From: Acidobacteriales bacterium 59-55
GTDB taxonomy: Bacteria > Acidobacteriota > Terriglobia > Terriglobales > Acidobacteriaceae
NCBI GenBank assembly: GCA_001897435.1
Contig: MKSV01000004.1
Coordinates: 62,001 to 126,000, forward strand
Reading direction: 5' to 3'
DNA: 64,000 nucleotides
This document shows, piece by piece, positions 1-64,000 of this stretch (the first letter of the stretch is position 1; every line of letters starts with the position of its first letter). The notes under the pieces were generated by a model. It was not told where the DNA came from and ran no database searches. It saw only the letters and a list, made by a program, of their open reading frames with translations. Made by a program: the position numbers and the translations under genes.

Positions 1-406
1 CACAAAGTAAATACCTGCAACTTCCGGGTCAATCACTATCTTCGCTCGAAACGTTATTTTCGTACCTGCCCAGGTTCATCGACAGGGTTTTACCAGCAAA
101 CCATGAACCCTTACTTGAACCCCGGCGCCGTTTTGAACCACAGGAAACATTAGCAAATTGTTCAATAACCACTGCATAACCCCGTCCCGGCCCAAAAATC
201 CGGGTGCCCCATGTCCCGCTTCTGGGACATGGGTTTACAGGAGCGCCGAACCCTGTCCTGTGGAAAATTTGTCAAGCCCCCATGCAGCTTCTGAAATCCA
301 AAAATGAACTAATAAGCCGCATAGAAACAATCACCTACGGTCAGAAAATAAATCCCGAAAAACCGGCAATTTAGTTCCCTCCAATTCGCTACAATTTAAG
401 TAGTAG
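1..406. other. AT-rich intergenic stretch without a recognisable gene
   Basis: This left edge is clearly less GC-rich than the rest of the window and has no convincing reading frame on either strand. It holds one palindromic repeat of family C (listed separately). It also has an AT-rich run around 300-406 that could contain promoter elements, but none that I would place with confidence. The gene on the far side of the left border is not visible. Confidence 0.6.
208..233. repeat. Family C palindrome, copy 1
   Basis: A perfect 10-bp inverted repeat (208-217 against 224-233) encloses the 6-nt loop GCTTCT and is preceded by GGGTGC. A second copy at 42824-42849 has the same loop and compensatory changes in the stem, so the pairing is conserved rather than the exact sequence. 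Confidence 0.8.
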
Positions 407-442
407 AGAAATAACAAAAGGCCCAGCGGCAACGCCGGGCCT
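407..442 (-). terminator. Intrinsic terminator of fabG
   Basis: Read on the minus strand, a GC-rich hairpin (437-442 with 419-424, continued by GCG/CGC around a four-base loop with one A-C mismatch) is followed by a T-rich tail CTTTTGTTATTT. It lies about 80 bases after the fabG stop and no other minus-strand gene intervenes. Confidence 0.7.
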
Positions 443-453
443 AACTCATTTAA

Positions 454-499
454 AATGAATACTTTACAAATAAAGCACATGGAATGAATACTTTACAAA
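454..499. repeat. Two 17-bp direct repeats downstream of fabG
   Basis: AATGAATACTTTACAAA occurs at 454-470 and again at 483-499, a 29-base period. A third, degraded copy starts near 512 and runs to the fabG stop codon. The function is unknown; a local tandem duplication is the simplest reading. Confidence 0.7.
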
Positions 500-520
500 A
501 AGTACCATGGGGAATGGATA

Positions 521-1267
521 CTACCCCATGTGCATGCCGCCGTTCACGTCCAGCGTATGGCCTGTGATGTAGGAGGCTTCTTCGGACGCCAGAAACGCGA
601 CTGCATAGGCGACTTCGACATCGGTTCCCACGCGGCCCAGGGGAATGAACTGCGCGTTGGCAGCCTTCTGCTCCTCGGTCAGAACGGAGGTCATCGCGGT
701 CTCGATGAATCCCGGAGCCACGGCGTTGACCGTGATCGTCCGGCTGGCCAGCTCCCGCGCCAGCGACTTGGTCAGGCCGATCAGACCGGCCTTGGAGGCG
801 GCATAGTTTGCCTGCCCGGCCTGTCCCGTCTCTCCGACCACGGAGGCGACGTTGATGATCCGGCCCCAGCGGCCCTTGACCATCGATCCCATCACCGCCT
901 GAGTCATCAAAAATGAGCCGGTCAGGTTGGTGGTCAGCACATCGTCCCAGTCCTTCCGCTTCATCCGCAGCGACAGCATGTCGCGGGTAATCCCGGCATT
1001 ATTAACCAGAATATGGACGCCGCCGAACTGGGCGATCACGGCTTTGGCGCACTCCTTGATCGAATCTTCGCTAGCGACATCGAGCGCAAAGGCCTGCGCC
1101 GTTCCGCCGGCAGCGGCGATCTCTGCCGCGACCCCGGCTAGTTTTTCGACGTTGCGCGCGGCCAGTGCGACCGTAGCTCCGGCCCTGGCCAGCTCCAGCG
1201 CGCAGGCGCGCCCAATCCCCTGTGATGCTCCCGTAACCAGTGCGATACGACCAGCGAGAATGCTCAT
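521..1267 (-). CDS. fabG: 3-oxoacyl-[acyl-carrier-protein] reductase FabG
   Basis: This short-chain dehydrogenase/reductase of 248 residues matches the usual FabG length. It carries the NADPH-binding TGASQGIG near the N terminus, the NNAG motif, and the catalytic Ser followed by YAASK. The C terminus has the family's ITGHTLDVNGG pattern. FabG reduces 3-oxoacyl-ACP to 3-hydroxyacyl-ACP in fatty acid elongation, in the cytosol. The start at 1267 is set by GGAGG at 1271-1275 and by alignment of the N terminus (MSILAGRIALVTG). The same frame stays open far upstream, but only as an antisense shadow of the neighbouring gene. It is transcribed divergently from the ThyX-like gene. Other FabG-like SDRs cannot be excluded, but the motif set is typical. 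Confidence 0.93.
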   Translation of the reverse strand: MSILAGRIALVTGASQGIGRACALELARAGATVALAARNVEKLAGVAAEIAAAGGTAQAFALDVASEDSIKECAKAVIAQFGGVHILVNNAGITRDMLSLRMKRKDWDDVLTTNLTGSFLMTQAVMGSMVKGRWGRIINVASVVGETGQAGQANYAASKAGLIGLTKSLARELASRTITVNAVAPGFIETAMTSVLTEEQKAANAQFIPLGRVGTDVEVAYAVAFLASEEASYITGHTLDVNGGMHMG

Positions 1268-1351
1268 GAACCTCCGTAGGCTAGTGCTCTCGGAATTATA
1301 CAAACCGGTGCAAAACGTCTCGTCCGCGCATGACGTATCCTGAGTTCCAAC

Positions 1352-2920
1352 ATGCCAGAGAACCGGAACCAGCCAGCCGAAACTGATGTCGATACCGACG
1401 TCTACGCCATCCACGGAGCAGACCCCGAAGTCCTCGCCTACGCGATGGCCAAGTACTCGCGCTCCTCGCTCACGATGAAGGAGTCGCTGGCCGAGATCAG
1501 TTCGCAGCGCGCCGAACAGTTCCTCAACACCTTCTACTTCCAGTACGGCCATCGCTCCATCGCCGACCTCGCGCACATCCCCTTCGCCGTCGAGCGGCTC
1601 AGCCTGCTGGCCGCCATCGCGCTGGTCGACGAGCAGCGCTGGGACGGCCAGGAGCGTTCGACCCGCTATCAGAACTTTCGCCGTTCCGGCTGGTTCACGC
1701 CCGACCTCGGCTCCGAGACGCCACGCTTTACCGCCGCCGTCGAGGCGCTCTTCGCCGCCTACGACCGCATCGGCGCGGGGATGCTCGAAGCGCTGAAGTC
1801 GGTCGTTGCCCGCCCTGAGACGATGAAGCCGGAGGCTTACGAGCGGACTCTCAAGGCCCGCGCTTTCGACGTGGCTCGTTATCTCCTGCCGCTGGCGACC
1901 AACACCTCGCTCGGCCAGATCGTCAACGCCCGCACGCTCGAGATGCAGGTCTCGCGCCTGCTCACCAGCGAGCACGCCGAGGTTCGCCAGATCGCCGAAA
2001 AGCTGCGCCTCGCCGCGACCGAACCGGCCTGGAACGTCCGTCACGAAGACGCGCAGGTGCTCTGTGAAGAGATCGCCTCGGTCGATCGAACCTGCGGCGA
2101 GCGCGCCGCCGAGATGCTTTTGCGCCCGGTCAAGACCGCTCCCACGCTGGTCAAATACGCCACGGCCAGCGAGTATGTCGCCGCCAGCCGCGCTGAACTC
2201 ACCGCCGCCGCTGCCGAGCTGATGGCCGGCCAGCCGATTGAGGCCGCGCCGGTCGTCGATCTGCTCGACGACACCGAGCCGCTCGAGGTCGAGCTGGCCA
2301 CCTCGCTTCTCTATCCGCACTGCCACTACTCCTATCGCCAGCTTCGCAGCCACGTCGCCGCGCTGAGCGAAGTGCGCCGCTCCGAGCTGATCGCTCTCGG
2401 CACCAAACATCGCGGCCGCCACGACGAACTGCTCCGCGCCTTCAGCGCCGGTCACGGCTTCCGCTTCGACATCCTGATGGACATCGGCGGCTTCCGCGAC
2501 ATGCACCGCCATCGCCGCTGCGTCCAGCTTCTGCAGCGATACACCGACGCGCACGGCTACGAAGAGCCCGTCTGCCCCGGCCAGCCGACGCTCGCCGAAG
2601 CCGGGCTTGAAGCCTCCTACAGCGCCGCCATGGACGCCGCCTTCGCGGCTTACCGCCAGCTTCGCGACTCCGATGCTCCCGAGGCCGCTCAATCGGCGCA
2701 GTACTGCCTGCCGCTGGGCACGCGCTGCCGCTCCCTGTTCAAGATGGACTTCGCCGAGGTCGTCTACATCTCCGAGCTTCGCTCGGGTGTGGCGGGCCAC
2801 TTCAGCTACCGCCGCATCGCCTGGGAGATGTACAAAGCGGTAGAGAAGAGGCACCCGTCGCTCGCCGGCCACTTCCGCATCGACGACGTCAACGAGCCGG
2901 TCGACCTGCTCAAGCGATAG
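1352..2920 (+). CDS. Two-domain FAD-dependent thymidylate synthase (ThyX/Thy1) family protein
   Basis: This protein of 522 residues is about twice the length of a classical ThyX and appears to hold two ThyX-like halves. The first contains GHRSIADLAH and ERSTRYQNFRR (about residues 65-110). The second contains HCHYSYRQLRSHV and DMHRHRRCVQLLQRY (about 325-395). Classical ThyX makes dTMP from dUMP using methylene-tetrahydrofolate and FAD, with an RHR-x7-S signature. Here neither half shows that signature intact; the RHR of the second half lacks the spaced serine. Whether it makes dTMP or is a diverged flavoprotein is therefore open. It is divergent from fabG across an 84-bp gap. Confidence 0.8.
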   Translation: MPENRNQPAETDVDTDVYAIHGADPEVLAYAMAKYSRSSLTMKESLAEISSQRAEQFLNTFYFQYGHRSIADLAHIPFAVERLSLLAAIALVDEQRWDGQERSTRYQNFRRSGWFTPDLGSETPRFTAAVEALFAAYDRIGAGMLEALKSVVARPETMKPEAYERTLKARAFDVARYLLPLATNTSLGQIVNARTLEMQVSRLLTSEHAEVRQIAEKLRLAATEPAWNVRHEDAQVLCEEIASVDRTCGERAAEMLLRPVKTAPTLVKYATASEYVAASRAELTAAAAELMAGQPIEAAPVVDLLDDTEPLEVELATSLLYPHCHYSYRQLRSHVAALSEVRRSELIALGTKHRGRHDELLRAFSAGHGFRFDILMDIGGFRDMHRHRRCVQLLQRYTDAHGYEEPVCPGQPTLAEAGLEASYSAAMDAAFAAYRQLRDSDAPEAAQSAQYCLPLGTRCRSLFKMDFAEVVYISELRSGVAGHFSYRRIAWEMYKAVEKRHPSLAGHFRIDDVNEPVDLLKR

Positions 2921-3044
2921 CCATCTCCGGGGGCGCTGCCCGATCTCATCTTCAGTTTGAGAGATTGGGGCATCTCTGTAACGAGCCGCACCGGCGACTC
3001 CAACAAGCTCCGGGCTAAAATGCGTTGTGATTTCTGGAGACCGA

Positions 3045-4580
3045 ATGGATCAAATGGACCGCCGCAAATTTGTGACACTCTTGTCGTCCGTGGGAGCCGC
3101 GGCATGCAGCCCCGCAACGTCCTCGGCCTCGACATCGGCCCCGCTCGCCGGCCTTTCACCCGCTCCCTCGGGGAAATTACCCAAGGGTCGTACCCCGAAT
3201 GTCGTCCTGATGATCTGCGACGATATAGGATACGGCGACCTTGGTTGCTACGGCTCGAAACTGCCCACCCCCAACCTCGACAAGATGGCCTCCGATGGCA
3301 TGCGCTTCCGGCACTTCAACGCGGCTCATCCCATCTGTTCTGCGTCGAGGGCTTCATTGCTTACCGGGCGCTACGGCCTGCGCATGAATACCGCCGGGGC
3401 CTTCGGTCCGAACTCTCCGGCGGGTACCTCTCTTGACGAGACACTGGTCTCGCAGCTCTTTAGGGATAAGGGGTATCACACTAAAGCCATCGGCAAATGG
3501 CATCTCGGGGACAAGCCCGACTACCTGCCGACCAGCCGGGGCTTCGAATCCTTCCTCGGCGTGCCGTGGAGCGATGACTATGAGCCGCTCCCGCTCTTCC
3601 GCGACAAAAAGATCATCGAGGAGCATACAGACCGCGACATCCTGACCCCGCGCTACACCACGGAAGCGGTGCAGTACATCGAGCAGAGCGACAGGAATAC
3701 GCCGTTCTTCCTCTATCTCGCCTTCTCCTACCCGCACGATCCCGCGCGGGCTTCTCAGCGCTTTCGCGGGAAGACCGGATTCGGGGACTACGGCGACTCG
3801 GTTGCGGAGATCGACTGGAGCGCGGGAGAGGTCATGCGCGCCCTCGAGCGAAAGGGCATTGCCTCCGACACGTTGGTCATGTTCACCAGCGATCACGGTC
3901 CCTGGTACCAGGGATCTCCCGGTCTGCTGCGGGGCAGAAAGGCCTCCTCCTTTGAAGGCGGCTTCCGCGTCCCCTTTCTGGCAAAATGGCCGGGCGTCAT
4001 CGCTCCGGGCAGAGTCACCGAAGCCTGGTGTTCCAACCTGGATGTGCTGCCAACCCTGGCAAAGGTGTGCGATCTGCCGCTTCCGCAGAAGCCGCTCGAT
4101 GGCGTCGACATCTCGCAGGTTTTTGTGGAGAACGCCAATACCTTTCCCCGCAAGCCGCTCCTTTACTTCTCTGCCATGGGGAACCGCGGACTCGATGTGC
4201 ACTGCATTCGCCGTGACGAATGGAAGCTGCGCGTGGCGCAGGGGATCAAAGGCGAGATTTACACCAACGACCGCACCACCGGGGCCAGAGGCAGCGCATG
4301 GCTCATACGCCCTGAACTTTATAATCTCGCGCGCGACCCGGCAGAAAGCTACGATATAGCCCAGCTTCACCCCGGGATCGTGGCCGAACTCGAAAAGAGC
4401 CTGGAGGAGCAGATACCCTCCTTTCCTCCGGAGGTCGTCAAGGCGTTTACCGATTTGAAGCAGAACAAAGGCGATATCACAACGCCTCCCGGAGCCTCTC
4501 CGCGGCCCTACAAGGCCCCCAATCCCTCCTGGTCCTGGGAGCCGGAGGACCGCCGCTGGAGTTCCGTCAAGAACGAGTGA
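3045..4580 (+). CDS. Exported type I (formylglycine) sulfatase
   Basis: This arylsulfatase-family hydrolase has 511 residues. The core begins at about residue 43 with PNVVLMICDDIGYGDLGCYG, which carries the metal-binding aspartates. The modification site is CSASRASLLTGR with Cys98. Ala takes the place of the more common Pro in C-x-P-S-R, a variant that formylglycine-generating enzyme accepts. The N terminus DRRKFVTLLSS followed by GAAAC looks like a Tat signal with a possible lipobox. The product should therefore be periplasmic or lipid-anchored and cleave sulfate esters, probably of polysaccharides. I chose ATG 3045 because GGAG lies at 3036-3039; GTG 3027 is an alternative. No sulfatase-maturing enzyme is visible nearby. 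Confidence 0.88.
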   Translation: MDQMDRRKFVTLLSSVGAAACSPATSSASTSAPLAGLSPAPSGKLPKGRTPNVVLMICDDIGYGDLGCYGSKLPTPNLDKMASDGMRFRHFNAAHPICSASRASLLTGRYGLRMNTAGAFGPNSPAGTSLDETLVSQLFRDKGYHTKAIGKWHLGDKPDYLPTSRGFESFLGVPWSDDYEPLPLFRDKKIIEEHTDRDILTPRYTTEAVQYIEQSDRNTPFFLYLAFSYPHDPARASQRFRGKTGFGDYGDSVAEIDWSAGEVMRALERKGIASDTLVMFTSDHGPWYQGSPGLLRGRKASSFEGGFRVPFLAKWPGVIAPGRVTEAWCSNLDVLPTLAKVCDLPLPQKPLDGVDISQVFVENANTFPRKPLLYFSAMGNRGLDVHCIRRDEWKLRVAQGIKGEIYTNDRTTGARGSAWLIRPELYNLARDPAESYDIAQLHPGIVAELEKSLEEQIPSFPPEVVKAFTDLKQNKGDITTPPGASPRPYKAPNPSWSWEPEDRRWSSVKNE

Positions 4581-4623
4581 AGCCGCAATCTGAGTGATCC
4601 GCTATTGAGATTTCGCCTTTTAT

Positions 4624-4651
4624 TTGCTTTTTCCGATTTAGATGCTAGAAT
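4624..4651 (+). promoter_or_regulatory. Probable sigma70-type promoter of recA
   Basis: TTGCTT (4624-4629) and TAGAAT (4646-4651) are separated by 16 bases, with recA's ribosome site 20 bases downstream. The -10 is one base from consensus and the -35 is weak. An in-frame ATG at 4642 falls inside this promoter, which argues against it as the recA start. I see no obvious LexA operator. Confidence 0.45.
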
Positions 4652-4680
4652 CCGCTTTGAACTTTACCGAGGAGAGATAC

Positions 4681-5751
<1,071 letters not shown>

Positions 5752-5786
5752 AGGCATGGCGGTTTGGCCGAGTGGCCTGAGGCAAC

Positions 5787-5810
5787 GTATGCTTTGGTTG
5801 ACATGCATAC
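5787..5810. repeat. Inverted repeat across the coaD start codon
   Basis: GTATGC at 5787-5792 is the exact complement of GCATAC at 5805-5810, with a 12-base loop. The second arm overlaps the coaD ATG at 5803. A hairpin here would occlude initiation. It may be chance, since the stem is only 6 bp. Confidence 0.35.
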
Positions 5811-6297
5811 TGTAAAGGCGATTTATCCGGGGACCTTCGATCCGCTCACCAACGGCCACCTCGACCTGATCGCGCGCGGGGCGAAGATCGTGGACGAGCT
5901 GGTGGTCGCGATCCTGCGCAACACGGAGAAGGAGACGCCGCTGTTTACCGTCCCCGAGCGCGAGGAGATGCTGATCGAAGCGACGCGGGACTTCCGCAAC
6001 GTCTCGGTAATGACCTTCGACGGCCTGCTGGTCGATTTTGCCCGCGCCCAGGGAGCGAAGGCGGTGCTGCGCGGCATTCGCGCGATCTCGGACTACGAGT
6101 ACGAACTGCAGATGGCGATGATGAACCGCAAGCTCGACCCGGAGGTGGAGACGCTGTTCATGATGCCGGCAGAAAAGTACACCTACGTCAGCTCGCGGCT
6201 CATCAAGGGTGTCTTCCGGCTGGGCGGAGATGTGTCGTCGCTGGTGCCCCCGCTGGTGGTGGAGCGGTTGAAGGCAAAGGTTCCGACGCCGGCGTAG
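5803..6297 (+). CDS. coaD: Phosphopantetheine adenylyltransferase
   Basis: CoaD transfers AMP from ATP to 4'-phosphopantetheine, giving dephospho-CoA, the penultimate step of CoA synthesis. The 164-residue protein has the nucleotidyltransferase signature YPGTFDPLTNGH at the N terminus and the second family motif VSSRLIKGV near residue 130. The length is typical. The frame is open from TTG 5764, but those 13 extra codons are absent from the family, so ATG 5803 is chosen. No good Shine-Dalgarno precedes it, and a short inverted repeat covers the start. The next gene begins 17 bases after its stop, so the two are probably co-transcribed. Confidence 0.94.
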   Translation: MHTVKAIYPGTFDPLTNGHLDLIARGAKIVDELVVAILRNTEKETPLFTVPEREEMLIEATRDFRNVSVMTFDGLLVDFARAQGAKAVLRGIRAISDYEYELQMAMMNRKLDPEVETLFMMPAEKYTYVSSRLIKGVFRLGGDVSSLVPPLVVERLKAKVPTPA

Positions 6298-6314
6298 AGG
6301 AGTGACAAGGGTCT

Positions 6315-6941
6315 ATGACAAAGCTGGCGGAGCATTTCGGCAATATCGACATCTATCTGTTCGACCAGTTGCAGCGCGGCAATATCGCGCCCGGAATGCG
6401 CGTGCTCGACGCAGGCTGCGGCGGCGGGCGGAACCTGGTCTACCTGCTGCGCGAGGGCTACGAGGTCTTCGGCGCGGATGCGAGCGCGGAGGCTGTGGAG
6501 CATCTCCGCGCAGTGGCGGCGAAGCTGGCGCCGGGACTCAATGGGGCGAACTTCCGCGTGGAGCCGATCGAGGCGATGTCCTTTCCCGATGAGTTTGCGG
6601 ATGTGGTGATCGTCAGCGCGGTGCTGCACTTTGCCCGCGACGAGGCTCACTTTCAGGCGATGCTGGGCGGGGCATGGCGGACGCTCAGGCCCGGCGGCCT
6701 GCTCTTCTGCCGCCTCGGCTCCATGATTGGCCTGCCGGAGGGAGCCGCCGAACCGATTGCCGGGCGGCGGTTCCGGATGCCGAACGGAATGGAGTGGTAC
6801 CTGGTGGACGAAGCAATGCTGCTGCGCCTGACCGAAGATTTGGGCGGAACGCTGGCGGACCCGCTCAAGACCACGGTGGTGCAGTCGTTTCGCAGCATGA
6901 CGACCTGGGTAGTGCGCAAGAACGCGACAGGACAAGTGTAA
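6315..6941 (+). CDS. Class I SAM-dependent methyltransferase
   Basis: This protein of 208 residues has a Methyltransf_11/25-type fold. Motif I is VLDAGCGGGRN at about residues 31-41, the acidic residue after beta-2 is in VFGADAS, and the post-II region is FADVVIVSAVLHF followed by LRPGGLLFCR. The acceptor is unknown. It starts 17 bases after coaD, with GGAG overlapping the coaD end, so it belongs to the same transcription unit. The N-terminal half resembles small metabolite or tellurite-resistance-type methyltransferases, but nothing in the sequence decides between these. Confidence 0.8.
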   Translation: MTKLAEHFGNIDIYLFDQLQRGNIAPGMRVLDAGCGGGRNLVYLLREGYEVFGADASAEAVEHLRAVAAKLAPGLNGANFRVEPIEAMSFPDEFADVVIVSAVLHFARDEAHFQAMLGGAWRTLRPGGLLFCRLGSMIGLPEGAAEPIAGRRFRMPNGMEWYLVDEAMLLRLTEDLGGTLADPLKTTVVQSFRSMTTWVVRKNATGQV

Positions 6942-6946
6942 AAACG

Positions 6947-7001
6947 AAATACAAGGGTCTCTCCACTGCGGCCCCTTCGGGCCTTCGGTCGAGATGACGT
7001 G
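6947..7001 (+). repeat. Interspersed repeat A, copy 1
   Basis: Starts with ATACAAGGGTCTCTCCACTG and ends with CGGTCGAGATGACGT, the conserved flanks of family A. The core here is GGCCCC-TTCG-GGCC, a small hairpin. Repeat B follows after 33 bases, forming a composite A-B element between a methyltransferase gene and tetR. Confidence 0.85.
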
Positions 7002-7034
7002 TATCCGAGGCAGGCCGAGAGGACCGATGAGAGC

Positions 7035-7108
7035 GGTTCTCCTCCAGATGCAGTCCTTGGCGATTCTGGCGAAACGCAGATTCCCTTCGGGAATGACAAA
7101 CAAAAATA
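7035..7108 (+). repeat. Interspersed repeat B, copy 1
   Basis: Family B runs from a GGTTCTCCTCC-like start to the very conserved end CGCAGATTCCCTTCGGGAAT plus GACAAACAAA. The end contains a 6-bp hairpin (ATTCCC/GGGAAT). This is the second half of an A-B composite. Confidence 0.85.
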
Positions 7109-7207
7109 GGGCGAATCGACAGAGCTACAGGTATAGGCACTTCGCCTTGACCGAACGAAGCTGAATCGGGGACTCTCGGGGGGGCGCAGGTTGGATAATT
7201 TTTTGTG

Positions 7208-7254
7208 GTATACGGTGTAGACTTTCCGTTGTCTTGATGGTATACACCGTATAC
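7208..7254. promoter_or_regulatory. Pair of inverted operators for the adjacent TetR regulator
   Basis: GTATACACCGTATAC at 7240-7254 is itself a near-palindrome (GTATAC-N3-GTATAC). Its inverse complement occurs at 7208-7222 with a single mismatch. The second site ends exactly at the base before ATG 7255. Such paired sites directly before a tetR gene are the usual autoregulatory arrangement. The promoter presumably lies between or under the sites. Confidence 0.7.
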
Positions 7255-7836
7255 ATGGCTTTGAATACGACTGCGGACAAGATTGCCCGGGCTGCCCGGA
7301 TGTTGCTGGATGCCGAGGGGGCGGATGCGGTGACGATGCGGCGGGTGGCGAAGGCGGTGGGTATTACACCGATGGCGGTGTATCGCCACTATGCCGACCG
7401 CGAGGGGCTTCTAAATGCTCTGGCAGATGAGGGTTTTGAAGAACTGGCCGCGTGGCTAAAAGGTACCGTCCTCTCGGGCGACATGGGAGAGCGGCTTTCG
7501 ATGCTGGCTGATGTGTATCTGGAGCATGCGCTGGAGAACCCCCGGCTTTTTGAGCTGATGTTCCTGAAGCCGCGAGCAGGGGCGCGGCGTTATCCCGAGG
7601 ATTTCAGGACCGGGCTTTCCCCTACGGCGAATCCCTTTGCGGAGCTGATTCGAGAGGGGATGGAGAGCGGGTACCTTCGCGTTGAGGATGTGTGGAGCGT
7701 CACGTTTGAGGTGGGAGCCTTGTCGCATGGGTTGATCATGCTTTATCTGGGCGGCCGCACGAGCATGTCGCCGGAGGACTTTCGCAGGTTTTATCAACGG
7801 TCGTTGAGGAGATATGTCGATGGAATACGCAACTGA
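7255..7836 (+). CDS. TetR/AcrR family transcriptional regulator
   Basis: The N-terminal helix-turn-helix runs over residues 5-55, with VTMRRVAKAVGITPMAVYRHYADREGLL typical of TetR proteins. The rest is a helical ligand domain (TetR_C type, 193 residues in all). It probably represses its own operon through the two GTATAC-type operators that abut the start codon. ATG 7255 is the first ATG after the operator; an in-frame ATG at 7237 and a TTG at 7234 would lie inside it. No Shine-Dalgarno is visible, so the transcript may be leaderless. It overlaps the next gene by 23 bases, so the Lnt-like acyltransferase is the likely regulated partner. The inducer is unknown. Confidence 0.88.
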   Translation: MALNTTADKIARAARMLLDAEGADAVTMRRVAKAVGITPMAVYRHYADREGLLNALADEGFEELAAWLKGTVLSGDMGERLSMLADVYLEHALENPRLFELMFLKPRAGARRYPEDFRTGLSPTANPFAELIREGMESGYLRVEDVWSVTFEVGALSHGLIMLYLGGRTSMSPEDFRRFYQRSLRRYVDGIRN

Positions 7837-9286
7837 TTCCGGGCGTGGGAAAGAAGCTGCGCTGGCGCTGGCGGCCGTTGCCTGCTGTGCCGTGCTGGTG
7901 TGGTTTGGCAATGGGCTTAATCCGTGGTGGCCGCTGATGTGGTTTGCGCCGCTGCCGGTGCTGCTGTTTGCCGGACGCGGTTCGTGGAAGTTGACGGCGG
8001 CGGTGGCGTTTGCGGGGATGCTGCTGGGGAGCCTCAGCATGTGGCACTACTTCCACGCGCTCGGGTTGCCCGTGATGGCGTGGTTCGGGCTTTACGGCAG
8101 CGCGGCGGCAGGGTTTGCGGCGGGAGTGCTGCTGTTTCGCGCGCTGCTGGTTCGGGGCAGGGAGTGGAGCGCGGCGCTTTCGCTGCCGGCCTTGTGGGTG
8201 TGCGGGGAGTATCTGCGCAATTTCGCTTTGCCGCACGGGACGGCGGGGAGTCTTGCTTATACGCAACTGCATTTTCTTCCCTTTCTTCAGCTTGTTTCGA
8301 TTACGGGGCCGTGGGGCATGAGCTTTGTGCTGCTGCTGTTTCCTGCTGCGCTGGCCGCGGCGGTGTCTGTGCGAAGGAGCGCGCCGAGGCGGGCGGTGGG
8401 GATTATCGGCGGAGTTGTGGGTCTGATTGCGGTGGTGCTGGGCTATGGCGCGGTGAGATTGGCTGCGGCGCGGCCAACGGCGGACAGGGTGAAGGTTGGG
8501 CTGATTGTGTCGGACGCCGGTGGAAACAAGCGCACGGCCGATCCCGGTGCGGCGTCGGAGCAACTTCTCGAAGAGTATGCCGGTGTGGCGGAGCGGCTGG
8601 CGGGAGAGGGAGCGCAGGCGATTGTCATGCCGGAGAAGATGGTGCTGGTATCGGATGCCGATGCGAAGAAGGACGATGCCATCTTTCAGACGCTGGCGAA
8701 CAGGACAGGCGCGACGATGGTGGTGGGGGTGGAGCGGGACTCAGCGACGGCGAAGTATAACGAGGCCCGGGTGTATGGGCCGGAGTCGGATGTGCTGACG
8801 TATGACAAGCACCATCTATTGCCGCCATTTGAGTCTTACCTGACGCCGGGGAGGAGCTTGACGGTGCTGGAGAGGCGTTCGGGACGATGGGGCGTGGGGA
8901 TATGCAAGGACATGGACTTTACACGGCTCCCGCGCAAGGATGGGGCAGCGGGTGTGGGGTTGATGCTGGTTCCCGCGTGGGACTTCGAAATGGACCGGTC
9001 GTGGCATGGGCATATCGCGGTGATGCGGGGCGTGGAGAGCGGCTTCAGCATAGTGCGGGCGGCGAAGGGCGGCTACCTGACGGTGAGCGATAGCCGGGGG
9101 CGCGTGCTGGCGGAGGCCCGGAGCGATTCGGCGCCGTTTGCCACGCTGCTGGCGGAGGTCCCGACGACGCATGATACGACGTTTTATCTGCTGACGGGGG
9201 ACTGGTTCCCTGTGGTTGCGCTGGGAATACTGGTATTTGTGGCGGTTCGGCTTTATCGGGTGCGAGGAGAGTCACGGGAAGAGTAA
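7814..9286 (+). CDS. Apolipoprotein N-acyltransferase-like membrane nitrilase
   Basis: This 490-residue protein has about six hydrophobic segments in the first 220 residues, then a carbon-nitrogen hydrolase (nitrilase) domain, and a last membrane segment near 465-485. This is the layout of Lnt. The catalytic triad is visible: Glu in MPEKM, Lys in YDKHHLLPPFE and Cys in GICKDMDF. Lnt adds the third acyl chain to lipoproteins at the periplasmic face of the inner membrane. The sequence is diverged and sits under a TetR regulator rather than in a housekeeping operon. It may therefore be an accessory paralogue that acylates another amine or handles a membrane compound. ATG 7814 has GAGGAG eight bases upstream. 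Confidence 0.8.
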   Translation: MSMEYATDSGRGKEAALALAAVACCAVLVWFGNGLNPWWPLMWFAPLPVLLFAGRGSWKLTAAVAFAGMLLGSLSMWHYFHALGLPVMAWFGLYGSAAAGFAAGVLLFRALLVRGREWSAALSLPALWVCGEYLRNFALPHGTAGSLAYTQLHFLPFLQLVSITGPWGMSFVLLLFPAALAAAVSVRRSAPRRAVGIIGGVVGLIAVVLGYGAVRLAAARPTADRVKVGLIVSDAGGNKRTADPGAASEQLLEEYAGVAERLAGEGAQAIVMPEKMVLVSDADAKKDDAIFQTLANRTGATMVVGVERDSATAKYNEARVYGPESDVLTYDKHHLLPPFESYLTPGRSLTVLERRSGRWGVGICKDMDFTRLPRKDGAAGVGLMLVPAWDFEMDRSWHGHIAVMRGVESGFSIVRAAKGGYLTVSDSRGRVLAEARSDSAPFATLLAEVPTTHDTTFYLLTGDWFPVVALGILVFVAVRLYRVRGESREE

Positions 9287-9318
9287 AACGCAGGTTCTCC
9301 TCGGAAATGACAAACAAG
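9285..9318 (+). repeat. Interspersed repeat B, degraded copy 2
   Basis: AAAACGCAGGTTCTCCTCGG followed by AAATGACAAACAAG matches the 3' half of family B with several changes and a lost hairpin. It overlaps the end of the Lnt-like gene by two bases. Confidence 0.6.
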
Positions 9319-9414
9319 AAAGCGCCGCTGAGGGCATCTTCGGAAGCTTAATCAGATTCTCTTCAAGGGGTTTTGGGTCCTTCAGTTATTTGAAGCCGGG
9401 TATCCGGCCTCCTG

Positions 9415-10752
9415 TTATGCCCATGTGAGGAGCTTTTGTGATTCGATCTTCGCTGGGTTCAGCTCGATGTTGAAGCCGGGACCGGTGGGCAGCGCAAGGT
9501 GAGCGCGCTCGGGCATCGGCGGGTTCTTTTCGAAGTCGTAGTAGTGGCGCATCTTGTTGACGAGATACTCGGCTAGGGGAAAGGTCATGGGTGACTGGCT
9601 GGCGATGGCGTGCAGCGCGGCGTGGATGCTGTGGCCGTGGGGAATGACGGGAACATCGTGCAGCGAGGCGACCGTGCCGATCTTCAGCAACTCGGAGAGG
9701 CCGCCGCACCACTCCGGGTCCGCCTGCACGACCGACAGTCCGCCGGCCTGCAGATAGTGCTCCACCTCCCAGCGGCCGTAGAAGTGTTCGCCCGACGCGA
9801 TGGGGATGGTGGTGCTGCGATGCAGGACGGCGAAGCTCTCCATCTTCTCGGGGTGCGATGCCTCTTCGATCCAGTGCGGACGGTACTTCTCCACCTGGTG
9901 TGCCCACTCGAGCGCATAGTCGAGGTCCCAGCCGCTGTAGGCGTCGAACATAAGCTCGGTATCGTCGCCGAGGGTCTCGCGCAGAATTTTGACCAGCTCC
10001 ACGTTCTTTCGCATCCCCTCCGGGCCGGAGCCGGGACCGTAGCCCATGAACCATTTCTGATAGCGGTAGCCCTCTTTTTTGAGGCTGAGGCAGCGGGTAC
10101 GGACGGCCTCCGGCTGGAGCGAGAAGCCGAGGCAACTGGCGTAGACCTCGACCGACTGGCGCGAAGGGCCGCCCAGCAGCCGGTAGACGGGGACGCCGTA
10201 GTAGCGGCCGCGCAGGTCCCAGAGCGCGTTGTCGACGGCGCTGATGGCCATCAGGAAGAAGCCCGCGCGCGAGTGCCGGTTGGAGCGGTACATCTCGTCC
10301 CACAGGGTCTCGCCTGCCAGCGCATCCTTGCCGATGAGGAAGGGGCGCAGATCCTCCCGGACGACGATGGCGGCGTCGCGCTCGATGGGGCCATAGAGCC
10401 CATCCAGACCGGCAGACGTGCGCACGCGAAGATAGATCGCGCGGTTGGTGACCTCTTTGGTGCCGTCCGGCTGGTCGCGGTAGACCTCCGGGCGCAGAGC
10501 GTCGTAGATGTCCAGCGGATTGACCTGGCGCTGAGCATTGACGCCGGCTTCGGCCTTGTAGTGGCCTGTCAGCTCGATGAGTTCGAGATCGGCGATCTTG
10601 AGCGGGCCATTGGAGCGAGAAGCGCCCGCTCCTCCTGTCGCGCCCTGCAAGGAGAAGGCAGCCGGGCTGGATGCGGTCAGAGCCCCGGCTGCCAGTCCTG
10701 ATAAAAGATTTCGCCGGGTCATCGTGGGGCCGCTGTTCTGCCTGCTCTTCAT
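9415..10752 (-). CDS. Tat-exported enolase-superfamily sugar acid dehydratase (rhamnonate dehydratase-like)
   Basis: This is a 445-residue MR/MLE enzyme. The N terminus TRRNLLSGLAAGAL is a twin-arginine signal, so the enzyme should act in the periplasm, which is unusual for this superfamily. The metal ligands are in LMFDAYSGWD, WIEEASHPE and ASGEHFYG. QADPEWCGG and VIPHGHS match the Asp-His dyad of L-rhamnonate-dehydratase-like members. Such enzymes dehydrate an aldonate to a 2-keto-3-deoxy acid; the exact substrate is not shown. Start 10752 has AGGGAG upstream; the inner start at 10722 is possible. It lies on the same strand as a PQQ dehydrogenase and a TIM-barrel isomerase, suggesting a shared oxidative sugar pathway. 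Confidence 0.82.
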   Translation of the reverse strand: MKSRQNSGPTMTRRNLLSGLAAGALTASSPAAFSLQGATGGAGASRSNGPLKIADLELIELTGHYKAEAGVNAQRQVNPLDIYDALRPEVYRDQPDGTKEVTNRAIYLRVRTSAGLDGLYGPIERDAAIVVREDLRPFLIGKDALAGETLWDEMYRSNRHSRAGFFLMAISAVDNALWDLRGRYYGVPVYRLLGGPSRQSVEVYASCLGFSLQPEAVRTRCLSLKKEGYRYQKWFMGYGPGSGPEGMRKNVELVKILRETLGDDTELMFDAYSGWDLDYALEWAHQVEKYRPHWIEEASHPEKMESFAVLHRSTTIPIASGEHFYGRWEVEHYLQAGGLSVVQADPEWCGGLSELLKIGTVASLHDVPVIPHGHSIHAALHAIASQSPMTFPLAEYLVNKMRHYYDFEKNPPMPERAHLALPTGPGFNIELNPAKIESQKLLTWA

Positions 10753-10912
10753 CCGTTGCTCTCCCTGAAACCAGTTTTTTTGTGTTCACTCCGACGCGGG
10801 AAGTGAGCTCGCAGGAGAAGACAACCATTGTAGGGAGCTATTTTCTTGTTGTCCAAAATAATATCGGCACGGCAGAGATCGTCTGCCGGGGCGATAGCAC
10901 GGTAGGAAGAGC

Positions 10913-13075
10913 TTATTGCGGAAGAGCGAAGGCGACGTAGACGCCGCCGGTCGGGCCTCGTGGATTCATGCCGGTGCCTCCCGCCGCGATGACGAGATAC
11001 TGGCGGCCGTCGACCTCGTAGGTGGCCGGAGTGGCGTTGCCTGCGAAGGGAAGCGTCGCCTCCCAGAGCAGCTTGCCGGTGGTCTTGTCGAAGGCGCGAA
11101 TCTTGTGGTCGAAGTTGGTGGCGGCGATGAAGACCAGCCCTCCGGCGGTGACGATGGGGCCGCCGTAGTTCTCGCTGCCGGTGTCGGGCTGGCCTGCGGC
11201 GACGAGTTCAGGATATTGACCCAGGGGAATCTGCCAGAGGTATTCGCCGGTCTTGAGATCGAGCGCGTTCAGGGTTCCCCACGGAGTTGCGGTGGCGGGA
11301 TAGCCGTCGGGATCGTTGAAGCGGCGATAGCCGGTCATGGTGTACTGCGGCTGCGGTGTTTGCGCGGCGGAGTCCTTCGATGCCGAGTCCGGCGCGCCTG
11401 CCTGCTCTTCGTTCGGATTTACCGAGAGCGGGTCTTTGTCCGTGCCCAGATAGGCGAGCAGACCGTTCAGCGATTTGCCCTGGACCGGCATGGCGGGCAT
11501 GCGGCCCTTGCCGTTGTGAATCGTCGCCGTGATCTGTTCGGCGGTCAGCCGATGGGTGACGCCGAGCAGCGAGGGAAACTCCGGCGGCGAGCCCTGGCGA
11601 TGGTCGCCGTGGCAGACGCTGCACTGGCTGAGGTAGGTCGCTCGTCCGGCAGAGTCGCCGCTGTGGACGGCGAGCGCGCCCATGGAGGCATAGTTATTGG
11701 CATTGACGTAGAGGACGCCGGTGCGGGGATCGACTGCCGAGCCTCCCCACTCGGCGCCGCCCTCGAAGCTGGGGGAGACGAGGGTGTCTTTGCCGACGCT
11801 GAGAGGAACAAACTGGCCGTCGGTTCGCATCTCGCGCAGGCGTTTGACCGCCCAGGCATGGGCCTCGGGAGTTCGGTGCGTCAGCGTGTCCTCGGTGACG
11901 GTCTGCGGCGCGAAGGGCGCGGGCTTCAGAGGATAGGGCTGGGTCTTCGACGCCTGCTCTCCCGGCGTTGTGCTGGCGGGATAGGGACGCTCCTCGATGG
12001 GAAAGAGCGGCTTGCCATCGGTGCGGTCGAAGAGATAGACGTAGCCCTGCTTGGTGGTCTGGGCGACGGCCGGCACCGGCTTTCCATCCCGTTCGACCGA
12101 GACCAGCGTGGGAGGCGAAGGGAAGTCGCGGTCCCAGATGTCGTGGTGAACACCTTGAAAGTGCCAGATGCGTTTGCCGGTGGAGGCATCGAGCGCAAGC
12201 AGGGTGTTGGCGAAGAGGTTGTCGCCGTGCCGCTCGCCGCCGTAGAAGTCGGGCACGGCGGAGCCGGTGGGGACGAAGACGATGCCACGCTCCTGATCGA
12301 TGGCCATGCCGGCCCAGTTGTTGGCCGCGCCCGCGGACCTCCAGGCATCGGCGGGCCAGGTCTCGTGGCCGGGCTCGCCGGGATGGGGAATGGTGTGAAA
12401 CGACCAGCGCAGCGCGCCGGTGCGAACGTCGAAGGCGCGGATGTCGCCGGGAGGCGCGGGCAGCGTCTCGGGAGTGCGCCCGCCGACGATCAGCAGGTCT
12501 TTATAGACGACGCCGGGGCTGGTAAGCGCGATGGACTGCCGCTCGGGATCGCGCCCGAGGCCCTCGCGCAGGTCGATCCTGCCATCCTTGCCGAAGCCGG
12601 GAATGATTTTGCCGGTTGCCGGGTCGAGCGCATAGACAAAGTTTGCGATGCCGGCGAGCAGCCGTTTGCCCCTGCCGCCCGCTTCCCCGGGCCAGAAGGC
12701 GATGCCGCGATCGGGGCCAGTGCCCTTGACGGTGGAGTCGAACTTCCACACCAGCTTGCCCGTCGCCGCATTGAGTGCGATGACCTTCTGCGTCGGCGTG
12801 AAGGTGTAGAGGACGCCGTCGACGACGATGGGAGTGGTCTCGAGACCGCCCTTCTCCCCGGTGTCGAAGCTCCACGCGACCTTCAGTTTGGAGACGTTGG
12901 AGCGGTCGATCTGCTTGAGGCTGGAATAGTGCGAATTGCCGGGGGTGGCTCCAACCGTGGGCCAGTTGGAGCGGGCCGCGTCCTGCGCAAGCGCCGGAAT
13001 GCCGAGGAGAAGGACACAGAGCCCGGTCGATGCTGCGATCCCAATTCTGTTTGGCCTGATCATCGACAACATCAT
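10913..13075 (-). CDS. PQQ-dependent dehydrogenase with an inserted cytochrome c domain
   Basis: This is a 720-residue quinoprotein with a signal peptide ending at PALAQ. The first 450 residues form repeated beta-propeller blades of the glucose/alcohol dehydrogenase family (for example VIALNAATGKLVWKF and LLALDASTGKRIWHF). A heme c site CSVCH then appears at residues 485-489, with GRMPAMPVQGK as likely axial-Met region, and the propeller resumes from about 575 to the end. The cytochrome is thus an insertion between blades rather than a terminal fusion. It should oxidise an aldose or alcohol in the periplasm and pass electrons from PQQ to the heme and on to the respiratory chain. No pqq genes are in view. 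Confidence 0.88.
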   Translation of the reverse strand: MMLSMIRPNRIGIAASTGLCVLLLGIPALAQDAARSNWPTVGATPGNSHYSSLKQIDRSNVSKLKVAWSFDTGEKGGLETTPIVVDGVLYTFTPTQKVIALNAATGKLVWKFDSTVKGTGPDRGIAFWPGEAGGRGKRLLAGIANFVYALDPATGKIIPGFGKDGRIDLREGLGRDPERQSIALTSPGVVYKDLLIVGGRTPETLPAPPGDIRAFDVRTGALRWSFHTIPHPGEPGHETWPADAWRSAGAANNWAGMAIDQERGIVFVPTGSAVPDFYGGERHGDNLFANTLLALDASTGKRIWHFQGVHHDIWDRDFPSPPTLVSVERDGKPVPAVAQTTKQGYVYLFDRTDGKPLFPIEERPYPASTTPGEQASKTQPYPLKPAPFAPQTVTEDTLTHRTPEAHAWAVKRLREMRTDGQFVPLSVGKDTLVSPSFEGGAEWGGSAVDPRTGVLYVNANNYASMGALAVHSGDSAGRATYLSQCSVCHGDHRQGSPPEFPSLLGVTHRLTAEQITATIHNGKGRMPAMPVQGKSLNGLLAYLGTDKDPLSVNPNEEQAGAPDSASKDSAAQTPQPQYTMTGYRRFNDPDGYPATATPWGTLNALDLKTGEYLWQIPLGQYPELVAAGQPDTGSENYGGPIVTAGGLVFIAATNFDHKIRAFDKTTGKLLWEATLPFAGNATPATYEVDGRQYLVIAAGGTGMNPRGPTGGVYVAFALPQ

Positions 13076-13135
13076 ACGTGGATGGTTCGCGCAGCAGTCC
13101 GATGCGGAGGTCCGCGGCTTGCAGGGAGAACCGGG

Positions 13136-14047
13136 TTATACCTGCAAGCCCAGCTTCTCCAGATAGGCCTTGCTCATTGCAGCGGATTCTTTCGGCGTTC
13201 TGCCGGGGGTTGGTCCATCGAGTTCGATGACGCCCCATCCCTGGAACTTGATCTCCTTGAGAGCGGCAATTACGGCGGGGAAGTTCAGCTTGCCCTGACC
13301 CAGCTCGACGAATCGGTATCCCACCCGGTTGGTGGCGGGAGTGACATCCTTCAGATGCAGGAAGAGCAGTTCGCGCCGGTACTTTCGGATCGCCGCCGCC
13401 GGGTCGCCGCCGCCCTGAAAGTAGTGCGCCGTATCGAGCAACAGCTTGACATACTTCGTATCCACCGCAGCCATGATGGTATCGACCGCCGCGGGTGTCT
13501 GGCCGATGGTGCCCATGTGGTTGTGGAAGCCTGCCTGGACGCCGAATGCCGTGGCCTGACGTCCGATCTCTGTCATCAGCCGGGCCAGCCGAAGGAGATC
13601 GGCATTGGTAGCGGTGGATTGATCTCTAAAAGTAGCGATGAGCTGCAGGTATTTGCCGCCTGCCTCGGCCAGATACTTGGCATGGGCGACGTTGGTCTCG
13701 ATAGTCTCTTTTTCCTTTGCCGGATCGATCTCGACGAGGCCGCTGGATAAGGCGACGAAGGCCAGCTTCTGTGCGGCCAGCTTTGCGGCCAACTGCTTCG
13801 GGTCCGGAAATTCCTTGAGCGTGTTGGCGCGCAGTTGAATGCCCGGGTAGCCCAGCGCCGCGATGTCTTCCATGGCTTGAACATCGTTGCCGCCCCAGGT
13901 GATCGAGGCATAGCCGATCTGCATCTGGTTCGCCCGCTTGCGCCCGGGCGCCGCGAAGGCCTCGGACACCAGCGATGAAGAGCCGCAAAGCGCCGCCAGC
14001 CCGATCATTCCGCAGTTTGCCAACATCTCCCGCCGTGTTGTGTGCAT
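13136..14047 (-). CDS. Tat-exported sugar phosphate isomerase/epimerase-like TIM barrel
   Basis: This is a 303-residue AP endonuclease 2/xylose-isomerase-like TIM barrel. It begins with a twin-arginine-type signal (TTRREMLANCGMIGLAAL). Metal-binding residues are seen in GFHNHMGTIG, LLLDTAHYFQGG, LFLHLKDV and WGVIELDG. Enzymes of this fold isomerise or epimerise keto sugars, or belong to IolE/IolI-like inositol pathways; the signal peptide places this one in the periplasm. It ends 60 bases before the PQQ dehydrogenase start on the same strand, so the two are probably co-transcribed. The substrate cannot be read from the sequence. Confidence 0.8.
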   Translation of the reverse strand: MHTTRREMLANCGMIGLAALCGSSSLVSEAFAAPGRKRANQMQIGYASITWGGNDVQAMEDIAALGYPGIQLRANTLKEFPDPKQLAAKLAAQKLAFVALSSGLVEIDPAKEKETIETNVAHAKYLAEAGGKYLQLIATFRDQSTATNADLLRLARLMTEIGRQATAFGVQAGFHNHMGTIGQTPAAVDTIMAAVDTKYVKLLLDTAHYFQGGGDPAAAIRKYRRELLFLHLKDVTPATNRVGYRFVELGQGKLNFPAVIAALKEIKFQGWGVIELDGPTPGRTPKESAAMSKAYLEKLGLQV

Positions 14048-14337
14048 GCTTTTCTCCCGATCTGGATTTTACGCTGGGAAGATTTCCTTGGGAGTCGCGT
14101 GGAAGCTCGCCGAGGCGGATAGTTTGAAGTGCGAACCAAAAAGTATCAGCGGCAAAGCGAAATAGTCAAGCAGACGGAACGGTCGCACGGCCGAAGCTGT
14201 GCCCTTAACAAAACGGGACCTAACTCAGAGGCTCCCTAAGATCTGCGTGAGATCTGAACGGCCGCTGGGCCGACTGGGGCAGGATCTAAATGGGGGAAAG
14301 GCTTTATCTTGCGGGGTAAATCTGACAAACTAGAGGC
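14048..14337. other. Divergent intergenic region with one family D palindrome
   Basis: This 290-bp gap separates the minus-strand isomerase gene from the plus-strand aminotransferase, so it must hold both promoters. The only recognisable element is the small hairpin at 14185-14202. No coding frame is convincing. Confidence 0.5.
14185..14209 (+). repeat. Interspersed repeat D, copy 1
   Basis: GCACGGC-CGAA-GCTGTGC is a 7-bp stem with one G-T wobble, followed by CCTTAAC. The better copy at 56371-56396 has the same tail and a perfect stem. Confidence 0.55.
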
Positions 14338-15531
14338 ATGAGCACAATAGCTACCAAGATTTTTGCGGACCGCATCGGCCGCATCGAAGTTTCGGCGACC
14401 ATGGCCATCACGGCGGCGGCGCTGAAGCTGAAGGCCGAGGGCGTCAATCTGGCGGACTTTGGAGCGGGCGAGCCCCACTTTGCCACCCCGCAGCACATCA
14501 AGGCCGCGGCGATTGAGGCTATCGAGAAGAACTTTACCCGCTACACCAACGTGGCCGGGATTCCCGAGGTTCGCAAGGCGATTGTGGACCGTCACGCGGC
14601 GGACTTCGGCTCGAACTACGCCCCCGACGAGTGCGTCTTCACCACCGGCGGCAAGCTGGCGCTGTTCAACGCAATTCAGGTGCTGGTCGATCACGGCGAC
14701 GAGGTGATCCTGCCGGTACCCTACTGGGTTTCGTTCAAGGACATCATCCAGTACGCGGGCGGCAAGCCGGTCTTCGTCGAGAGCGACGAGGCGGAGAACT
14801 TCCGCGTCACCGCGAAGATGATCGAGGCTGCCATTACGCCGAAGACGAAGGCGATCATCCTGAACACGCCGTCGAATCCTTCGGGTGCGGTCGTTTCGCC
14901 GCAGGATTTAGAGGCGATCGTCCGCCTGGCGCACAAGCACGAGATCTATGTGCTACTCGACGAGTGCTACGTCTACCTGAACTTTACCGGCGAGATCGTC
15001 AGCGGCGGATCGTTTACCGACTGCAAGGAGCACGTCGTCGTCCTCGGGTCGCTCTCGAAGACCTATGCCATGACAGGCTGGCGCGCCGGGTTTGCGCTGG
15101 GTCCGAAGCCGATCATTGCGGCGATGAGCAAGCTGCAGTCGCAGAGCACGTCGAACACGGCAAGCATGGTGCAGCGTGCGTCGATCGCGGCGGTGAGCGG
15201 ATCGCAGCAGTGTGTGGCCGAGATGCGCGCCGACTACATCAAGCTGCGCGACCGGGTGCTGGACGGCTTCAAGACCATTCCCGGGCTGACCTGCACGGTG
15301 CCGCAGGGCGCGTTCTATGTCTATCCCAATGTGAAGAACTTCATCGGCAAGGGCGGCGTCAAGTCGGCCTCCGATCTCGCGGCGAAGCTGCTCAGCGAGG
15401 CGCACGTGGTTGTGGTTCCGGGCGAAGCATTCGGAACGACGGAACACATCCGGCTCTCCTACGCGGTCGCGCACGACGTAGTCGACGAAGGCGTGAAGCG
15501 GATGCGGGAGTATCTTGCAACGCTGAGTTAG
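14338..15531 (+). CDS. Aspartate aminotransferase family protein (class I)
   Basis: This 397-residue fold-type I PLP aminotransferase matches the bacterial aspartate/prephenate aminotransferase (AspC/AAT Ib) group. The PLP lysine is in SLSKTYAMTGWRAG. Other conserved features are NTPSNPSGAV, LLDECYVYL and the C-terminal IRLSYAVAHDVVDEG, whose Arg binds the substrate carboxylate. It probably exchanges amino groups between aspartate and 2-oxoglutarate in the cytosol. The start has GAGG seven bases upstream. It stands between two carbohydrate clusters and 34 bases before manC, so co-transcription with manC is possible. Prephenate or tyrosine specificity cannot be excluded. Confidence 0.88.
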   Translation: MSTIATKIFADRIGRIEVSATMAITAAALKLKAEGVNLADFGAGEPHFATPQHIKAAAIEAIEKNFTRYTNVAGIPEVRKAIVDRHAADFGSNYAPDECVFTTGGKLALFNAIQVLVDHGDEVILPVPYWVSFKDIIQYAGGKPVFVESDEAENFRVTAKMIEAAITPKTKAIILNTPSNPSGAVVSPQDLEAIVRLAHKHEIYVLLDECYVYLNFTGEIVSGGSFTDCKEHVVVLGSLSKTYAMTGWRAGFALGPKPIIAAMSKLQSQSTSNTASMVQRASIAAVSGSQQCVAEMRADYIKLRDRVLDGFKTIPGLTCTVPQGAFYVYPNVKNFIGKGGVKSASDLAAKLLSEAHVVVVPGEAFGTTEHIRLSYAVAHDVVDEGVKRMREYLATLS

Positions 15532-15565
15532 CAGGTGAATTGAGAATTAGAGGGAGGACCGCACC

Positions 15566-16765
15566 TTGATCGAAGGCGCGGTCTTTCGCTTGAGATGGGG
15601 TGGTATGTCCATGGAAGTCGGCAGGGCGGGGTTGCGGTTCGCCCCAGTGATTCTCGCGGGTGGCAGTGGAACGCGGTTCTGGCCTCGGAGCCGCAAGGCG
15701 AGGGCGAAGCAGGTGCTGGCGCTCGATGGCGAGCAGACCATGATTCAGCAGACGCTGGACCGGTTGACACCGCTGGCGAGCCCCGCCGACGTGTGGGTCA
15801 TCACCAACTGCCTGCTGGACGAGACGATTGCGGAACAGTTGCCGAAGGTGCCGCGCGAGCATATTTTGAGCGAGCCGACGGCGAGGAATACGGCACCTGC
15901 CTGTGCGCTGGCCGCATTCCTGCTGGAGAAGTCCGAGCCGGATACGGTGATCGGCATCTTTCCCTCCGACCAGGTGGTGAAGGACAGCGCCCGCTTTACC
16001 GAGGTGATTCGCGCAGGCGTGGCGCTGGCGGCGAGCGGCGACAGGATTGTGGTGTTGGGCGTGCCGCCGACGCGGGCCGAGACCGGCTATGGGTATATTG
16101 AGCAGGGCGCGGTCGCCGACGACGCAACGAAGATCGCCGGCGGAATCGTAACGCGGCGCGTGAAGCGGTTCACGGAGAAGCCGGACAAGGCGAGGGCGGA
16201 GGAGTTTCTGGCCTCGGGAAACTATGGCTGGAACAGCGGGATCTTTCTGTGGAGCGCGCGCACGCTGGCGGGAGCAATTCGCGAGTTCTGCCCGGCGATG
16301 GCGCCGCTGCTGGAAGCGATTGCCGCGGCCTATGGAACCGACGAGTTTACGCGGGTCTTCGCGGAGCTGTATCCGCAGTGCGAGAACATCAGCATCGACT
16401 ATGCCGTGCTGGAGCCGCGTTCGAAGAAGGGCGAGATGGGCGCGGAGATCTATTGCCTGCCCGGCGACTTCGAGTGGAACGACCTCGGCTGCTGGTCGAC
16501 TCTGCATGAGAACATGGCGGACTGCTCGCCCGAGCAGGCGGCGTTTGCGAATGTCTTCGACGAGACCGATCCGCTCTGCGTCTCCATCGATTCGAACGGC
16601 AACTATGTCTACGCGCCGGGCAAGGTGATCGCGCTGGTCGGCGTGAACAACCTGGTGGTGGTGCAGACCAAGGACGCGCTGCTGATTACAACGCGGGACC
16701 GCTCGCAGGAGGTTGGCAAGGTGGTCGCGGAGTTGAAGAAGGCGGGCAGGGAAGACTTGATTTAG
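15566..16765 (+). CDS. manC: Mannose-1-phosphate guanylyltransferase
   Basis: This enzyme makes GDP-mannose from mannose 1-phosphate and GTP, for exopolysaccharide or glycan synthesis. The nucleotidyltransferase motif VILAGGSGTRFWPRSR is followed by KQVLALDG. Later regions FPSDQVV, FTEKPD and NYGWNSGIF are characteristic of the family. The protein is the short type without the phosphomannose isomerase half. TTG 15566 has a strong AGGGAGGA seven bases upstream, but ATG 15605 would give an N terminus closer to homologues, so the start is uncertain. A phosphohexomutase follows 15 bases later, giving the Man6P to Man1P to GDP-mannose pair in one operon. Confidence 0.9.
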   Translation: MIEGAVFRLRWGGMSMEVGRAGLRFAPVILAGGSGTRFWPRSRKARAKQVLALDGEQTMIQQTLDRLTPLASPADVWVITNCLLDETIAEQLPKVPREHILSEPTARNTAPACALAAFLLEKSEPDTVIGIFPSDQVVKDSARFTEVIRAGVALAASGDRIVVLGVPPTRAETGYGYIEQGAVADDATKIAGGIVTRRVKRFTEKPDKARAEEFLASGNYGWNSGIFLWSARTLAGAIREFCPAMAPLLEAIAAAYGTDEFTRVFAELYPQCENISIDYAVLEPRSKKGEMGAEIYCLPGDFEWNDLGCWSTLHENMADCSPEQAAFANVFDETDPLCVSIDSNGNYVYAPGKVIALVGVNNLVVVQTKDALLITTRDRSQEVGKVVAELKKAGREDLI

Positions 16766-16780
16766 CAGGCGGTGAAACGG

Positions 16781-18232
16781 ATGGCAGAGACTGCGGTAAA
16801 GTTCGGGACGGATGGGTGGCGCGGCATCATCGCCGACGACTTTACCTACGCCAATGTGCGCGTGGCGGCGGCGGCGATAGCGAACTATGTGCTCGCCGAC
16901 GAGGATGCGGCTGCCGGTGTCTGCGTCGCCTACGACACGCGCTTCGGGTCGCGCTCCTTTGCGAAGGTGGTTGCGGAGGTGCTGGCAGGAGCGGGGATTC
17001 CGGTGGCTCTGGCCTCGGAGATTACGCCGACCCCGGCGCTCTCCTACGCGGTGCGCGAGCGCAAGGCGGCGGGCGGCGTGATGATTACGTCCAGCCACAA
17101 TCCGGCCGAGTGGAACGGCGTGAAGTACAAGGCGAGCTATGGCGGGTCGGGGCTGCCCTCCATCATGTCGGCGATTGAGAGCCACCTGGGCAAGCCGCTG
17201 CAAAAGAGCGCGGTTCCGGCAGCGATCGAAGAGGCGGACTTCAACATCGGGTACATTGCGGCGATTGCGAAGTTTGTTGATCTCGATGCGATTCGGTCGT
17301 CGGGATATAAATTTCTGCTCGACGTCATGTATGGCGCGGGCCGCGGCGTGGTTGCGGGCATCTTTACGCGGGCCGGGATTCCGTTTGTCGAGATGCGCAA
17401 TGAGATCAACCCGGCGTTTCCGGGCATCAATCCCGAGCCGATTCTGCCGAATATTCGCGAGACGCAGGCGGCGGTCGTGGCCGAGCGCTGCGACGCCGGG
17501 CTGATTACCGATGGCGACGCGGACCGCATCGGCGCGGTCGATGAGCACGGCAACGTCGTGGACGCGCACAAGATCTTCTCCGTGCTGCTGAAGTGGCTGC
17601 TCGAACGCAAGCAGTGGCCGGGCGATGTAACGCGGGCCTTCAATACGACGAAGATGATCGACCGCATCGCGGCGAAGTATGGTCGCCGGCTGCACGAGCA
17701 CGGCATCGGCTTCAAGTACGTCTGCGAACTGATGCTCGAGCAGGAGATCCTGATTGGCGGCGAGGAGTCGGGCGGCATGGGCATCAGCCGCCATCTGCCG
17801 GAGCGCGACGGGATGCTGAACTCGCTCTTGCTCGCCAACGTGATGGCCGACGAGAAGAAGACCCTCGGAGAACTGGTAGCAGCATTGCAGGAGGAGTTCG
17901 GCGAGCACCAGTACGGACGCGTGGACATGCACATCGAGGAGCCGGTGAAGCAGTCGGCGATTGCGCGGGCAAAGGCCGGAGTCGCGGAGATGGCCGGGAT
18001 GAAGGTGCTGCGCGTAGAGACGATGGACGGCATCAAGTTCTTTCTCGACAACCCGGACTGCACGGGGCGTGTTTCAAAAGGCGGGGCAAACGCCGCGGAG
18101 ACCTGGCTGCTGCTGCGCGCGTCGGGCACGGAGCCGCTGCTGCGCGTCTACTGCGAGAGCTGCTCGGTCGAGTCGGTGGCGAAGATATTAGAAGCGGCGC
18201 AGAAGTTTGTGTTGCAAGGGAGCGCTGTTTGA
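16781..18232 (+). CDS. Phosphomannomutase/phosphoglucomutase family protein
   Basis: This 483-residue alpha-D-phosphohexomutase has the phosphoserine loop ITSSHNPAEWNG (about residues 103-114), the Mg site DGDADRIG, the sugar-binding loop GGEESGG, and the C-terminal phosphate-binding RASGTEP. It interconverts hexose 6- and 1-phosphates. Directly after manC it most likely supplies mannose 1-phosphate, though glucose specificity is possible. ATG 16781 is preferred over GTG 16772 because AGGCGG lies at 16767-16772 and the N terminus AETAVKFGTDGWRG starts the family alignment. Its stop overlaps the TTG start of the HAD gene. Confidence 0.9.
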   Translation: MAETAVKFGTDGWRGIIADDFTYANVRVAAAAIANYVLADEDAAAGVCVAYDTRFGSRSFAKVVAEVLAGAGIPVALASEITPTPALSYAVRERKAAGGVMITSSHNPAEWNGVKYKASYGGSGLPSIMSAIESHLGKPLQKSAVPAAIEEADFNIGYIAAIAKFVDLDAIRSSGYKFLLDVMYGAGRGVVAGIFTRAGIPFVEMRNEINPAFPGINPEPILPNIRETQAAVVAERCDAGLITDGDADRIGAVDEHGNVVDAHKIFSVLLKWLLERKQWPGDVTRAFNTTKMIDRIAAKYGRRLHEHGIGFKYVCELMLEQEILIGGEESGGMGISRHLPERDGMLNSLLLANVMADEKKTLGELVAALQEEFGEHQYGRVDMHIEEPVKQSAIARAKAGVAEMAGMKVLRVETMDGIKFFLDNPDCTGRVSKGGANAAETWLLLRASGTEPLLRVYCESCSVESVAKILEAAQKFVLQGSAV

Positions 18233-18894
18233 GCAAGTCGATTTGTGTTGAGACCAAGGGAATTTTGTTTGATATGGATGGGGTGCTGATCAGCTCCATC
18301 GGGTCGGTGGTGCGTTGCTGGCGGCGGTGGGCAGAGATCTATGACATTCCGAACGCGGAGACCTATACCGTGCCGCACGGCGTGCGGGCGATCGACACTG
18401 TTAAGTTGCTGCGGCCGGACATCGATCCCGAGGAAGGACTGCGGACGATCGAGGACATGGAGGTCGAAGACATGGCCGACCTGACCGTGCTGCCTGGGGT
18501 GAAGAAGCTGCTGACGGAGCTTCCGCTGGAGCGTTGGGCCATCGTGACTTCGGCGACGCAGCGGCTGCTGCGGGCGCGGCTGGCGGCGGCAGGGTTGCCG
18601 ATTCCGACGCGGCTTATCAGCGGTGACATGGTGGAGCGCGGCAAGCCCGATCCGGAGCCGTACCGGCGCGGCGCAGAGTTGCTCGGCTTTGCGCCCGGCG
18701 AGTGCATCGTGGTCGAAGATGCTCCGTCAGGCGTGGGCGCGGGGAAGGCCGCGGGCGCTCGCGTGCTTGCGGTTCTGGGGACGCACTCGGCCGAAGAGCT
18801 GAAGCAGGCCGACTGGATTGCGGCATCGCTCGAAGATCTGACGGTGACCTCCGGCGCGAATGGGCTGGAACTGCGCTTTACTCCCGTCGGGTGA
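18229..18894 (+). CDS. HAD-superfamily sugar phosphatase/beta-phosphoglucomutase-like protein
   Basis: This 221-residue protein carries all four HAD motifs: DMDGV with the nucleophile Asp near residue 15, VTSAT, the lysine in GKPDPEPY, and VVEDAPSG. A helical cap sits between the first two motifs, as in subclass I sugar phosphatases. TTG 18229 overlaps the TGA of the preceding mutase by three bases and has GGGAG upstream, so translation is probably coupled. Substrates of this family are hexose or glycerol phosphates. In this operon a hexose phosphate is likely, but that is inference. Confidence 0.85.
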   Translation: MSKSICVETKGILFDMDGVLISSIGSVVRCWRRWAEIYDIPNAETYTVPHGVRAIDTVKLLRPDIDPEEGLRTIEDMEVEDMADLTVLPGVKKLLTELPLERWAIVTSATQRLLRARLAAAGLPIPTRLISGDMVERGKPDPEPYRRGAELLGFAPGECIVVEDAPSGVGAGKAAGARVLAVLGTHSAEELKQADWIAASLEDLTVTSGANGLELRFTPVG

Positions 18895-19049
18895 AGATCG
18901 CTCTCTCCAGCCTCATCGCTCTCATCGTTTCGGGCGAGGTTGTCTTCTTATCCCTTCGATTGCTATGCTCTTGAGTCTGTCATCTGTCATCGCAAGCTGT
19001 CTTCTGCGAATCCGGGCCTCTCTTCGGCCGGTGAAGGCGTCGAGGGAAA

Positions 19050-20396
19050 ATGCCCGAGCACAAACGAACCCGTGTGCGGTATCTGATCGTCACCATGCTG
19101 TTTGCCGCCAGCGCCTACAGCTACGGCGACCGCGTCGTCCTGTCCATCGCAGGAATCGCCCTCTCCAAAGAACTGCACATGGACGCCGTGAAGCTGGGCT
19201 ATCTCTTCTCCGGCTTCAGTTGGGCCTACGTGGTGGCGCAACTGCCGTCGGGCGGTCTGCTCGACCGCTACGGCTCCAAGCGCGTCTACGGTCTGAGCCT
19301 GGTCTGCTCCTCGTTCTTCGCCTTTCTGGTCGGTTTTGCGGGATATCTTCCCGCCGCCATCGCCTTTGCCGTGATCTTCGGCCTCAGGCTGATGGCCGGA
19401 CTGGCGCACTCGCCTATCTTTCCCGGCAATGGGCGCATCGTGGCGGCGTGGTTTCCCACCGCGGAGCGCGGGCGGGCCTCGGCGATTTTCAACTCGTCGC
19501 AGTACTTCGCTCTGGTGCTGTTTGCGCCCATCATGGGCTGGCTGACGCACGCCCTCGGCTGGCGATCGTGCTTCTGGTTTCTCACCATCATCGGCCTCTC
19601 GCTCGCCGCTATTTGGAGCAAGGTGATCTACGGGGTGAGAAGTCATCCGCGCATCGACCAGGGAGAGATCGACCATATCGAGCGCGGCGGCGGCCTCACG
19701 GCCATCGAGCCGGGCGCGGGGACGACGCAGGCAAAGCCGGCGAACAAGCTGACGTGGTCCGCCATTCTCATGCTGCTCAGTAACCGGATGCTGGTCGGCG
19801 TCTACATCGGCCAGTACTGCATCACCACGTTGACGTGGTTCTTCATCACCTGGTTCCCGGTCTACCTCAACCAGGCGCGGCATATGTCCATCGTGAAGGT
19901 GGGTATCGTGGCCGCGCTGCCCGCGCTGTGCGGATCGGTGGGCGGCATTCTCGGCGGCGTGGTCTCGGACAAGCTGCTGCAACTCGGCCATAGCCTCACC
20001 TTCGCGCGCAAGGCGCCCATCGTCGGCGGAATGTTGTTGTCGGTCACGATGATCGGATGCAACTATGTGAACGCGCAGTGGGTGGTGATCGCGCTGATGT
20101 CGCTGGCGTTCTTCGGCAAGGGATTCGGCGCGCTGGGCTGGACGGTAATCGCCGACACCTCGCCCAAGGGACTGGTGGGAATCAATGGCGGTCTGTTCAA
20201 CCTGATCGGCAACATGGCGGGCATCACAACGCCCATCGTGATCGGATACCTGGTAAAGCGGACAGGATCGTTCAACGACGCGCTGATCTTTGTGGCGGCC
20301 ACGGCGCTGATGGCGATCGTCGCTTACCTGCCGATCGTCGGCGAGATCAAGCGTGCAGAGCTTAAGTACCCGCAGCCCCAAGGCGGTGCGGCATGA
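19050..20396 (+). CDS. MFS transporter of the anion:cation symporter (glucarate/galactarate) family
   Basis: This 448-residue permease has about twelve hydrophobic segments. The first-loop signature [14 protein letters not shown] and the N-terminal [20 protein letters not shown] are typical of the ACS family that includes GudP/GarP. It sits in the inner membrane and probably imports D-glucarate or a related hexuronate/aldarate with protons. The substrate is inferred mainly from the glucarate dehydratase gene, whose ATG overlaps this stop (ATGA). A GH79 beta-glucuronidase lies just beyond on the other strand. Confidence 0.87.
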
Positions 20397-21739
20397 CGGA
20401 ATTTGTGACGCCGCACGGCTCTCCCATCGTCACCGCGATGCGCGTCATCCCGGTGGCGGGCCACGACAGCATGCTGCTGAATCTCAGCGGAGCGCACGCG
20501 CCCTACTTCACGCGCAATCTTGTCGTAGCGACCGACAACTGCGGGCACACCGGCGTGGGCGAGGTTCCCGGCGGAGAGAAGATTCGCGCCCTGCTCGAAG
20601 AGTGCAGCGCACTTGTGATCGGGCAGAAGATCGGCTCGTACAAAGATGTTCTGCGCACGATTGGAACGCGCTTTGCCGACCGCGACGCCGGCGGCAGAGG
20701 CTTGCAGACCTTCGACCTGAGGACGACGGTTCATGCCATGACGGCGGTTGAATCCGCGCTGCTCGACCTCCTGGGGCAGTTTCTCGATATGCCGGTAGCA
20801 GGGCTGCTGGGAGAAGGGCAGCAGCGGGAGAGCGTCGCTGTGCTCGGCTATCTCTTCTTCATCGGAGACCGTACAAAGACCGACCTCGCCTATCTGGGAG
20901 ATGAAGGCACTGATGACGATTGGCTGCGCCTGCGGCATGAAGAGGCGATGACCACCGAGTCCGTGCTGCGACTGGCGGACGCGGCCCATGCACGCTATGG
21001 CTTCAGCGACTTCAAGCTCAAGGGCGGCGTGCTTGCTGGAACGCTGGAGATAGAGGCGGTCACGGCGCTGGCGGAGCGCTTTCCCCAGGCGCGGATCACG
21101 CTCGATCCGAACGGTGCGTGGTCGCTCGATGAGGCCGTCCGGCTCTGCGAGGGCAGGCAGAATGTGCTGGCCTATGCTGAAGATCCGTGCGGCGCGGAGA
21201 AGGGCTTCTCCGGCCGCGAGATCATGGCCGAATTTCGCCGGGCCACGCGGCTGCCGACCGCGACCAACATGATTGCGACCGACTGGCGCGAGTTGCGGCA
21301 TGCGGTTGATCTGAACGCCGTCGATATTCCGCTGGCCGATCCGCACTTCTGGACCATGCAGGGCTCCGTGCGGGTAGCGCAGTTCTGCCGCGAGTGGGGG
21401 TTGACCTGGGGGTCGCACTCGAACAACCACTTCGACGTCTCGCTGGCGATGTTCACCCATGTCGCCGCGGCCGCTCCGGGAAATGTAACGGCGATCGATA
21501 CACACTGGATCTGGCAGGATGGACAGCGGCTGACGAAAGAGCCGTTGAAGATTGCGGATGGCAAGCTGCGCGTACCGGAGCGTCCGGGGCTGGGCGTAGA
21601 GCTCGATATGGAGCAGGTCGAGCAGGCACATCGTCTCTACAAGGCTGTCGGGCTCAGCGGGCGCGACGACGCTAGGGCGATGCAGTCTCTGCTTCCGGGC
21701 TGGAAGTTCGATCCGAAGCGGCCCTGCCTTGTCCGCTGA
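20393..21739 (+). CDS. gudD: Glucarate dehydratase
   Basis: This enzyme converts D-glucarate (often also L-idarate) to 5-keto-4-deoxyglucarate. At 448 residues the length is that of E. coli GudD. The catalytic KxK is in FKLKGG. The metal ligands appear as DPNGAW, EDPCG and TNMIATD, and the catalytic His is in [10 protein letters not shown]. The C-terminal [11 protein letters not shown] and [13 protein letters not shown] are also family-specific. It is translationally coupled to the MFS transporter by an ATGA overlap. The next pathway enzymes (aldolase, tartronate semialdehyde reductase) are not in this window. Confidence 0.94.
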
Positions 21740-21792
21740 AGCGGGCGAGGATAGAGCGTTTTTCTCTTTGCTCTCCGGCGCATCTTCCCTCG

Positions 21793-21852
21793 GTTTGTCA
21801 TTCCCGAAGGGAATCTGCGTTTGCTCGCATCACAGAGGGCTCCCTCCGGCTA
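21793..21852 (-). repeat. Interspersed repeat B, copy 3 (inverted)
   Basis: TTTGTCATTCCCGAAGGGAA followed by TCTGCGTTTGC is the exact inverse of the conserved 3' end of family B. The rest runs on to CCCTCCGGCTA. It lies between the convergent gudD and GH79 genes. Confidence 0.85.
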
Positions 21853-21863
21853 CTCAATATCTG

Positions 21864-23480
21864 CTAACGGCAACTGCTGTTCCCGGCGTCGGGCATGGAA
21901 AGGAACGTAATGCTTGCCGGAGCCAGCGCGACCCCTCCGGCAGGCGTTGACGTGCCTGTGAGCGAGGGCACGTCCCCGTTGGAGTTCAGCTTCAGCTCCT
22001 CTCCATTCAACTCGACAGTCTTGTCGGTAAGCTCGCGAGCGGTCAATGTGTAGCGATCCGACTTCACCGGGATTGCAAGCTCGTGCGAGGAGTTGCGGTC
22101 GGCGTTGATGGCGAGCAGCGTGACCCCGCCGGGATGGCTGGGCGTGCAGTGAGCGTAAAGGTGCAGATCCGGCGAAGGGGAAGCACCGGCGTCGAGCACG
22201 GTCGTTCCCATCAACTGGTGCCACAGCAACGCTGCCCAGTAGTTGGGCCGGGGAGCGAGGGTGCTCTCGTCGAGCAGACCGTAGTCGCTGGCCGAAAGCG
22301 TGTTGTGCATGATGACCTGCACGCCGCGTTTGGCGAGAGTGCCGTGCTGGTTGAGATAGCGGAAGCTATCGAGGAAGGTCGACGCCCAGGGATTGCCGCC
22401 GCAGGCCGCGTCAGCGGTCTCGGTGACCCAGAGCGCCTTGCCGGGCTCATATTGATCGCGCAGGCCCGCATAAAATTTCTCCACGGTATCGGTGCGGGAG
22501 AGCCACTCGTTCGAGAGCGCGTCGGCCTCGGTTGTCTGCGACGATCCGCCCATCACGGAGCAGCGCTTCGAGACCGCGCCGTAGAAGTGGTAGGAGAAAG
22601 CATCGAAGACCGGGCCGGTGTCCTTGAGCAGGTCCGCCGAGGCAATCATGCCCTTGTTCATGCCCGCCGGAATCAGCGTGCCGCCTTCGCCCACGCCGCC
22701 GGGGCCGAGAAAGATCATGCCCGGTGCGGCTTTGCGGATGAAGGGAAGGAAGACCTTGATGTCGCGAGCGTAGGCCGCGGCGTCATAGCCCTTGGGAGCG
22801 CCTCCGATGGCGGCAAAGGTCGGCTCGTTCATGTACTCCGCCGCGGCGATGCTGCCGCCCACGGATTTGGTGTAGGCCAGAAACTGGCGCGCCTGGTCCG
22901 GCGTCCATACCCCGGCGGCGTCGCGGGTGCCGACGCTGGTCGCAAACGAAGTCACGATCTCGGCATCGGTGGCATGGGCGAAGTCGACGACGCCCTTCCA
23001 TTGCTGTCGCGTCAACACGCCGTTGAAGCCCTTGGGCGCGGTCGTGGGCGCGGGCGCGTCCGAGTCCTGAAAGTAGGCGCTGTTGGCCCAGGTTCCACTG
23101 ACGCGCAGATAGGCAGGCCCCAGAGCGGCGGCCAGCTTACGCAGTCTCGGATTGGAGAGATCGATCGGCGGACGGTACTGGTAGAGATTCGGGTCCATGC
23201 CGGTGGGCTGATTCTTGTTGGCAGCAGCGGCGGCGGGCTCCGGCTTGGGAGCGGCGCCGGTACGGGCGTAGGGCTTCCAAAACCTGCCGCCGATGACCTC
23301 GACCATCTCGATGTTGTAGGACTGGAAGCGCGGATCGACGGTGCCGACGCGCGGCATGGTTGCGGGCGAGAGACTGGCGGCTGAAGTTGTCTGAGCCTGC
23401 TGAGCCATTGCGTTTCCGCCTGCTCCGGACGCGATCAAGGCTGCGCACATCAACGCTACGGTGCTGCTTCTGTCGAGCAT
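21864..23480 (-). CDS. Exported glycoside hydrolase family 79 (heparanase-like beta-glucuronidase)
   Basis: This 538-residue secreted hydrolase has a signal peptide ending near NAMAQQ. The catalytic domain is of the GH79 (GH-A clan) type. The proton donor is the Glu in AAAEYMNEPTFAAIGG and the nucleophile is the Glu in ALWVTETADAACGG. It continues with a C-terminal beta domain (LLAINADRNSSHEL, MPDAGNSSC). GH79 enzymes release glucuronic acid or its 4-O-methyl form from proteoglycans or arabinogalactan. ATG 23480 is chosen because AGGAG precedes it and the signal peptide starts there; an upstream in-frame start exists. It is convergent with gudD, suggesting use of released uronic acid. Confidence 0.85.
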   Translation of the reverse strand: MLDRSSTVALMCAALIASGAGGNAMAQQAQTTSAASLSPATMPRVGTVDPRFQSYNIEMVEVIGGRFWKPYARTGAAPKPEPAAAAANKNQPTGMDPNLYQYRPPIDLSNPRLRKLAAALGPAYLRVSGTWANSAYFQDSDAPAPTTAPKGFNGVLTRQQWKGVVDFAHATDAEIVTSFATSVGTRDAAGVWTPDQARQFLAYTKSVGGSIAAAEYMNEPTFAAIGGAPKGYDAAAYARDIKVFLPFIRKAAPGMIFLGPGGVGEGGTLIPAGMNKGMIASADLLKDTGPVFDAFSYHFYGAVSKRCSVMGGSSQTTEADALSNEWLSRTDTVEKFYAGLRDQYEPGKALWVTETADAACGGNPWASTFLDSFRYLNQHGTLAKRGVQVIMHNTLSASDYGLLDESTLAPRPNYWAALLWHQLMGTTVLDAGASPSPDLHLYAHCTPSHPGGVTLLAINADRNSSHELAIPVKSDRYTLTARELTDKTVELNGEELKLNSNGDVPSLTGTSTPAGGVALAPASITFLSMPDAGNSSCR

Positions 23481-23644
23481 GGCACTCCTGTCTGGTGCAT
23501 TTGCAGCACCTACGCCCGTGAAGGAGCGCGAAGCTAATCTACACCACGCAAAGCGAATCCGCACAATTTGTTGCAGGAGTGAATTATCGGTCTTGCAGGC
23601 CGGATCATTGGAGGAGAACCGGGAACAATCTCCGTTCGCTCGAT

Positions 23645-24478
23645 CTATCCTCGAAGCAGCGCTTCGACGCGCTTGAGGTCGTCCTCGGTGTCGACGCCGA
23701 TGGTATCGAAGTCGGTGGGCTCGACGTAGAGGCTGACGCCGTTTTCAAGGAAGCGGAGTTGCTCCAGCCGCTCGGTTTGTTCAAGGAACCGGTGGGGAAG
23801 TGTGGGGAAGCGTTCGAGGGCGTCCTTGCGATAGGCGTAGATGCCGATGTGCTTCCAGTACGGCGGCCCGGTTCCGTCGCGGTCGTAGGGAATGGTGCAG
23901 CGGGAGAAGTAGAGAGCCCGGCCGTCGGCGGCGGTGACAACCTTGACGGCGTTCGGGTTGGCAATGTTCTCGGGCGTGCAGAGAACCTTGAGCGTCGAGA
24001 CTTCGACGTGCGGGCGGTCGAAGGGGTGAAGCAGCGCGGTCAGATGTTCGGGCTTCAGCAGCGGTTCGTCGCCCTGGATGTTGACGTAGATGTCGGCGTG
24101 GACGAGTTGCGCGACGGCGTGGACGCGGTCGGTGCCGCTGGGGAGATCGGACGACGTCAGTTGAAAGGGCCAGCCGTTCTGCTCGCACAGCGCGGCTACC
24201 TCGTCGGAGTCGGTGGCGATCAGAACCCTGTTGAGCTGGGGACAGGCTTTGGCGGCCTCGTACACCCAGGCGAGCATGGGCCTGCCGGCGATGGGACGAA
24301 GCACCTTCCGCGCCAGCCGGGTCGAGGCCAGCCGCGCGGGGATGACGCCAAGGACAGTGGCGGGAGGCTGCTTTTCGCCCTGCCTCGAATCAAGTATGAT
24401 TGGAACTGGCTGTGCCGCGACGGTTCTCCCTGAACTTGCTCGTTGCGCGACACTTCCAGCCTGGCGCGGCCAATACAC
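23645..24478 (-). CDS. kdsB: 3-deoxy-manno-octulosonate cytidylyltransferase (CMP-KDO synthetase)
   Basis: KdsB activates KDO as CMP-KDO for the lipopolysaccharide inner core, so the cell wall should be Gram-negative. The core starts with GVIPARLASTRLARKVL at about residue 45. It has the family's LIATDSDEV, SGTDRVHAV, YVNIQGDEPLL, HIGIYAYRKDAL and GVDTEDDL. The only usual start codon upstream of the core is GTG 24478, which yields a 40-residue extension. This GTG lies just 5 bases from the divergent tRNA, so the true start is unclear. The family is usually about 250 residues. Confidence 0.9.
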   Translation of the reverse strand: MYWPRQAGSVAQRASSGRTVAAQPVPIILDSRQGEKQPPATVLGVIPARLASTRLARKVLRPIAGRPMLAWVYEAAKACPQLNRVLIATDSDEVAALCEQNGWPFQLTSSDLPSGTDRVHAVAQLVHADIYVNIQGDEPLLKPEHLTALLHPFDRPHVEVSTLKVLCTPENIANPNAVKVVTAADGRALYFSRCTIPYDRDGTGPPYWKHIGIYAYRKDALERFPTLPHRFLEQTERLEQLRFLENGVSLYVEPTDFDTIGVDTEDDLKRVEALLRG

Positions 24479-24483
24479 ATTAG

Positions 24484-24560
24484 GGCGGTGTAGCTCAGAT
24501 GGTTAGAGCGACGGACTCATAACCCGTAGGTCGGCAGTTCGATTCTGCCCACCGCCACCA
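24484..24560 (+). tRNA. tRNA with anticodon CAT (tRNA-Met, elongator type)
   Basis: A complete cloverleaf is readable. The acceptor stem is GGCGGTG/CACCGCC, the D arm is GCTCAGATGGTTAGAGC, and the anticodon loop is CTCATAA. The T arm is GGCAG-TTCGATT-CTGCC and the 3' CCA is encoded. CAT anticodons serve elongator Met or, after lysidine modification, Ile-AUA; the sequence alone does not fully settle this. It lies between divergent kdsB and the ctpA-like gene. Confidence 0.93.
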
Positions 24561-24673
24561 AATGTCGTATCGCGCACGCCTCCCGCGCAATCATGGTTCG
24601 AGAGTATCATTTCGACAGCGGGGAACGTCTAATCCCTGTTGGCCGATGCTGCGCCTGGAGATGGTTTCGCCCT

Positions 24674-25906
24674 ATGCCCAAGATTTCTAAGATATTGCTG
24701 CTGGTGGTCTCAGTCGCCCTCGTGCTGACGGTCTTTCTGGGCATGAATTCGAGCGGCGTCAACGCGGCCTCGGACCAGGACGGCGCTTATAACCAGATCA
24801 ATGTCTACACCGAGGTGCTGCGGCACATTCAGTCCGATTACGTCGTCGATCCGAACATCGGCAAGGTGACCGACGGCGCCATGCGCGGCCTTCTGGAGTC
24901 GCTGGACGCGGACTCGAGTTATCTGACGCCGGAAGAGAACAAAATTTACAAGACCGAGAAGCCGGGCAGCGCGCAGGTGGGCATCAACGTCTCCAAGCGC
25001 GGCGGCTATGCCACGGTCGTCTCCGTGGTTCCCGGCAGTCCCGCGGACAAGGCGAATCTGAACGATGGCGACTTCATCGAGGCCATCGGCGTGCAGGACA
25101 CGCGCGACCTTTCCCTTGCCATGATTCGCCGTTTGTTGGAAGGCCAGTCCGGAAGCGAGTTGACCATCTCCGTCGTGCGCCCGCCGAAGCCCATTCCCAA
25201 CAAGATCACGATGACGCGGACTCTGGTGACTTACCCGGCGGTCTCCGAGACGATCTATGAAAACTCCTCGATCCTCTACCTGAAGCCCGAGGTGCTGGAC
25301 CACGAACATGTGCAGCAGATCGAGGCCAGACTGAAGGGGATGCAGAAGGCAGGAAATAAGAAGGTGCTGCTTGATCTGCGCGATGTTGCCGCCGGCGACA
25401 TGACGGATGCAATGCGGCTGGCGAACTTCCTGTTGCCAAGCGGAACCATCGCCACGCTCGAAGGGCAGAAGGTTGCCAAGCAGACCTTTGCTGTGGATCC
25501 GGCGAAGACGATCAATGCAACCGCTCCGGTTGTTGTGCTGGTCAACCGCGGAACCGCGGGACCGGCTGAACTGACGGCTGCCGCGCTGCTCGACAACAAG
25601 CGCGCCGAACTGGTGGGAGAACGGACCTTCGGCGAGGGCGCGCAGCAGAAGACCTTCGAGCTGCCCGATGGCGCGGCCCTGATTCTTACCGTGGCGAAGT
25701 ACGCTTCGCCTTCGGGCAAGAAGATACAGGACGACGCGGTGACGCCGGGAGTGCTGGTGGCGTCGAACTTCCCGAACGATGACGACGATGATCTCGACGA
25801 AGACGCCGTGGAAGGCACCCCCGCTGCCACGCCGAAGAAGCCTGCCGTGACCGTGGACGAGCAACTTACCAAGGCGCTCGACCTGCTCAAAGCCAAGACC
25901 GCCTGA
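24674..25906 (+). CDS. S41/CtpA-family protein lacking both catalytic residues (predicted pseudoprotease)
   Basis: This protein of 410 residues from ATG 24674 has a signal anchor (ILLLVVSVALVLTVFLG), a PDZ domain (about residues 95-175) and an S41 tail-protease-like core. Active members have a Ser in a GTASASE-like motif and a Lys 25 residues later in TFGKG. Here the motifs read GTAGPAEL and TFGEG: Gly296 replaces the Ser and Glu321 replaces the Lys, with the 25-residue spacing exact. It should not cleave, but may still bind C-terminal peptides through its PDZ. It probably acts in the periplasm as a scaffold or adaptor. An upstream in-frame ATG (24593) exists, but it would put the anchor far from the N terminus. 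PBP1A follows. Confidence 0.82.
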   Translation: MPKISKILLLVVSVALVLTVFLGMNSSGVNAASDQDGAYNQINVYTEVLRHIQSDYVVDPNIGKVTDGAMRGLLESLDADSSYLTPEENKIYKTEKPGSAQVGINVSKRGGYATVVSVVPGSPADKANLNDGDFIEAIGVQDTRDLSLAMIRRLLEGQSGSELTISVVRPPKPIPNKITMTRTLVTYPAVSETIYENSSILYLKPEVLDHEHVQQIEARLKGMQKAGNKKVLLDLRDVAAGDMTDAMRLANFLLPSGTIATLEGQKVAKQTFAVDPAKTINATAPVVVLVNRGTAGPAELTAAALLDNKRAELVGERTFGEGAQQKTFELPDGAALILTVAKYASPSGKKIQDDAVTPGVLVASNFPNDDDDDLDEDAVEGTPAATPKKPAVTVDEQLTKALDLLKAKTA

Positions 25907-25945
25907 CCCCTCTGAACTGCTATTGACACCCTTGGTTTCGACATC

Positions 25946-28354
25946 ATGGTGGGGGCACGGCCGCAGGTTCAGCCGTGCTATGGTGAAAGGGTCGTGCAGA
26001 GCTCATTCAGCCGTGGACCCCGGCCCTCCGAGGTCGAAACTGAACCGACATGGCAGCGGCTTCTGCGCCGCGTCACGCTGAACGGACCTGACTACCCCAG
26101 CCGCCGCATCGCCCGCCGCATGACGTTCTTCGCGCTGCTTGGAGCCTCGGCGGTCTTTGGCGCGATGTGCGGGCTGATGCTGATCTACTCCATCAACCTG
26201 CCGCAGATGGCGGACCTGGCGCGCTACCGCCCCAACACCACCACCGAACTGCTGGACGTCCACGGAAAGGTCTTCGGATCGTTCGCACTGGAGCGCCGCG
26301 TCGTCGTGCCCTACGCCGACTTCGCGCCGGTGCTGCGAGAGGCGATCATCTCGATCGAGGATAAGAGCTTCGAGAGCAACTGGGGCGTGAACCTGGTGCG
26401 GGCGGTCGAGGCAGCCTATCGCGATCTGCACTCGAACGAGCGCGCGCAGGGAGCTTCGACCATCACCATGCAACTGGCGAGGAACCTCTTCCTCTCTTCG
26501 GAGAAGACCTACGGCCGCAAGCTGCAGGAGATCTTCCTCTCCATGCAGATCGAGCGGCGGTTCACTAAGCAGCAGATCTTCGAGCTGTACGCCAACCAGA
26601 TCTATCTCGGGCGCGGAACCTACGGCTTCGAGGCGGGGTCGGAGTACTACTTCAGCAAGCACGCCCGCGACCTGACCCTGTCCGAGGCCGCGCTGCTGGC
26701 CGCGCTGCCCAAGGGGCCGGAGTCGTATTCTCCGGTGCGTTATCCTGAGCGCGCGCTCAAGCGCCGCAACCTGGTACTCAACGAGATGCTCCAGGATGGC
26801 AAGATCACGCAGGATCAGGCCGATACCGCGAAGCGATTGCCGCTGGGTCTGCACATTGAGCCACCGGCGAACAGCGTTGCTCCGTACTTCGTCGAGGAGG
26901 TGCGGCGGCAACTGGAGAAGGAGTACGGCGTGCAGGAGGTACACGGCGCGGGACTGCGCGTGTACACGACGCTCGACCTCGGGCTGCAACTGGCGGCGAA
27001 CAAGGCGGTGCTCGACGGCGCGGCCTCCTACGAGCGGCGGGAGGGATGGAAGGGTGGCCTGAAGAACGTCGTCCTCTCCGGCATCGACTCGGAGAGCTAC
27101 CAGCATCCCGACTGGACGCAACCGATGGTCAAGGGAAGCTATGTGCATGGCATGGTGACGGCGGTCTCGGCGAAGAAAGTTACGGTGAAGCTGGGCAAGG
27201 CGCAGGCGATCCTGACGCCCGAAGACTGGGCGTGGACGACCAACGTCGACGGTGACAGCTTTCTGCGCAACGGCGACATCGTCTATCTGCGCATCGAGGG
27301 CACCCGGTTGGATGGCACGCTGCGCGCCTCGCTGCAACAGGACTCCGGCGCGCAGGCCGCGCTGATGGCGATGGACAACGCGACCGGCGAGGTGGTGGCG
27401 ATGGTGGGCGGCCGCGACTTTGCGCTCTCGCAGTTCAACCGGGCCACCCAGGCCCAGCGCCAGGCGGGATCGTCTTTCAAGCCCTATGTCTATACCACGG
27501 CGATGGAGGAGGGTGCGAAGCCGACGGACATCGTCGTCGATGGGCCAACGACTTTTTCCACGCCCGGCGGACCCTACACGCCGCACAACTACGAGAAGAA
27601 TTACCTGGGGGCGATGACATTGACGAACGCCTTCGCTGAGTCGCGGAACATCCCTGCGCTGAAGCTCGCCAACCGCTACGGCATCCGCAAGGTCATCGCC
27701 ACGGCGCACCGCTTCGGCATCACCAGCGATATGCCTGCCTTTCTGCCCGTGGCCATCGGCGCAGCGGACCTGACGCTCTTCGAGCAGGTAGGCGCCTACA
27801 GCGTCTTCCCCAACGACGGCATCCGCATCGAGCCGCACTACATTCGTAAAGTAGTGCAGGCCAACGGCCTTCCGCTCGATCAGAAGCCTCCCCAGATGAG
27901 CGGGGTTATCTCGGTCGACACGGCGCGGGAGATGATGCAGCTTCTCGAAGCGGTGGTTCGCGGCGGCACCGCAACGGCGGCGGCGCAACTGAAGCATCCC
28001 CTCGGCGGCAAGACGGGAACGACCAACAACTATACGGACGCCTGGTTCATCGGCTTCTCGCCGTCGGTCACCTGCGGTACATGGATGGGATATGACAATC
28101 GCCAGTCGTTGGGCGAACGCGAGACGGGAGCGCGAGCGGCGCTGCCTATCTGGTCGGAGTTCATGCGCGCCGCCATCGCGGAGAAGCCGAACGAGACCTT
28201 CGCGGCGGACATCGCCGCAAAGAAGGCAATCGCCGAGGCCGGCAGCGCCGCTCCCGCAAAAGCCGCTACGCCTGCCGACTCCGCTACGAAACCGGCAAAG
28301 CCGGTGGCGGACCGGAGCTTCTGGGTCTCGAAGCCACCGCGCGGCATAAAGTGA
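25946..28354 (+). CDS. Penicillin-binding protein 1A (bifunctional transglycosylase/transpeptidase)
   Basis: This 802-residue class A PBP has a membrane segment near residues 58-80. The GT51 transglycosylase follows (EDKSFESNWGVN with the first catalytic Glu; GASTITMQLARNLFLS; the second Glu in FELYANQIYLGRGTYG). The transpeptidase shows the SxxK motif SSFK, the SRN motif in AESRN and KTG in GGKTGTTNNY. The C-terminal tail is rich in Ala, Pro and Lys. It polymerises and crosslinks peptidoglycan at the outer face of the inner membrane. The start is uncertain: GTG 25994 is an alternative to ATG 25946. Its last 71 bases overlap the 3' end of convergent ribF. Confidence 0.93.
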   Translation: MVGARPQVQPCYGERVVQSSFSRGPRPSEVETEPTWQRLLRRVTLNGPDYPSRRIARRMTFFALLGASAVFGAMCGLMLIYSINLPQMADLARYRPNTTTELLDVHGKVFGSFALERRVVVPYADFAPVLREAIISIEDKSFESNWGVNLVRAVEAAYRDLHSNERAQGASTITMQLARNLFLSSEKTYGRKLQEIFLSMQIERRFTKQQIFELYANQIYLGRGTYGFEAGSEYYFSKHARDLTLSEAALLAALPKGPESYSPVRYPERALKRRNLVLNEMLQDGKITQDQADTAKRLPLGLHIEPPANSVAPYFVEEVRRQLEKEYGVQEVHGAGLRVYTTLDLGLQLAANKAVLDGAASYERREGWKGGLKNVVLSGIDSESYQHPDWTQPMVKGSYVHGMVTAVSAKKVTVKLGKAQAILTPEDWAWTTNVDGDSFLRNGDIVYLRIEGTRLDGTLRASLQQDSGAQAALMAMDNATGEVVAMVGGRDFALSQFNRATQAQRQAGSSFKPYVYTTAMEEGAKPTDIVVDGPTTFSTPGGPYTPHNYEKNYLGAMTLTNAFAESRNIPALKLANRYGIRKVIATAHRFGITSDMPAFLPVAIGAADLTLFEQVGAYSVFPNDGIRIEPHYIRKVVQANGLPLDQKPPQMSGVISVDTAREMMQLLEAVVRGGTATAAAQLKHPLGGKTGTTNNYTDAWFIGFSPSVTCGTWMGYDNRQSLGERETGARAALPIWSEFMRAAIAEKPNETFAADIAAKKAIAEAGSAAPAKAATPADSATKPAKPVADRSFWVSKPPRGIK

Positions 28355-29285
28355 AGTAGCGCCGGGCGACGGCTACATCGCGGCCGATCTGCTCGCGCAG
28401 CGCCTCGGGACCGGGGAAGCGCATCTCGGCGCGAATACGTCTGAGGAAGGTCAGCGTCAGCGGCGTCTGTTCGTTCAGCTCAATGGGATGAAAGTTCAGC
28501 AGGTGCGACTCGACGGCGAAGGAATCCGCTCCGAAGGTAGGCCGGTTGCCGACGTTGGTCACGGCGTCGAAGATCTCCTGCGATGCGTCCGCGCCCACGG
28601 CGAGCGTCGTGATGTAGACGCCGTTTGCCGGTAGCAGTTCGGGATAGAGCGCAAGGTTGATGGTGGGAACGGTGTAACGGCTTCCATAGCCGCGCCCGGA
28701 GGCGGGCGTCGACGCAATGGCGAAGGGCCGCGCCAGCAGCGCCCGCGCATGGCTCACATCGCCCTCGGCGATCCTCTGCCGAATGCGGCTCGACGACACG
28801 GCCTCGCCGCGAACGATGCGCGGAGCATAGACGCGCACGCCGAAGCCGAGTTCCTGCCCCAGCCGTTCAAGCGTATCGACGCCGGCCTCGGCCTGGTAGC
28901 CAAAGCGGAAGTTCTCGCCCTCGTGCAACTCGGTCACATGCAGCGCGTGCTGTAAGACTTCCGTCGCGAAGCTGCGCGCGGTCATTCGTGAAAGCTCCGC
29001 GGTGAAGGGCAGCACCAGTAGAGCGTCGATGCCGGTCGCGGCCAGCAGTTCGATCTTCTGATCGAGCGGCGTGATCAGCGGCAGGCGCGATTGCGGCCGG
29101 ATAACCCGCGCCGGATGGGGATCGAAGGTGATGGCGACCGAGACGACGCCCGTTGCACGCGCCCGCTCGACCACCTCGGCGATGACCCAGAGATGGCCGC
29201 GATGAACGCCGTCGAAGTTGCCGATCGTGGCGATCGATGGGCCGAAGTCGGCGGGGACTTCCGAGAGGTGGCGGTAGATCTTCAT
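28284..29285 (-). CDS. ribF: Bifunctional riboflavin kinase/FAD synthetase
   Basis: RibF phosphorylates riboflavin to FMN and adenylylates FMN to FAD. The N-terminal FAD synthetase half has IGNFDGVHRGH, ITFDPHPARV and SSSRIRQRI. The C-terminal kinase half begins at about residue 185 and has PTINLAL and VTNVGNRPTFG, with the catalytic Glu in VESHLLNF. The length of 333 residues is slightly above typical, because the frame runs on through the last codons of PBP1A on the opposite strand. The upstream MBL hydrolase gene overlaps its start by four bases (ATGA). Confidence 0.94.
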   Translation of the reverse strand: MKIYRHLSEVPADFGPSIATIGNFDGVHRGHLWVIAEVVERARATGVVSVAITFDPHPARVIRPQSRLPLITPLDQKIELLAATGIDALLVLPFTAELSRMTARSFATEVLQHALHVTELHEGENFRFGYQAEAGVDTLERLGQELGFGVRVYAPRIVRGEAVSSSRIRQRIAEGDVSHARALLARPFAIASTPASGRGYGSRYTVPTINLALYPELLPANGVYITTLAVGADASQEIFDAVTNVGNRPTFGADSFAVESHLLNFHPIELNEQTPLTLTFLRRIRAEMRFPGPEALREQIGRDVAVARRYFTLCRAVASRPRSSGPPPALPVS

Positions 29286-30085
29286 CGGGCGATCTCAAAG
29301 TTGAGTTGGAGCCCGTCATAGGCCAGGCGGATGTTCGGTGGAAGGATGGCTTCGGTCGCTGCGTGGTCCAGGTCGTGGCCGATGTGGGTGAAGAAGGCGC
29401 GGCGCGGTTTGAGCTGTTCCACGATGGAGATGGACTTTTCGAGGTGCGAGTGGCTGGGATGCGGCTTGCGCCGCAGCGTGTCGAGGATGAGGATGTCGAG
29501 GTTCTGAAGCAGCGGCACGCTCACCGTCGGAATATCGCTCATGTCGGTCAGGTAAGCGGCGCCTCCGAAGCGATAGCCGGTGATCTCCTGTTCGCCGTGC
29601 GTGACCGGGATGCGCTCGAAACATGCGCCGAAGAGGTCGAAGCCTGCGCCGGGAGCGGGGTCGATGCGGTGAATCTCCACGCGGGCGCTGGTGGGGTAAC
29701 GCTGGTCCTTGCTGAAGGTGTAGTTGAAGACGCGCTCGATGTCGCTTGCCGTCGCTTCGTCCGCATAGAGCGGCAGATTTCCCTTGTGGTGAAAGCTGAG
29801 CGGTCGAAGATCGTCCATGCCCATCACGTGATCGGCGTGGGAGTGCGTATAGAGCACCGCATCGACGCGGCGGATGTGTTCGCGGATCGCCTGCGCGTGG
29901 AAGTCCGGGCCGGTATCGATGAGGACCGTGTGCCCGGCGTACTCGATGCGGACGGAGGTTCGGGTCCGGCGGTTGCGCGGGTCGCCGTCGGGCGAGACCG
30001 CGGAGGCGCAGACAGCGCAGTCGCAGCCGAGCGTCGGCACTCCCATCGACGTGCCGGTTCCAAGAAAGGTGAGTGTAGCCTCCAT
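29282..30085 (-). CDS. MBL-fold metallo-hydrolase (PhnP-like)
   Basis: This 267-residue metallo-beta-lactamase-fold hydrolase has the metal motif YTHSHADHVMGMDDL. The further ligands are the His in VTHGEQE, the Asp in AYLTDMSD and the His in FFTHIGHDLDH. The N-terminal GTGTSMGVPTLGCDCAVC resembles the zinc-binding segment of PhnP-type phosphodiesterases. It probably hydrolyses a cyclic phosphodiester or similar small molecule in the cytosol. It is coupled to ribF by a four-base overlap and follows the DUF1844 gene after four bases, so the three form one operon. Confidence 0.85.
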   Translation of the reverse strand: MEATLTFLGTGTSMGVPTLGCDCAVCASAVSPDGDPRNRRTRTSVRIEYAGHTVLIDTGPDFHAQAIREHIRRVDAVLYTHSHADHVMGMDDLRPLSFHHKGNLPLYADEATASDIERVFNYTFSKDQRYPTSARVEIHRIDPAPGAGFDLFGACFERIPVTHGEQEITGYRFGGAAYLTDMSDIPTVSVPLLQNLDILILDTLRRKPHPSHSHLEKSISIVEQLKPRRAFFTHIGHDLDHAATEAILPPNIRLAYDGLQLNFEIAR

Positions 30086-30089
30086 CGTT

Positions 30090-30758
30090 CTAGCGGACGA
30101 TGCTGGGCCGTCCCGGAGCGGGACCCGATCCAGGACCAGCCCCTAGGCCATTGCCGCCGGGTCCCTTCGCCGCCGCCGACCGCGCCAGCGCCTGTGTGAT
30201 CTCGAGGAAGCCCATGCGCAGCTCGAAGAGAGCGTTGTCCAGCAGGCGGGCCTCGTCGGGGGTCAGGTTGCCCTTGGTCTTCTCGGCGAGCACGCCGAGC
30301 ATGTCTACACTCTGTCGCGCTCCCATCAGGTCCACCTGGGGCTGCTGGCCCTCGGGCGTCGCTCCTCCCAGTTGCATGATGGCCGACATGTAGACGGAGT
30401 GGATGATCTGTTCGAAGCTCATCGCCGGCGGGTGGTCCATGCCGGGATTGGCGGCGCGGATCGCGGTGTCGAGCCGGTCTGCGGTCTGCTGATAGGCGGA
30501 GCGCGCCTGGTCGCTCTGCTCGGCGGTCAGCGCTGGCGGCTCGTCGGCGGACTCGGGCGAAGCGGCGTCATTTTCGCTGGCCGAGTCAGTGCTCTCTACA
30601 GCAACCGGGCCGGCTGCGGGAGTGGCAGCCGCTGCCGGCGCGGGAGGAGGATCGTTGCGCTCTTTCTCCGGCGACGGATCGGCGTCAGGACGAGGCTCGC
30701 CGTCGCTGGTGAACTTGCGGCGATCGGTAATAACGAAGGGCTTGTTCTGCTCGGACAT
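30090..30758 (-). CDS. DUF1844 domain protein
   Basis: This 222-residue protein has an acidic, Ala/Pro-rich low-complexity N-terminal half (residues 15-80). Its DUF1844 domain (about 110-190) is recognisable from SFEQIIHSVYMSAIMQLG, DLMGARQSVDMLGVLAEKTKGNL and PDEARLLDNALFELRMGFLEI. The C terminus is Gly/Pro-rich. No enzymatic residues are evident and the family has no defined function. The ygfZ gene ends two bases upstream and the MBL hydrolase follows four bases downstream. It is therefore part of the ygfZ-DUF1844-MBL-ribF operon. Confidence 0.85.
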   Translation of the reverse strand: MSEQNKPFVITDRRKFTSDGEPRPDADPSPEKERNDPPPAPAAAATPAAGPVAVESTDSASENDAASPESADEPPALTAEQSDQARSAYQQTADRLDTAIRAANPGMDHPPAMSFEQIIHSVYMSAIMQLGGATPEGQQPQVDLMGARQSVDMLGVLAEKTKGNLTPDEARLLDNALFELRMGFLEITQALARSAAAKGPGGNGLGAGPGSGPAPGRPSIVR

Positions 30759-30760
30759 GG

Positions 30761-31855
30761 TTACACTCTCTCAGAAGATTCAGATGCCGATGCCGGCCGC
30801 AGGGGTTCAGCGGTCGTAAAAGGAACAGGAACGGGGGTAGCGGTTCCGCCGGGATAGAGCAGGGGAAGGTCGCGTTCGAGCGCCTCGCGGCGGGCATAGC
30901 CCAAGGCGAATTGCACCGTCTCGCCGGGTTCTCCAGCCAGCGGAATTGCCGCGACGCTGGTCAACTCACCGGCCGGCTTGCCGTCGGCTTCAAGCGGCGT
31001 GCCCGCAGCGGGAAGGCTGCCTTCGAGGTGAAACGCCGTGAAGGCGCGATGCACGTTACCCCGCGAGCGGATGCGCTCGACGATCTCCTGGCCCAGGTAG
31101 CAGCCCTTGGTGAAGTGCAGCGCCCGTATCTGCCCGGTCTCCTGCGGCAGTTCGCGGTCGCGGATGTCGGTGCCGTAGCGCGGCGTGCCTTCGAGCAGGC
31201 GCAGCCACTCCTGAGCCTCGGCACCGCAGGATGCAGCACCGGCGTCGAGCAGCGCCTTCGAGAGTGCCTCGATCGTTGCGGCCTGCGCCCAGATCTCAAA
31301 GCGCGGAACCAGAGGGCTGTGCGCGTGAATCAAGGTAATGTCGGCGGAGTTCCACGACACAGTCTGAATCTCCAGTTCGCCGAGCAACGCAGCGGAGAGA
31401 CCGATCTGCTCCAGCAACGCGACGGCGCGGGGGCCGCTGAGCGAAAGCCCGGCACGCGCGCCGCTCTCGTCGGCAAGTTCCACCTTGTCCATGATGATGA
31501 AGCGGCCGAGCAGCACAATCAGCCCCGGCACCCGGTCGGCGGCGGCTTCAAGGAGAAAGGCCTCTGCCTCCGCGAAGATGTAGGCGTCTCCCTGAATGCG
31601 ACCCTGCGCGCTCAGCATGAAGGTGTAGCAGCCTTTGCCGGGCTGCAACTCCTTGACCGAGTTGGTGACCATGCCGTTAAGCCAGCGGACGCGGTCTTTG
31701 CCGCTCACACGGATCCACCCGGTGCTGTCCAGCGGAGAGATCCCCGCGCCGTGTAGCAGGGCGGCAAGTTGCGCCGAGGGGCTGGACGCGGCGTTGACGG
31801 AATCGGATTGGATGGAGGTGGGCATGGAGGCGATCGGAGGAAACTCTGCGTACAC
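30761..31855 (-). CDS. ygfZ: YgfZ/GcvT-like folate-binding protein
   Basis: This 364-residue GcvT-fold protein of the YgfZ/CAF17 family is identified by KGCYLGQEIVERIRSRG, with the conserved Cys of K-G-C-Y-x-G-Q-E at about residue 256. The N-terminal SGKDRVRWLNGMVTN and QGRIQGDAYIF are also typical. Family members use tetrahydrofolate and help assemble or repair iron-sulfur clusters in radical enzymes. GTG 31855 is the longest start; ATG 31825 gives the more usual N terminus. A TATAAT on the minus strand at 31861-31866 lies only five bases before the GTG, so initiation at 31825 or a leaderless transcript is likely. Confidence 0.86.
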   Translation of the reverse strand: MYAEFPPIASMPTSIQSDSVNAASSPSAQLAALLHGAGISPLDSTGWIRVSGKDRVRWLNGMVTNSVKELQPGKGCYTFMLSAQGRIQGDAYIFAEAEAFLLEAAADRVPGLIVLLGRFIIMDKVELADESGARAGLSLSGPRAVALLEQIGLSAALLGELEIQTVSWNSADITLIHAHSPLVPRFEIWAQAATIEALSKALLDAGAASCGAEAQEWLRLLEGTPRYGTDIRDRELPQETGQIRALHFTKGCYLGQEIVERIRSRGNVHRAFTAFHLEGSLPAAGTPLEADGKPAGELTSVAAIPLAGEPGETVQFALGYARREALERDLPLLYPGGTATPVPVPFTTAEPLRPASASESSERV

Positions 31856-31860
31856 TTGAG

Positions 31861-31866
31861 ATTATA
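31861..31866 (-). promoter_or_regulatory. Consensus -10 element upstream of ygfZ
   Basis: TATAAT on the minus strand, 11-6 bases before the GTG at 31855. No matching -35 is apparent. It also falls within the 32-base gap to the divergent lipoprotein gene. Confidence 0.4.
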
Positions 31867-31887
31867 GCGGCGGATGCGGAGGTTAGG

Positions 31888-33501
<1,614 letters not shown>

Positions 33502-33539
33502 AGTCATCGAAACCGGATTCTGTAAAAGGAGCGGAGCAT

Positions 33540-34400
33540 TTGAAGAAGGCGGAGATTGGAATCATCGGCGGCAGCGGTCTGTACGCCATGCCGGGACTGA
33601 CGAACGTGCGCGAAGAGCAGGTGGAGACGCCCTTCGGCGCGCCCTCGGACGCATTCGTCCTGGGCGAACTGGAGGGGCGAAAGGTCGCCTTTCTGGCGCG
33701 GCACGGACGCGGCCACCGGCTGCTGCCCAGCGAGCTGAACTTCCGCGCCAACATCTACGGCATGAAGGCGCTGGGCGTGGAGCGGATTCTCTCTGTCTCC
33801 GCCGTGGGCTCGCTCAAGGAAGAGCACAAGCCCACCGACTTTCTGATGCCTGATCAGTTCATCGACCGCACCTTCGCCCGGGTCTCGACCTTCTTCGGCG
33901 AGGGCATCGTGGCGCACGTCGCCTTTGGCGACCCGGTCTGCGCGACGGTTGCCTCGGCCTTCGAGGCCGCCTGCAACTCGGTCGGCGTCGTCGGCAAGAA
34001 CGGCGGCACCTATGTCTGCATGGAAGGCCCGCAGTTCTCCACCCGCGCCGAGTCGAACCTCTACCGCAGTTGGGGCGCCGATGTGATCGGCATGACGAAT
34101 CTGCAGGAGGCGAAGCTCGCCCGCGAGGCCGAGATCTGCTACGCCACCATGGCCATGGTGACCGACTACGACTGCTGGCGCGCGGGCCACGACGACGTCA
34201 CCGTCGATCAGGTCGTCGCCGTACTGCACCAGAACGCCGACAACGCGGCCAAGGTGGTTCGCGCCGCCGTGGCTACGTTGCCGACGCAAAAGACCTGCGC
34301 CTGCGGCGACGCGCTCAAGTACGCCATCCTCACCGACCGCAAGGCGATCCCGGTCGAGACGCGGCAGCGGCTGGCGCTGCTGCTCGACAAATATCTGTAA
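33540..34400 (+). CDS. mtnP: S-methyl-5'-thioadenosine phosphorylase
   Basis: This 286-residue purine nucleoside phosphorylase-family enzyme cleaves methylthioadenosine to adenine and methylthioribose 1-phosphate in methionine salvage. Recognisable regions are GIIGGSGLY at the N terminus, [15 protein letters not shown] (phosphate binding), [21 protein letters not shown], and [32 protein letters not shown] 33540 has AAGGAG eight bases upstream. The next gene is a PfkB kinase, which may act on a product of nucleoside or methylthioribose metabolism. Confidence 0.92.
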
Positions 34401-34434
34401 GTTCAAAATCGCGTAACCATACGAAAAGGGGTTT

Positions 34435-35373
34435 ATGTCCATTCTTGTTGTAGGTTCTGTGGCATTCGACAGCATCGAGACGCCCGCGGGCGCGGTCGAT
34501 CATTGCCTGGGCGGCGCGGCCACGCACTTCTCGCTGGCGGCCAGCTACTTTACGCCGGTGCGCGTCATCGCGGTGGTCGGCGAAGACTTCACCGAGCAGC
34601 ACGAGAGCGTGCTCACAAAGCGCGGCGTCGACACCCAGGGCATCGAGCGGGCCAAGGGGCTCAGCTTCCATTGGACCGGCTCCTACTCGGGCAACATGGA
34701 CGAGGCCAAGACGCTCGGCACCGACCTCAACGTCTTTCAGACCTTCGAGCCGAAGATCCCCGCCGCCTACACCGACAGCGAGTTCCTCTTCCTCGCCAAC
34801 ATCGATCCCGCGCTTCAGGCCCGCGTTCGCAATCAGATGCCGAAGGTTCGCATGGTCTGCGGCGATACCATGAATTACTGGATCGCCGACCACAGCGAGA
34901 ATCTCGCCAGGGTGCTGCGCGATCTCGACGTGCTGCTGATTAACGACGGCGAAGTCCGCATGCTGGCAGGCGAGCGCAACCTTGTTGTCGCCGCGGAGAA
35001 GGTTCTGTCAATGGGCCCGAAGACGCTGGTCGTCAAGCATGGAGAGTACGGTGCGACGGCGTTCTTCAGCGACCGCTCCTTCGGTGAAGGCACAAAGATC
35101 TCGCGCCCCTTCCGCGCTCCCGCGCTTCCGCTGGCCGAGGTCGTCGACCCGACCGGCGCCGGTGACTCGTTCGCCGGAGGCTTCTACGGCTACCTCGCGT
35201 CACAGCCCAAACTGACGCCCGCGGCCTTCCGCACGGCGATGTTCTACGGCGGTGTCATGGGATCGTTCGCGGTCGAGCGCTTCGGAACCGAGCGCCTGCA
35301 AGCGGTCACGCGCGAAGAGATCGAAGAGCGCTTCAACCTGTTCAAGGAGATCTCGCATCTTGAAGGAGCCTAA
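34435..35373 (+). CDS. PfkB-family carbohydrate/nucleoside kinase
   Basis: This 312-residue ribokinase-fold protein has GGAATHFSLAA near residue 26 and the PfkB signature DPTGAGDSFAGGFYGYL with the catalytic Asp at about residue 245. It phosphorylates a sugar or nucleoside hydroxyl with ATP. Its position 34 bases after mtnP suggests a purine nucleoside or pentose substrate, for example adenosine, but the specificity is not readable. Its end overlaps the preferred start of the next membrane protein by 14 bases. Confidence 0.85.
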   Translation: MSILVVGSVAFDSIETPAGAVDHCLGGAATHFSLAASYFTPVRVIAVVGEDFTEQHESVLTKRGVDTQGIERAKGLSFHWTGSYSGNMDEAKTLGTDLNVFQTFEPKIPAAYTDSEFLFLANIDPALQARVRNQMPKVRMVCGDTMNYWIADHSENLARVLRDLDVLLINDGEVRMLAGERNLVVAAEKVLSMGPKTLVVKHGEYGATAFFSDRSFGEGTKISRPFRAPALPLAEVVDPTGAGDSFAGGFYGYLASQPKLTPAAFRTAMFYGGVMGSFAVERFGTERLQAVTREEIEERFNLFKEISHLEGA

Positions 35374-37045
35374 ACCGGAGCGACTGAAGCGCAGCCCCAT
35401 GCAACTCGAACCGGCTGCCTCCGCCACGGAATCGCCCGACGTCGTGCGTCCGGCGACCAAGGAAGAGACCTTCCCCGTCGCTCTGATCGCGGTCGTCCTC
35501 GCCTTCATGGCGCTTCTGCTCTGCTACCGGCACGGATATCTTCTGCTCTACGGCGATGCGGTCGCGCACCTCGGCATCGCTCGCCGCATCTTCGACTCGC
35601 GCAACCCCGGCCTCGCACAGCTTGGCGGCGTCTGGCTGCCGCTGCCGCACCTGCTCATCCTGCCCTTCGTGCAGAAGATGGAGTGGTGGCAGAACGGCCT
35701 GGCCGGCGCGTGGCCCTCTCTGGCCTGCTTCATCGTCAGCGTCGTCGGCCTCTTCCGGCTGGCTCGCCGCATCATGACGCCGCGCTGGGCATTTGCGGCG
35801 ACGGCCTTCTACGCGCTCAATCCCAACCTGCTCTACCTCTCGACGACGGCCATGACCGAGCCGCTCTTTCTCGCCGAGCTGATCTGGCTGACGTTGCTGA
35901 CCATGGAGTGCGTCGCCGCCATCCGTGCCGCGCAGGATCATGTGGTCTCGCGCAAGCTGTTCTTCATCGCGCTGCTGATTCTGGCGGCGGTCTTCACCCG
36001 CTACGATGGCTGGGTGTTGGGCGCGGTGGCGTGGTGCATCGTGACCTGGTCGCTGGCGCGCAACCGCGAGGTCTGGCGCAAGGTGGTTCCGTCGTTCACT
36101 GTCTTTACCCTGCTCACGATAGCGGGGCCATTAAGCTGGCTGGCCTACAACCAGCACTTCTTTCACGATCCTCTGGACTTTCTGCGCGGACCCTACTCTG
36201 CCGCCGCGATTGAAAAGAAGACCTCGCCTCCCGGCTCGCACCACTATCGCGGATGGCACAATCCCGGCTGGGCGCTGCTCTTCTTCACCCGCACGGCGCA
36301 GGTCGACGCCGCCGCGTGGGAGACCGGCTTCGCCGTCATGGCCGCCGCCATCGCCGGTCTGATCCTCGCCATTCGCCGCCGCCTGTCGCTGCCCTGGCTT
36401 CTGCTCTGGCTGCCGCTGCCGTTTTACGTCTACGCCATCGCCTACGGCTCGGTGCCTATCTTCATCCCGCAGCTATGGCCGCACGCCTACTACAACGCGC
36501 GCTACGGCATGGAGTTGCTGCCCGCGCTGGCCGTCTCCCTGTTCCTCGCCGTCGAGTGGGTGCAGCTTCGCTGGAGCAGCTCGCAGCCGCGCAAGGCATC
36601 CATGATGTATCCCATCGCGCTGGTGCTGGTCGCACTCAATACGGCGGTCATGATCTACTTCACGCCGCTGGTACTGAAGGAGGGGATAGTGAACTCGACG
36701 ACCCGGATATCGCTCGAAAAGGGCATCGCGCGCGAGTTGCAGATGTTTCCTCCCGGCGTGCCCATCCTGATGTACAACTCCGATCATGTCGGCGCCTTGC
36801 AGGACGCGGGAATCCCGTTGATGCAGACCCTGAACGAGGGCGACTACACCAGTTGGAAGGCCGCGCTCGACGATCCGGCGAAGCATGCCGCGTACGTCGT
36901 CGCCATCAAGGGCGACCCCGTCTCGAAGGCCGTCGATGCGAACTCCAAGGGTCTGACCGAGATGATGGTCCTCTGCACCACCGGCCAGCCCTGCGCCCGC
37001 ATCTACCGGTCCGATATCTACGGCTCGCACCCGAAGACACCGTAA
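35360..37045 (+). CDS. GT-C-type membrane glycosyltransferase-like protein
   Basis: This is a polytopic protein of about 561 residues with roughly ten hydrophobic segments. Shortly after the first one comes YGDAVAHLGIARRI, an acidic first-loop motif like that of PMT/ArnT-type GT-C transferases, which use polyprenyl-phosphate sugars. YLSTTAMTEPLFLAE and FTRYDGW are typical of this group. The C-terminal 130 residues are soluble and probably periplasmic. TTG 35360 has AAGGAG ten bases upstream; ATG 35399 is an alternative. The acceptor is unknown. Neighbouring cell wall genes make an envelope glycan likely. Confidence 0.75.
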   Translation: MKEPKPERLKRSPMQLEPAASATESPDVVRPATKEETFPVALIAVVLAFMALLLCYRHGYLLLYGDAVAHLGIARRIFDSRNPGLAQLGGVWLPLPHLLILPFVQKMEWWQNGLAGAWPSLACFIVSVVGLFRLARRIMTPRWAFAATAFYALNPNLLYLSTTAMTEPLFLAELIWLTLLTMECVAAIRAAQDHVVSRKLFFIALLILAAVFTRYDGWVLGAVAWCIVTWSLARNREVWRKVVPSFTVFTLLTIAGPLSWLAYNQHFFHDPLDFLRGPYSAAAIEKKTSPPGSHHYRGWHNPGWALLFFTRTAQVDAAAWETGFAVMAAAIAGLILAIRRRLSLPWLLLWLPLPFYVYAIAYGSVPIFIPQLWPHAYYNARYGMELLPALAVSLFLAVEWVQLRWSSSQPRKASMMYPIALVLVALNTAVMIYFTPLVLKEGIVNSTTRISLEKGIARELQMFPPGVPILMYNSDHVGALQDAGIPLMQTLNEGDYTSWKAALDDPAKHAAYVVAIKGDPVSKAVDANSKGLTEMMVLCTTGQPCARIYRSDIYGSHPKTP

Positions 37046-37086
37046 ATGCGTTTCATCGCCCGCAATGCTGGCAGAATAGAAGAATC

Positions 37087-37890
37087 ATGATTCCTTTTGT
37101 AAAGGCGCACGCCTGCGGCAACGACTTCCTGATTATTGAAGAGGCATTGGCCGGGCGGCGTCACGCCGACCTCGCTCGCAAGCTGTGCGCTCGCAATACC
37201 GGCGTCGGCGCCGACGGCATCGAGTTTCTGGAGCGCAGGCCGAACGGCGAGCTCTTCCTCCGGCTCTTCAACGCCGACGGCAGCGAGGCCGAGCTCTCCG
37301 GCAACGGCACCCGTTGCGTGGCGGCGTGGCTCGCCGGCAGCGAAGGCACGCAGCAGGTGGCTCTGGGCACGCACGGTGGCCTGCGCACCTGCAAGGTCAT
37401 CGAAGCCGCCGATCCGCTCTACCTCATTGAGAGCGAGATGGGTGTACCGCGTGTAATGCAGCGGACGATCGAGCTGCCCGGCGTGGGCAACATTCCCGGC
37501 GCTATGGTCAACGTCGGCAACCCGCACTTCGTCCTCTTCGTCGACACCGACGACTTCAGCGCACACGGCAAAAGCTGGCAGCAACTCGGCTCTCTCATCA
37601 GCACCAGCCCGCTCTTCCCGCACGGCACCAACGTGGAGTTTGTGCGCGTCCTCTCGCCCTCTGAGATCGCCTTCCGCATCTACGAGCGCGGCTGCGGCCC
37701 CACCACCTCCTCCGGCACCGGCACCTGCGCCTCTTCTTCTGCCGCGATGACATTGCGCGGGACGGAGCGCTTGCTGACCGCGAAGGCCGAGGGCGGCGAT
37801 CAGCGCACCGTCTGGCCGGACAAGGACTCCGTGATGCGATTGACCGGACCGGCCGAGATCATCTGCCGGGGCGAGGTCTACGCGCTGTGA
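37087..37890 (+). CDS. dapF: Diaminopimelate epimerase family protein with Ser at both catalytic Cys positions
   Basis: This protein of 267 residues is the length of DapF and is clearly homologous throughout: HACGNDFLII, RNTGVGADGIEFL, NADGSEAE, VNVGNPHFVLF and GTNVEFV. DapF interconverts LL- and meso-diaminopimelate using two cysteines, one in NADGS-x4-CGNG and one near ACGTG. Here these read ELSGNGTRC (Ser71) and TTSSGTGTCA (Ser209), so both catalytic positions are Ser. The cysteines at 77 and 213 are offset. It may be a weak epimerase, a different isomerase, or inactive. Its stop overlaps the GTG of ldcA, and mpl follows, so the context is meso-DAP and peptidoglycan recycling. The symbol reflects homology only. 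Confidence 0.85.
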   Translation: MIPFVKAHACGNDFLIIEEALAGRRHADLARKLCARNTGVGADGIEFLERRPNGELFLRLFNADGSEAELSGNGTRCVAAWLAGSEGTQQVALGTHGGLRTCKVIEAADPLYLIESEMGVPRVMQRTIELPGVGNIPGAMVNVGNPHFVLFVDTDDFSAHGKSWQQLGSLISTSPLFPHGTNVEFVRVLSPSEIAFRIYERGCGPTTSSGTGTCASSSAAMTLRGTERLLTAKAEGGDQRTVWPDKDSVMRLTGPAEIICRGEVYAL

Positions 37891-38837
37891 CGACCTCGCC
37901 GAAAGCAGTCGTGAGGCCCGCCGCGCTGCGCCCCGGCGCGACGCTGGCCGTGCTGTCGCCTGCGAGTACGCCCAAACCCGATCTCGTACAGCGCGGCATC
38001 GCCCACTTGCAGAATCTTGGATATCGAACCGTCCTCGGCAAACATGCTCTCGATCGCGGACCGCTCTATTACGCGGGTACGCTGGAGCAGCGCCTCGAAG
38101 ACTTCCATGCCGCCTTCGCCGACCCGGCGATCGACGGCATCGTCTGCACGCGCGGCGGCTGGGGATCGGCGGAGCTGCTGCCGCATCTCGACGCGGCTCT
38201 GATCCGCGCCCATCCCAAGGCCTTCATCAGCTACAGCGACCACACCGCGCTGCACTCCTGGCTCCACAACGAGGCCGGCCTCGTCACCTTCCATGGCCCC
38301 ATGGCCGCGGCGGACTTCTCCCGCGAGGGCGGCATCGACAACGCAAGCTGGGCGCATAGCCTCGGCGGCGATGCGGCATGGTCGCTGGGCGCAGCCGACG
38401 GCTTGCGTGTGCTGCGCGCGGGCGTCGCCCATGGCAGGTTGCAGGGCGGCTGCCTCTCCATCCTCGCCGAATCTCTCGGAACGCCTTACGCACTGCGCAT
38501 CGCCGACAGCATCCTCTTTCTCGAAGACATCGGAACCAAGGCCTACCAGTGGGACCGCATGCTCCTGCACCTGCGCTACGCCGGTGTCCTGGAGAATGTT
38601 CGCGGCATCGTCTTCGGCGACATGCATCAGTGCGCCGCCGTTGCGGAGCACGACTATCTGGAACGCGCCATTCTGCACTCGCTCCGCGACTTCGACGGCC
38701 CCATCGCCATCGGCCTGCCGAGCGGTCACGTGGACGGTTCCAACATCACGCTGCCGCTGGGCATTGCTGTTAAACTGGACTTGGGCGAAGCGGGGAACCC
38801 GCGGATGCACTTCCTGGAAGCGGCGGTGAAGGTCTAG
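37887..38837 (+). CDS. ldcA: L,D-carboxypeptidase (peptidase S66)
   Basis: LdcA removes the terminal D-Ala from muramyl tetrapeptides during peptidoglycan recycling, in the cytosol. The 316-residue protein shows the nucleophile Ser in ISYSDHTALH (preceded by CTRGGWGS), the catalytic Glu in ILFLEDIGTKAYQWDRML, and the catalytic His in GHVDGSNITLPLG. All three are in the expected order. GTG 37887 overlaps the dapF stop (GTGA), so translation is coupled. The mpl gene follows after 18 bases, and Mpl reuses the tripeptide LdcA produces. Confidence 0.91.
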   Translation: MTTSPKAVVRPAALRPGATLAVLSPASTPKPDLVQRGIAHLQNLGYRTVLGKHALDRGPLYYAGTLEQRLEDFHAAFADPAIDGIVCTRGGWGSAELLPHLDAALIRAHPKAFISYSDHTALHSWLHNEAGLVTFHGPMAAADFSREGGIDNASWAHSLGGDAAWSLGAADGLRVLRAGVAHGRLQGGCLSILAESLGTPYALRIADSILFLEDIGTKAYQWDRMLLHLRYAGVLENVRGIVFGDMHQCAAVAEHDYLERAILHSLRDFDGPIAIGLPSGHVDGSNITLPLGIAVKLDLGEAGNPRMHFLEAAVKV

Positions 38838-38855
38838 CTTTAATCCCTGTCAATC

Positions 38856-40298
38856 ATGCAGAAAAATAAGCACATTCATCTCATCGGCATCTGCGGCACG
38901 GCGATGGCGTCGCTCGCCGGCATGTTGCAACAGCAGGGCCACCGCGTCACCGGCTCGGACGCCGCCGCCTATCCGCCGATGAGCGATCTTCTCGCAGGCC
39001 TGAACATCCTGGTGCGCGAGCCCTACACGGAGGGAAATCTCAACCCCCGGCCCGACCTGGTCGTCGTCGGCAACGCCATCTCGCGCGGCAATCCCGAACT
39101 CGAGTACGTGCTCGACCAGCGCATCCCCTTCTGCTCCATGGCGGCCATCCTGCACGATGAATTCCTCCCCGGCCGCGAGTCGCTGGTCGTCGCCGGAACC
39201 CACGGCAAGACCACGACCACCAGCATGCTGGCCTGGATCTACGAGGTTGCCTCGAAGACGAATCCCGAGCTTGCCCCGTCTTTTTTGATCGGAGGCGTGG
39301 CGGAAAACTTCGGCACCAGCTTCCGTGTGCGGCCCACGCGCCCCTTTCTGCTCGAAGGCGACGAGTACGACACCGCCTTCTTCGACAAGGGTCCGAAGTT
39401 CCTGCACTACTTTCCCGACGCGGCGATCCTGACCCACGTCGAGTTCGACCACGCCGACATCTACGCTGATCTCGCCGCGGTGAAGACCGCTTTCAAGCGC
39501 CTCGTCAATCTCATCCCGCGCCGCGGCCGCGTCGTGGCATTCGACGGCGCGGAGAACGTCAGCGAGTGCGTCGCCAAAGCCTTCTGCGCAGTCGAGCGCT
39601 ACGGCTTTGCCGCCGACTCCCACTGGCGCCTCACAAATCTCCGCCACGATCACTCCCTCAGCCGATGGACGCTCACCCGCGCCGGTGCCCCCTTCGCGGA
39701 CCTCAGCCTGCCCATGGCGGGCGAACACAACGCCCTCAATGCCACTGCCGCCGCCGCCCTCGCCGCCGGTCAGGGCGTTCCCGTCGAGGCCATCGTCGAG
39801 GCGCTTGCGACCTTCAAGAGCGTCAAGCGCAGGCTCGAGGTCAGCGCGGTCGTCGAAGGCATCACCATCATCGACGACTTCGCGCATCACCCTACCGCCA
39901 TCCGCGAGACTCTCCGCGCCCTTCGCGAGGCCTACCCCGGCCGCCGTCTCTGGGCGGTGCTCGAGCCGCGCTCGAACACACTGCGCCGCAACGTATTCGA
40001 AGCCGACCTTGTCGACAGCCTCGCGCTGGCCGATCGCGTCGTCCTCGCCAACGTCTTCAAGTCCGAGAGCATCCCCGCCGCCGAGCGGCTGGTGCCCGGC
40101 AACGTCGCCGCCCGCCTCAACGAAGCCGGCACTCCCGCCGCGGTCTACGCCGACGCCGACGCCATCGTCGAAGCCATCGCCCCGCAGCTTGCCGAGGGAG
40201 ACGTCGTCGCCATCCTCTCGAACGGCGGCTTCGGCGGCATCTATCAAAAGCTGCCGCGCACAATCGCCCATCTCACTGCATCAGCGGGACGGGCCTAG
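38856..40298 (+). CDS. mpl: UDP-N-acetylmuramate:L-alanyl-gamma-D-glutamyl-meso-diaminopimelate ligase
   Basis: Mpl ligates recovered murein tripeptide to UDP-MurNAc, bypassing MurC-MurE. This is a 480-residue Mur ligase. The N-terminal Rossmann part is HLIGICGTAMASLAGML. The ATP site is VVAGTHGKTTTTSML, the acidic motif is FLLEGDEYDTAFFDKGPKF, the central motif is LTHVEFDHADIY, and the C-terminal domain starts around IIDDFAHHPTAIRETL. The FLLEGDEYDTAF and DFAHHPTAI patterns fit Mpl better than MurC. It follows ldcA by 18 bases and precedes plsC by 6 bases. Confidence 0.92.
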   Translation: MQKNKHIHLIGICGTAMASLAGMLQQQGHRVTGSDAAAYPPMSDLLAGLNILVREPYTEGNLNPRPDLVVVGNAISRGNPELEYVLDQRIPFCSMAAILHDEFLPGRESLVVAGTHGKTTTTSMLAWIYEVASKTNPELAPSFLIGGVAENFGTSFRVRPTRPFLLEGDEYDTAFFDKGPKFLHYFPDAAILTHVEFDHADIYADLAAVKTAFKRLVNLIPRRGRVVAFDGAENVSECVAKAFCAVERYGFAADSHWRLTNLRHDHSLSRWTLTRAGAPFADLSLPMAGEHNALNATAAAALAAGQGVPVEAIVEALATFKSVKRRLEVSAVVEGITIIDDFAHHPTAIRETLRALREAYPGRRLWAVLEPRSNTLRRNVFEADLVDSLALADRVVLANVFKSESIPAAERLVPGNVAARLNEAGTPAAVYADADAIVEAIAPQLAEGDVVAILSNGGFGGIYQKLPRTIAHLTASAGRA

Positions 40299-40304
40299 CT
40301 CAGA

Positions 40305-41021
40305 ATGTTCGCGACCCTGAAGCTGCTCTTCGTCTACACCGCGCTCGGCCCCATCGCCGGCATCGTCGGCATGCCCTACTCGCTGCTCGTCAGCGACATC
40401 AGCCGCCTCTACAGCGTGGCCATGTGGATCGCCAACGCGGGCGTGCGCGCCGCCGGCATCCGTGTCGAGATCTCAGGGCTCGAGCACGTCCCCGCCGATC
40501 GCCGTTGCATCTTCATGTGCAATCACGTCTCGAATCTCGATCCGCCGGTGGTGCTGCCGCTGCTCCCCGGCCACTGCTCCGTGCTGCTCAAAAAGGAGCT
40601 GATGCGCATCCCCATCCTGGGCACGGCGATGCGCATGGGCAAGTTTGTTCCCGTCGAGCGCGGTCATCGCCGCGAGGCCGCGCAGGCCAGCGTCGCCGCT
40701 GCCGCCGACGCGCTCCGTTCCGGACTCAACATCCTCGTCTTCCCCGAGGGCACGCGCTCCAAAGACGGCAGGCTCTCCACCTTCAAGAAAGGCCCGTTCT
40801 TCCTCGCCCAGCAGACGCAGGCGCCCATCATCCCCATCGCTCTATCGGGCACGCAGAAGATGATGCGCAAGGGAAGCATCGCCATCACGCCCGGAGTGGC
40901 GCAGGTCCGGATGCTGCCCGCCATCGAGCCCGCCGAGTATGCGACGCGCGAGGATCTGCTCCGAGCCGTGCGTCAGGCCATCGCCGACGCGCTGCCCGAC
41001 GAGATGAAGCCCGCAGACTAG
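40305..41021 (+). CDS. plsC: 1-acyl-sn-glycerol-3-phosphate acyltransferase
   Basis: This 238-residue membrane-associated acyltransferase has the catalytic HX4D as NHVSNLDPP (about residues 73-81), GKFVPVERG, the FPEGTRSKDGRL glycerol-phosphate-binding motif and the PIIPIALSGT block. It acylates lysophosphatidate to phosphatidate in phospholipid synthesis. An N-terminal hydrophobic helix (residues 5-30) anchors it. It is the last gene of the long co-directional run. A repeat B copy lies just downstream. Confidence 0.93.
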   Translation: MFATLKLLFVYTALGPIAGIVGMPYSLLVSDISRLYSVAMWIANAGVRAAGIRVEISGLEHVPADRRCIFMCNHVSNLDPPVVLPLLPGHCSVLLKKELMRIPILGTAMRMGKFVPVERGHRREAAQASVAAAADALRSGLNILVFPEGTRSKDGRLSTFKKGPFFLAQQTQAPIIPIALSGTQKMMRKGSIAITPGVAQVRMLPAIEPAEYATREDLLRAVRQAIADALPDEMKPAD

Positions 41022-41050
41022 TGCGTTTTTCTCTCAGACGTAGCTTTTCT

Positions 41051-41118
41051 TGTTTGTCATTCCCGAAGGGAATCTGCGTTTTGCTCGCATCCCCAAGGCT
41101 ACCTTTGGAGAAGAACCG
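41051..41118 (-). repeat. Interspersed repeat B, copy 4 (inverted)
   Basis: TGTTTGTCATTCCCGAAGGG followed by AATCTGCGTTTTGCTCGCATCC, ending at GGAGAAGAACCGCC, is a full-length inverse copy of family B. It sits between convergent plsC and the SPOR gene. Confidence 0.88.
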
Positions 41119-41126
41119 CCCCGGCT

Positions 41127-41825
41127 CTACTTGACGATGGCGTTGTAGCCGTCGCCGATCAGCTTCTGGCGCATGGCCTCGGCATCCTTCTTGGTGGCGA
41201 AGGGGCCAAGCTGAATGTGGAACAGCTTGTCCTGCGGCACCTGGTGCACGGAGGCGTTATAGCCCTTGCGCTTCAGTGCCGAGAGCAGCATGTTGGCATC
41301 GCCCTGGCGCGAGATAGCCGCCACCTGCACCACGGGCAGATGGGCGCCGGGCGCAGCCGCCACCGCAGCGGGAGCAGTTCTGGCCGCCGTCACCGTCCTG
41401 GGTGAGGGCTTGGTCGGCAGCACAACTGTGGACGCCGGCTTGGGGGTCGCGGACACGGGAACCAGCGCGGGGCCGGAATCGTCCGTGGAGCTGCCGCCGT
41501 CGGCCGTCTGATCGTCGGAGCCGGTCTGGCTGGAGGCGTCTGCACTATTGGAAGAGGCCGCGCCGGCCTGTGCCGCTGTAACTCCCGATGCCGGTTTGGA
41601 GACGTTCGTCTCGGCAACCGGCGCAGCCACGCCCGCGGCGGGCAGTGACGAGCGCCTGCCCATCGAGTAACCGAAGGCGAAGAAGATCGCGCAGATCAGC
41701 ACCAGGGCGAAGAAAATGCCCAGGATGAAGGTCGTCCCGAGAGAGATCTCGCGGTCGCGCTCTCCATACTCCTCGTCGTCGTCCAGATCGTTTCCGCGGC
41801 TGCCGCGGCTGTATCGCGTGTTCAC
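41127..41825 (-). CDS. SPOR-domain membrane protein
   Basis: This 232-residue single-pass protein has an acidic N-terminal cytosolic tail and a transmembrane helix at about residues 30-52 (TFILGIFFALVLICAIFFAFGY). A Ser/Ala/Pro-rich linker follows, then a C-terminal SPOR domain from about residue 155 (VQVAAISRQGDANMLLSALKRKGY). SPOR domains bind denuded glycan at division septa, so a role in division or peptidoglycan remodelling is likely. The start is GTG 41825, two bases after the stop of the slipin gene, so the two are co-transcribed. Confidence 0.87.
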   Translation of the reverse strand: MNTRYSRGSRGNDLDDDEEYGERDREISLGTTFILGIFFALVLICAIFFAFGYSMGRRSSLPAAGVAAPVAETNVSKPASGVTAAQAGAASSNSADASSQTGSDDQTADGGSSTDDSGPALVPVSATPKPASTVVLPTKPSPRTVTAARTAPAAVAAAPGAHLPVVQVAAISRQGDANMLLSALKRKGYNASVHQVPQDKLFHIQLGPFATKKDAEAMRQKLIGDGYNAIVK

Positions 41826-41827
41826 GG

Positions 41828-42655
41828 TCAGTCCTTCTTCTCTTCTACGTTCTTCTGTTCTACGTTCGATTTCTCCAGCGCGTTCAATTTTTCTGTCACA
41901 CCCGCGGGTAGCAGAGTCTTATTCAGCAGATTCATCATCTCCAGCGGCAAGGGAAAGACGATGGTCGTATTCTTCTCGACGCCGATCTCGGTCAGAGTTT
42001 GCAGGTAGCGCAGTTGCAGGGTCATGGGCTGGGTCGCCATCAGTTCGGCGGCATCGACCAGCTTGGCGGCAGCGTTGAACTCGCCCTCGGCGTGGATGAT
42101 CTTGGCGCGGCGCTCGCGCTCGGCCTCGGCCTGCTTGGCCATGGCGCGGAGCATCGATTCGGGCAGGTCCACCTGCTTCACCTCGACCGAGACGACCTTC
42201 ACGCCGAACGGCGCGGTATGGCCATCGATGATGGTCTGAATGCGCTGGTTCAGCATCTCGCGGTGGGCCAGCACTTCATCGAGTTCTACCTCGCCGAGCA
42301 CCGAGCGCAGTGTCGTCTGGGCAAACTGTGATGTCTGGTAGACGTAGTTCGAGACCTCGATCACGGTCTTGGTTGGGTCGATCACGCGCAGGGTGATGAC
42401 GGCGTTCACCTTCAGCGTCACGTTGTCGCGGGTGATGACATCCTGCGGCGGAACCTCCATCGCCTCCTGCCGCAGGCTCACCCGGACGATCTGGTCGAGC
42501 GGACGAAAGACCAGGATGATGCCGGGACCGGCCGCCGACTCGCGAACCCGGCCGAGCCGGAAGATAACGCCGCGCTCATACTCTTTCAGGATCTTGATGG
42601 AGTTGACGACGTACAGCACGACAATAGCGATGGCGAACAGCGCTGGAATGGACAT
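41828..42655 (-). CDS. SPFH/band 7 family slipin
   Basis: This 275-residue stomatin-like protein has an N-terminal membrane hairpin or helix ([13 protein letters not shown]). The SPFH domain begins with [14 protein letters not shown], and a C-terminal coiled-coil segment is rich in Ala, Glu and Arg ([20 protein letters not shown]). Such proteins form membrane microdomains and often pair with NfeD-type proteases, none of which is seen here. ATG 42655 fits the family N terminus; the frame is open further upstream but without similarity. The gene order slipin-SPOR is the only context. Confidence 0.9.
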
Positions 42656-42823
42656 GGATGTGTAAAACCCTCGGACGGAACCGACATCGCCGCCGCTTCG
42701 ATTGTAGAGCAGTTGCAGCGCGGCTGGCCCCGGCAGCCGCGCCGGGGGGTTCCTGTCTGGGTTCCGCCTGTTCGTGCCGATACAGGGCCGAATCAGGCCA
42801 AAACATAACAAGAAGTTGGGTGC

Positions 42824-42849
42824 CCCACGTCCCGCTTCTGGGACGTGGG
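42824..42849. repeat. Family C palindrome, copy 2
   Basis: CCCACGTCCC-GCTTCT-GGGACGTGGG is a perfect 10-bp stem with the same loop as copy 1 at 208-233. One stem pair is changed on both arms, T-A to C-G. It is preceded by GGGTGC. Confidence 0.8.
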
Positions 42850-42900
42850 TTTCAACCGTGGAAAGGCTGCATGTGTGGAGCATGGATGCTGACCCGAAGG

Positions 42901-42932
42901 CCCATGTCCGAGAGTCCGGACATGGGGCACCC
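42901..42932. repeat. Family C palindrome, copy 3 (inverted)
   Basis: CCCATGTCC-N8-GGACATGGG followed by GCACCC is an inverse copy with a different, longer loop. It lies 51 bases after copy 2, so the two face each other. Confidence 0.65.
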
Positions 42933-42961
42933 AGCTTGTAGCCTCAAGCCGTTTCACCCAG

Positions 42962-43022
42962 ACGTCATCTCGACCGAAGCCGCGCGGCATCACCGCGCGG
43001 CGCAGTGGAGAGACCCCTGTAT
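42962..43022 (-). repeat. Interspersed repeat A, copy 2 (inverted)
   Basis: ACGTCATCTCGACCGAAG at one end and GCAGTGGAGAGACCCCTGTA at the other are the inverse of the family A flanks. The core is CCGCGCGG-N5-CCGCGCGG, a perfect 8-bp hairpin unrelated in sequence to the cores of other copies. Confidence 0.85.
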
Positions 43023-43073
43023 CTTCCTCTTACCGTTGTCAGCCCCGTCATCCTGGCCACCGCAAGGGCATCG

Positions 43074-44039
43074 TCATTCCGCCAAGGCCGGTTTCGGTTT
43101 TATAAGCAGGGAAGCCGCCACCGTGACCCCAAGGACCGCAACGATGACCCCGAGCGAAAGCACCGGGCCGATCTCCAACCAGTGTTCGGCGAGCATCTTG
43201 ACGGCGGCAAAAGCGAGCACCACGGCCAGGCCATAGTGCAGGAAGCGAAGCCGGGTGAGGAAGTGGACGAGAAGGAAGTAGAGCGAGCGCAGGCCCATCA
43301 CCGCCATGATGTTCGACGTATAGGCGATGAAGGGGTGGGTGGTGATCGAGAGCACGGCGGGAATGGAGTCGAGCGCGAAGACGACATCGGTCAACTCGAT
43401 GGCGATCAGAGTGAGAAAGAGGACGGTGGCCGTGCGGCGATTGTTTTCGACCACGAAGAAGTGGTCCTGGTTAAGGCTGACCGGATAGACCTTCGAGAGC
43501 CAGCGAATCCATGCCGGGGCTTCTTCGCTGTGCGAGGAGGGAATGACCAGCCGGATGGAGGCGAACAGCAGGATGGCGGCAAAGACGTAACTGATCCAGG
43601 CAAAGCGGTCGAGCAGGCCGATGCCGGCGGCGATGAAGACGCCGCGCATGACAATGGCCCCGGCCACTCCCCAGAAGAGGACGCGATGCTGCTTGAGCGG
43701 CTCGATCTTGAAGAAGCGGAAGAGCAGCAGGAAGACGAACAGATTGTCGATCGACAGCGACTCTTCGATGGCGTATCCGGCCAGATACTCGACCGCGGGG
43801 TGGTTGCCCAGGGTGTAGAAGATGAAGCCCGAGAAGGCCAGCGCCGCGGTAATCCACAGAACGGTGGAGAAGACAGCGGTGCGATGCTCCTTGGCCGGCG
43901 ACGGCGGAGTCCGGCGCCGCGAATAGAGAAAGTCAATCGCGAACAGGACCAGGAGAAAGAGATGGAAGCCAATCCAATGACTGAGCGGAGTGTCCCCGTG
44001 CGTGAGGCCATCGATGTATCCAAGCATGTTCCCTAGCAT
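43074..44039 (-). CDS. TerC/Alx family integral membrane protein
   Basis: This 321-residue protein has eight or nine hydrophobic segments. TerC signatures are EESLSIDNLFVFLLLFRFFKI and ELTDVVFALDSIPAVLSIT, whose acidic residues are thought to bind metal. PAWIRWLSKVYPVS and GLRSLYFLL are also typical. TerC/Alx proteins handle Mn2+ efflux or metallation of exported proteins, in the inner membrane. I looked for a yybP-ykoY manganese riboswitch upstream and see none. A 66-codon membrane protein gene lies 53 bases upstream on the same strand. Confidence 0.9.
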   Translation of the reverse strand: MLGNMLGYIDGLTHGDTPLSHWIGFHLFLLVLFAIDFLYSRRRTPPSPAKEHRTAVFSTVLWITAALAFSGFIFYTLGNHPAVEYLAGYAIEESLSIDNLFVFLLLFRFFKIEPLKQHRVLFWGVAGAIVMRGVFIAAGIGLLDRFAWISYVFAAILLFASIRLVIPSSHSEEAPAWIRWLSKVYPVSLNQDHFFVVENNRRTATVLFLTLIAIELTDVVFALDSIPAVLSITTHPFIAYTSNIMAVMGLRSLYFLLVHFLTRLRFLHYGLAVVLAFAAVKMLAEHWLEIGPVLSLGVIVAVLGVTVAASLLIKPKPALAE

Positions 44040-44092
44040 CTTCCTTGGATGCTACCGGAGCGGACGCCGCAATGTACATCGGCAGCAGCATG

Positions 44093-44293
44093 TTACAGGG
44101 CGGTCAGCGCCAGGGTATAGACCCCGTAGAGAGCCAGTGCAAGGGCGATCCACAGCAGCGACGACAGGAAGAGGCCGCGGAGAACGGGAAGGACGGGATG
44201 GGCGACGAAGAACTCGATCGCCGAAGCGCGCTGCGGCGGCGCGGCGGAGTTGGCGGAACTGGCGTAGGTCGAGTGAAGCGCAGGCGCGTGCAT
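44093..44293 (-). CDS. Small single-span membrane protein
   Basis: This 66-residue reading frame has a polar first half (HSTYASSANSAAPPQRASAIEF) and one clear transmembrane helix (LRGLFLSSLLWIALALALYGVYTLAL). ATG 44293 is preceded by GAGGT at a good distance (about 44302). It may be co-transcribed with the terC-like gene. I recognise no family. The frame could be spurious, but the hydrophobic helix plus a ribosome site make it a fair candidate. Confidence 0.5.
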   Translation of the reverse strand: MHAPALHSTYASSANSAAPPQRASAIEFFVAHPVLPVLRGLFLSSLLWIALALALYGVYTLALTAL

Positions 44294-44483
44294 GGTACTA
44301 CCTCAGTGAGTTCGAGCCTAGGAGCGGTGTCGAGAGCATGGGTATCCCCGGAACGGGGGAGACGGTACATCGTTTGGGGAATGCGGGAATGGATATCGTG
44401 ATGACACGCCACCGGGGTTGGCGTAGGATCAGACCGTAATTTGGGCCCTGTAGTCGTTTAGTCGATTCTCACAAGGAGAGTGT

Positions 44484-44939
44484 ATGAAGATATGGACTCG
44501 TTTGTTGGCGGTCGCGGCAGGCGTGCTTGCCGTGAATGTTGCGCTGGCGCAGGCCCCCGCGGGGTCGACCGGCCAGTGCAAGGATGGAACCTATACGACG
44601 GCCCCGAGCAAGAAGGGCGCCTGTCGCGGGCATAAGGGAGTGCAGACGTGGTTTGCCGCTTCGGCCGCAGCTCCGGCGCCGATGGCAGCGAAGGCTCCAG
44701 CGGCCGCACCGGCACCCATGCCGGCACCGGCTCCGGCGAAGGCTCCGCGGCAGATGGCTGCGATGCAGCAGGCCCCGGGCGGCGGCGCGGGAATGGTGTG
44801 GGTGAACACCGAATCCAAGGTCTATCACTGCGCGGGAACCAAGTATTACGGTAAGACGAAACAGGGAAAGTACATGTCCGAGGCGGATGCGAAGGCCTCC
44901 GGGGCGCATGCCGATCACAATCATCCCTGCATGAAATAA
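44484..44939 (+). CDS. Exported DUF3761-like protein
   Basis: This 151-residue secreted protein has a signal peptide ending at LAQA and a Shine-Dalgarno AAGGAGAG before ATG 44484. The first mature segment, QCKDGTYTTAPSKKGACRGHKGVQTW, is the DUF3761 pattern with two cysteines. An Ala/Pro repeat linker (about residues 60-95) follows. The C-terminal module VWVNTESKVYHCAGTKYYGKTKQG carries two more cysteines and a His-rich end (HADHNHPC). The two modules are probably small disulfide-stabilised domains. The function is unknown. It is convergent with the M28 peptidase gene. Confidence 0.82.
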   Translation: MKIWTRLLAVAAGVLAVNVALAQAPAGSTGQCKDGTYTTAPSKKGACRGHKGVQTWFAASAAAPAPMAAKAPAAAPAPMPAPAPAKAPRQMAAMQQAPGGGAGMVWVNTESKVYHCAGTKYYGKTKQGKYMSEADAKASGAHADHNHPCMK

Positions 44940-44944
44940 GGTGC

Positions 44945-44975
44945 AAAAAGCAGCGGCGCGAGGCTGCGCCGCTGC
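44945..44975 (-). terminator. Probable intrinsic terminator between convergent genes
   Basis: GCAGCGGCGC (44950-44959) pairs perfectly with GCGCCGCTGC (44966-44975) around a 6-base loop. On the minus strand the stem is followed by TTTTTGCAC, so it can end the M28 peptidase transcript. On the plus strand it follows the DUF3761 gene by 10 bases, but the downstream run is only CTTAAATCT. Confidence 0.65.
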
Positions 44976-45025
44976 CTTAAATCTGGCGGGTGTCTTACGG
45001 TTGAAAACTGCCTTAAAAGTCTCAT

Positions 45026-45099
45026 GTAACCAGTGAAGAGGTCGTTCTCTGGTTACATTTGAGGCTCTGTAACCAGAGAAAATCCATTTCTCTGGTTAC
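45026..45099. repeat. Four alternating copies of a GTAACCAG motif forming nested palindromes
   Basis: GTAACCAG at 45026 and 45069 alternates with its complement CTGGTTAC at 45049 and 45092. The last two extend into a perfect 13-bp stem (45069-45081 with 45087-45099) with a 5-base loop. It starts 14 bases after the M28 peptidase stop. There is no T-run, so it is not a classical terminator. Confidence 0.75.
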
Positions 45100-45113
45100 T
45101 CAACTTTGAGGGG

Positions 45114-46040
45114 TCAGCCGCGCTGATTAATGAGGCGAATCATCTCTAAAAAGAGGTCGCCGGCGATCTGGAGCGAGTGGGCGCTGATCTTGTCCAGCGT
45201 GTCCTCGGCGGTGTGATGGTAGCCGTCGGGCATGGAGAAGGTGCGGGGGCCGTAGTCGATGTCGATGATGTCGAGCACAGGGACGCCGCGTTTGGCGAAG
45301 GGAAGGTGGTCGTCTTCGACCGCGGTGGAATTCTTGAAGACGTAGGCGGAGTGGCCGGTGTTCTTCGCCGCCTGTTTGAGCATGTCGAGCAGCCAGGGGG
45401 TGGAGTTGGCGTCCCGGTCGATGTTGAGGTCCTTATCGCCGATCATGTCGGCGAGCAGGAAGGCCTTGATCTTCTTGAGGGTGCCGTCCTGCGACCACTT
45501 GGCGGCGAGATGGCGGGTGCCGTAGAGGGAGTCCGTGGCGGACCAGGACTGAATGGCTTCTTCGCCGTCGTCGAAGACCAGCCAGATACTGTAGCCCTGG
45601 GGCGGATGGGCGCGGAGGTAGTTGCCCATCTCGATGAGCAGGGCGGTGGTGGAGCCGCCGTCGTTGGCGCCGACGAAGTTGATGTCGCGCAGCGGGTAGT
45701 TGGTCTCGTAGTGGGTGGCGAGGACGATGACACCGTCTTTTTTGCCGGGGTAGCGGACGATGTAGTTGCGCATCTCCAGCAGGCCGGCGGGGGTGCCGGC
45801 GGTGAAGCGGTCGGTCTCGAAGCGGCCCTGGGCGATCTCGGGCTTGAAGTGATCCTTGATGAAGGCCTCGGCTTTGGCGTGGCCGGGGGAGCCGACCCAG
45901 CGTTTGGGCGCGGCGGCGATATATTGCCGGGTGAGGTTGTAGGCGGCCTGGCCGTTGAATCTGGCGGGGGAGTTCTGGGCGGGGGCCTTCTGAGCCGCAG
46001 CGGGCAGGGTGAGAGAGATGGCGAGGAGGGCGGCTACCAT
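45114..46040 (-). CDS. Secreted M28-family zinc peptidase (glutaminyl cyclase-like)
   Basis: This protein of 308 residues from ATG 46040 has a short signal peptide (MVAALLAISLTLPAAAQ). The M28 domain has metal ligands in VLATHYETN, VGANDGGSTTALLIEMG, FDDGEEA (with the catalytic Glu), LLADMIGD and DGYHHTAEDT. The order and the WSATDSLYGTRHLA insertion resemble bacterial glutaminyl-peptide cyclotransferase homologues more than broad aminopeptidases. The frame is open upstream to about 46409, but that part consists of repeat A fragments and is not coding. It is predicted to be periplasmic. Confidence 0.86.
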   Translation of the reverse strand: MVAALLAISLTLPAAAQKAPAQNSPARFNGQAAYNLTRQYIAAAPKRWVGSPGHAKAEAFIKDHFKPEIAQGRFETDRFTAGTPAGLLEMRNYIVRYPGKKDGVIVLATHYETNYPLRDINFVGANDGGSTTALLIEMGNYLRAHPPQGYSIWLVFDDGEEAIQSWSATDSLYGTRHLAAKWSQDGTLKKIKAFLLADMIGDKDLNIDRDANSTPWLLDMLKQAAKNTGHSAYVFKNSTAVEDDHLPFAKRGVPVLDIIDIDYGPRTFSMPDGYHHTAEDTLDKISAHSLQIAGDLFLEMIRLINQRG

Positions 46041-46144
46041 CCCGCCCTTTGCGCAAAAGGCGCGCAAAGGATGGGGCACCCGGTTTGTTGTTGCCTGTGT
46101 TTGAGAAGGAGTGTCCGGGGAGCGGTGGTCGGGGCGCTGCGAGC

Positions 46145-46270
46145 GAAATACAGGGGTCTCTCCACTTCGCTTCGCTCCGGTCGAGATGACGTATGTATCT
46201 CTATTCCCCTTTATTTCGGCCGAGATGGCGTATGTCTCTCCACTCCGCCTCGGTTTGGTCGAGATGATGT
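46145..46270 (+). repeat. Interspersed repeat A, copy 3 with two degraded tandem partial copies
   Basis: A full copy runs from ATACAGGGGTCTCTCCACTT to CGGTCGAGATGACGT (46149-46192). Its core is CGCTTCGCT. Two decayed copies follow: one ends in GGCCGAGATGGCGT (about 46219-46232) and the next begins CTCTCCACTCCG and ends GGTCGAGATGATGT (46236-46270). This makes a short, decaying tandem array between the M28 and tatC genes. Confidence 0.75.
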
Positions 46271-46306
46271 GCTTCGGTGCAGGGCTGGACGGCGCAGGGG
46301 CTGTCA

Positions 46307-47089
46307 TCAGGACTTGATTTCCTTGGGTTTGCGGCGGGAGGGGTGGACGAGGAAGGCGACGCCGACGCCGACCATGTAGAGGGCGAGCATGGGCGTGGCG
46401 AAGAGGCACATGCTGACCGGATCGGGCATGGGGCAGATGATGGCGGCGATCAGGAAGATGACGAGGATCGCATAGCGGATGTGTCTGATCAGGAATTTGG
46501 CGTCGACGATGCCGAAGAGCGAGAGAAAAAAGATGAGGATAGGCAGCTCGAAGGTGATGCCCAGCCCGAGGATGATGGCGAGGAAGAAGCCGGTGTAGTC
46601 CTCGATGGTGATAATGGGGTGGAAGTCCCTGCCGAAGTCGCCGATGAGGACCTTGAGCGCGCCGGGGAGCACCCAGCGGTAGCCGAACCAGGCACCGGCG
46701 AGGAAGAGGCCGACGGTCGCGCCCATAAAAGGAAAGACGTAACGCTTCTCGTTGGCGTACATGCCGGGCGAGATGAAGAGCCAGACCTGGTAGAGGATGA
46801 AGGGCGAGGCGAGGATGGCGCCGCCGACCAGCGCGGTCTTGAGGTAGAGGTTGAGCGGATCGGTGGGGTGGGTGAAGTTGAGATCGATGTGCAGATTGGT
46901 GAGGGGCTGCTGGATGTAACCGTAGAGCCGCTCGTGGAAGGCGTAGGCGACGGCGAAGCCGACGAGCAGATAGATGGTGGCGCGGATGAGGCGTTTGCGC
47001 AGCTCCCCAAGGTGCTCCATCAGGCTCATGCCGGGGAGTTCGGCGCGGTCGGTGACCGCGGTTCGGGCGCGATCGACAAAATCAGCCAT
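46307..47089 (-). CDS. tatC: Sec-independent protein translocase TatC
   Basis: TatC, with TatB, recognises twin-arginine signal peptides and builds the translocation site in the inner membrane. This 260-residue protein has six hydrophobic segments. Family motifs are SLMEHLGELRKRLI at the N terminus (with the functional Glu), FISPGMYANEKRYVFPF, and the conserved Glu in LGLGITFELPILIFFL. The start overlaps the upstream tatB-like gene by eight bases. Substrates in this window include the exported enolase-family dehydratase and TIM-barrel isomerase, and possibly the sulfatase. Confidence 0.95.
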   Translation of the reverse strand: MADFVDRARTAVTDRAELPGMSLMEHLGELRKRLIRATIYLLVGFAVAYAFHERLYGYIQQPLTNLHIDLNFTHPTDPLNLYLKTALVGGAILASPFILYQVWLFISPGMYANEKRYVFPFMGATVGLFLAGAWFGYRWVLPGALKVLIGDFGRDFHPIITIEDYTGFFLAIILGLGITFELPILIFFLSLFGIVDAKFLIRHIRYAILVIFLIAAIICPMPDPVSMCLFATPMLALYMVGVGVAFLVHPSRRKPKEIKS

Positions 47090-47711
47090 GGAGGGATGCC
47101 TCGGCTACGTTGTCCGGCGCGGGCGCTGCGGTCTGATCGGCAGTCTTCTGTGGCTCGGGAGCGCGCGGGATGGAGGCGAAGGCCTGCGAGATGGAGGAGC
47201 TGGCTACGGGAAGGCCGGTGGAGGGTGGCATGAGTTGGAGGTCGCCCGAGGTGGCGATGGGCAGCGGCTCTGTAGCAGATTCGGCGGCGGGCTCGGCAAA
47301 AGATGCAGTGGCGGATTCAGCGGCAGGCTCGGCGAGCGATTCGGTATAGCCTCCGTCACCATGTCCGGTCCAGTCGTTCTGATCCTCGTCTCCGAAGGGG
47401 TGCATGTGGGGATGCTCTTCGAGCGGCTCCGCGTTTGGATCGGCGATGGTGTGCTCGGTGATATTTTCGCTGCCGTCGGTGATGGCGGGAACGATCGGGG
47501 CAGCCGCTTCCATTTCGGCGATCTTTTTCTGCTGTTCGGCCTGTTCGGACATGCGCAGCTCGTCTTCCATCTGCATGCGGAACTCGTTGGAGGCGCGGCG
47601 GAACTCGGCCATGAGCTTGCCCAGTTGACGGGCGAGCTCGGGCAGCTTCTTCGGGCCGAAGAGAAGCAGGGCGAGAAAGAAGATGAGTGCGCTGTCCTGA
47701 AAGCTAGGCAT
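47082..47711 (-). CDS. tatB: Twin-arginine translocase subunit TatA/TatB
   Basis: This 209-residue protein has a short N-terminal membrane helix (ALIFFLALLLFG), a hinge PKKLPELARQLGKLMAEFRR and an amphipathic, charged helix to about residue 70. A long acidic, low-complexity tail follows, containing a direct repeat of AEPAAESAT at about residues 127-148. FGPKKLPELAR and the length suit TatB better than TatA, but TatA/TatE cannot be excluded. It is coupled to tatC by an eight-base overlap. Confidence 0.86.
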   Translation of the reverse strand: MPSFQDSALIFFLALLLFGPKKLPELARQLGKLMAEFRRASNEFRMQMEDELRMSEQAEQQKKIAEMEAAAPIVPAITDGSENITEHTIADPNAEPLEEHPHMHPFGDEDQNDWTGHGDGGYTESLAEPAAESATASFAEPAAESATEPLPIATSGDLQLMPPSTGLPVASSSISQAFASIPRAPEPQKTADQTAAPAPDNVAEASLHG

Positions 47712-47910
47712 AGTTGAATCTCATCATACGGCTTACGTTGGACGGTAACAAATAGATGTCGTCTCTTGACACTGTTGTAAGATTAATGGTGTAGGACGGC
47801 TGAACCTGAAGAACGGAAGCAATGCGAAAGGCGCATCTTTCGGGAGCGATTTTCGTCCAATGAAGTAGAAGCGGCAACGATAGCCGCTCGCGTATTAAAG
47901 CGTAGTAAGA

Positions 47911-48073
47911 GTTGCAACATCCCCGTGGACTGGATGACGGTTTTAAAGCGAATCGTCATAGCGAATCCGCTGCAACTTAAGTAGTTTCATGCTTTCAACA
48001 TCCCCGTCTCGAAGGCGAAGGACGGTGCCGGCGCCAGCCGACACCAAACGACCTTGTGAGACTGAAGGCGGAG
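47911..48073 (+). promoter_or_regulatory. Tandem class-I NAD+ riboswitch (nadA motif) in the nadA leader
   Basis: Two similar domains precede nadA. Domain 1 (47911-47976) has outer stem GTTGCA/TGCAAC, the core CAACATCCCCGTGGA, a 6-bp inner hairpin (47934-47939 with 47954-47959) and the conserved AGCGAATC before TCCGC. Domain 2 (47991-48069) repeats CAACATCCCCGT, with stems GCTTTCA/TGAAGGC and GTCTC/GAGAC. The pattern matches my memory of the nadA-motif aptamer that binds NAD+ through its ADP part. The last strand of domain 2 (48063-48069) abuts the GGAG at 48070-48073, so ligand binding could hide the ribosome site. Confidence 0.88.
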
Positions 48074-48077
48074 TCTA

Positions 48078-49250
48078 TTGAACGATCTCATGGAAGAGGT
48101 CACGGCAACGGCCGTGGCAGAGCAGGTTGGTGAAAGCTGTTCTCTCGATCACTACCTAATGCAACCGGACCATACGATGGACGCGCGCATTGCCGCGGCG
48201 CGGGCCAAACTGGGCACCGATGTCCTGCTGCTGGGGCACCACTACCAGCGCGACGAGGTGATCCGGTTTGCCGATTTTACAGGCGACAGCTACAAGCTGA
48301 GCAAAGCGGCGGCGGAGGCGAAGGCGAAGTACCTGCTGTTCTGCGGCGTTCACTTTATGGCGGAGACGGCGGACCTGCTGAGCCAGCCGTGGCAGCAGGT
48401 GATTCTGCCGGACCTGAACGCGGGCTGCTCGATGGCCGATATGGCCGAGATCGGGCAGGTGGAGGACTGCTGGGACTCGTTCGAGCGGGCCGGCCTGTTG
48501 GGAGAGAACGACCAGGGCGCGGGTAACAGCGCGAAGGGAATCATCCCACTGACGTATATGAACTCGGCGGCGGCGATCAAGGCCTTTTGCGGCGAGCGCG
48601 GCGGATTGGTGTGTACCTCGTCCAATGCTCGCGGCGCCTTTGAGTGGGCGTTCAAGCGGGCGGAGAGGATTCTGTTTCTTCCCGATCAGCATCTGGGGCG
48701 GAACACGGCGTTTGCGATGGGGCTTCAGGCCGGCGAGATGGCGGTCTGGGATCCGTTCCAGATCAACGGCGGTTTGACGCCGGAGAAGATGCGCGCGGCG
48801 AAGGTGATCCTGTGGAAGGGGCACTGCTCGGTCCACCAGCGATTTTTGCCGGAGCATGTGGACCGGGTGCGGCGCGAGGAGCCGGGGATGCAGGTGATCG
48901 TGCATCCGGAGTGCCGCTGGGAGGTGTGCAGGAAGGCGGACACGGTTGGATCGACGGAGCGGATCATCAAGACGATCGAAGCTGCTCCCGAGGGCACCAG
49001 CTTTGCCGTGGGCACGGAGATTCACCTGGTCAACCGGCTGGCGAAGCGGTTTGCGCCGTTGGGCAAGCGGGTGATTACGCTCGACGATTCGGGCTGCCTG
49101 TGCACGACGATGTACCGCATCTCGCCGCAACACCTGGCCTGGGCGCTGGAGAATCTGGCCGAGGGTCGCGTGGTGAACCGCATCAAAGTAGACGATGAGG
49201 TGAAACAGTGGGCCCGGGTGGCGCTGGACCGGATGCTGGAGATCGTATGA
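48078..49250 (+). CDS. nadA: Quinolinate synthase
   Basis: NadA condenses iminoaspartate with dihydroxyacetone phosphate to quinolinate in de novo NAD synthesis; it is a 4Fe-4S enzyme. The 390-residue protein shows LLGHHYQRDEVIRFADFTGDSY, FCGVHFMAETADLL, the cluster cysteines in LNAGCSMADM, HPECRWEVC and DDSGCLCTTMYRI, and the MYRISPQHLAWALENL end. TTG 48078 lies four bases after GGAG (48070-48073), whereas ATG 48090 is too far from it, so TTG is preferred. It is probably controlled by the tandem NAD+ riboswitch immediately upstream. NadB and NadC are not in the window. Confidence 0.95.
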   Translation: MNDLMEEVTATAVAEQVGESCSLDHYLMQPDHTMDARIAAARAKLGTDVLLLGHHYQRDEVIRFADFTGDSYKLSKAAAEAKAKYLLFCGVHFMAETADLLSQPWQQVILPDLNAGCSMADMAEIGQVEDCWDSFERAGLLGENDQGAGNSAKGIIPLTYMNSAAAIKAFCGERGGLVCTSSNARGAFEWAFKRAERILFLPDQHLGRNTAFAMGLQAGEMAVWDPFQINGGLTPEKMRAAKVILWKGHCSVHQRFLPEHVDRVRREEPGMQVIVHPECRWEVCRKADTVGSTERIIKTIEAAPEGTSFAVGTEIHLVNRLAKRFAPLGKRVITLDDSGCLCTTMYRISPQHLAWALENLAEGRVVNRIKVDDEVKQWARVALDRMLEIV

Positions 49251-49256
49251 GAGAGG

Positions 49257-49700
49257 ATGGATGTGGGTAAGACGTTTACATTGAGCGAAGCGCAGACGAT
49301 GCTGCGGGTGCTGGAAGCGCTGTTGCGGAAGGCGCAGGCAGCGGCATCGCGGGTGGATGCGTTGGGGAGGGAGATGCAGGAGCTGAGCTACCGCATCTTC
49401 CTCTCCGGCGGAATGCAGGTGGACGTAACCGTGGCGGCTCGGCGGCGGGCTGAGCGCGACAAGGCCGAGCAGGAGACCAAGGACACGCTGGCCGAGATCG
49501 AGGCTATCGGGGTCGAGGTGCAGGACCTGGAGGAAGGGCTGCTGGACTTTCCCTGCGTGATGGACGGCCGGACGGTGATGCTGTGCTGGAAGCTGGGCGA
49601 GGACGCGATCGGACACTGGCACGATGCCGAGGATGGGTTTGCGGGGCGCAAGCCGCTGGATGGTCGGTTTGGCAAGCCGGAGCGGGAACGGCTGAATTAA
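49257..49700 (+). CDS. DUF2203 family protein
   Basis: This 147-residue protein has a coiled-coil-prone first two thirds (TLSEAQTMLRVLEALLRKAQ). The diagnostic C-terminal part is GVEVQDLEEGLLDFPCVMDGRTVMLCWKLGEDAIGHWH. This is the DUF2203 family, whose function is not established. It starts six bases after nadA, so it is co-transcribed and would be under the same NAD+ control. It could hint at a redox or cofactor-related role, but nothing catalytic is visible. Confidence 0.87.
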   Translation: MDVGKTFTLSEAQTMLRVLEALLRKAQAAASRVDALGREMQELSYRIFLSGGMQVDVTVAARRRAERDKAEQETKDTLAEIEAIGVEVQDLEEGLLDFPCVMDGRTVMLCWKLGEDAIGHWHDAEDGFAGRKPLDGRFGKPERERLN

Positions 49701-49787
49701 CTCTGAAGTGCGGTCTGTTAGGTAAGCTGGGAGGGACAGCGGCTCCGTGAGGGCACTGCTGAAGAGTGTGCCTGAAGGAGATTCGGA

Positions 49788-50549
49788 TTGCAGTATTTGA
49801 TTGGCTTCACGATAGCTGTGTTTATCGCCCTGACCGGCGTTGGCGCCGGAACAATTACGACCCCGGTGCTGATCCTCTTTCTGGACGTGCCGGCGGCGAT
49901 TGCGGTCAGCGTGGGGCTGATGTTTTCGGCGGCGGTGAAGCTGGTGCTGGTGCCGACGCAGATCTGGCGCAGGCAGGTGAACTGGCGGACATTGGGGTTC
50001 ATGCTGCTGGGCGGGGTTCCGGGTGTGCTGGCGGGGTCGCTGCTGCTGAAGCATTTTGTGAATGCGGGCTCGCAGATGGTGATCGATGCGACGCTGGGCG
50101 TGATTCTGGTCTTCACGTCGATCTGGCAGATCGCGTTCTCGTTTCGACCGCAGCAGGAGCAGAGGCCGCGCCGGGATCGCTCGCATGTGCTTCCGTGGCT
50201 GATGTTTCCGGTGGGCGCGGAGGTGGGGTTCTCGTCGGCGGGCGCGGGAGCGCTGGGCAGCGCGGCGCTGCTGGGCCTGACGCCGCTGAGTCCGGCGCAA
50301 GTGGTGGGGACCGATATCGCGTTCGGCTTCCTGGTGTCGCTGATCGGGAGCGGAGCGCACTGGTTTTCTCATGCCTCCGATCCGCAACTGCTGAATCATC
50401 TGATTGTGGGCGGACTGGCGGGCGCGGTGGTGGGCACGCTGATCGCGGGGAAGATTCCTAAGCGACCGCTGCGGTTTGCGCTGTGGGTGTGGCTGTTAAT
50501 CATCGGCGGCCAATTTCTTTATCGTGCGGTTCATGCTTTTCCGAGGTGA
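49788..50549 (+). CDS. TauE/SafE family sulfite/organosulfonate exporter
   Basis: This 253-residue membrane protein has about seven or eight hydrophobic segments and the two-half TauE layout (GVGAGTITTPVLILFLDVPAAIAVSVGL in the first half, GFSSAGAGALGSAALLGLTPLSPAQVVGTDIAFG in the second). Members export small anions such as sulfite or sulfoacetate. TTG 49788 has GAAGGAG upstream. It lies 87 bases after the DUF2203 gene; no sulfur genes neighbour it, so the substrate is open. Confidence 0.88.
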   Translation: MQYLIGFTIAVFIALTGVGAGTITTPVLILFLDVPAAIAVSVGLMFSAAVKLVLVPTQIWRRQVNWRTLGFMLLGGVPGVLAGSLLLKHFVNAGSQMVIDATLGVILVFTSIWQIAFSFRPQQEQRPRRDRSHVLPWLMFPVGAEVGFSSAGAGALGSAALLGLTPLSPAQVVGTDIAFGFLVSLIGSGAHWFSHASDPQLLNHLIVGGLAGAVVGTLIAGKIPKRPLRFALWVWLLIIGGQFLYRAVHAFPR

Positions 50550-50629
50550 GGGGAGATGCTCGCGCCGTGGAATTGCAAGACGATCTGGTTTGCGGATCTC
50601 CAGGCACATTCATGCGGGGGGCTTGAGTT

Positions 50630-51556
50630 ATGCTGGGGGCAGCAACTACTTCCCAATGGGTGGTGTCGATGGCCTTTGAGAACGTCAGTAGCATTCTGCA
50701 AATGGGCTCGGTATTCAGCAGCTTTAAGCTATTGCTTATTGCGGCATCATCTTCTCGCCCTCAATACCGTTCGCTTTGCTTCAAACTTCTGCAACCCTTT
50801 ACGAAGGATGGCGAGGTCTCTCTCCGGTACCGCTGTTACCATCGCTACCTGCGAAGTTCCGTGCGGCTCTCGGAACTGAGAAGCGACCTGTTGAGTGTTC
50901 TCGAATTGAGCGTTCGGGACACCTACCGTCTTGATCTCGGCTTTCAACCCGACCTCGTGATCGACGGCGGCGGCAACATTGGCCTGTTTACTCTTCGTGC
51001 GGCTGCTGCTGCAAATTCGACAAACGGTTCGCCTGTGAAATTTGTTGTCTGTGAGCCTCTGCCGAGAAATATCAAGCAGATCCAGAAGCATATTGACCTC
51101 AATCAAATACCGGCTGAGATTCTGCCGGTCTGTCTGGGTGGGGTTGGGCGTCAAATTCCCTTCTATTGCCGCGAGGCGATCGACAGCAGCTTCGATCCAC
51201 ATAAGCCATACCTCAGCACGATCGATATCCCTGTCTATACGCTCAGGGATGCTCTTGGCTCTTATCCGGCAAAGCGTATTTTGATAAAACTTGATATTGA
51301 AGGCATGGAGATTGAAGCTCTCGAAAGTTATGTGCCTGGCGAGCAGAGAGCGGTGTATATCGTTGGCGAGTTACATGGCGTAGCCGCGAATGCCTCGGTG
51401 ATGAAGCGGATCTTCCATGACAATGGATGGCGGCTTGAGCTTCATGACATTGCAAATAACAATGCAACTTTCCGGGCCTGTTCTCCGGCCGCGGCGCCGC
51501 TGCTGGCATGGGCCGCCGGGGCGCAATCGACTTCGCCTGCGGAGGGCCGGGCGTGA
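50630..51556 (+). CDS. FkbM family methyltransferase, copy 1
   Basis: This SAM-dependent methyltransferase has 308 residues. VIDGGGNIGLFTLRAA near residue 105 is motif I, FVVCEPLPRNIKQIQKHI follows, and LIKLDIEGMEIEALE is the FkbM-type motif around the catalytic region. FkbM proteins O-methylate sugars or polyketides. Its base composition is less GC-rich and its codon use looser than its neighbours, which suggests later acquisition. It is convergent with a second, different FkbM gene. No glycosyltransferase cluster is adjacent. Confidence 0.83.
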   Translation: MLGAATTSQWVVSMAFENVSSILQMGSVFSSFKLLLIAASSSRPQYRSLCFKLLQPFTKDGEVSLRYRCYHRYLRSSVRLSELRSDLLSVLELSVRDTYRLDLGFQPDLVIDGGGNIGLFTLRAAAAANSTNGSPVKFVVCEPLPRNIKQIQKHIDLNQIPAEILPVCLGGVGRQIPFYCREAIDSSFDPHKPYLSTIDIPVYTLRDALGSYPAKRILIKLDIEGMEIEALESYVPGEQRAVYIVGELHGVAANASVMKRIFHDNGWRLELHDIANNNATFRACSPAAAPLLAWAAGAQSTSPAEGRA

Positions 51557-51603
51557 AACTCCAAAATTCCAGAATCCGCATGAAGCTACGATGGCGGATG
51601 ATG

Positions 51604-51653
51604 TATACCCTCCGCTACGGCGGCAAAAGCGTCGCCTTCGGTCGAGATGACGT
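51604..51653 (+). repeat. Interspersed repeat A, partial copy 4
   Basis: The 5' flank is decayed (ATACCCTCCGCTAC). The core GGCGGC-AAAAGC-GTCGCC and the 3' flank TTCGGTCGAGATGACGTG are clear. The core is nearly the same as that of copy 5 at 57167. It lies between the convergent FkbM genes. Confidence 0.65.
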
Positions 51654-51722
51654 GAGATGAGTTGTGGTGGGTTGAGATGGAGGGCTTTGGCGCCGGAGAG
51701 TATGGAGAATCCGGCAGCAGGG

Positions 51723-52676
51723 TCAGGCGACGAGCGACGACGTGCGTGACGCGTAGAGGAACATGGCGCTCTGGACATTGACCTGGTGGCCGGCCTGGTT
51801 GAATGCCATCCAATCGAAGCCGTATTGCTCGAGTGCCTTCGGAATCGGATAGAGATCGTCGACGAACTGCGGATGCAGTTCCATGGTGAGGTTATCGACG
51901 TGAGCCAGCCATGCGGGTTCGCTGAAGACTGCCTGCTCATGGCCTTCGATGTCCATCTTCACCAGGTTGAAGCGGTCGATGCCCTGCTCGCGCATGATGG
52001 TTTCGATGGAGACAGTCTGATCCGGGTTCTGCCGCTCGACGGAAGGGCAGGAGATGAACTTGGTGTAGCGGGGAGCGCGGGAGACCTCGCAGCCGTTGGC
52101 TTCGAGCAGGAGCCGGTAGACGGGCTCATAGACCCCGACCGGCTCAACGCCGACGGCGATCTTCGCGTCGAGGGCGAGCAGCGCCAGCAGGGAGAACATG
52201 CCGCGATTCGCGCCCAGGTCGAGCACGGCGTCGAGCGGGGTGTGCAGCCGGAGATGCTCGAGATAGCAGTCGCGCGCGTACATCTCGCGCACGTTGCCGA
52301 AGGTGGGGTTGTCGTCGTGCGCGGCGAGGAGATGGTCGATGTCGGCCAATGGCATTGCCATGCGGGTATCGCCGAAATGGACGTGCATATTGCGGCTCAT
52401 GGCGGCGTCGAGCGCGGAGAGCTTCCTGGTCCGCAGGATGGCGGGACTTTGAAGCACGGTCGCCCTGGCGAGGGCGAACAGGTCGCGCCCTTCAAGGACA
52501 TGTCCCAGGGCGCTGTACTCCGAGAAGAAACGGGTGATTGCGTTGTTGCGCAACGAACCGACCTCGATGGAGATATTGTGCAGTCGCAAGCAGTGTACTC
52601 TCACGACGCGCTGCCAGTGCGGCAAATATTTGCTACCGGCAGCCTGTGAATAACTAAATCTATCGGACAATAACAA
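51723..52676 (-). CDS. FkbM family methyltransferase, copy 2
   Basis: This protein has up to 317 residues. DAVLDLGANRGMFSLLALLAL (about residues 150-168) is the SAM motif I. AVGVEPVGVYEPVYRLLLEANG follows, and FNLVKMDIEGHEQAVF is the FkbM signature. It presumably methylates a sugar or lipid-linked glycan hydroxyl. The longest start is TTG 52676, which would overlap the PerR operator; GTG 52604 is a more credible start. Sequence identity to copy 1 looks low, so this is not a recent duplication. Confidence 0.82.
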   Translation of the reverse strand: MLLSDRFSYSQAAGSKYLPHWQRVVRVHCLRLHNISIEVGSLRNNAITRFFSEYSALGHVLEGRDLFALARATVLQSPAILRTRKLSALDAAMSRNMHVHFGDTRMAMPLADIDHLLAAHDDNPTFGNVREMYARDCYLEHLRLHTPLDAVLDLGANRGMFSLLALLALDAKIAVGVEPVGVYEPVYRLLLEANGCEVSRAPRYTKFISCPSVERQNPDQTVSIETIMREQGIDRFNLVKMDIEGHEQAVFSEPAWLAHVDNLTMELHPQFVDDLYPIPKALEQYGFDWMAFNQAGHQVNVQSAMFLYASRTSSLVA

Positions 52677-52683
52677 TTATTGT
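52667..52683. promoter_or_regulatory. PerR/Fur-type operator
   Basis: ACAATAA-CAA-TTATTGT is a perfect 7-3-7 inverted repeat, AT-rich like known PerR boxes. It lies at the head of the Fur-family gene and between it and the divergent FkbM gene. Autoregulation of the PerR-like repressor is the natural reading. Confidence 0.72.
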
Positions 52684-52688
52684 TTGAT

Positions 52689-53129
52689 ATGAGGTACACT
52701 TGCTGGGTGCAGGGTGCTTCGACCAAGACGTTTCGCGAGCTTTGTGCCGAGCACGGCATTGCCGTGACGCATCAGCGCCAGGTGTTGTACGAGGTGATGC
52801 AGGGGATGAGCGGACATCCCAGCCCGGAAGAGGTTTATGCGCGGGTGAAGAAGAAGATTCCGGCGATCTCGCTGGCGACGGTCTATAAGAACATTCATCT
52901 CTTCGTGGAGAGCGGTGTTTTTCGCAAGATGAGCATGCATCACGGCTCGGTACGCGTGGAGATGAACAGCGAGGCGCACCATCACATGGTGTGCTCCAAG
53001 TGCAAGGCAATTACCGATATAGGGGAGCAGGAGTTGGGGCTGGTGTCGAAACGCACCCGCCTGCCGGGAGGTTTTCTGGTGGAGCGGTATGCGGTGGATG
53101 TCATTGGGTTGTGTCCGAAGTGTCAATAA
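52689..53129 (+). CDS. Fur-family peroxide regulator (PerR-like)
   Basis: This 146-residue Fur-superfamily repressor has a winged helix containing VTHQRQVLYEVMQGMSGHPSPEEVYARVKKKIPAISLATVYKNI split over residues 27-70. The regulatory site has EAHHHMVCSKCKAI, and a second Cys pair is in GLCPKC, giving the structural zinc Cys4 site. His and Asp residues of the metal sensor are present. A catalase gene follows by 88 bases and ahpC/ahpD lie downstream, so a PerR role (peroxide sensing) is more likely than iron control. The start is uncertain: ATG 52689 lies six bases after the operator; GTG 52707 is an alternative. Confidence 0.87.
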   Translation: MRYTCWVQGASTKTFRELCAEHGIAVTHQRQVLYEVMQGMSGHPSPEEVYARVKKKIPAISLATVYKNIHLFVESGVFRKMSMHHGSVRVEMNSEAHHHMVCSKCKAITDIGEQELGLVSKRTRLPGGFLVERYAVDVIGLCPKCQ

Positions 53130-53183
53130 GTCAGGAAGCCAATTCAGCAAGTCAGTAAGCCAGAGTGAAACAACGCAAGTCAG
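53128..53183. repeat. Three short direct repeats between the PerR-like gene and the catalase
   Basis: AAGTCAGGAAGCCA (53128-53141), AAGTCAGTAAGCCA (53149-53162) and a partial AAGTCAG (53177-53183) lie in the same orientation. The first overlaps the regulator's stop codon. They may be slippage products or regulator sites. Confidence 0.5.
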
Positions 53184-53217
53184 ACGGGCTGCGGCCCGAG
53201 AGATTTCGAGGTGAAGT

Positions 53218-54714
53218 ATGGCAGACGAGCAGAAGAGCAAAGTGCTGACGACCGAGGTGGGCCGTCCGGTAGGCGACAACCAAAACTCACTAACCATGGG
53301 CCCGCGCGGGCCTATTGTGTTTGACGACTATTTGCTGTTTGAGAAGATGGCGCACTTCAACCGCGAGCGGATTCCGGAGCGCGTCGTTCATGCGAAGGGA
53401 TCGGGCGCGTATGGGACTTTTACCTGTACCAACCCGGATATGAAGAAGTACACCACGGCGAAGGTCTTCGACACCGTGGGCAAGAAGACGCCGACGCTGC
53501 TGCGCTTTTCGACCGTCGGCGGAGAAAAGGGCTCGGCGGATACGGAGCGCGATCCGCGCGGATTTGCGCTGAAGTTTTATACCGAAGAGGGCAACTGGGA
53601 TCTGGTGGGTAACAACACGCCGGTCTTCTTTATCCGCGACCCGCTCAAGTTCTCGGACTTTATCCATACGCAGAAGCGCGATCCGGAGACGAACCTGAAG
53701 TCGCCGACGATGATGTGGGACTTCTGGTCGTTGTCGCCGGAGAGCCTGCACCAGGTGACGATCCTGTTCAGCGACCGGGGAACGCCCAAGGGATTTCGCC
53801 ACATGAACGGCTATGGCAGCCATACGTTCTCGCTGATCAATGCGAACAACGAACTGTTCTATGTGAAGTATCACTTCAAGACGAAGCAGGGGATCGACAA
53901 CTTTACGGGTGAAGAGGCCGACCACATGAAGTCGGTCGACCTGGACTATTCGCAGAGAGACCTCTACGGTTCGATCGAGAAGGGCGACTTTCCGAAGTGG
54001 ACGGTGCAGATTCAGGTGATGCCGGAGGCCGAGGCGGCGACGTATCATCTCAACCCGTTCGACCTGACCAAGGTGTGGCCTCATGGTGACTACCCGGTGA
54101 TCGAGATTGGCGAACTGGAGCTGAACCGGAATCCGAAGAACTACTTTGCGGAGATTGAGCAGTCGGCCTTCGAGCCGCGCAATGTCGTTCCGGGGATGGG
54201 CTTTTCGCCGGACAGAATGTTGCAGGGGCGGCTGATCAGCTATCCCGACGCACACCGCTACCGGCTGGGAGTGAACTACGAGTCGCTTCCGGTGAATCAG
54301 CCGAAGTGCCCTTATGCGACCTATCACCGCGATGGAACGATGGTGTATGGAGACAACGGCGGCGGGTCGCCTAACTACGAGCCGAATAGTTTCGGCGGCC
54401 CGAAGGAAGATCGCAGTTACAAAGAGCGGCCTACGACCTATGCGGATGCGACCGTGGCGCGCTATGACCATCGCGAACTGGACGGCGACTACTACACGCA
54501 GCCGGGCAATCTGTTCCGGCTCTTGAAGCCTGATGCACAGCAGCGGTTGGTGAGTAACATCGCCGGGAGCCTGGGGCAGGTTGAGACACGGATTCAGGAC
54601 TTACAGATTAATCACTTCTACAAGTGCGATCCGAAGTATGGAGAGGGCATCGCCAAGGCGATCGGCAGAAAGATCGAAGAGATTGTAAAGAAAGACGAGT
54701 TAGTAACCGCCTGA
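53218..54714 (+). CDS. katA: Monofunctional heme catalase
   Basis: This 498-residue protein has the length of small-subunit clade 3 catalases. The active-site His is in [16 protein letters not shown], and [26 protein letters not shown] and the Asn in [16 protein letters not shown] follow. The proximal heme Tyr is in [15 protein letters not shown]. It decomposes hydrogen peroxide. It is downstream of the PerR-like gene in the same direction. The C terminus reads [11 protein letters not shown], and a 20-base direct repeat of the last codons spans the stop (54688-54707 and 54714-54733). Confidence 0.95.
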
Positions 54715-54733
54715 AGAAAGACGAGTTAGTAAC
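54688..54733. repeat. 20-bp direct repeat across the katA stop codon
   Basis: AAGAAAGACGAGTTAGTAAC occurs at 54688-54707, inside the last katA codons, and again at 54714-54733, just after the stop. The 26-base period is not a multiple of three. It looks like a local duplication. Confidence 0.75.
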
Positions 54734-54784
54734 TCCTTCGTAAGGAGTGAGTCGTTGAGGATCGGCGAGAGTTTTCGGGATTGC

Positions 54785-54813
54785 GGAGGAGCCGGGTGGC
54801 ATTCGGCTCCTCC
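54785..54813. repeat. GC-rich hairpin downstream of katA
   Basis: GGAGGAGCCG pairs perfectly with CGGCTCCTCC across a 9-base loop. It stands 70 bases after the catalase stop and could help end its transcript, but no T-run follows on either strand. Confidence 0.5.
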
Positions 54814-54952
54814 AGCGAAGTACTGCGTCCCGGTCTGACTGGGTGAGTGATCGCAGCTCCAGACGGAATTACCCCGCAGAGGGGAATTTAAACATCTTCC
54901 TGATTTAAACAACGCGCGCGCGAACGTGGTTTCGCGCGTGAAGGGGACAGCT

Positions 54953-56314
54953 ATGGGAAATGCAACTGCATTTGATTGGGCGGGAGTCGTCGATTATGCA
55001 AAGAGGTCTTACACGGAGCCTCCAAAGACGCAGTACGAATTGCCGGGAGTCAATGTAGAAGATCATCTTGGGATTCCGGTAGCCTGCGTTCCGCTGTGGC
55101 ATACGGTCGTGACTGCCAAACTGACGCTGCCGAAGGGTGACAAGGAGGCGTTGCAGCGGGCGCAGTCGCGGCTGAGCGCGGCGCTGGCGGAGATTGAGTC
55201 GATCTATCCGCTCAATCCCGGCGGACTTTTGACGCAGGTGGCTTATGGGCTCTCTTACTTCAAGGAATATCTGCCGGCGAAGATTACCGACAAGATGATG
55301 CCGCGGGCGCTGGACAATGGAAAGCCCGGCGACTGGGCGCTGATCGATTCGATCCGGTATCCCAAGGACCCGGAGAACCTGGTGCTGGAGCAGAACGACA
55401 TCTCGTTCCACTTCAAGAGCGACTATAACGAGCACATCAACGATGTGATCCGCGCGATGTTCCAGCCGGGAGCGCATCTGCTGAACGGCATTCCGTGCGA
55501 GTGCTTTTATGTGGGCGACCTGTTCACCGTGACGTCGATCCGGCGCGGATTTGCCGGGCGGGGGATGCCGCACAAGATCGCAAAGCGGCTGGGGATTCCG
55601 GGTGCCGATAAGATTCCGGCGGGAGCGATGCTGTTCATGGGCTTCACGTCGAGTCACGTTCATGGGCTGGCCGAGGGGCCATTGCCGAGCTTCGAGACGA
55701 TTCCGGGCTATACCGACCAGACGCCGGAGAGCTACTTTGCCAACGGGACGATGATGCATCTCTCTCATATTCAGATCGATCTGGAGGGATGGTATGGGAT
55801 GAATCACAAGTCGCGCCTGCATCACATGTTTCATCCGCGCCGGACGGAAGGGGAGGATGTGCTGTCGCCTTCGCAGGCCCCGGAGACGAGCACCTTCAAG
55901 GAAGAACTGGAAGAGGATGCGAAGAAGCATGGGGTCGTAGGCCACAACGCGCAGATGCAGTTTCTCTCGCGGCTGAACGAAGACACCACAACCGCGTACG
56001 GAGACAAGTTGCCCAAGGGGACGGTGATCTTTCTGCGGCAGGACTTCGACACGGTCGAGCATCCGTTCGAGTTCAACTCCGAGGGGTCGGTGAGCCCGAC
56101 GCCGATGCCGGGAGTTCACTTCATCGGGTTTGCGCCGTCGGCACAGCTCTTTGAAAAGATCCGGCTGGAGATGGATGGCGTGGAGTTGCAGAAGAGGAAC
56201 AAGCTGACGGACGAGAACATGGGCTTCACCAAGTTCCTGGTGACGACGCATCGGCAGAACTATCTGGAGCCGTCGCGCAAGCATCGTTCGTTTCCGCTGG
56301 CGGAGCTGCTGTAA
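54953..56314 (+). CDS. DyP-type peroxidase-like protein in the peroxide-defence block
   Basis: This 453-residue protein has no classical domain I can name with certainty. Several traits recall dye-decolorising peroxidases: HHMFHPRRTEGED resembles the HxxxNPR proximal-heme region, and there are long beta-rich N- and C-terminal halves. MLFMGFTSSHVHGLAEGPLP and FLVTTHRQNYLEPS are other strongly conserved-looking stretches. No signal peptide is present, so it is cytosolic. ATG 54953 has AAGGGGA upstream. It lies between katA and ahpC in the same direction, so a role in peroxide or organic hydroperoxide metabolism is inferred. Its heme binding is unproven. Confidence 0.55.
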   Translation: MGNATAFDWAGVVDYAKRSYTEPPKTQYELPGVNVEDHLGIPVACVPLWHTVVTAKLTLPKGDKEALQRAQSRLSAALAEIESIYPLNPGGLLTQVAYGLSYFKEYLPAKITDKMMPRALDNGKPGDWALIDSIRYPKDPENLVLEQNDISFHFKSDYNEHINDVIRAMFQPGAHLLNGIPCECFYVGDLFTVTSIRRGFAGRGMPHKIAKRLGIPGADKIPAGAMLFMGFTSSHVHGLAEGPLPSFETIPGYTDQTPESYFANGTMMHLSHIQIDLEGWYGMNHKSRLHHMFHPRRTEGEDVLSPSQAPETSTFKEELEEDAKKHGVVGHNAQMQFLSRLNEDTTTAYGDKLPKGTVIFLRQDFDTVEHPFEFNSEGSVSPTPMPGVHFIGFAPSAQLFEKIRLEMDGVELQKRNKLTDENMGFTKFLVTTHRQNYLEPSRKHRSFPLAELL

Positions 56315-56336
56315 GGGGTCTTTGAAGGTTCCCTCA

Positions 56337-56396
56337 GCGGCTAAAGCCGCATTGTGAGCCCCTCAATTACGGCACGGCTGAAGCCGTGCCCTTAAC
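56337..56396 (+). repeat. Interspersed repeat D, copies 2 and 3
   Basis: GCGGC-TAAA-GCCGC at 56337-56350 and GGCACGGC-TGAA-GCCGTGCC at 56371-56390, followed by CTTAAC, are two adjacent hairpins with A-rich tetraloops. The second matches the element at 14185. A related CCGC-TAAA-GCGG hairpin occurs near 62797. Confidence 0.6.
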
Positions 56397-56506
56397 CGAG
56401 TCTGACTGCACAGAGTTTGCAAGTGACTGCGTGAGCTCCGCTCCGTTTGGTTGGAGCGGAGCTCGCGCGAAACCTGAACTGTTACTGAAAGGGAGTTACG
56501 TTTTAA

Positions 56507-57046
56507 ATGCTACAAATTGGCGAGAAGTTTCCTGACTATAGCGTTACTGCAACCATCTCCACCGACAGGGATGAAGCGAAGGCGTTTACCACGATTACGG
56601 AGGCATCCTATCCGGGCAAGTGGAAGCTGTACTTTTTCTGGCCGAAGGACTTCACGTTTGTGTGCCCGACCGAGATTGCGGCCTTCGGCAAATTGAACAG
56701 TGAGTTTGCCGACCGCGACTGCCAGATTCTCGGAGGCAGCACGGACAACGAGTACGTCCATGCGGCGTGGCGGACGCATCATGCGGACCTGAAGGATCTG
56801 ACGTATCCGATGCTGTCGGACATTCGCCGCGACCTTTGCGGCCAACTCGGCATTCTGGACGAGCAGGCGGGCGTGGCGCAGCGGGCGACGTTTCTCGTCG
56901 ATCCGGAGAACGTGATTCGGTTTATCTATGTGACGGATCTGTCGGTGGGCCGCAATCCGCAGGAGGTGCTGCGGGTGCTCGACGCGTTGCAGACGGACGA
57001 GCTTTGCCCGTGCAACTGGCAGAAGGGCGAGGCGACACTGGCGTAG
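56507..57046 (+). CDS. ahpC: Alkyl hydroperoxide reductase C (typical 2-Cys peroxiredoxin)
   Basis: This 179-residue peroxiredoxin has the peroxidatic Cys in FTFVCPTEIAAFG (about residue 48) and the resolving Cys near the end in DELCPCNWQKGE. The AWRTHHADLKDLTYPML and ATFLVDPENVIRFIYVTDLSVGRN blocks are typical. The C-terminal CPCNW and the nearby ahpD suggest the AhpC/AhpD pairing used by actinobacteria and others, instead of AhpF. It reduces organic and hydrogen peroxides. A strong terminator follows. Confidence 0.93.
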   Translation: MLQIGEKFPDYSVTATISTDRDEAKAFTTITEASYPGKWKLYFFWPKDFTFVCPTEIAAFGKLNSEFADRDCQILGGSTDNEYVHAAWRTHHADLKDLTYPMLSDIRRDLCGQLGILDEQAGVAQRATFLVDPENVIRFIYVTDLSVGRNPQEVLRVLDALQTDELCPCNWQKGEATLA

Positions 57047-57060
57047 TTTGGTTCAACGGG

Positions 57061-57095
57061 AGGCGCGGTGCCGGTGCAGCCGCGCCTTTTTCTTT
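57061..57095 (+). terminator. Intrinsic terminator of ahpC
   Basis: AGGCGCGG (57061-57068) pairs with CCGCGCCT (57080-57087) across an 11-base loop, followed directly by a TTTTTCTTT run. It lies 15 bases after the ahpC stop and separates ahpC from ahpD transcription. Confidence 0.85.
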
Positions 57096-57166
57096 ACAAT
57101 GAAGTTCCTAAGAGCCTGATTGAGCGGCTGTCCCTGGGGTGATTCGGATGGAAAGAGGCAAGGGCG

Positions 57167-57223
57167 AGATACAGGGGTCTCTCCACTGCGGCGGCAAAAG
57201 CGCCGCCTTCGGTCGAGATGACG
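57167..57223 (+). repeat. Interspersed repeat A, copy 5
   Basis: Flanks are GATACAGGGGTCTCTCCACT and TTCGGTCGAGATGACGTGG. The core GGCGGC-AAAAGC-GCCGCC is a perfect 6-bp hairpin. Repeat B follows after 12 bases. Confidence 0.87.
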
Positions 57224-57235
57224 TGGGCTTTGTGG

Positions 57236-57306
57236 CGTTTTCCTCCGGATGTGGCCTTGGTGATGCGGGCAAAACGCAGATTCCCTTCGGGAATGACAAG
57301 CAAAGG
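57236..57306 (+). repeat. Interspersed repeat B, copy 5
   Basis: Starts CGTTTTCCTCCGGATG and ends AAAACGCAGATTCCCTTCGG followed by GAATGACAAGCAAAG. It is the second half of an A-B composite between ahpC and ahpD. A stray GAGATGACGTGC (57354-57365) may be another A fragment. Confidence 0.87.
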
Positions 57307-57398
57307 AAGCTATACCTGAGAGGCAATGGCTCCAAGGTGGGTGCGGCTTTGGTTGAGATGACGTGCTTTAGAAATTGCTGGGGAAAGGATGACTCGAT

Positions 57399-57944
57399 AT
57401 GGCATTGGATGAGCTGATTGGCGGGTTACCCGCGTATGCGAAGGATTTGAGGCTGAACTATTCGTCGCTGGTGAAACAGAGCACTGATCTGACGCCGCAG
57501 CAGCTATGGGGGTCGGTGGTGGTGGCGGCGATTGCGACGCGCAATGGGGAGTTGACCACCGAGGTGATCGCGGAGGCGGAGGGGATTCTGACTCCCGGGG
57601 CGCTCGATGCGGCGAAGGCCGCGGCGGCGATCATGGGGATGAATAACATCTACTACCGGTTTCATCACCTGACGTCGAATGAAAAGTATGCGACGCTGCC
57701 GGCACGGCTGCGGATGAACGTGCTGCGCGGGCACACGGTCGAACATGTGGACTTCGAGCTGTGGTGTCTTGTGGTCAGCGCGATCAACGCCTGCGGCAAG
57801 TGCGTCGACTCACACGAGAAGGTGCTGCGGGAGAAGGGCGCTACCGAGGAGTTGATTAATGCGGCAGTGCGGGTGGCTTCGGTGATCCATGCGATTGGGG
57901 TGGTGCTGGATTCGGAGCGGGCCTCGCCTACGGCGGCGGAGTAA
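57399..57944 (+). CDS. ahpD: Alkyl hydroperoxidase AhpD
   Basis: This 181-residue carboxymuconolactone decarboxylase-fold protein carries the thiol pair NACGKCVDSHEKVL and the upstream HTVEHVDFELWCLVVSAI, whose Glu and His form the AhpD proton relay. AhpD reduces oxidised AhpC, working with dihydrolipoyl-linked electron donors. The start ATG 57399 is not preceded by a strong Shine-Dalgarno. It is separated from ahpC by a terminator and an A-B repeat, so it probably has its own promoter in this 350-base gap. Confidence 0.92.
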   Translation: MALDELIGGLPAYAKDLRLNYSSLVKQSTDLTPQQLWGSVVVAAIATRNGELTTEVIAEAEGILTPGALDAAKAAAAIMGMNNIYYRFHHLTSNEKYATLPARLRMNVLRGHTVEHVDFELWCLVVSAINACGKCVDSHEKVLREKGATEELINAAVRVASVIHAIGVVLDSERASPTAAE

Positions 57945-58013
57945 AGCGGTTTTTGGGGAGAGGGTGTCTCCGGCGGTTGTTGCAAGGGCATTCGCATGGT
58001 TGCCGGGATTGGG

Positions 58014-58069
58014 CGAGATACAGGGGTCTCTCCGCTTCGGCCCTGCGGACCTCCGGTCGAGATGACGTA
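58014..58069 (+). repeat. Interspersed repeat A, copy 6
   Basis: GAGATACAGGGGTCTCTCCG to CGGTCGAGATGACGT, with core GGCCCTGCGGACC. Its 3' end is the first unit of the tandem array that follows. Confidence 0.83.
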
Positions 58070-58180
58070 CTTTTAGGGCGGGCGCGGCCCGGTCGAGATG
58101 CGTGCTTTTAGGGCGCGTGCGGCCCGATCGAGATGACGTGTTTTTAGGGCGGGCGCGGCCCGGTCGAGATGCGTGCTTCT
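58055..58180 (+). repeat. Tandem array of a 35/36-bp unit derived from repeat A
   Basis: Units start at 58055 (36 bp), 58091 (35), 58126 (36) and 58162 (partial, 19). Each begins with GRTCGAGATG and continues to TTTTAGGGCG and a GC palindrome. The alternation of GATGACGT and GATGCGT gives the one-base length change. The 3' flank of repeat A has been amplified here. Confidence 0.85.
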
Positions 58181-58207
58181 TAACTTCTGGAATGGCCGCT
58201 TGCTTTT

Positions 58208-59269
58208 TTATTTGGCGGAGGGTTCGGGAGCGGGCTTGAGGCCGGGGTTCCATTGCGGCTTCCATGTGGTGTTGGCCAGCCAGCGGATCGGCGCGACCAT
58301 GGAGGCGATGGCGTTGGTCATGTGGGTGAAGTCGATGGTGCGGAGTTCGTCGCTGGGCTGGTGGTAGTCCTTGTGCAGGCCGAAGCTGGAGACGGTGTGG
58401 GCGATGATACCTTGTTGGGCGAGGGCGTAGTTGTCGGAGCGCTGGAAGAATTTTTCTTTGGGGTGGGGATCGGCGACGAGGTGAGCGCCATGCTTTGCCA
58501 GCTCGGGGCCGAGGCTGGAGCGCTCGAAGCCGGTGAGCCAGAGGGTTCCGGCGGGGACGGCGGGATCGGGGCGGCCGATCATCTCAAACTCGAGGTTGGC
58601 GACGATGTCGGGGAGCGGGACGGGCGGGTGCGCGAGGAAGGCCTGGTTGCCGTAACCTCCGATCTCTTCGGAGCCGAAGAGGGCGAAGACGACGGTGCGG
58701 CGGGGACGGTGGCCGGCGGCGAGCAGATGAGCGAGGGCGAGGACGGCGGTGGTTCCGGAGGCGTCGTCGTCGGCGCCGTTGTAGATGGTGTCGCCGTCGA
58801 CGGCGGGGCCGATGCCGAGGTGGTCGAGGTGGGCGGTGAGCAGAATGACTTCATTGGGCCGCGTCGTGCCGCGCAGGATGGCGATGGCGTTCCAGGTCTC
58901 GGTACGAGGGGTGTCCTCGAATTTGGAGAGGTGCTGCTGGAGATGCTGGGGCAGAGGGACGGGGAGAGCTGCCTTTTGCAGAAAAGTTCCGTTGTCGCCG
59001 CCGGGTTCGAGGCCAAGGGCTTCGAACTGGGAGGCGGCGAAGAGGGCGGCGATGTGCTCGTCGCGGGTGGCGGAGCCGCGGCCGTGGAGCGCGTCGTCGG
59101 CGAGGAAGGCCATGTCGGCGTGGACCTCGCGCTGAAGCGGCGATGATGATGCCGTTTGCGCCGGGGGCGAGTCCAACGACTGGACCTGAGACGAGATCTG
59201 GCCATAGGTGACAACGCCCGAGAGAAGCAGGCAGGCGAGCGTTGCCGCGCCGCGTTTGAGGGAAGGCAT
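58208..59269 (-). CDS. Secreted M28-family zinc aminopeptidase
   Basis: This protein of 353 residues from ATG 59269 has a signal peptide (LKRGAATLACLLLSGVVTYGQ). M28 ligands are TAHLDHLG, NGADDDASGTTAVLALA, FALFGSEEIGGYG with the catalytic Glu, LEFEMIGRPD, and SSFGLHKDYHQPSDE. It probably removes N-terminal amino acids from peptides in the periplasm or outside. The frame is open up to 59356, but the signal peptide fixes the start. It is distinct from the M28 gene at 45114, which is of the glutaminyl cyclase type. Confidence 0.9.
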   Translation of the reverse strand: MPSLKRGAATLACLLLSGVVTYGQISSQVQSLDSPPAQTASSSPLQREVHADMAFLADDALHGRGSATRDEHIAALFAASQFEALGLEPGGDNGTFLQKAALPVPLPQHLQQHLSKFEDTPRTETWNAIAILRGTTRPNEVILLTAHLDHLGIGPAVDGDTIYNGADDDASGTTAVLALAHLLAAGHRPRRTVVFALFGSEEIGGYGNQAFLAHPPVPLPDIVANLEFEMIGRPDPAVPAGTLWLTGFERSSLGPELAKHGAHLVADPHPKEKFFQRSDNYALAQQGIIAHTVSSFGLHKDYHQPSDELRTIDFTHMTNAIASMVAPIRWLANTTWKPQWNPGLKPAPEPSAK

Positions 59270-59348
59270 GGCGCAGATTATAGAAGAGCGGCGAACGATT
59301 AATTTTGAGAAGAGCGCGGTGGCTGAGAAGATAACGGCGAGGGCTTCG

Positions 59349-60506
59349 ATGAGCAAGAGATGGGCTGCGGGCGTGCAGCAACTGGCCTGGATGGCCTTCG
59401 CGGTCGCGGCGATGGCGCTGACGGGATGCGACGGATTTTTTGTCCCGAATGTTCCGGTCCCGCCGGTGACGACGGGGAATTATGTCTACGTGGCGAACAC
59501 GGTTACGAATTCGGTGAGCGGGTACGCCGTGGCGACGGGAACGACGGGAACGGCGACATTGACCGCTGTTCCCGGCTCGCCGGTGTCGCTGCAATACACG
59601 CCGGTGGCGATGGCGATCTCGCGGAGCAACAAGTTTTTGTACGTGTCATCGGTGGGGAGCATCAACGTCTACAGTATCGGGTCGAACGGATCGCTGACGG
59701 CGACCAATGGGACGGGAGTGACGGCCATCAACGTGACTTCGATGGATGTGTCGCCGGATGGGCAGTGGCTGCTGTCGCTGGGTGGGACCAGCGTGCTGGC
59801 GCAGATCAACGTCTACCAGATCAACGCTTCGACCGGAGCGCTGACGCTGACGAACACCGGGCAGACGTCGGTTGCCAATGCCGTGATCGTGCCGCGGATG
59901 CTGCGCATCTCGCCGAGCGGGACGCTGGTGTTTGCCGCGCTGGGCACAGGCGGCGACGTGGTGTTCAACTTCGACACCACGACGGGCACGCTGTTCAACA
60001 GCCAGAACCTGGCGGTGAGCGCGACGACGAGCGATAACGGCCTGGCGGTCGACAATGCCACGGCGAATCTGTACATCGCGCGCAGCGGCACGGGCGGCGG
60101 GGTACGGGTGTTCAGGATCGGAACCGGCGGGTCGCTGAGCGAGATTGCGCGGTCGCCGTTTGCCTCCGGCGGGCAGGCCTACACCGTGGTGCTGGACAGC
60201 ACGGGAAAGTACGCTTATGCGGCAAACCGGGCGAATTCGACAATCTACGGCTATGCGGTGGGTACGGGCGGCGGCCTGACGGCGCTGGACGGTTCGCCGT
60301 ACGGGAGCGGGTTGCAGGTGTCTTCGCTCGACATCGACAACACCGGAGCGTATCTGTTGGCGGCGGCGTCCGGCGGGAAGCCCGATCTGTCGATGTACAG
60401 CTTCGACACGACGACGCCGGGAATGCTGATTCCGGCGGCCAGCGTCACCATGGGCACCGATCCGGCGGGTTCTATGTTTGTGGTCGCGATGCATTCCGGG
60501 CAGTAA
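59349..60506 (+). CDS. Beta-propeller lipoprotein of the lactonase/YncE type
   Basis: This 385-residue protein has a lipoprotein signal (AFAVAAMALTGC). A seven-blade-like series of repeats follows, each with a pattern such as GNYVYVANTVTNSVSGYAV, KFLYVSSVGSINVYSIGSNGSL, and KYAYAANRANSTIYGYAVGTGGGL. This matches the lactonase (6-phosphogluconolactonase-like) propeller family, common as surface proteins in Acidobacteria. No catalytic residues can be assigned, so a binding or structural role is as likely as lactone hydrolysis. It is divergent from the M28 gene. Confidence 0.83.
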   Translation: MSKRWAAGVQQLAWMAFAVAAMALTGCDGFFVPNVPVPPVTTGNYVYVANTVTNSVSGYAVATGTTGTATLTAVPGSPVSLQYTPVAMAISRSNKFLYVSSVGSINVYSIGSNGSLTATNGTGVTAINVTSMDVSPDGQWLLSLGGTSVLAQINVYQINASTGALTLTNTGQTSVANAVIVPRMLRISPSGTLVFAALGTGGDVVFNFDTTTGTLFNSQNLAVSATTSDNGLAVDNATANLYIARSGTGGGVRVFRIGTGGSLSEIARSPFASGGQAYTVVLDSTGKYAYAANRANSTIYGYAVGTGGGLTALDGSPYGSGLQVSSLDIDNTGAYLLAAASGGKPDLSMYSFDTTTPGMLIPAASVTMGTDPAGSMFVVAMHSGQ

Positions 60507-60582
60507 CTCATCTTGTTCGGGCTGGGGAATGTCCTCGCTTGGCGAACAACGGCACATGGGATTCGGGGCATCGGCCAGTAGT

Positions 60583-61806
60583 ATGGGTATAGAAGTTTTT
60601 GAGGGTTTTCGGGCTATTTTTTCTTCTTTCTGCCAATCCGCTCGACGAAGAAATGTGATTTGGCTTGCTGCGTTCGCGGCGATGTCGGTGTGTCTTCTGG
60701 CCAGCGTGACCGGATGCTCGCGGCTTCGGCCTAAGCCTCCCAAGGAGTATGTCTACGTCACGGCGAAGAAGACGTATCTGCGCGACCGCGTGGCCGCGGT
60801 GTCGAACCGGACAGCGACGGTGGAGAACGGCGACAGGCTGCTGGTGCTCGACCATGGCCGGCGATTTCTGAAGGTGCAGACGGAGAAGGGCGAACTGGGC
60901 TGGATCAACGAGAAGATGGTGGCGGACCAGGCGCTCTTCGACAAGTTCGCCGGGCTGACCAAAGAGCATGAGAAGGATCCGACGGTGGCCACGGGGGTGG
61001 TGCGCGACGATGTTTATATGCACATCAGCCCGGGGCGGAATGCCGACCGGCTCTTTCGGCTGGGGGAGGGCGAGAAGCTCCAGTTGCTGAAGCGGGCCAC
61101 GCTGCCCAAGCCGGTGCCGGCAGGGCTGCGGGCGGTAGCGCCAACAGCGCCGTCTGCCGATGGCAAGACGGCTGCGCCTCCTCCGCCTCCTCCGATGGAC
61201 GACTGGTGGCTGGTGCGCGACTCCAAGGGAAACGCCGGGTGGCTGTACGGGCGACTGATGGACGTTGACGTTCCCGAGGCGCTGGTCCGGTACTCGGAAG
61301 GGCAGCGGGTCGTCGGCGCTTACATGCTGACCAAGGTGTACGACGCCGAGGCTCCGGGCGACGACAAGAACGTGCCGGAATATGTGACCGTGACCAGCCC
61401 CTATAAGTCGGGCCTGACCTATGACTTCGACCAGGTGCGCACCTTTATCTGGAACGTGAAGAGGCACCGGTACGAGACGGCTTACCGCGACCGGAACATT
61501 GAGGGCTATCTGCCGCTCGAGGTCAAGATGGCGAGCGATCCCTATGGGAAGGCTCCGACCTCGATGGCTGCGGCTCCGACGTTCAGTTACCGGGTGTTGG
61601 CGGATGATGCTGCGCCGGTGGTTCCCGATCCGGTGACGGGAGCGGTGGTTCCAGGCAAGACGGTGCTGAAGACATATCGGCTGGAGGGGAATCTGGTGCG
61701 GCGCGTGCTGCCGCCGGACGCGACAGCCCCGGGCGAAGCGCATCCGCAGCCTGTGAAAGAGAAGAAGAAGGCTGTGGCGAGACGCGGGCGCGGGCGGAGG
61801 CGGTAA
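60583..61806 (+). CDS. SH3-domain lipoprotein
   Basis: This protein of about 407 residues from ATG 60583 has a basic stretch QSARRRNV before a hydrophobic segment ending in a lipobox ASVTGC. Two bacterial SH3-like repeats follow: YVYVTAKKTYLRDRVAAVSNRTATVENGDRLLVL and a later DDVYMHISPGRNADRLFRLGEGEKLQLL, both ending near a Trp-rich GWL/GWI. The tail is Pro-rich and very basic (KKKAVARRGRGRRR). SH3 repeats usually bind cell wall or protein ligands. The exact start is unclear, and the frame is open back to 60478. No enzymatic domain is seen. Confidence 0.75.
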   Translation: MGIEVFEGFRAIFSSFCQSARRRNVIWLAAFAAMSVCLLASVTGCSRLRPKPPKEYVYVTAKKTYLRDRVAAVSNRTATVENGDRLLVLDHGRRFLKVQTEKGELGWINEKMVADQALFDKFAGLTKEHEKDPTVATGVVRDDVYMHISPGRNADRLFRLGEGEKLQLLKRATLPKPVPAGLRAVAPTAPSADGKTAAPPPPPPMDDWWLVRDSKGNAGWLYGRLMDVDVPEALVRYSEGQRVVGAYMLTKVYDAEAPGDDKNVPEYVTVTSPYKSGLTYDFDQVRTFIWNVKRHRYETAYRDRNIEGYLPLEVKMASDPYGKAPTSMAAAPTFSYRVLADDAAPVVPDPVTGAVVPGKTVLKTYRLEGNLVRRVLPPDATAPGEAHPQPVKEKKKAVARRGRGRRR

Positions 61807-61833
61807 GGTGCTTGTTTGCTTGGGGGAGATTGA

Positions 61834-61880
61834 AATACAGGGGTCTCTCCACTGCGCTTCGCTCCGGTCGAGATGACGTG
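61834..61880 (+). repeat. Interspersed repeat A, copy 7
   Basis: ATACAGGGGTCTCTCCACTG to CCGGTCGAGATGACGTG, with core CGCTTCGCTCCGG. Repeat B copy 6 follows 20 bases later, forming the third A-B composite. Confidence 0.87.
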
Positions 61881-61900
61881 GGTTGTGGTGGGCAGAGGGG

Positions 61901-61969
61901 GTGTTCTCCAGAGGGAATTTGGGGGATTCGGGAGAGACGCGGATTCCCTTCGGGAATGACAAACCGAAA
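61901..61969 (+). repeat. Interspersed repeat B, copy 6
   Basis: Begins GTGTTCTCCAGAGGG and ends GACGCGGATTCCCTTCGGGA followed by ATGACAAACCG. It is the second half of an A-B composite upstream of the MgtC gene. Confidence 0.85.
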
Positions 61970-62101
61970 GGAGGCTACCCTTGAGAGGGCTTCTTTGGGG
62001 AGTGACAAGCCAGGGAGAGCTGCGCGATGGTTGGGATGACGTGGATGAGGTTGAGAGCGGTTCTGAAAAACCTGTAGGATTCATTTGCATCGGGGGCACG
62101 A

Positions 62102-62776
62102 ATGACTCTTCACCTGACTGAAATCGGCCTGCGCCTGTTGACGGCGACGGTGCTGGCAAGCCTCGTCGGCCTGGACCGGGAGCGTCAGAGAAGCTCGGCG
62201 GGTCTGCGGACTCATGCGCTGGTGGGGATGTCATCGTGCCTGTTCATGATTGTGTCCGCGTTCGGCTTCGCGGATGTGCTGGGTACGCCCAGCGTGGGGC
62301 TGGACCCTTCGCGCATCGCGGCGCAGGTGGTGACCGGCGTGGGCTTTCTGGGCGCGGGAACGATTATTGCCCATGGCAGCCTGATCCGCGGGTTGACGAC
62401 GGCGGCGAGCGTATGGACGGTGGCGGCGATCGGGCTGGCGGTTGGCGGCGGCATGTACCGGGCGGCGATCATCGCCACGGTGCTGGCGCTGATGATGCTG
62501 CTGGTGATGCGGCCGATTGAACGGCGGCTGCAGCGGCGATGGCATGGCAAGACGATCACCGCGGTCTTCGATCCCAAGCTGGCGACCCCGGAGAAGATTC
62601 TGGGCACGCTGCGCGAGATGAACCTGCACATCGGCGCTTTGAGTCTGGAGAGGATGCCGGGGGGCACCAGGGACAGGCTCGAGATCTCGCTGGGAGAGAA
62701 CGGAGAGACGGTGATGCAGAATGCGCTTCAGGCGGTGGCGCGGCTGGAGGGGATTCACAGTACCACGACGGATTAG
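62102..62776 (+). CDS. MgtC/SapB family membrane protein
   Basis: This 224-residue protein has about four or five N-terminal membrane helices. The MgtC signatures are SLVGLDRERQRSSAGLRTHALVGM, GVGFLGAGTIIAHG and GLTTAASVWTVAAIGLAVGGGMY. The soluble C-terminal domain is of ACT-like size (residues 145-224). MgtC proteins modulate Mg2+/phosphate balance and F-type ATPase activity. It stands alone between two repeat-containing gaps. I see no leader structure. Confidence 0.92.
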   Translation: MTLHLTEIGLRLLTATVLASLVGLDRERQRSSAGLRTHALVGMSSCLFMIVSAFGFADVLGTPSVGLDPSRIAAQVVTGVGFLGAGTIIAHGSLIRGLTTAASVWTVAAIGLAVGGGMYRAAIIATVLALMMLLVMRPIERRLQRRWHGKTITAVFDPKLATPEKILGTLREMNLHIGALSLERMPGGTRDRLEISLGENGETVMQNALQAVARLEGIHSTTTD

Positions 62777-62805
62777 GTTCCCGAAGCCGCTCCCAGCCGC
62801 TAAAG

Positions 62806-62883
62806 CGGTTCTCCCTCCGGATGGAGCCCTTGGGGATTCGGGGCGAAACGCGGATTCCCTTCGGGAATGACAAACAAAAAAGG
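62806..62883 (+). repeat. Interspersed repeat B, copy 7
   Basis: GGTTCTCCCTCCGGATG to CGAAACGCGGATTCCCTTCG followed by GGAATGACAAACAAAAAAGG is a full-length B copy without a preceding A. A small CCGC-TAAA-GCGG hairpin (family D-like) abuts its 5' end. Confidence 0.87.
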
Positions 62884-62905
62884 TAAGCCTGAGAGGAAAT
62901 TGCCT

Positions 62906-64000
62906 TTAGGCGTAGAAGGCGGCAATGGCTTCGACGACGGTCTGCTGCTCGTCTTCGCGGATCTCGGGATAGATGGGAAGGGCGAGAACTTCGGCGGCGG
63001 CGGCTTCGCTGAGGGGGAAGTCTCCGGGCTTGTAGCCGAGGCCGGCGAGGCTGGCTTGCAGGTGCAGAGGGACGGGGTAGTAGATCTCGCTGCCGATGTG
63101 GCGGTCGGCGAGATATTGGCGAAGCTGATCGCGGCGGGGCGCGCGGATGACGTACTGGTGGAAGACGGGGGTGGCGCGCGGGTCGGTGAAGGGAAGGACG
63201 ATGCCTTCGCGTACGTTGGCGGCGGCGAGTCCGGCGGCGCGGAAGAGGCGGTCGTAGCGGGCGGCGTGGTCGCGGCGCTGCCGGTTCCACTGCGGCAGGT
63301 AGCGGAGCTTGACCTCGAGGACTGCCGCCTGGATGGAGTCGAGGCGGCAGTTCCAGCCGATCTCGTCGTGATAGTAGCGGCGGCGCATGCCGTGGCCGCG
63401 GAGCATGCGGGCGCGCTCGTCGAAGTCGGCGGAGAGGGTAGCGAGCATCCCGGCGTCACCGAAGGCGCTGAGGTTCTTCGTAGGGTAGAAGCTGAAGGCG
63501 GCGAGGTCGCCGAGCGCACCGGCGGGGGTGCCGTTCCAGGCGGCTCCGAAGGCTTGGGCGGCGTCTTCGATGAGGAGCAGGGGGTGGTGGCGCTGACGAA
63601 GGGCGGCAAAGGCGTCCCAGTCGGCGCACTGGCCGTAGAGGTGGACGGGGAGGACGGCCTTGACGGTCTGCCCGGCGGAAGAGGAAAGCACCTCTTCGAC
63701 GGCGGTGGGCGAGAGGTTGAAGGTGAGGGGATCGATATCGGCCAGAAGGGGCTTCGCTCCCGCGCGGAGGATGCTGCTGACCGTCGCGAAGAAGCTGAAA
63801 GGAGTGGTGATAACGGCGTCCGAGGAGGAACCGCCGGCGTCGGGGCCGATGCGGGCGGCGGCGAGAGCCAGCCAGAGGGCGTCGGTGCCGCTGGCGCAGC
63901 CGACGGCATGAGGGGCAGCGCAGGCGGCTGCGGCGGCTTTTTCAAAGCCGGTGACGGCGGGGCCGAGGATGAACTGCTGCGAATCGCAGACTTTTTCGAT
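62906..64000 (-). CDS. DegT/DnrJ/EryC1/StrS family aminotransferase, cut by the right edge
   Basis: At least 364 residues are visible; the start lies beyond 64000. The PLP aminotransferase features are DSQQFILGPAVTGFE, VGCASGTDALWLAL, AVLPVHLYGQCADWD, LIEDAAQAFGA and the PLP lysine in SFYPTKNLSAFGDAGM. GWNCRLDSIQAAVL and the FHQYVIRAP block complete the family pattern. These enzymes aminate keto sugars for LPS O-chains or secondary metabolites. The long internal frame that begins at 63691 is only the part after the first Met. Gene partners upstream are not visible. Confidence 0.92.
   Translation of the reverse strand: MEKVCDSQQFILGPAVTGFEKAAAAACAAPHAVGCASGTDALWLALAAARIGPDAGGSSSDAVITTPFSFFATVSSILRAGAKPLLADIDPLTFNLSPTAVEEVLSSSAGQTVKAVLPVHLYGQCADWDAFAALRQRHHPLLLIEDAAQAFGAAWNGTPAGALGDLAAFSFYPTKNLSAFGDAGMLATLSADFDERARMLRGHGMRRRYYHDEIGWNCRLDSIQAAVLEVKLRYLPQWNRQRRDHAARYDRLFRAAGLAAANVREGIVLPFTDPRATPVFHQYVIRAPRRDQLRQYLADRHIGSEIYYPVPLHLQASLAGLGYKPGDFPLSEAAAAEVLALPIYPEIREDEQQTVVEAIAAFYA

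Follow-up and report, generated by a model that had tools for sequence, protein, structure and literature searches.

Riboswitches of the NAD+-I class (nadA motif, Rfam RF03013) are built from two tandem bulged stem-loops with a ACANCCCC bulge, a seven-pair P1a helix and, in domain 1, a GYG junction. They precede nadA in acidobacterial hosts and carry the Shine-Dalgarno site in the P1' helix of domain 2. The class is reported to repress when NAD+ is abundant, as summarised in PMC10702441 (this paper, PMC7297122 and PMC7708056 are cited throughout for the consulted sections). A domain from Koribacter was used in PMC7297122, the ribosome site already falls within P1' in the models of PMC10702441 and PMC7708056, and those two papers dispute ligand binding by domain 2. 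The Aai RNA of PMC10702441 has a 6-nt interdomain linker and no P1b' helix. Two further systems invite comparison. The NAD+-II (pnuC motif) riboswitch is likewise reported, in the parts of the literature consulted, to sense NAD+-related ligands, but differs in its association with pnuC and in its fold. The tandem glycine riboswitch, named as a parallel in PMC10702441 (consulted sections), also joins two homologous domains by a linker, but its ligand and fold are different.

The locus considered here lies in a 64 kb stretch of DNA (the window) from a soil acidobacterium, in which two adjacent RF03013 matches occupy positions 47910-48069 (Table 1). Both exceed the gathering cut-off of 37.5 bits, with E-values of 4.3e-11 and 2.2e-7 on 6 kb and of 4.6e-10 and 2.3e-6 across the whole window; the matches are far beyond chance. 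A preliminary description, made from the letters alone, had read a tandem NAD+-I riboswitch here and had proposed a search with the Rfam nadA covariance model; that search was run, both domains pass the cut-off, and with nadA downstream the reading holds. The CAACATCCCCGT sequence that it reported in both domains is read at 47915-47926 and 47996-48007, and the letters of its matching helices are found where it placed them. A genome-wide search gave no third RF03013 match in addition to the tandem pair, and none of 14 control genomes matches the model. Apart from this pair, the 64 kb window has one Rfam match above gathering, a tRNA at 24484; the nadA family is the only riboswitch family matched, and there is no glycine riboswitch match.

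The anatomy of the element is that of its class. Both domains have the ACANCCCC bulge, the seven-position P1a of domain 1 places the GYG junction (here GCG) opposite the C4 bulge, the layout of domain 1 agrees with the description in PMC7297122 (consulted sections), the pair stands before nadA, and the ribosome binding site lies within the 3' strand of P1'. The host also fits: among the best 80 of 374 NadA relatives, titled records are mostly from Granulicella, Edaphobacter and other acidobacteria, with one titled Rhodanobacteraceae. Unlike the Aai RNA, the window has a 13-nt linker and a long inner hairpin in domain 2. It departs from the class in a chance-like repeat in the P1b tip and in one C-A mismatch in P1a; this mismatch, at P1a pair 6, is common to 3 of 143 loci, and 109 of the 143 have no P1a mismatch at all. 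Folded alone, each domain is matched in stability by 1 of 200 dinucleotide shuffles, and the whole leader (47798-48095; z -2.00) by 8 of 200. The element is thus an ordinary member of an already described class with its usual gene, and it adds little to that class.

Table 1. Features of the nadA leader and neighbouring genes, in window positions
Feature	Position	Strand	Details
TatA-like gene, divergent from nadA	47082-47711	-	PF02416
NAD+-I riboswitch domain 1 (ADP-binding domain)	47910..47977	+	RF03013, 54.6 bits; fold z -3.14; layout as in PMC7297122 (consulted sections)
Domain 1 P1	47910-47916/47971-47977	+	AGTTGCA with TGCAACT
Domain 1 bulge ACATCCCC	47917-47924	+	
Domain 1 P1a	47925-47931/47964-47970	+	6/7 pairs standard, one C-A mismatch
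Domain 1 GCG junction	47961-47963	+	domain also has a P1b hairpin
Interdomain linker, 13 nt	47978..47990	+	
NAD+-I riboswitch domain 2	47991..48069	+	RF03013, 42.0 bits; fold z -2.90; extended inner hairpin
Domain 2 P1'	47991-47997/48063-48069	+	GCTTTCA with TGAAGGC
Domain 2 bulge ACATCCCC, same as domain 1	47998-48005	+	
Domain 2 P1a'	48006-48010/48058-48062	+	GTCTC with GAGAC
Shine-Dalgarno site GAAGGcGG	48064..48071	+	best duplex with the genome's 16S 3' end, -7.9 kcal/mol
nadA, quinolinate synthase, TTG start	48078..49250	+	PF02445, 1.7e-97; TIGR00550, 301.6 bits (cut-off 262.9)
DUF2203 gene	49257..49700	+	PF09969, 2.4e-37; six bases past nadA stop

Control of nadA is best read as translational. 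The 3' end of the genome's own 16S rRNA was located (CCTCCTTTCT), and its best duplex with the leader has five of its seven paired bases within the 3' strand of P1'; GGAG (48070-48073) alone gives about -6 kcal/mol with the same tail. The preliminary description had the final helix abut the ribosome site at this GGAG, which is nearly right yet understates the overlap, since most of the paired Shine-Dalgarno bases lie inside P1' itself. The arrangement recurs among relatives. Among loci with an assigned start, 53 of 54 from the Edaphobacter/Granulicella genus and 93 of 96 from elsewhere have a best Shine-Dalgarno duplex that runs across the 3' strand of P1'. The start codon assigned to the 54 genus loci is TTG in 43 of them, and in 50 it comes 8 nt after P1'. 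Domain 2 does form a stable hairpin upstream of the gene, a point in favour of transcription termination, but no terminator-like site was found in 47690-48110 and only 8 nt separate P1' from the start codon, which makes termination in place of translational control extremely unlikely. Translational regulation, as the preliminary description had supposed, agrees with the Shine-Dalgarno overlap, the 8-nt spacing and the lack of a terminator-like site in that interval.

Our main reading, to which we give a probability of about 0.93, is that the nadA-DUF2203 5' leader carries a tandem NAD+-I (nadA) riboswitch of canonical form, in which an NAD+/ADP ligand would drive closure of P1' and turn nadA translation off. 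With plentiful NAD+, or another ligand that bears ADP, domain 1 would bind the ADP part, and the bound domain would favour P1' formation, directly or through docking with domain 2. Because P1' contains most of the Shine-Dalgarno bases, these would then be held and nadA translation would fall. The sequence at this locus shows both domains, the conserved pocket bases of domain 1, the Shine-Dalgarno overlap, the fixed start spacing and a leader free of terminator-like sites; ligand binding and repression are published for relatives, and the signalling route from domain 1 to domain 2 is inferred, as is shared control of DUF2203. In the energy model P1' has a mean pair probability of 0.98 in the window, where the AAGGC bases are 1% unpaired, but among relatives the mean is only 0.50 for 54 loci of the genus and 0.49 for 95 from elsewhere, and it exceeds 0.9 in only 17 and 28 of these, respectively. 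Predicted P1' formation across relatives is not reliable in this model, which counts against the main reading, as do the disputed ligand binding by domain 2, the binding of ATP, the P1a mismatch, the C13 variants and the genomes that give no match.

The identity of the cellular ligand is less clean than the preliminary description, which named an NAD+/ADP-moiety sensor, had implied. The family, the tandem order and the gene context stand; the specificity does not stand so firmly, as NAD+ is bound by the full-length RNA no more tightly than ATP or ADP, with no discrimination against ATP (PMC10702441, consulted sections). Crystals of domain 1 show the ADP part only (PMC7297122, consulted sections), and the window has these conserved bases unchanged in bulge and junction, so that the same RNA could sense total adenine nucleotide (ADP/ATP) in the cell instead of NAD+. 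This is unlikely: in 152 of 153 loci the tandem is followed on its own strand by nadA, a gene of NAD+ biosynthesis (the remaining locus ends at a contig edge), and the reported repression by the class accompanies abundant NAD+.

Comparison of tandems across the family fits the published models. From 161 loci, 152 tandems were parsed, after setting aside eight that missed the strict pattern and one that was too short (L126); pair counts used 142 of the 152 rows, and linker statistics and P1a counts used 143 each. The 5' strand of P1' is GCTTTCA in all 152 parsed tandems, and its 3' strand is TGAAGGC in 125 and TGAAAGC in 23. The automatic choice of this 3' strand was wrong in L018, L053, L116 and L136, so the remaining four odd strands are partly artefacts. 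Domain 1 P1 has 14 different 5' strands (142 rows), with two-sided exchanges at positions 1 (G-C, A-U, U-A), 3 (U-A, C-G) and 5 (G-C, U-G), while its penultimate pair (position 6), a reported ligand contact, is C-G in 142/142. The fixed P1' 5' strand beside a co-varying domain 1 P1 would fit selection on P1' both as a stem and as a lock on the ribosome site, in a sample recruited entirely by the Rfam model, which favours conserved sequence equally in both domains. This constancy, set against the covariation of P1, bears on what domain 2 does. Inspection by eye of the eight loci off the strict pattern found a changed C13 in each (numbering after PMC7297122): to U or A in domain 2 of seven (L092, L093, L096, L106, L120, L130 and L146) and to U in the domain 1 ACANCCCC bulge of L150 only. 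Replacing C13 of domain 2 by A reportedly impairs regulation (PMC10702441, consulted sections), and the seven natural domain 2 variants are ready test cases for one-ligand versus two-ligand models. In three family loci (L050, L052 and L056), domain 2, judged by eye, lacks a GYG junction and consists only of P1', the bulge and a very short hairpin.

The element is common within its genus and family, and in the phylum sample it passes the cut-off only in that family. In the Edaphobacter/Granulicella genus, 54 of 62 genomes match, with two matches in each (own genome included), and eight have none; in a family sample, 140 of 200 genomes match RF03013 and 60 do not. A phylum sample of 396 genomes yielded 38 with a match; the 36 above the cut-off all belong to the host family, and the two below it are weak (27.7 bits) and come from other families. 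Eight family genomes have a single match, and loci from three of them were examined as candidate single-domain riboswitches and rejected: L092 is in fact a tandem whose domain 2 has an altered C13, L126 is cut by a contig end, and L136 has unread bases (N) inside domain 2. Among the eight genus genomes without a match, three have no NadA match, four have a single one at 53-55% identity, and in the last nadA lies at a contig edge. Best-segment NadA identity is 70-86% in genus loci having the riboswitch, compared with the divergent 53-55% in those four, so the switch seems to accompany the nadA that is usual for the genus. The divergent NadA, 53-55% identical to that of the window, is found in L173, L174, L175 and L176.

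How domain 1 might signal to domain 2 directs attention to the interdomain linker. The genus linker consensus, GCAGTGCAT, is complementary to CACTGC at the domain 1 P1a/P1 3' strand; in the window the complement is weaker and includes G-U pairs. This complementarity might reflect an anti-aptamer strand or simply a conserved linker, and the consulted parts of PMC7297122, PMC10702441 and PMC7708056 contain no description of it. If the genus linker paired with the P1a/P1 3' strand without ligand, domain 1 would pass through an anti-aptamer state and be a true two-state switch. The duplex is stronger than expected from composition, with a mean of -6.66 kcal/mol compared with -3.05 (sd 0.27) for shuffled linkers, none of 100 being as good (43 distinct rows). 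Linkers swapped between genus genomes, however, pair nearly as well (mean -6.48; 10 of 200 swaps reach the observed value), which leaves little sign of co-evolution, and no compensatory changes between linker and P1a/P1 3' strand were seen by eye. In the nine loci examined, the best fold lacking P1 carries a penalty of 2.9 to 7.3 kcal/mol, the anti-aptamer pairing has a mean pair probability of at most 0.11, and the complement is weak in the window. Family members outside the genus show a small effect (-2.97 compared with -2.53 shuffled, 0/100; 36/200 swaps as good; 89 rows). We therefore regard a two-state domain 1 of this kind as improbable. A fuller scheme for Edaphobacter/Granulicella, in which the linker (GCAGUGCAU) would pair with CACUGC in the apo state and be freed by ligand, thereby signalling domain 2 to close P1', is very improbable; if true, it would supply the missing signal path of the class, at least in one lineage.

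Two other roles for the linker were tried and rejected. Pairing with the bases after the Shine-Dalgarno site, suggested by the whole-leader fold, is no better in a genome's own combination (-2.91) than in swapped ones (-3.19; 183 of 200 swaps match or beat it), and shuffled linkers do as well in 13 of 100 cases (43 genus rows). Docking with domain 2 through a general linker copy of the GYG junction is a genus trend only: 13 of 49 genus rows have a pentamer of the junction again in the linker, where shuffles predict 3.2, and 4 of 94 other rows do, where they predict 3.6. The only family-wide linker features seen are a purine at -4 and a T at -1.

The DUF2203 gene is probably on the same transcript as nadA, and it may plausibly share riboswitch control. 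Of 81 long loci tested, 70 have a same-strand DUF2203 match beyond nadA in the downstream direction, including 43 of 45 in the genus. On the other side of the leader, a sigma-70-like promoter sequence, TTGTTA-17-TATGAT (47723-47751, minus strand), faces the TatA-like gene.

The preliminary description had also drawn attention to an unusual inner loop of domain 1 that repeats AGCGAATC. The letters are real, with copies at 47947-47954 and 47960-47967, but the first copy covers the loop and the start of the P1b 3' strand in the variable P1b tip, and its AATC half is paired in P1b in the minimum-energy fold, so that it is partly stem. Among 145 parsed domain 1 sequences the repeat occurs in the window itself and in none of the other 144; one other locus, L099, has a different 8-nt repeat. 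When the 68-mer was plainly shuffled 20000 times, 299 of the shuffles (1.5%) contained an exact 8-nt repeat. Absent from the other 144 domains compared and of a kind that shuffling produces, the repeat looks like chance and was rejected as a meaningful feature.

Upstream of domain 1, at 47832-47860 (plus strand), the window has a GCATC ... CGTCYAA pair in the form CGCATC, 16 nt, CGTCCAA. The exact pair occurs in 26 of 54 genus leaders, spaced by 16 nt in 22 of these and by 17 nt in the other 4, and the CGTCYAA half in 42 of 54 genus leaders, 14 of 99 other leaders and none of 87 coding control windows. The near-constant spacing leads us to read it as a putative DNA element of promoter-like type. 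It does not define a genome-wide set, with 12 matches (at most one mismatch) compared with 14 for the reversed control. The upstream leader was also considered as additional RNA structure and rejected, the consensus fold of the 54 genus leaders having three pairs in a region where the alignment is poor. Between this pair and domain 1 the window has an AGCGGC/GCCGCT hairpin (47870-47888, plus strand), and similar hairpins can be seen by eye in many genus leaders.
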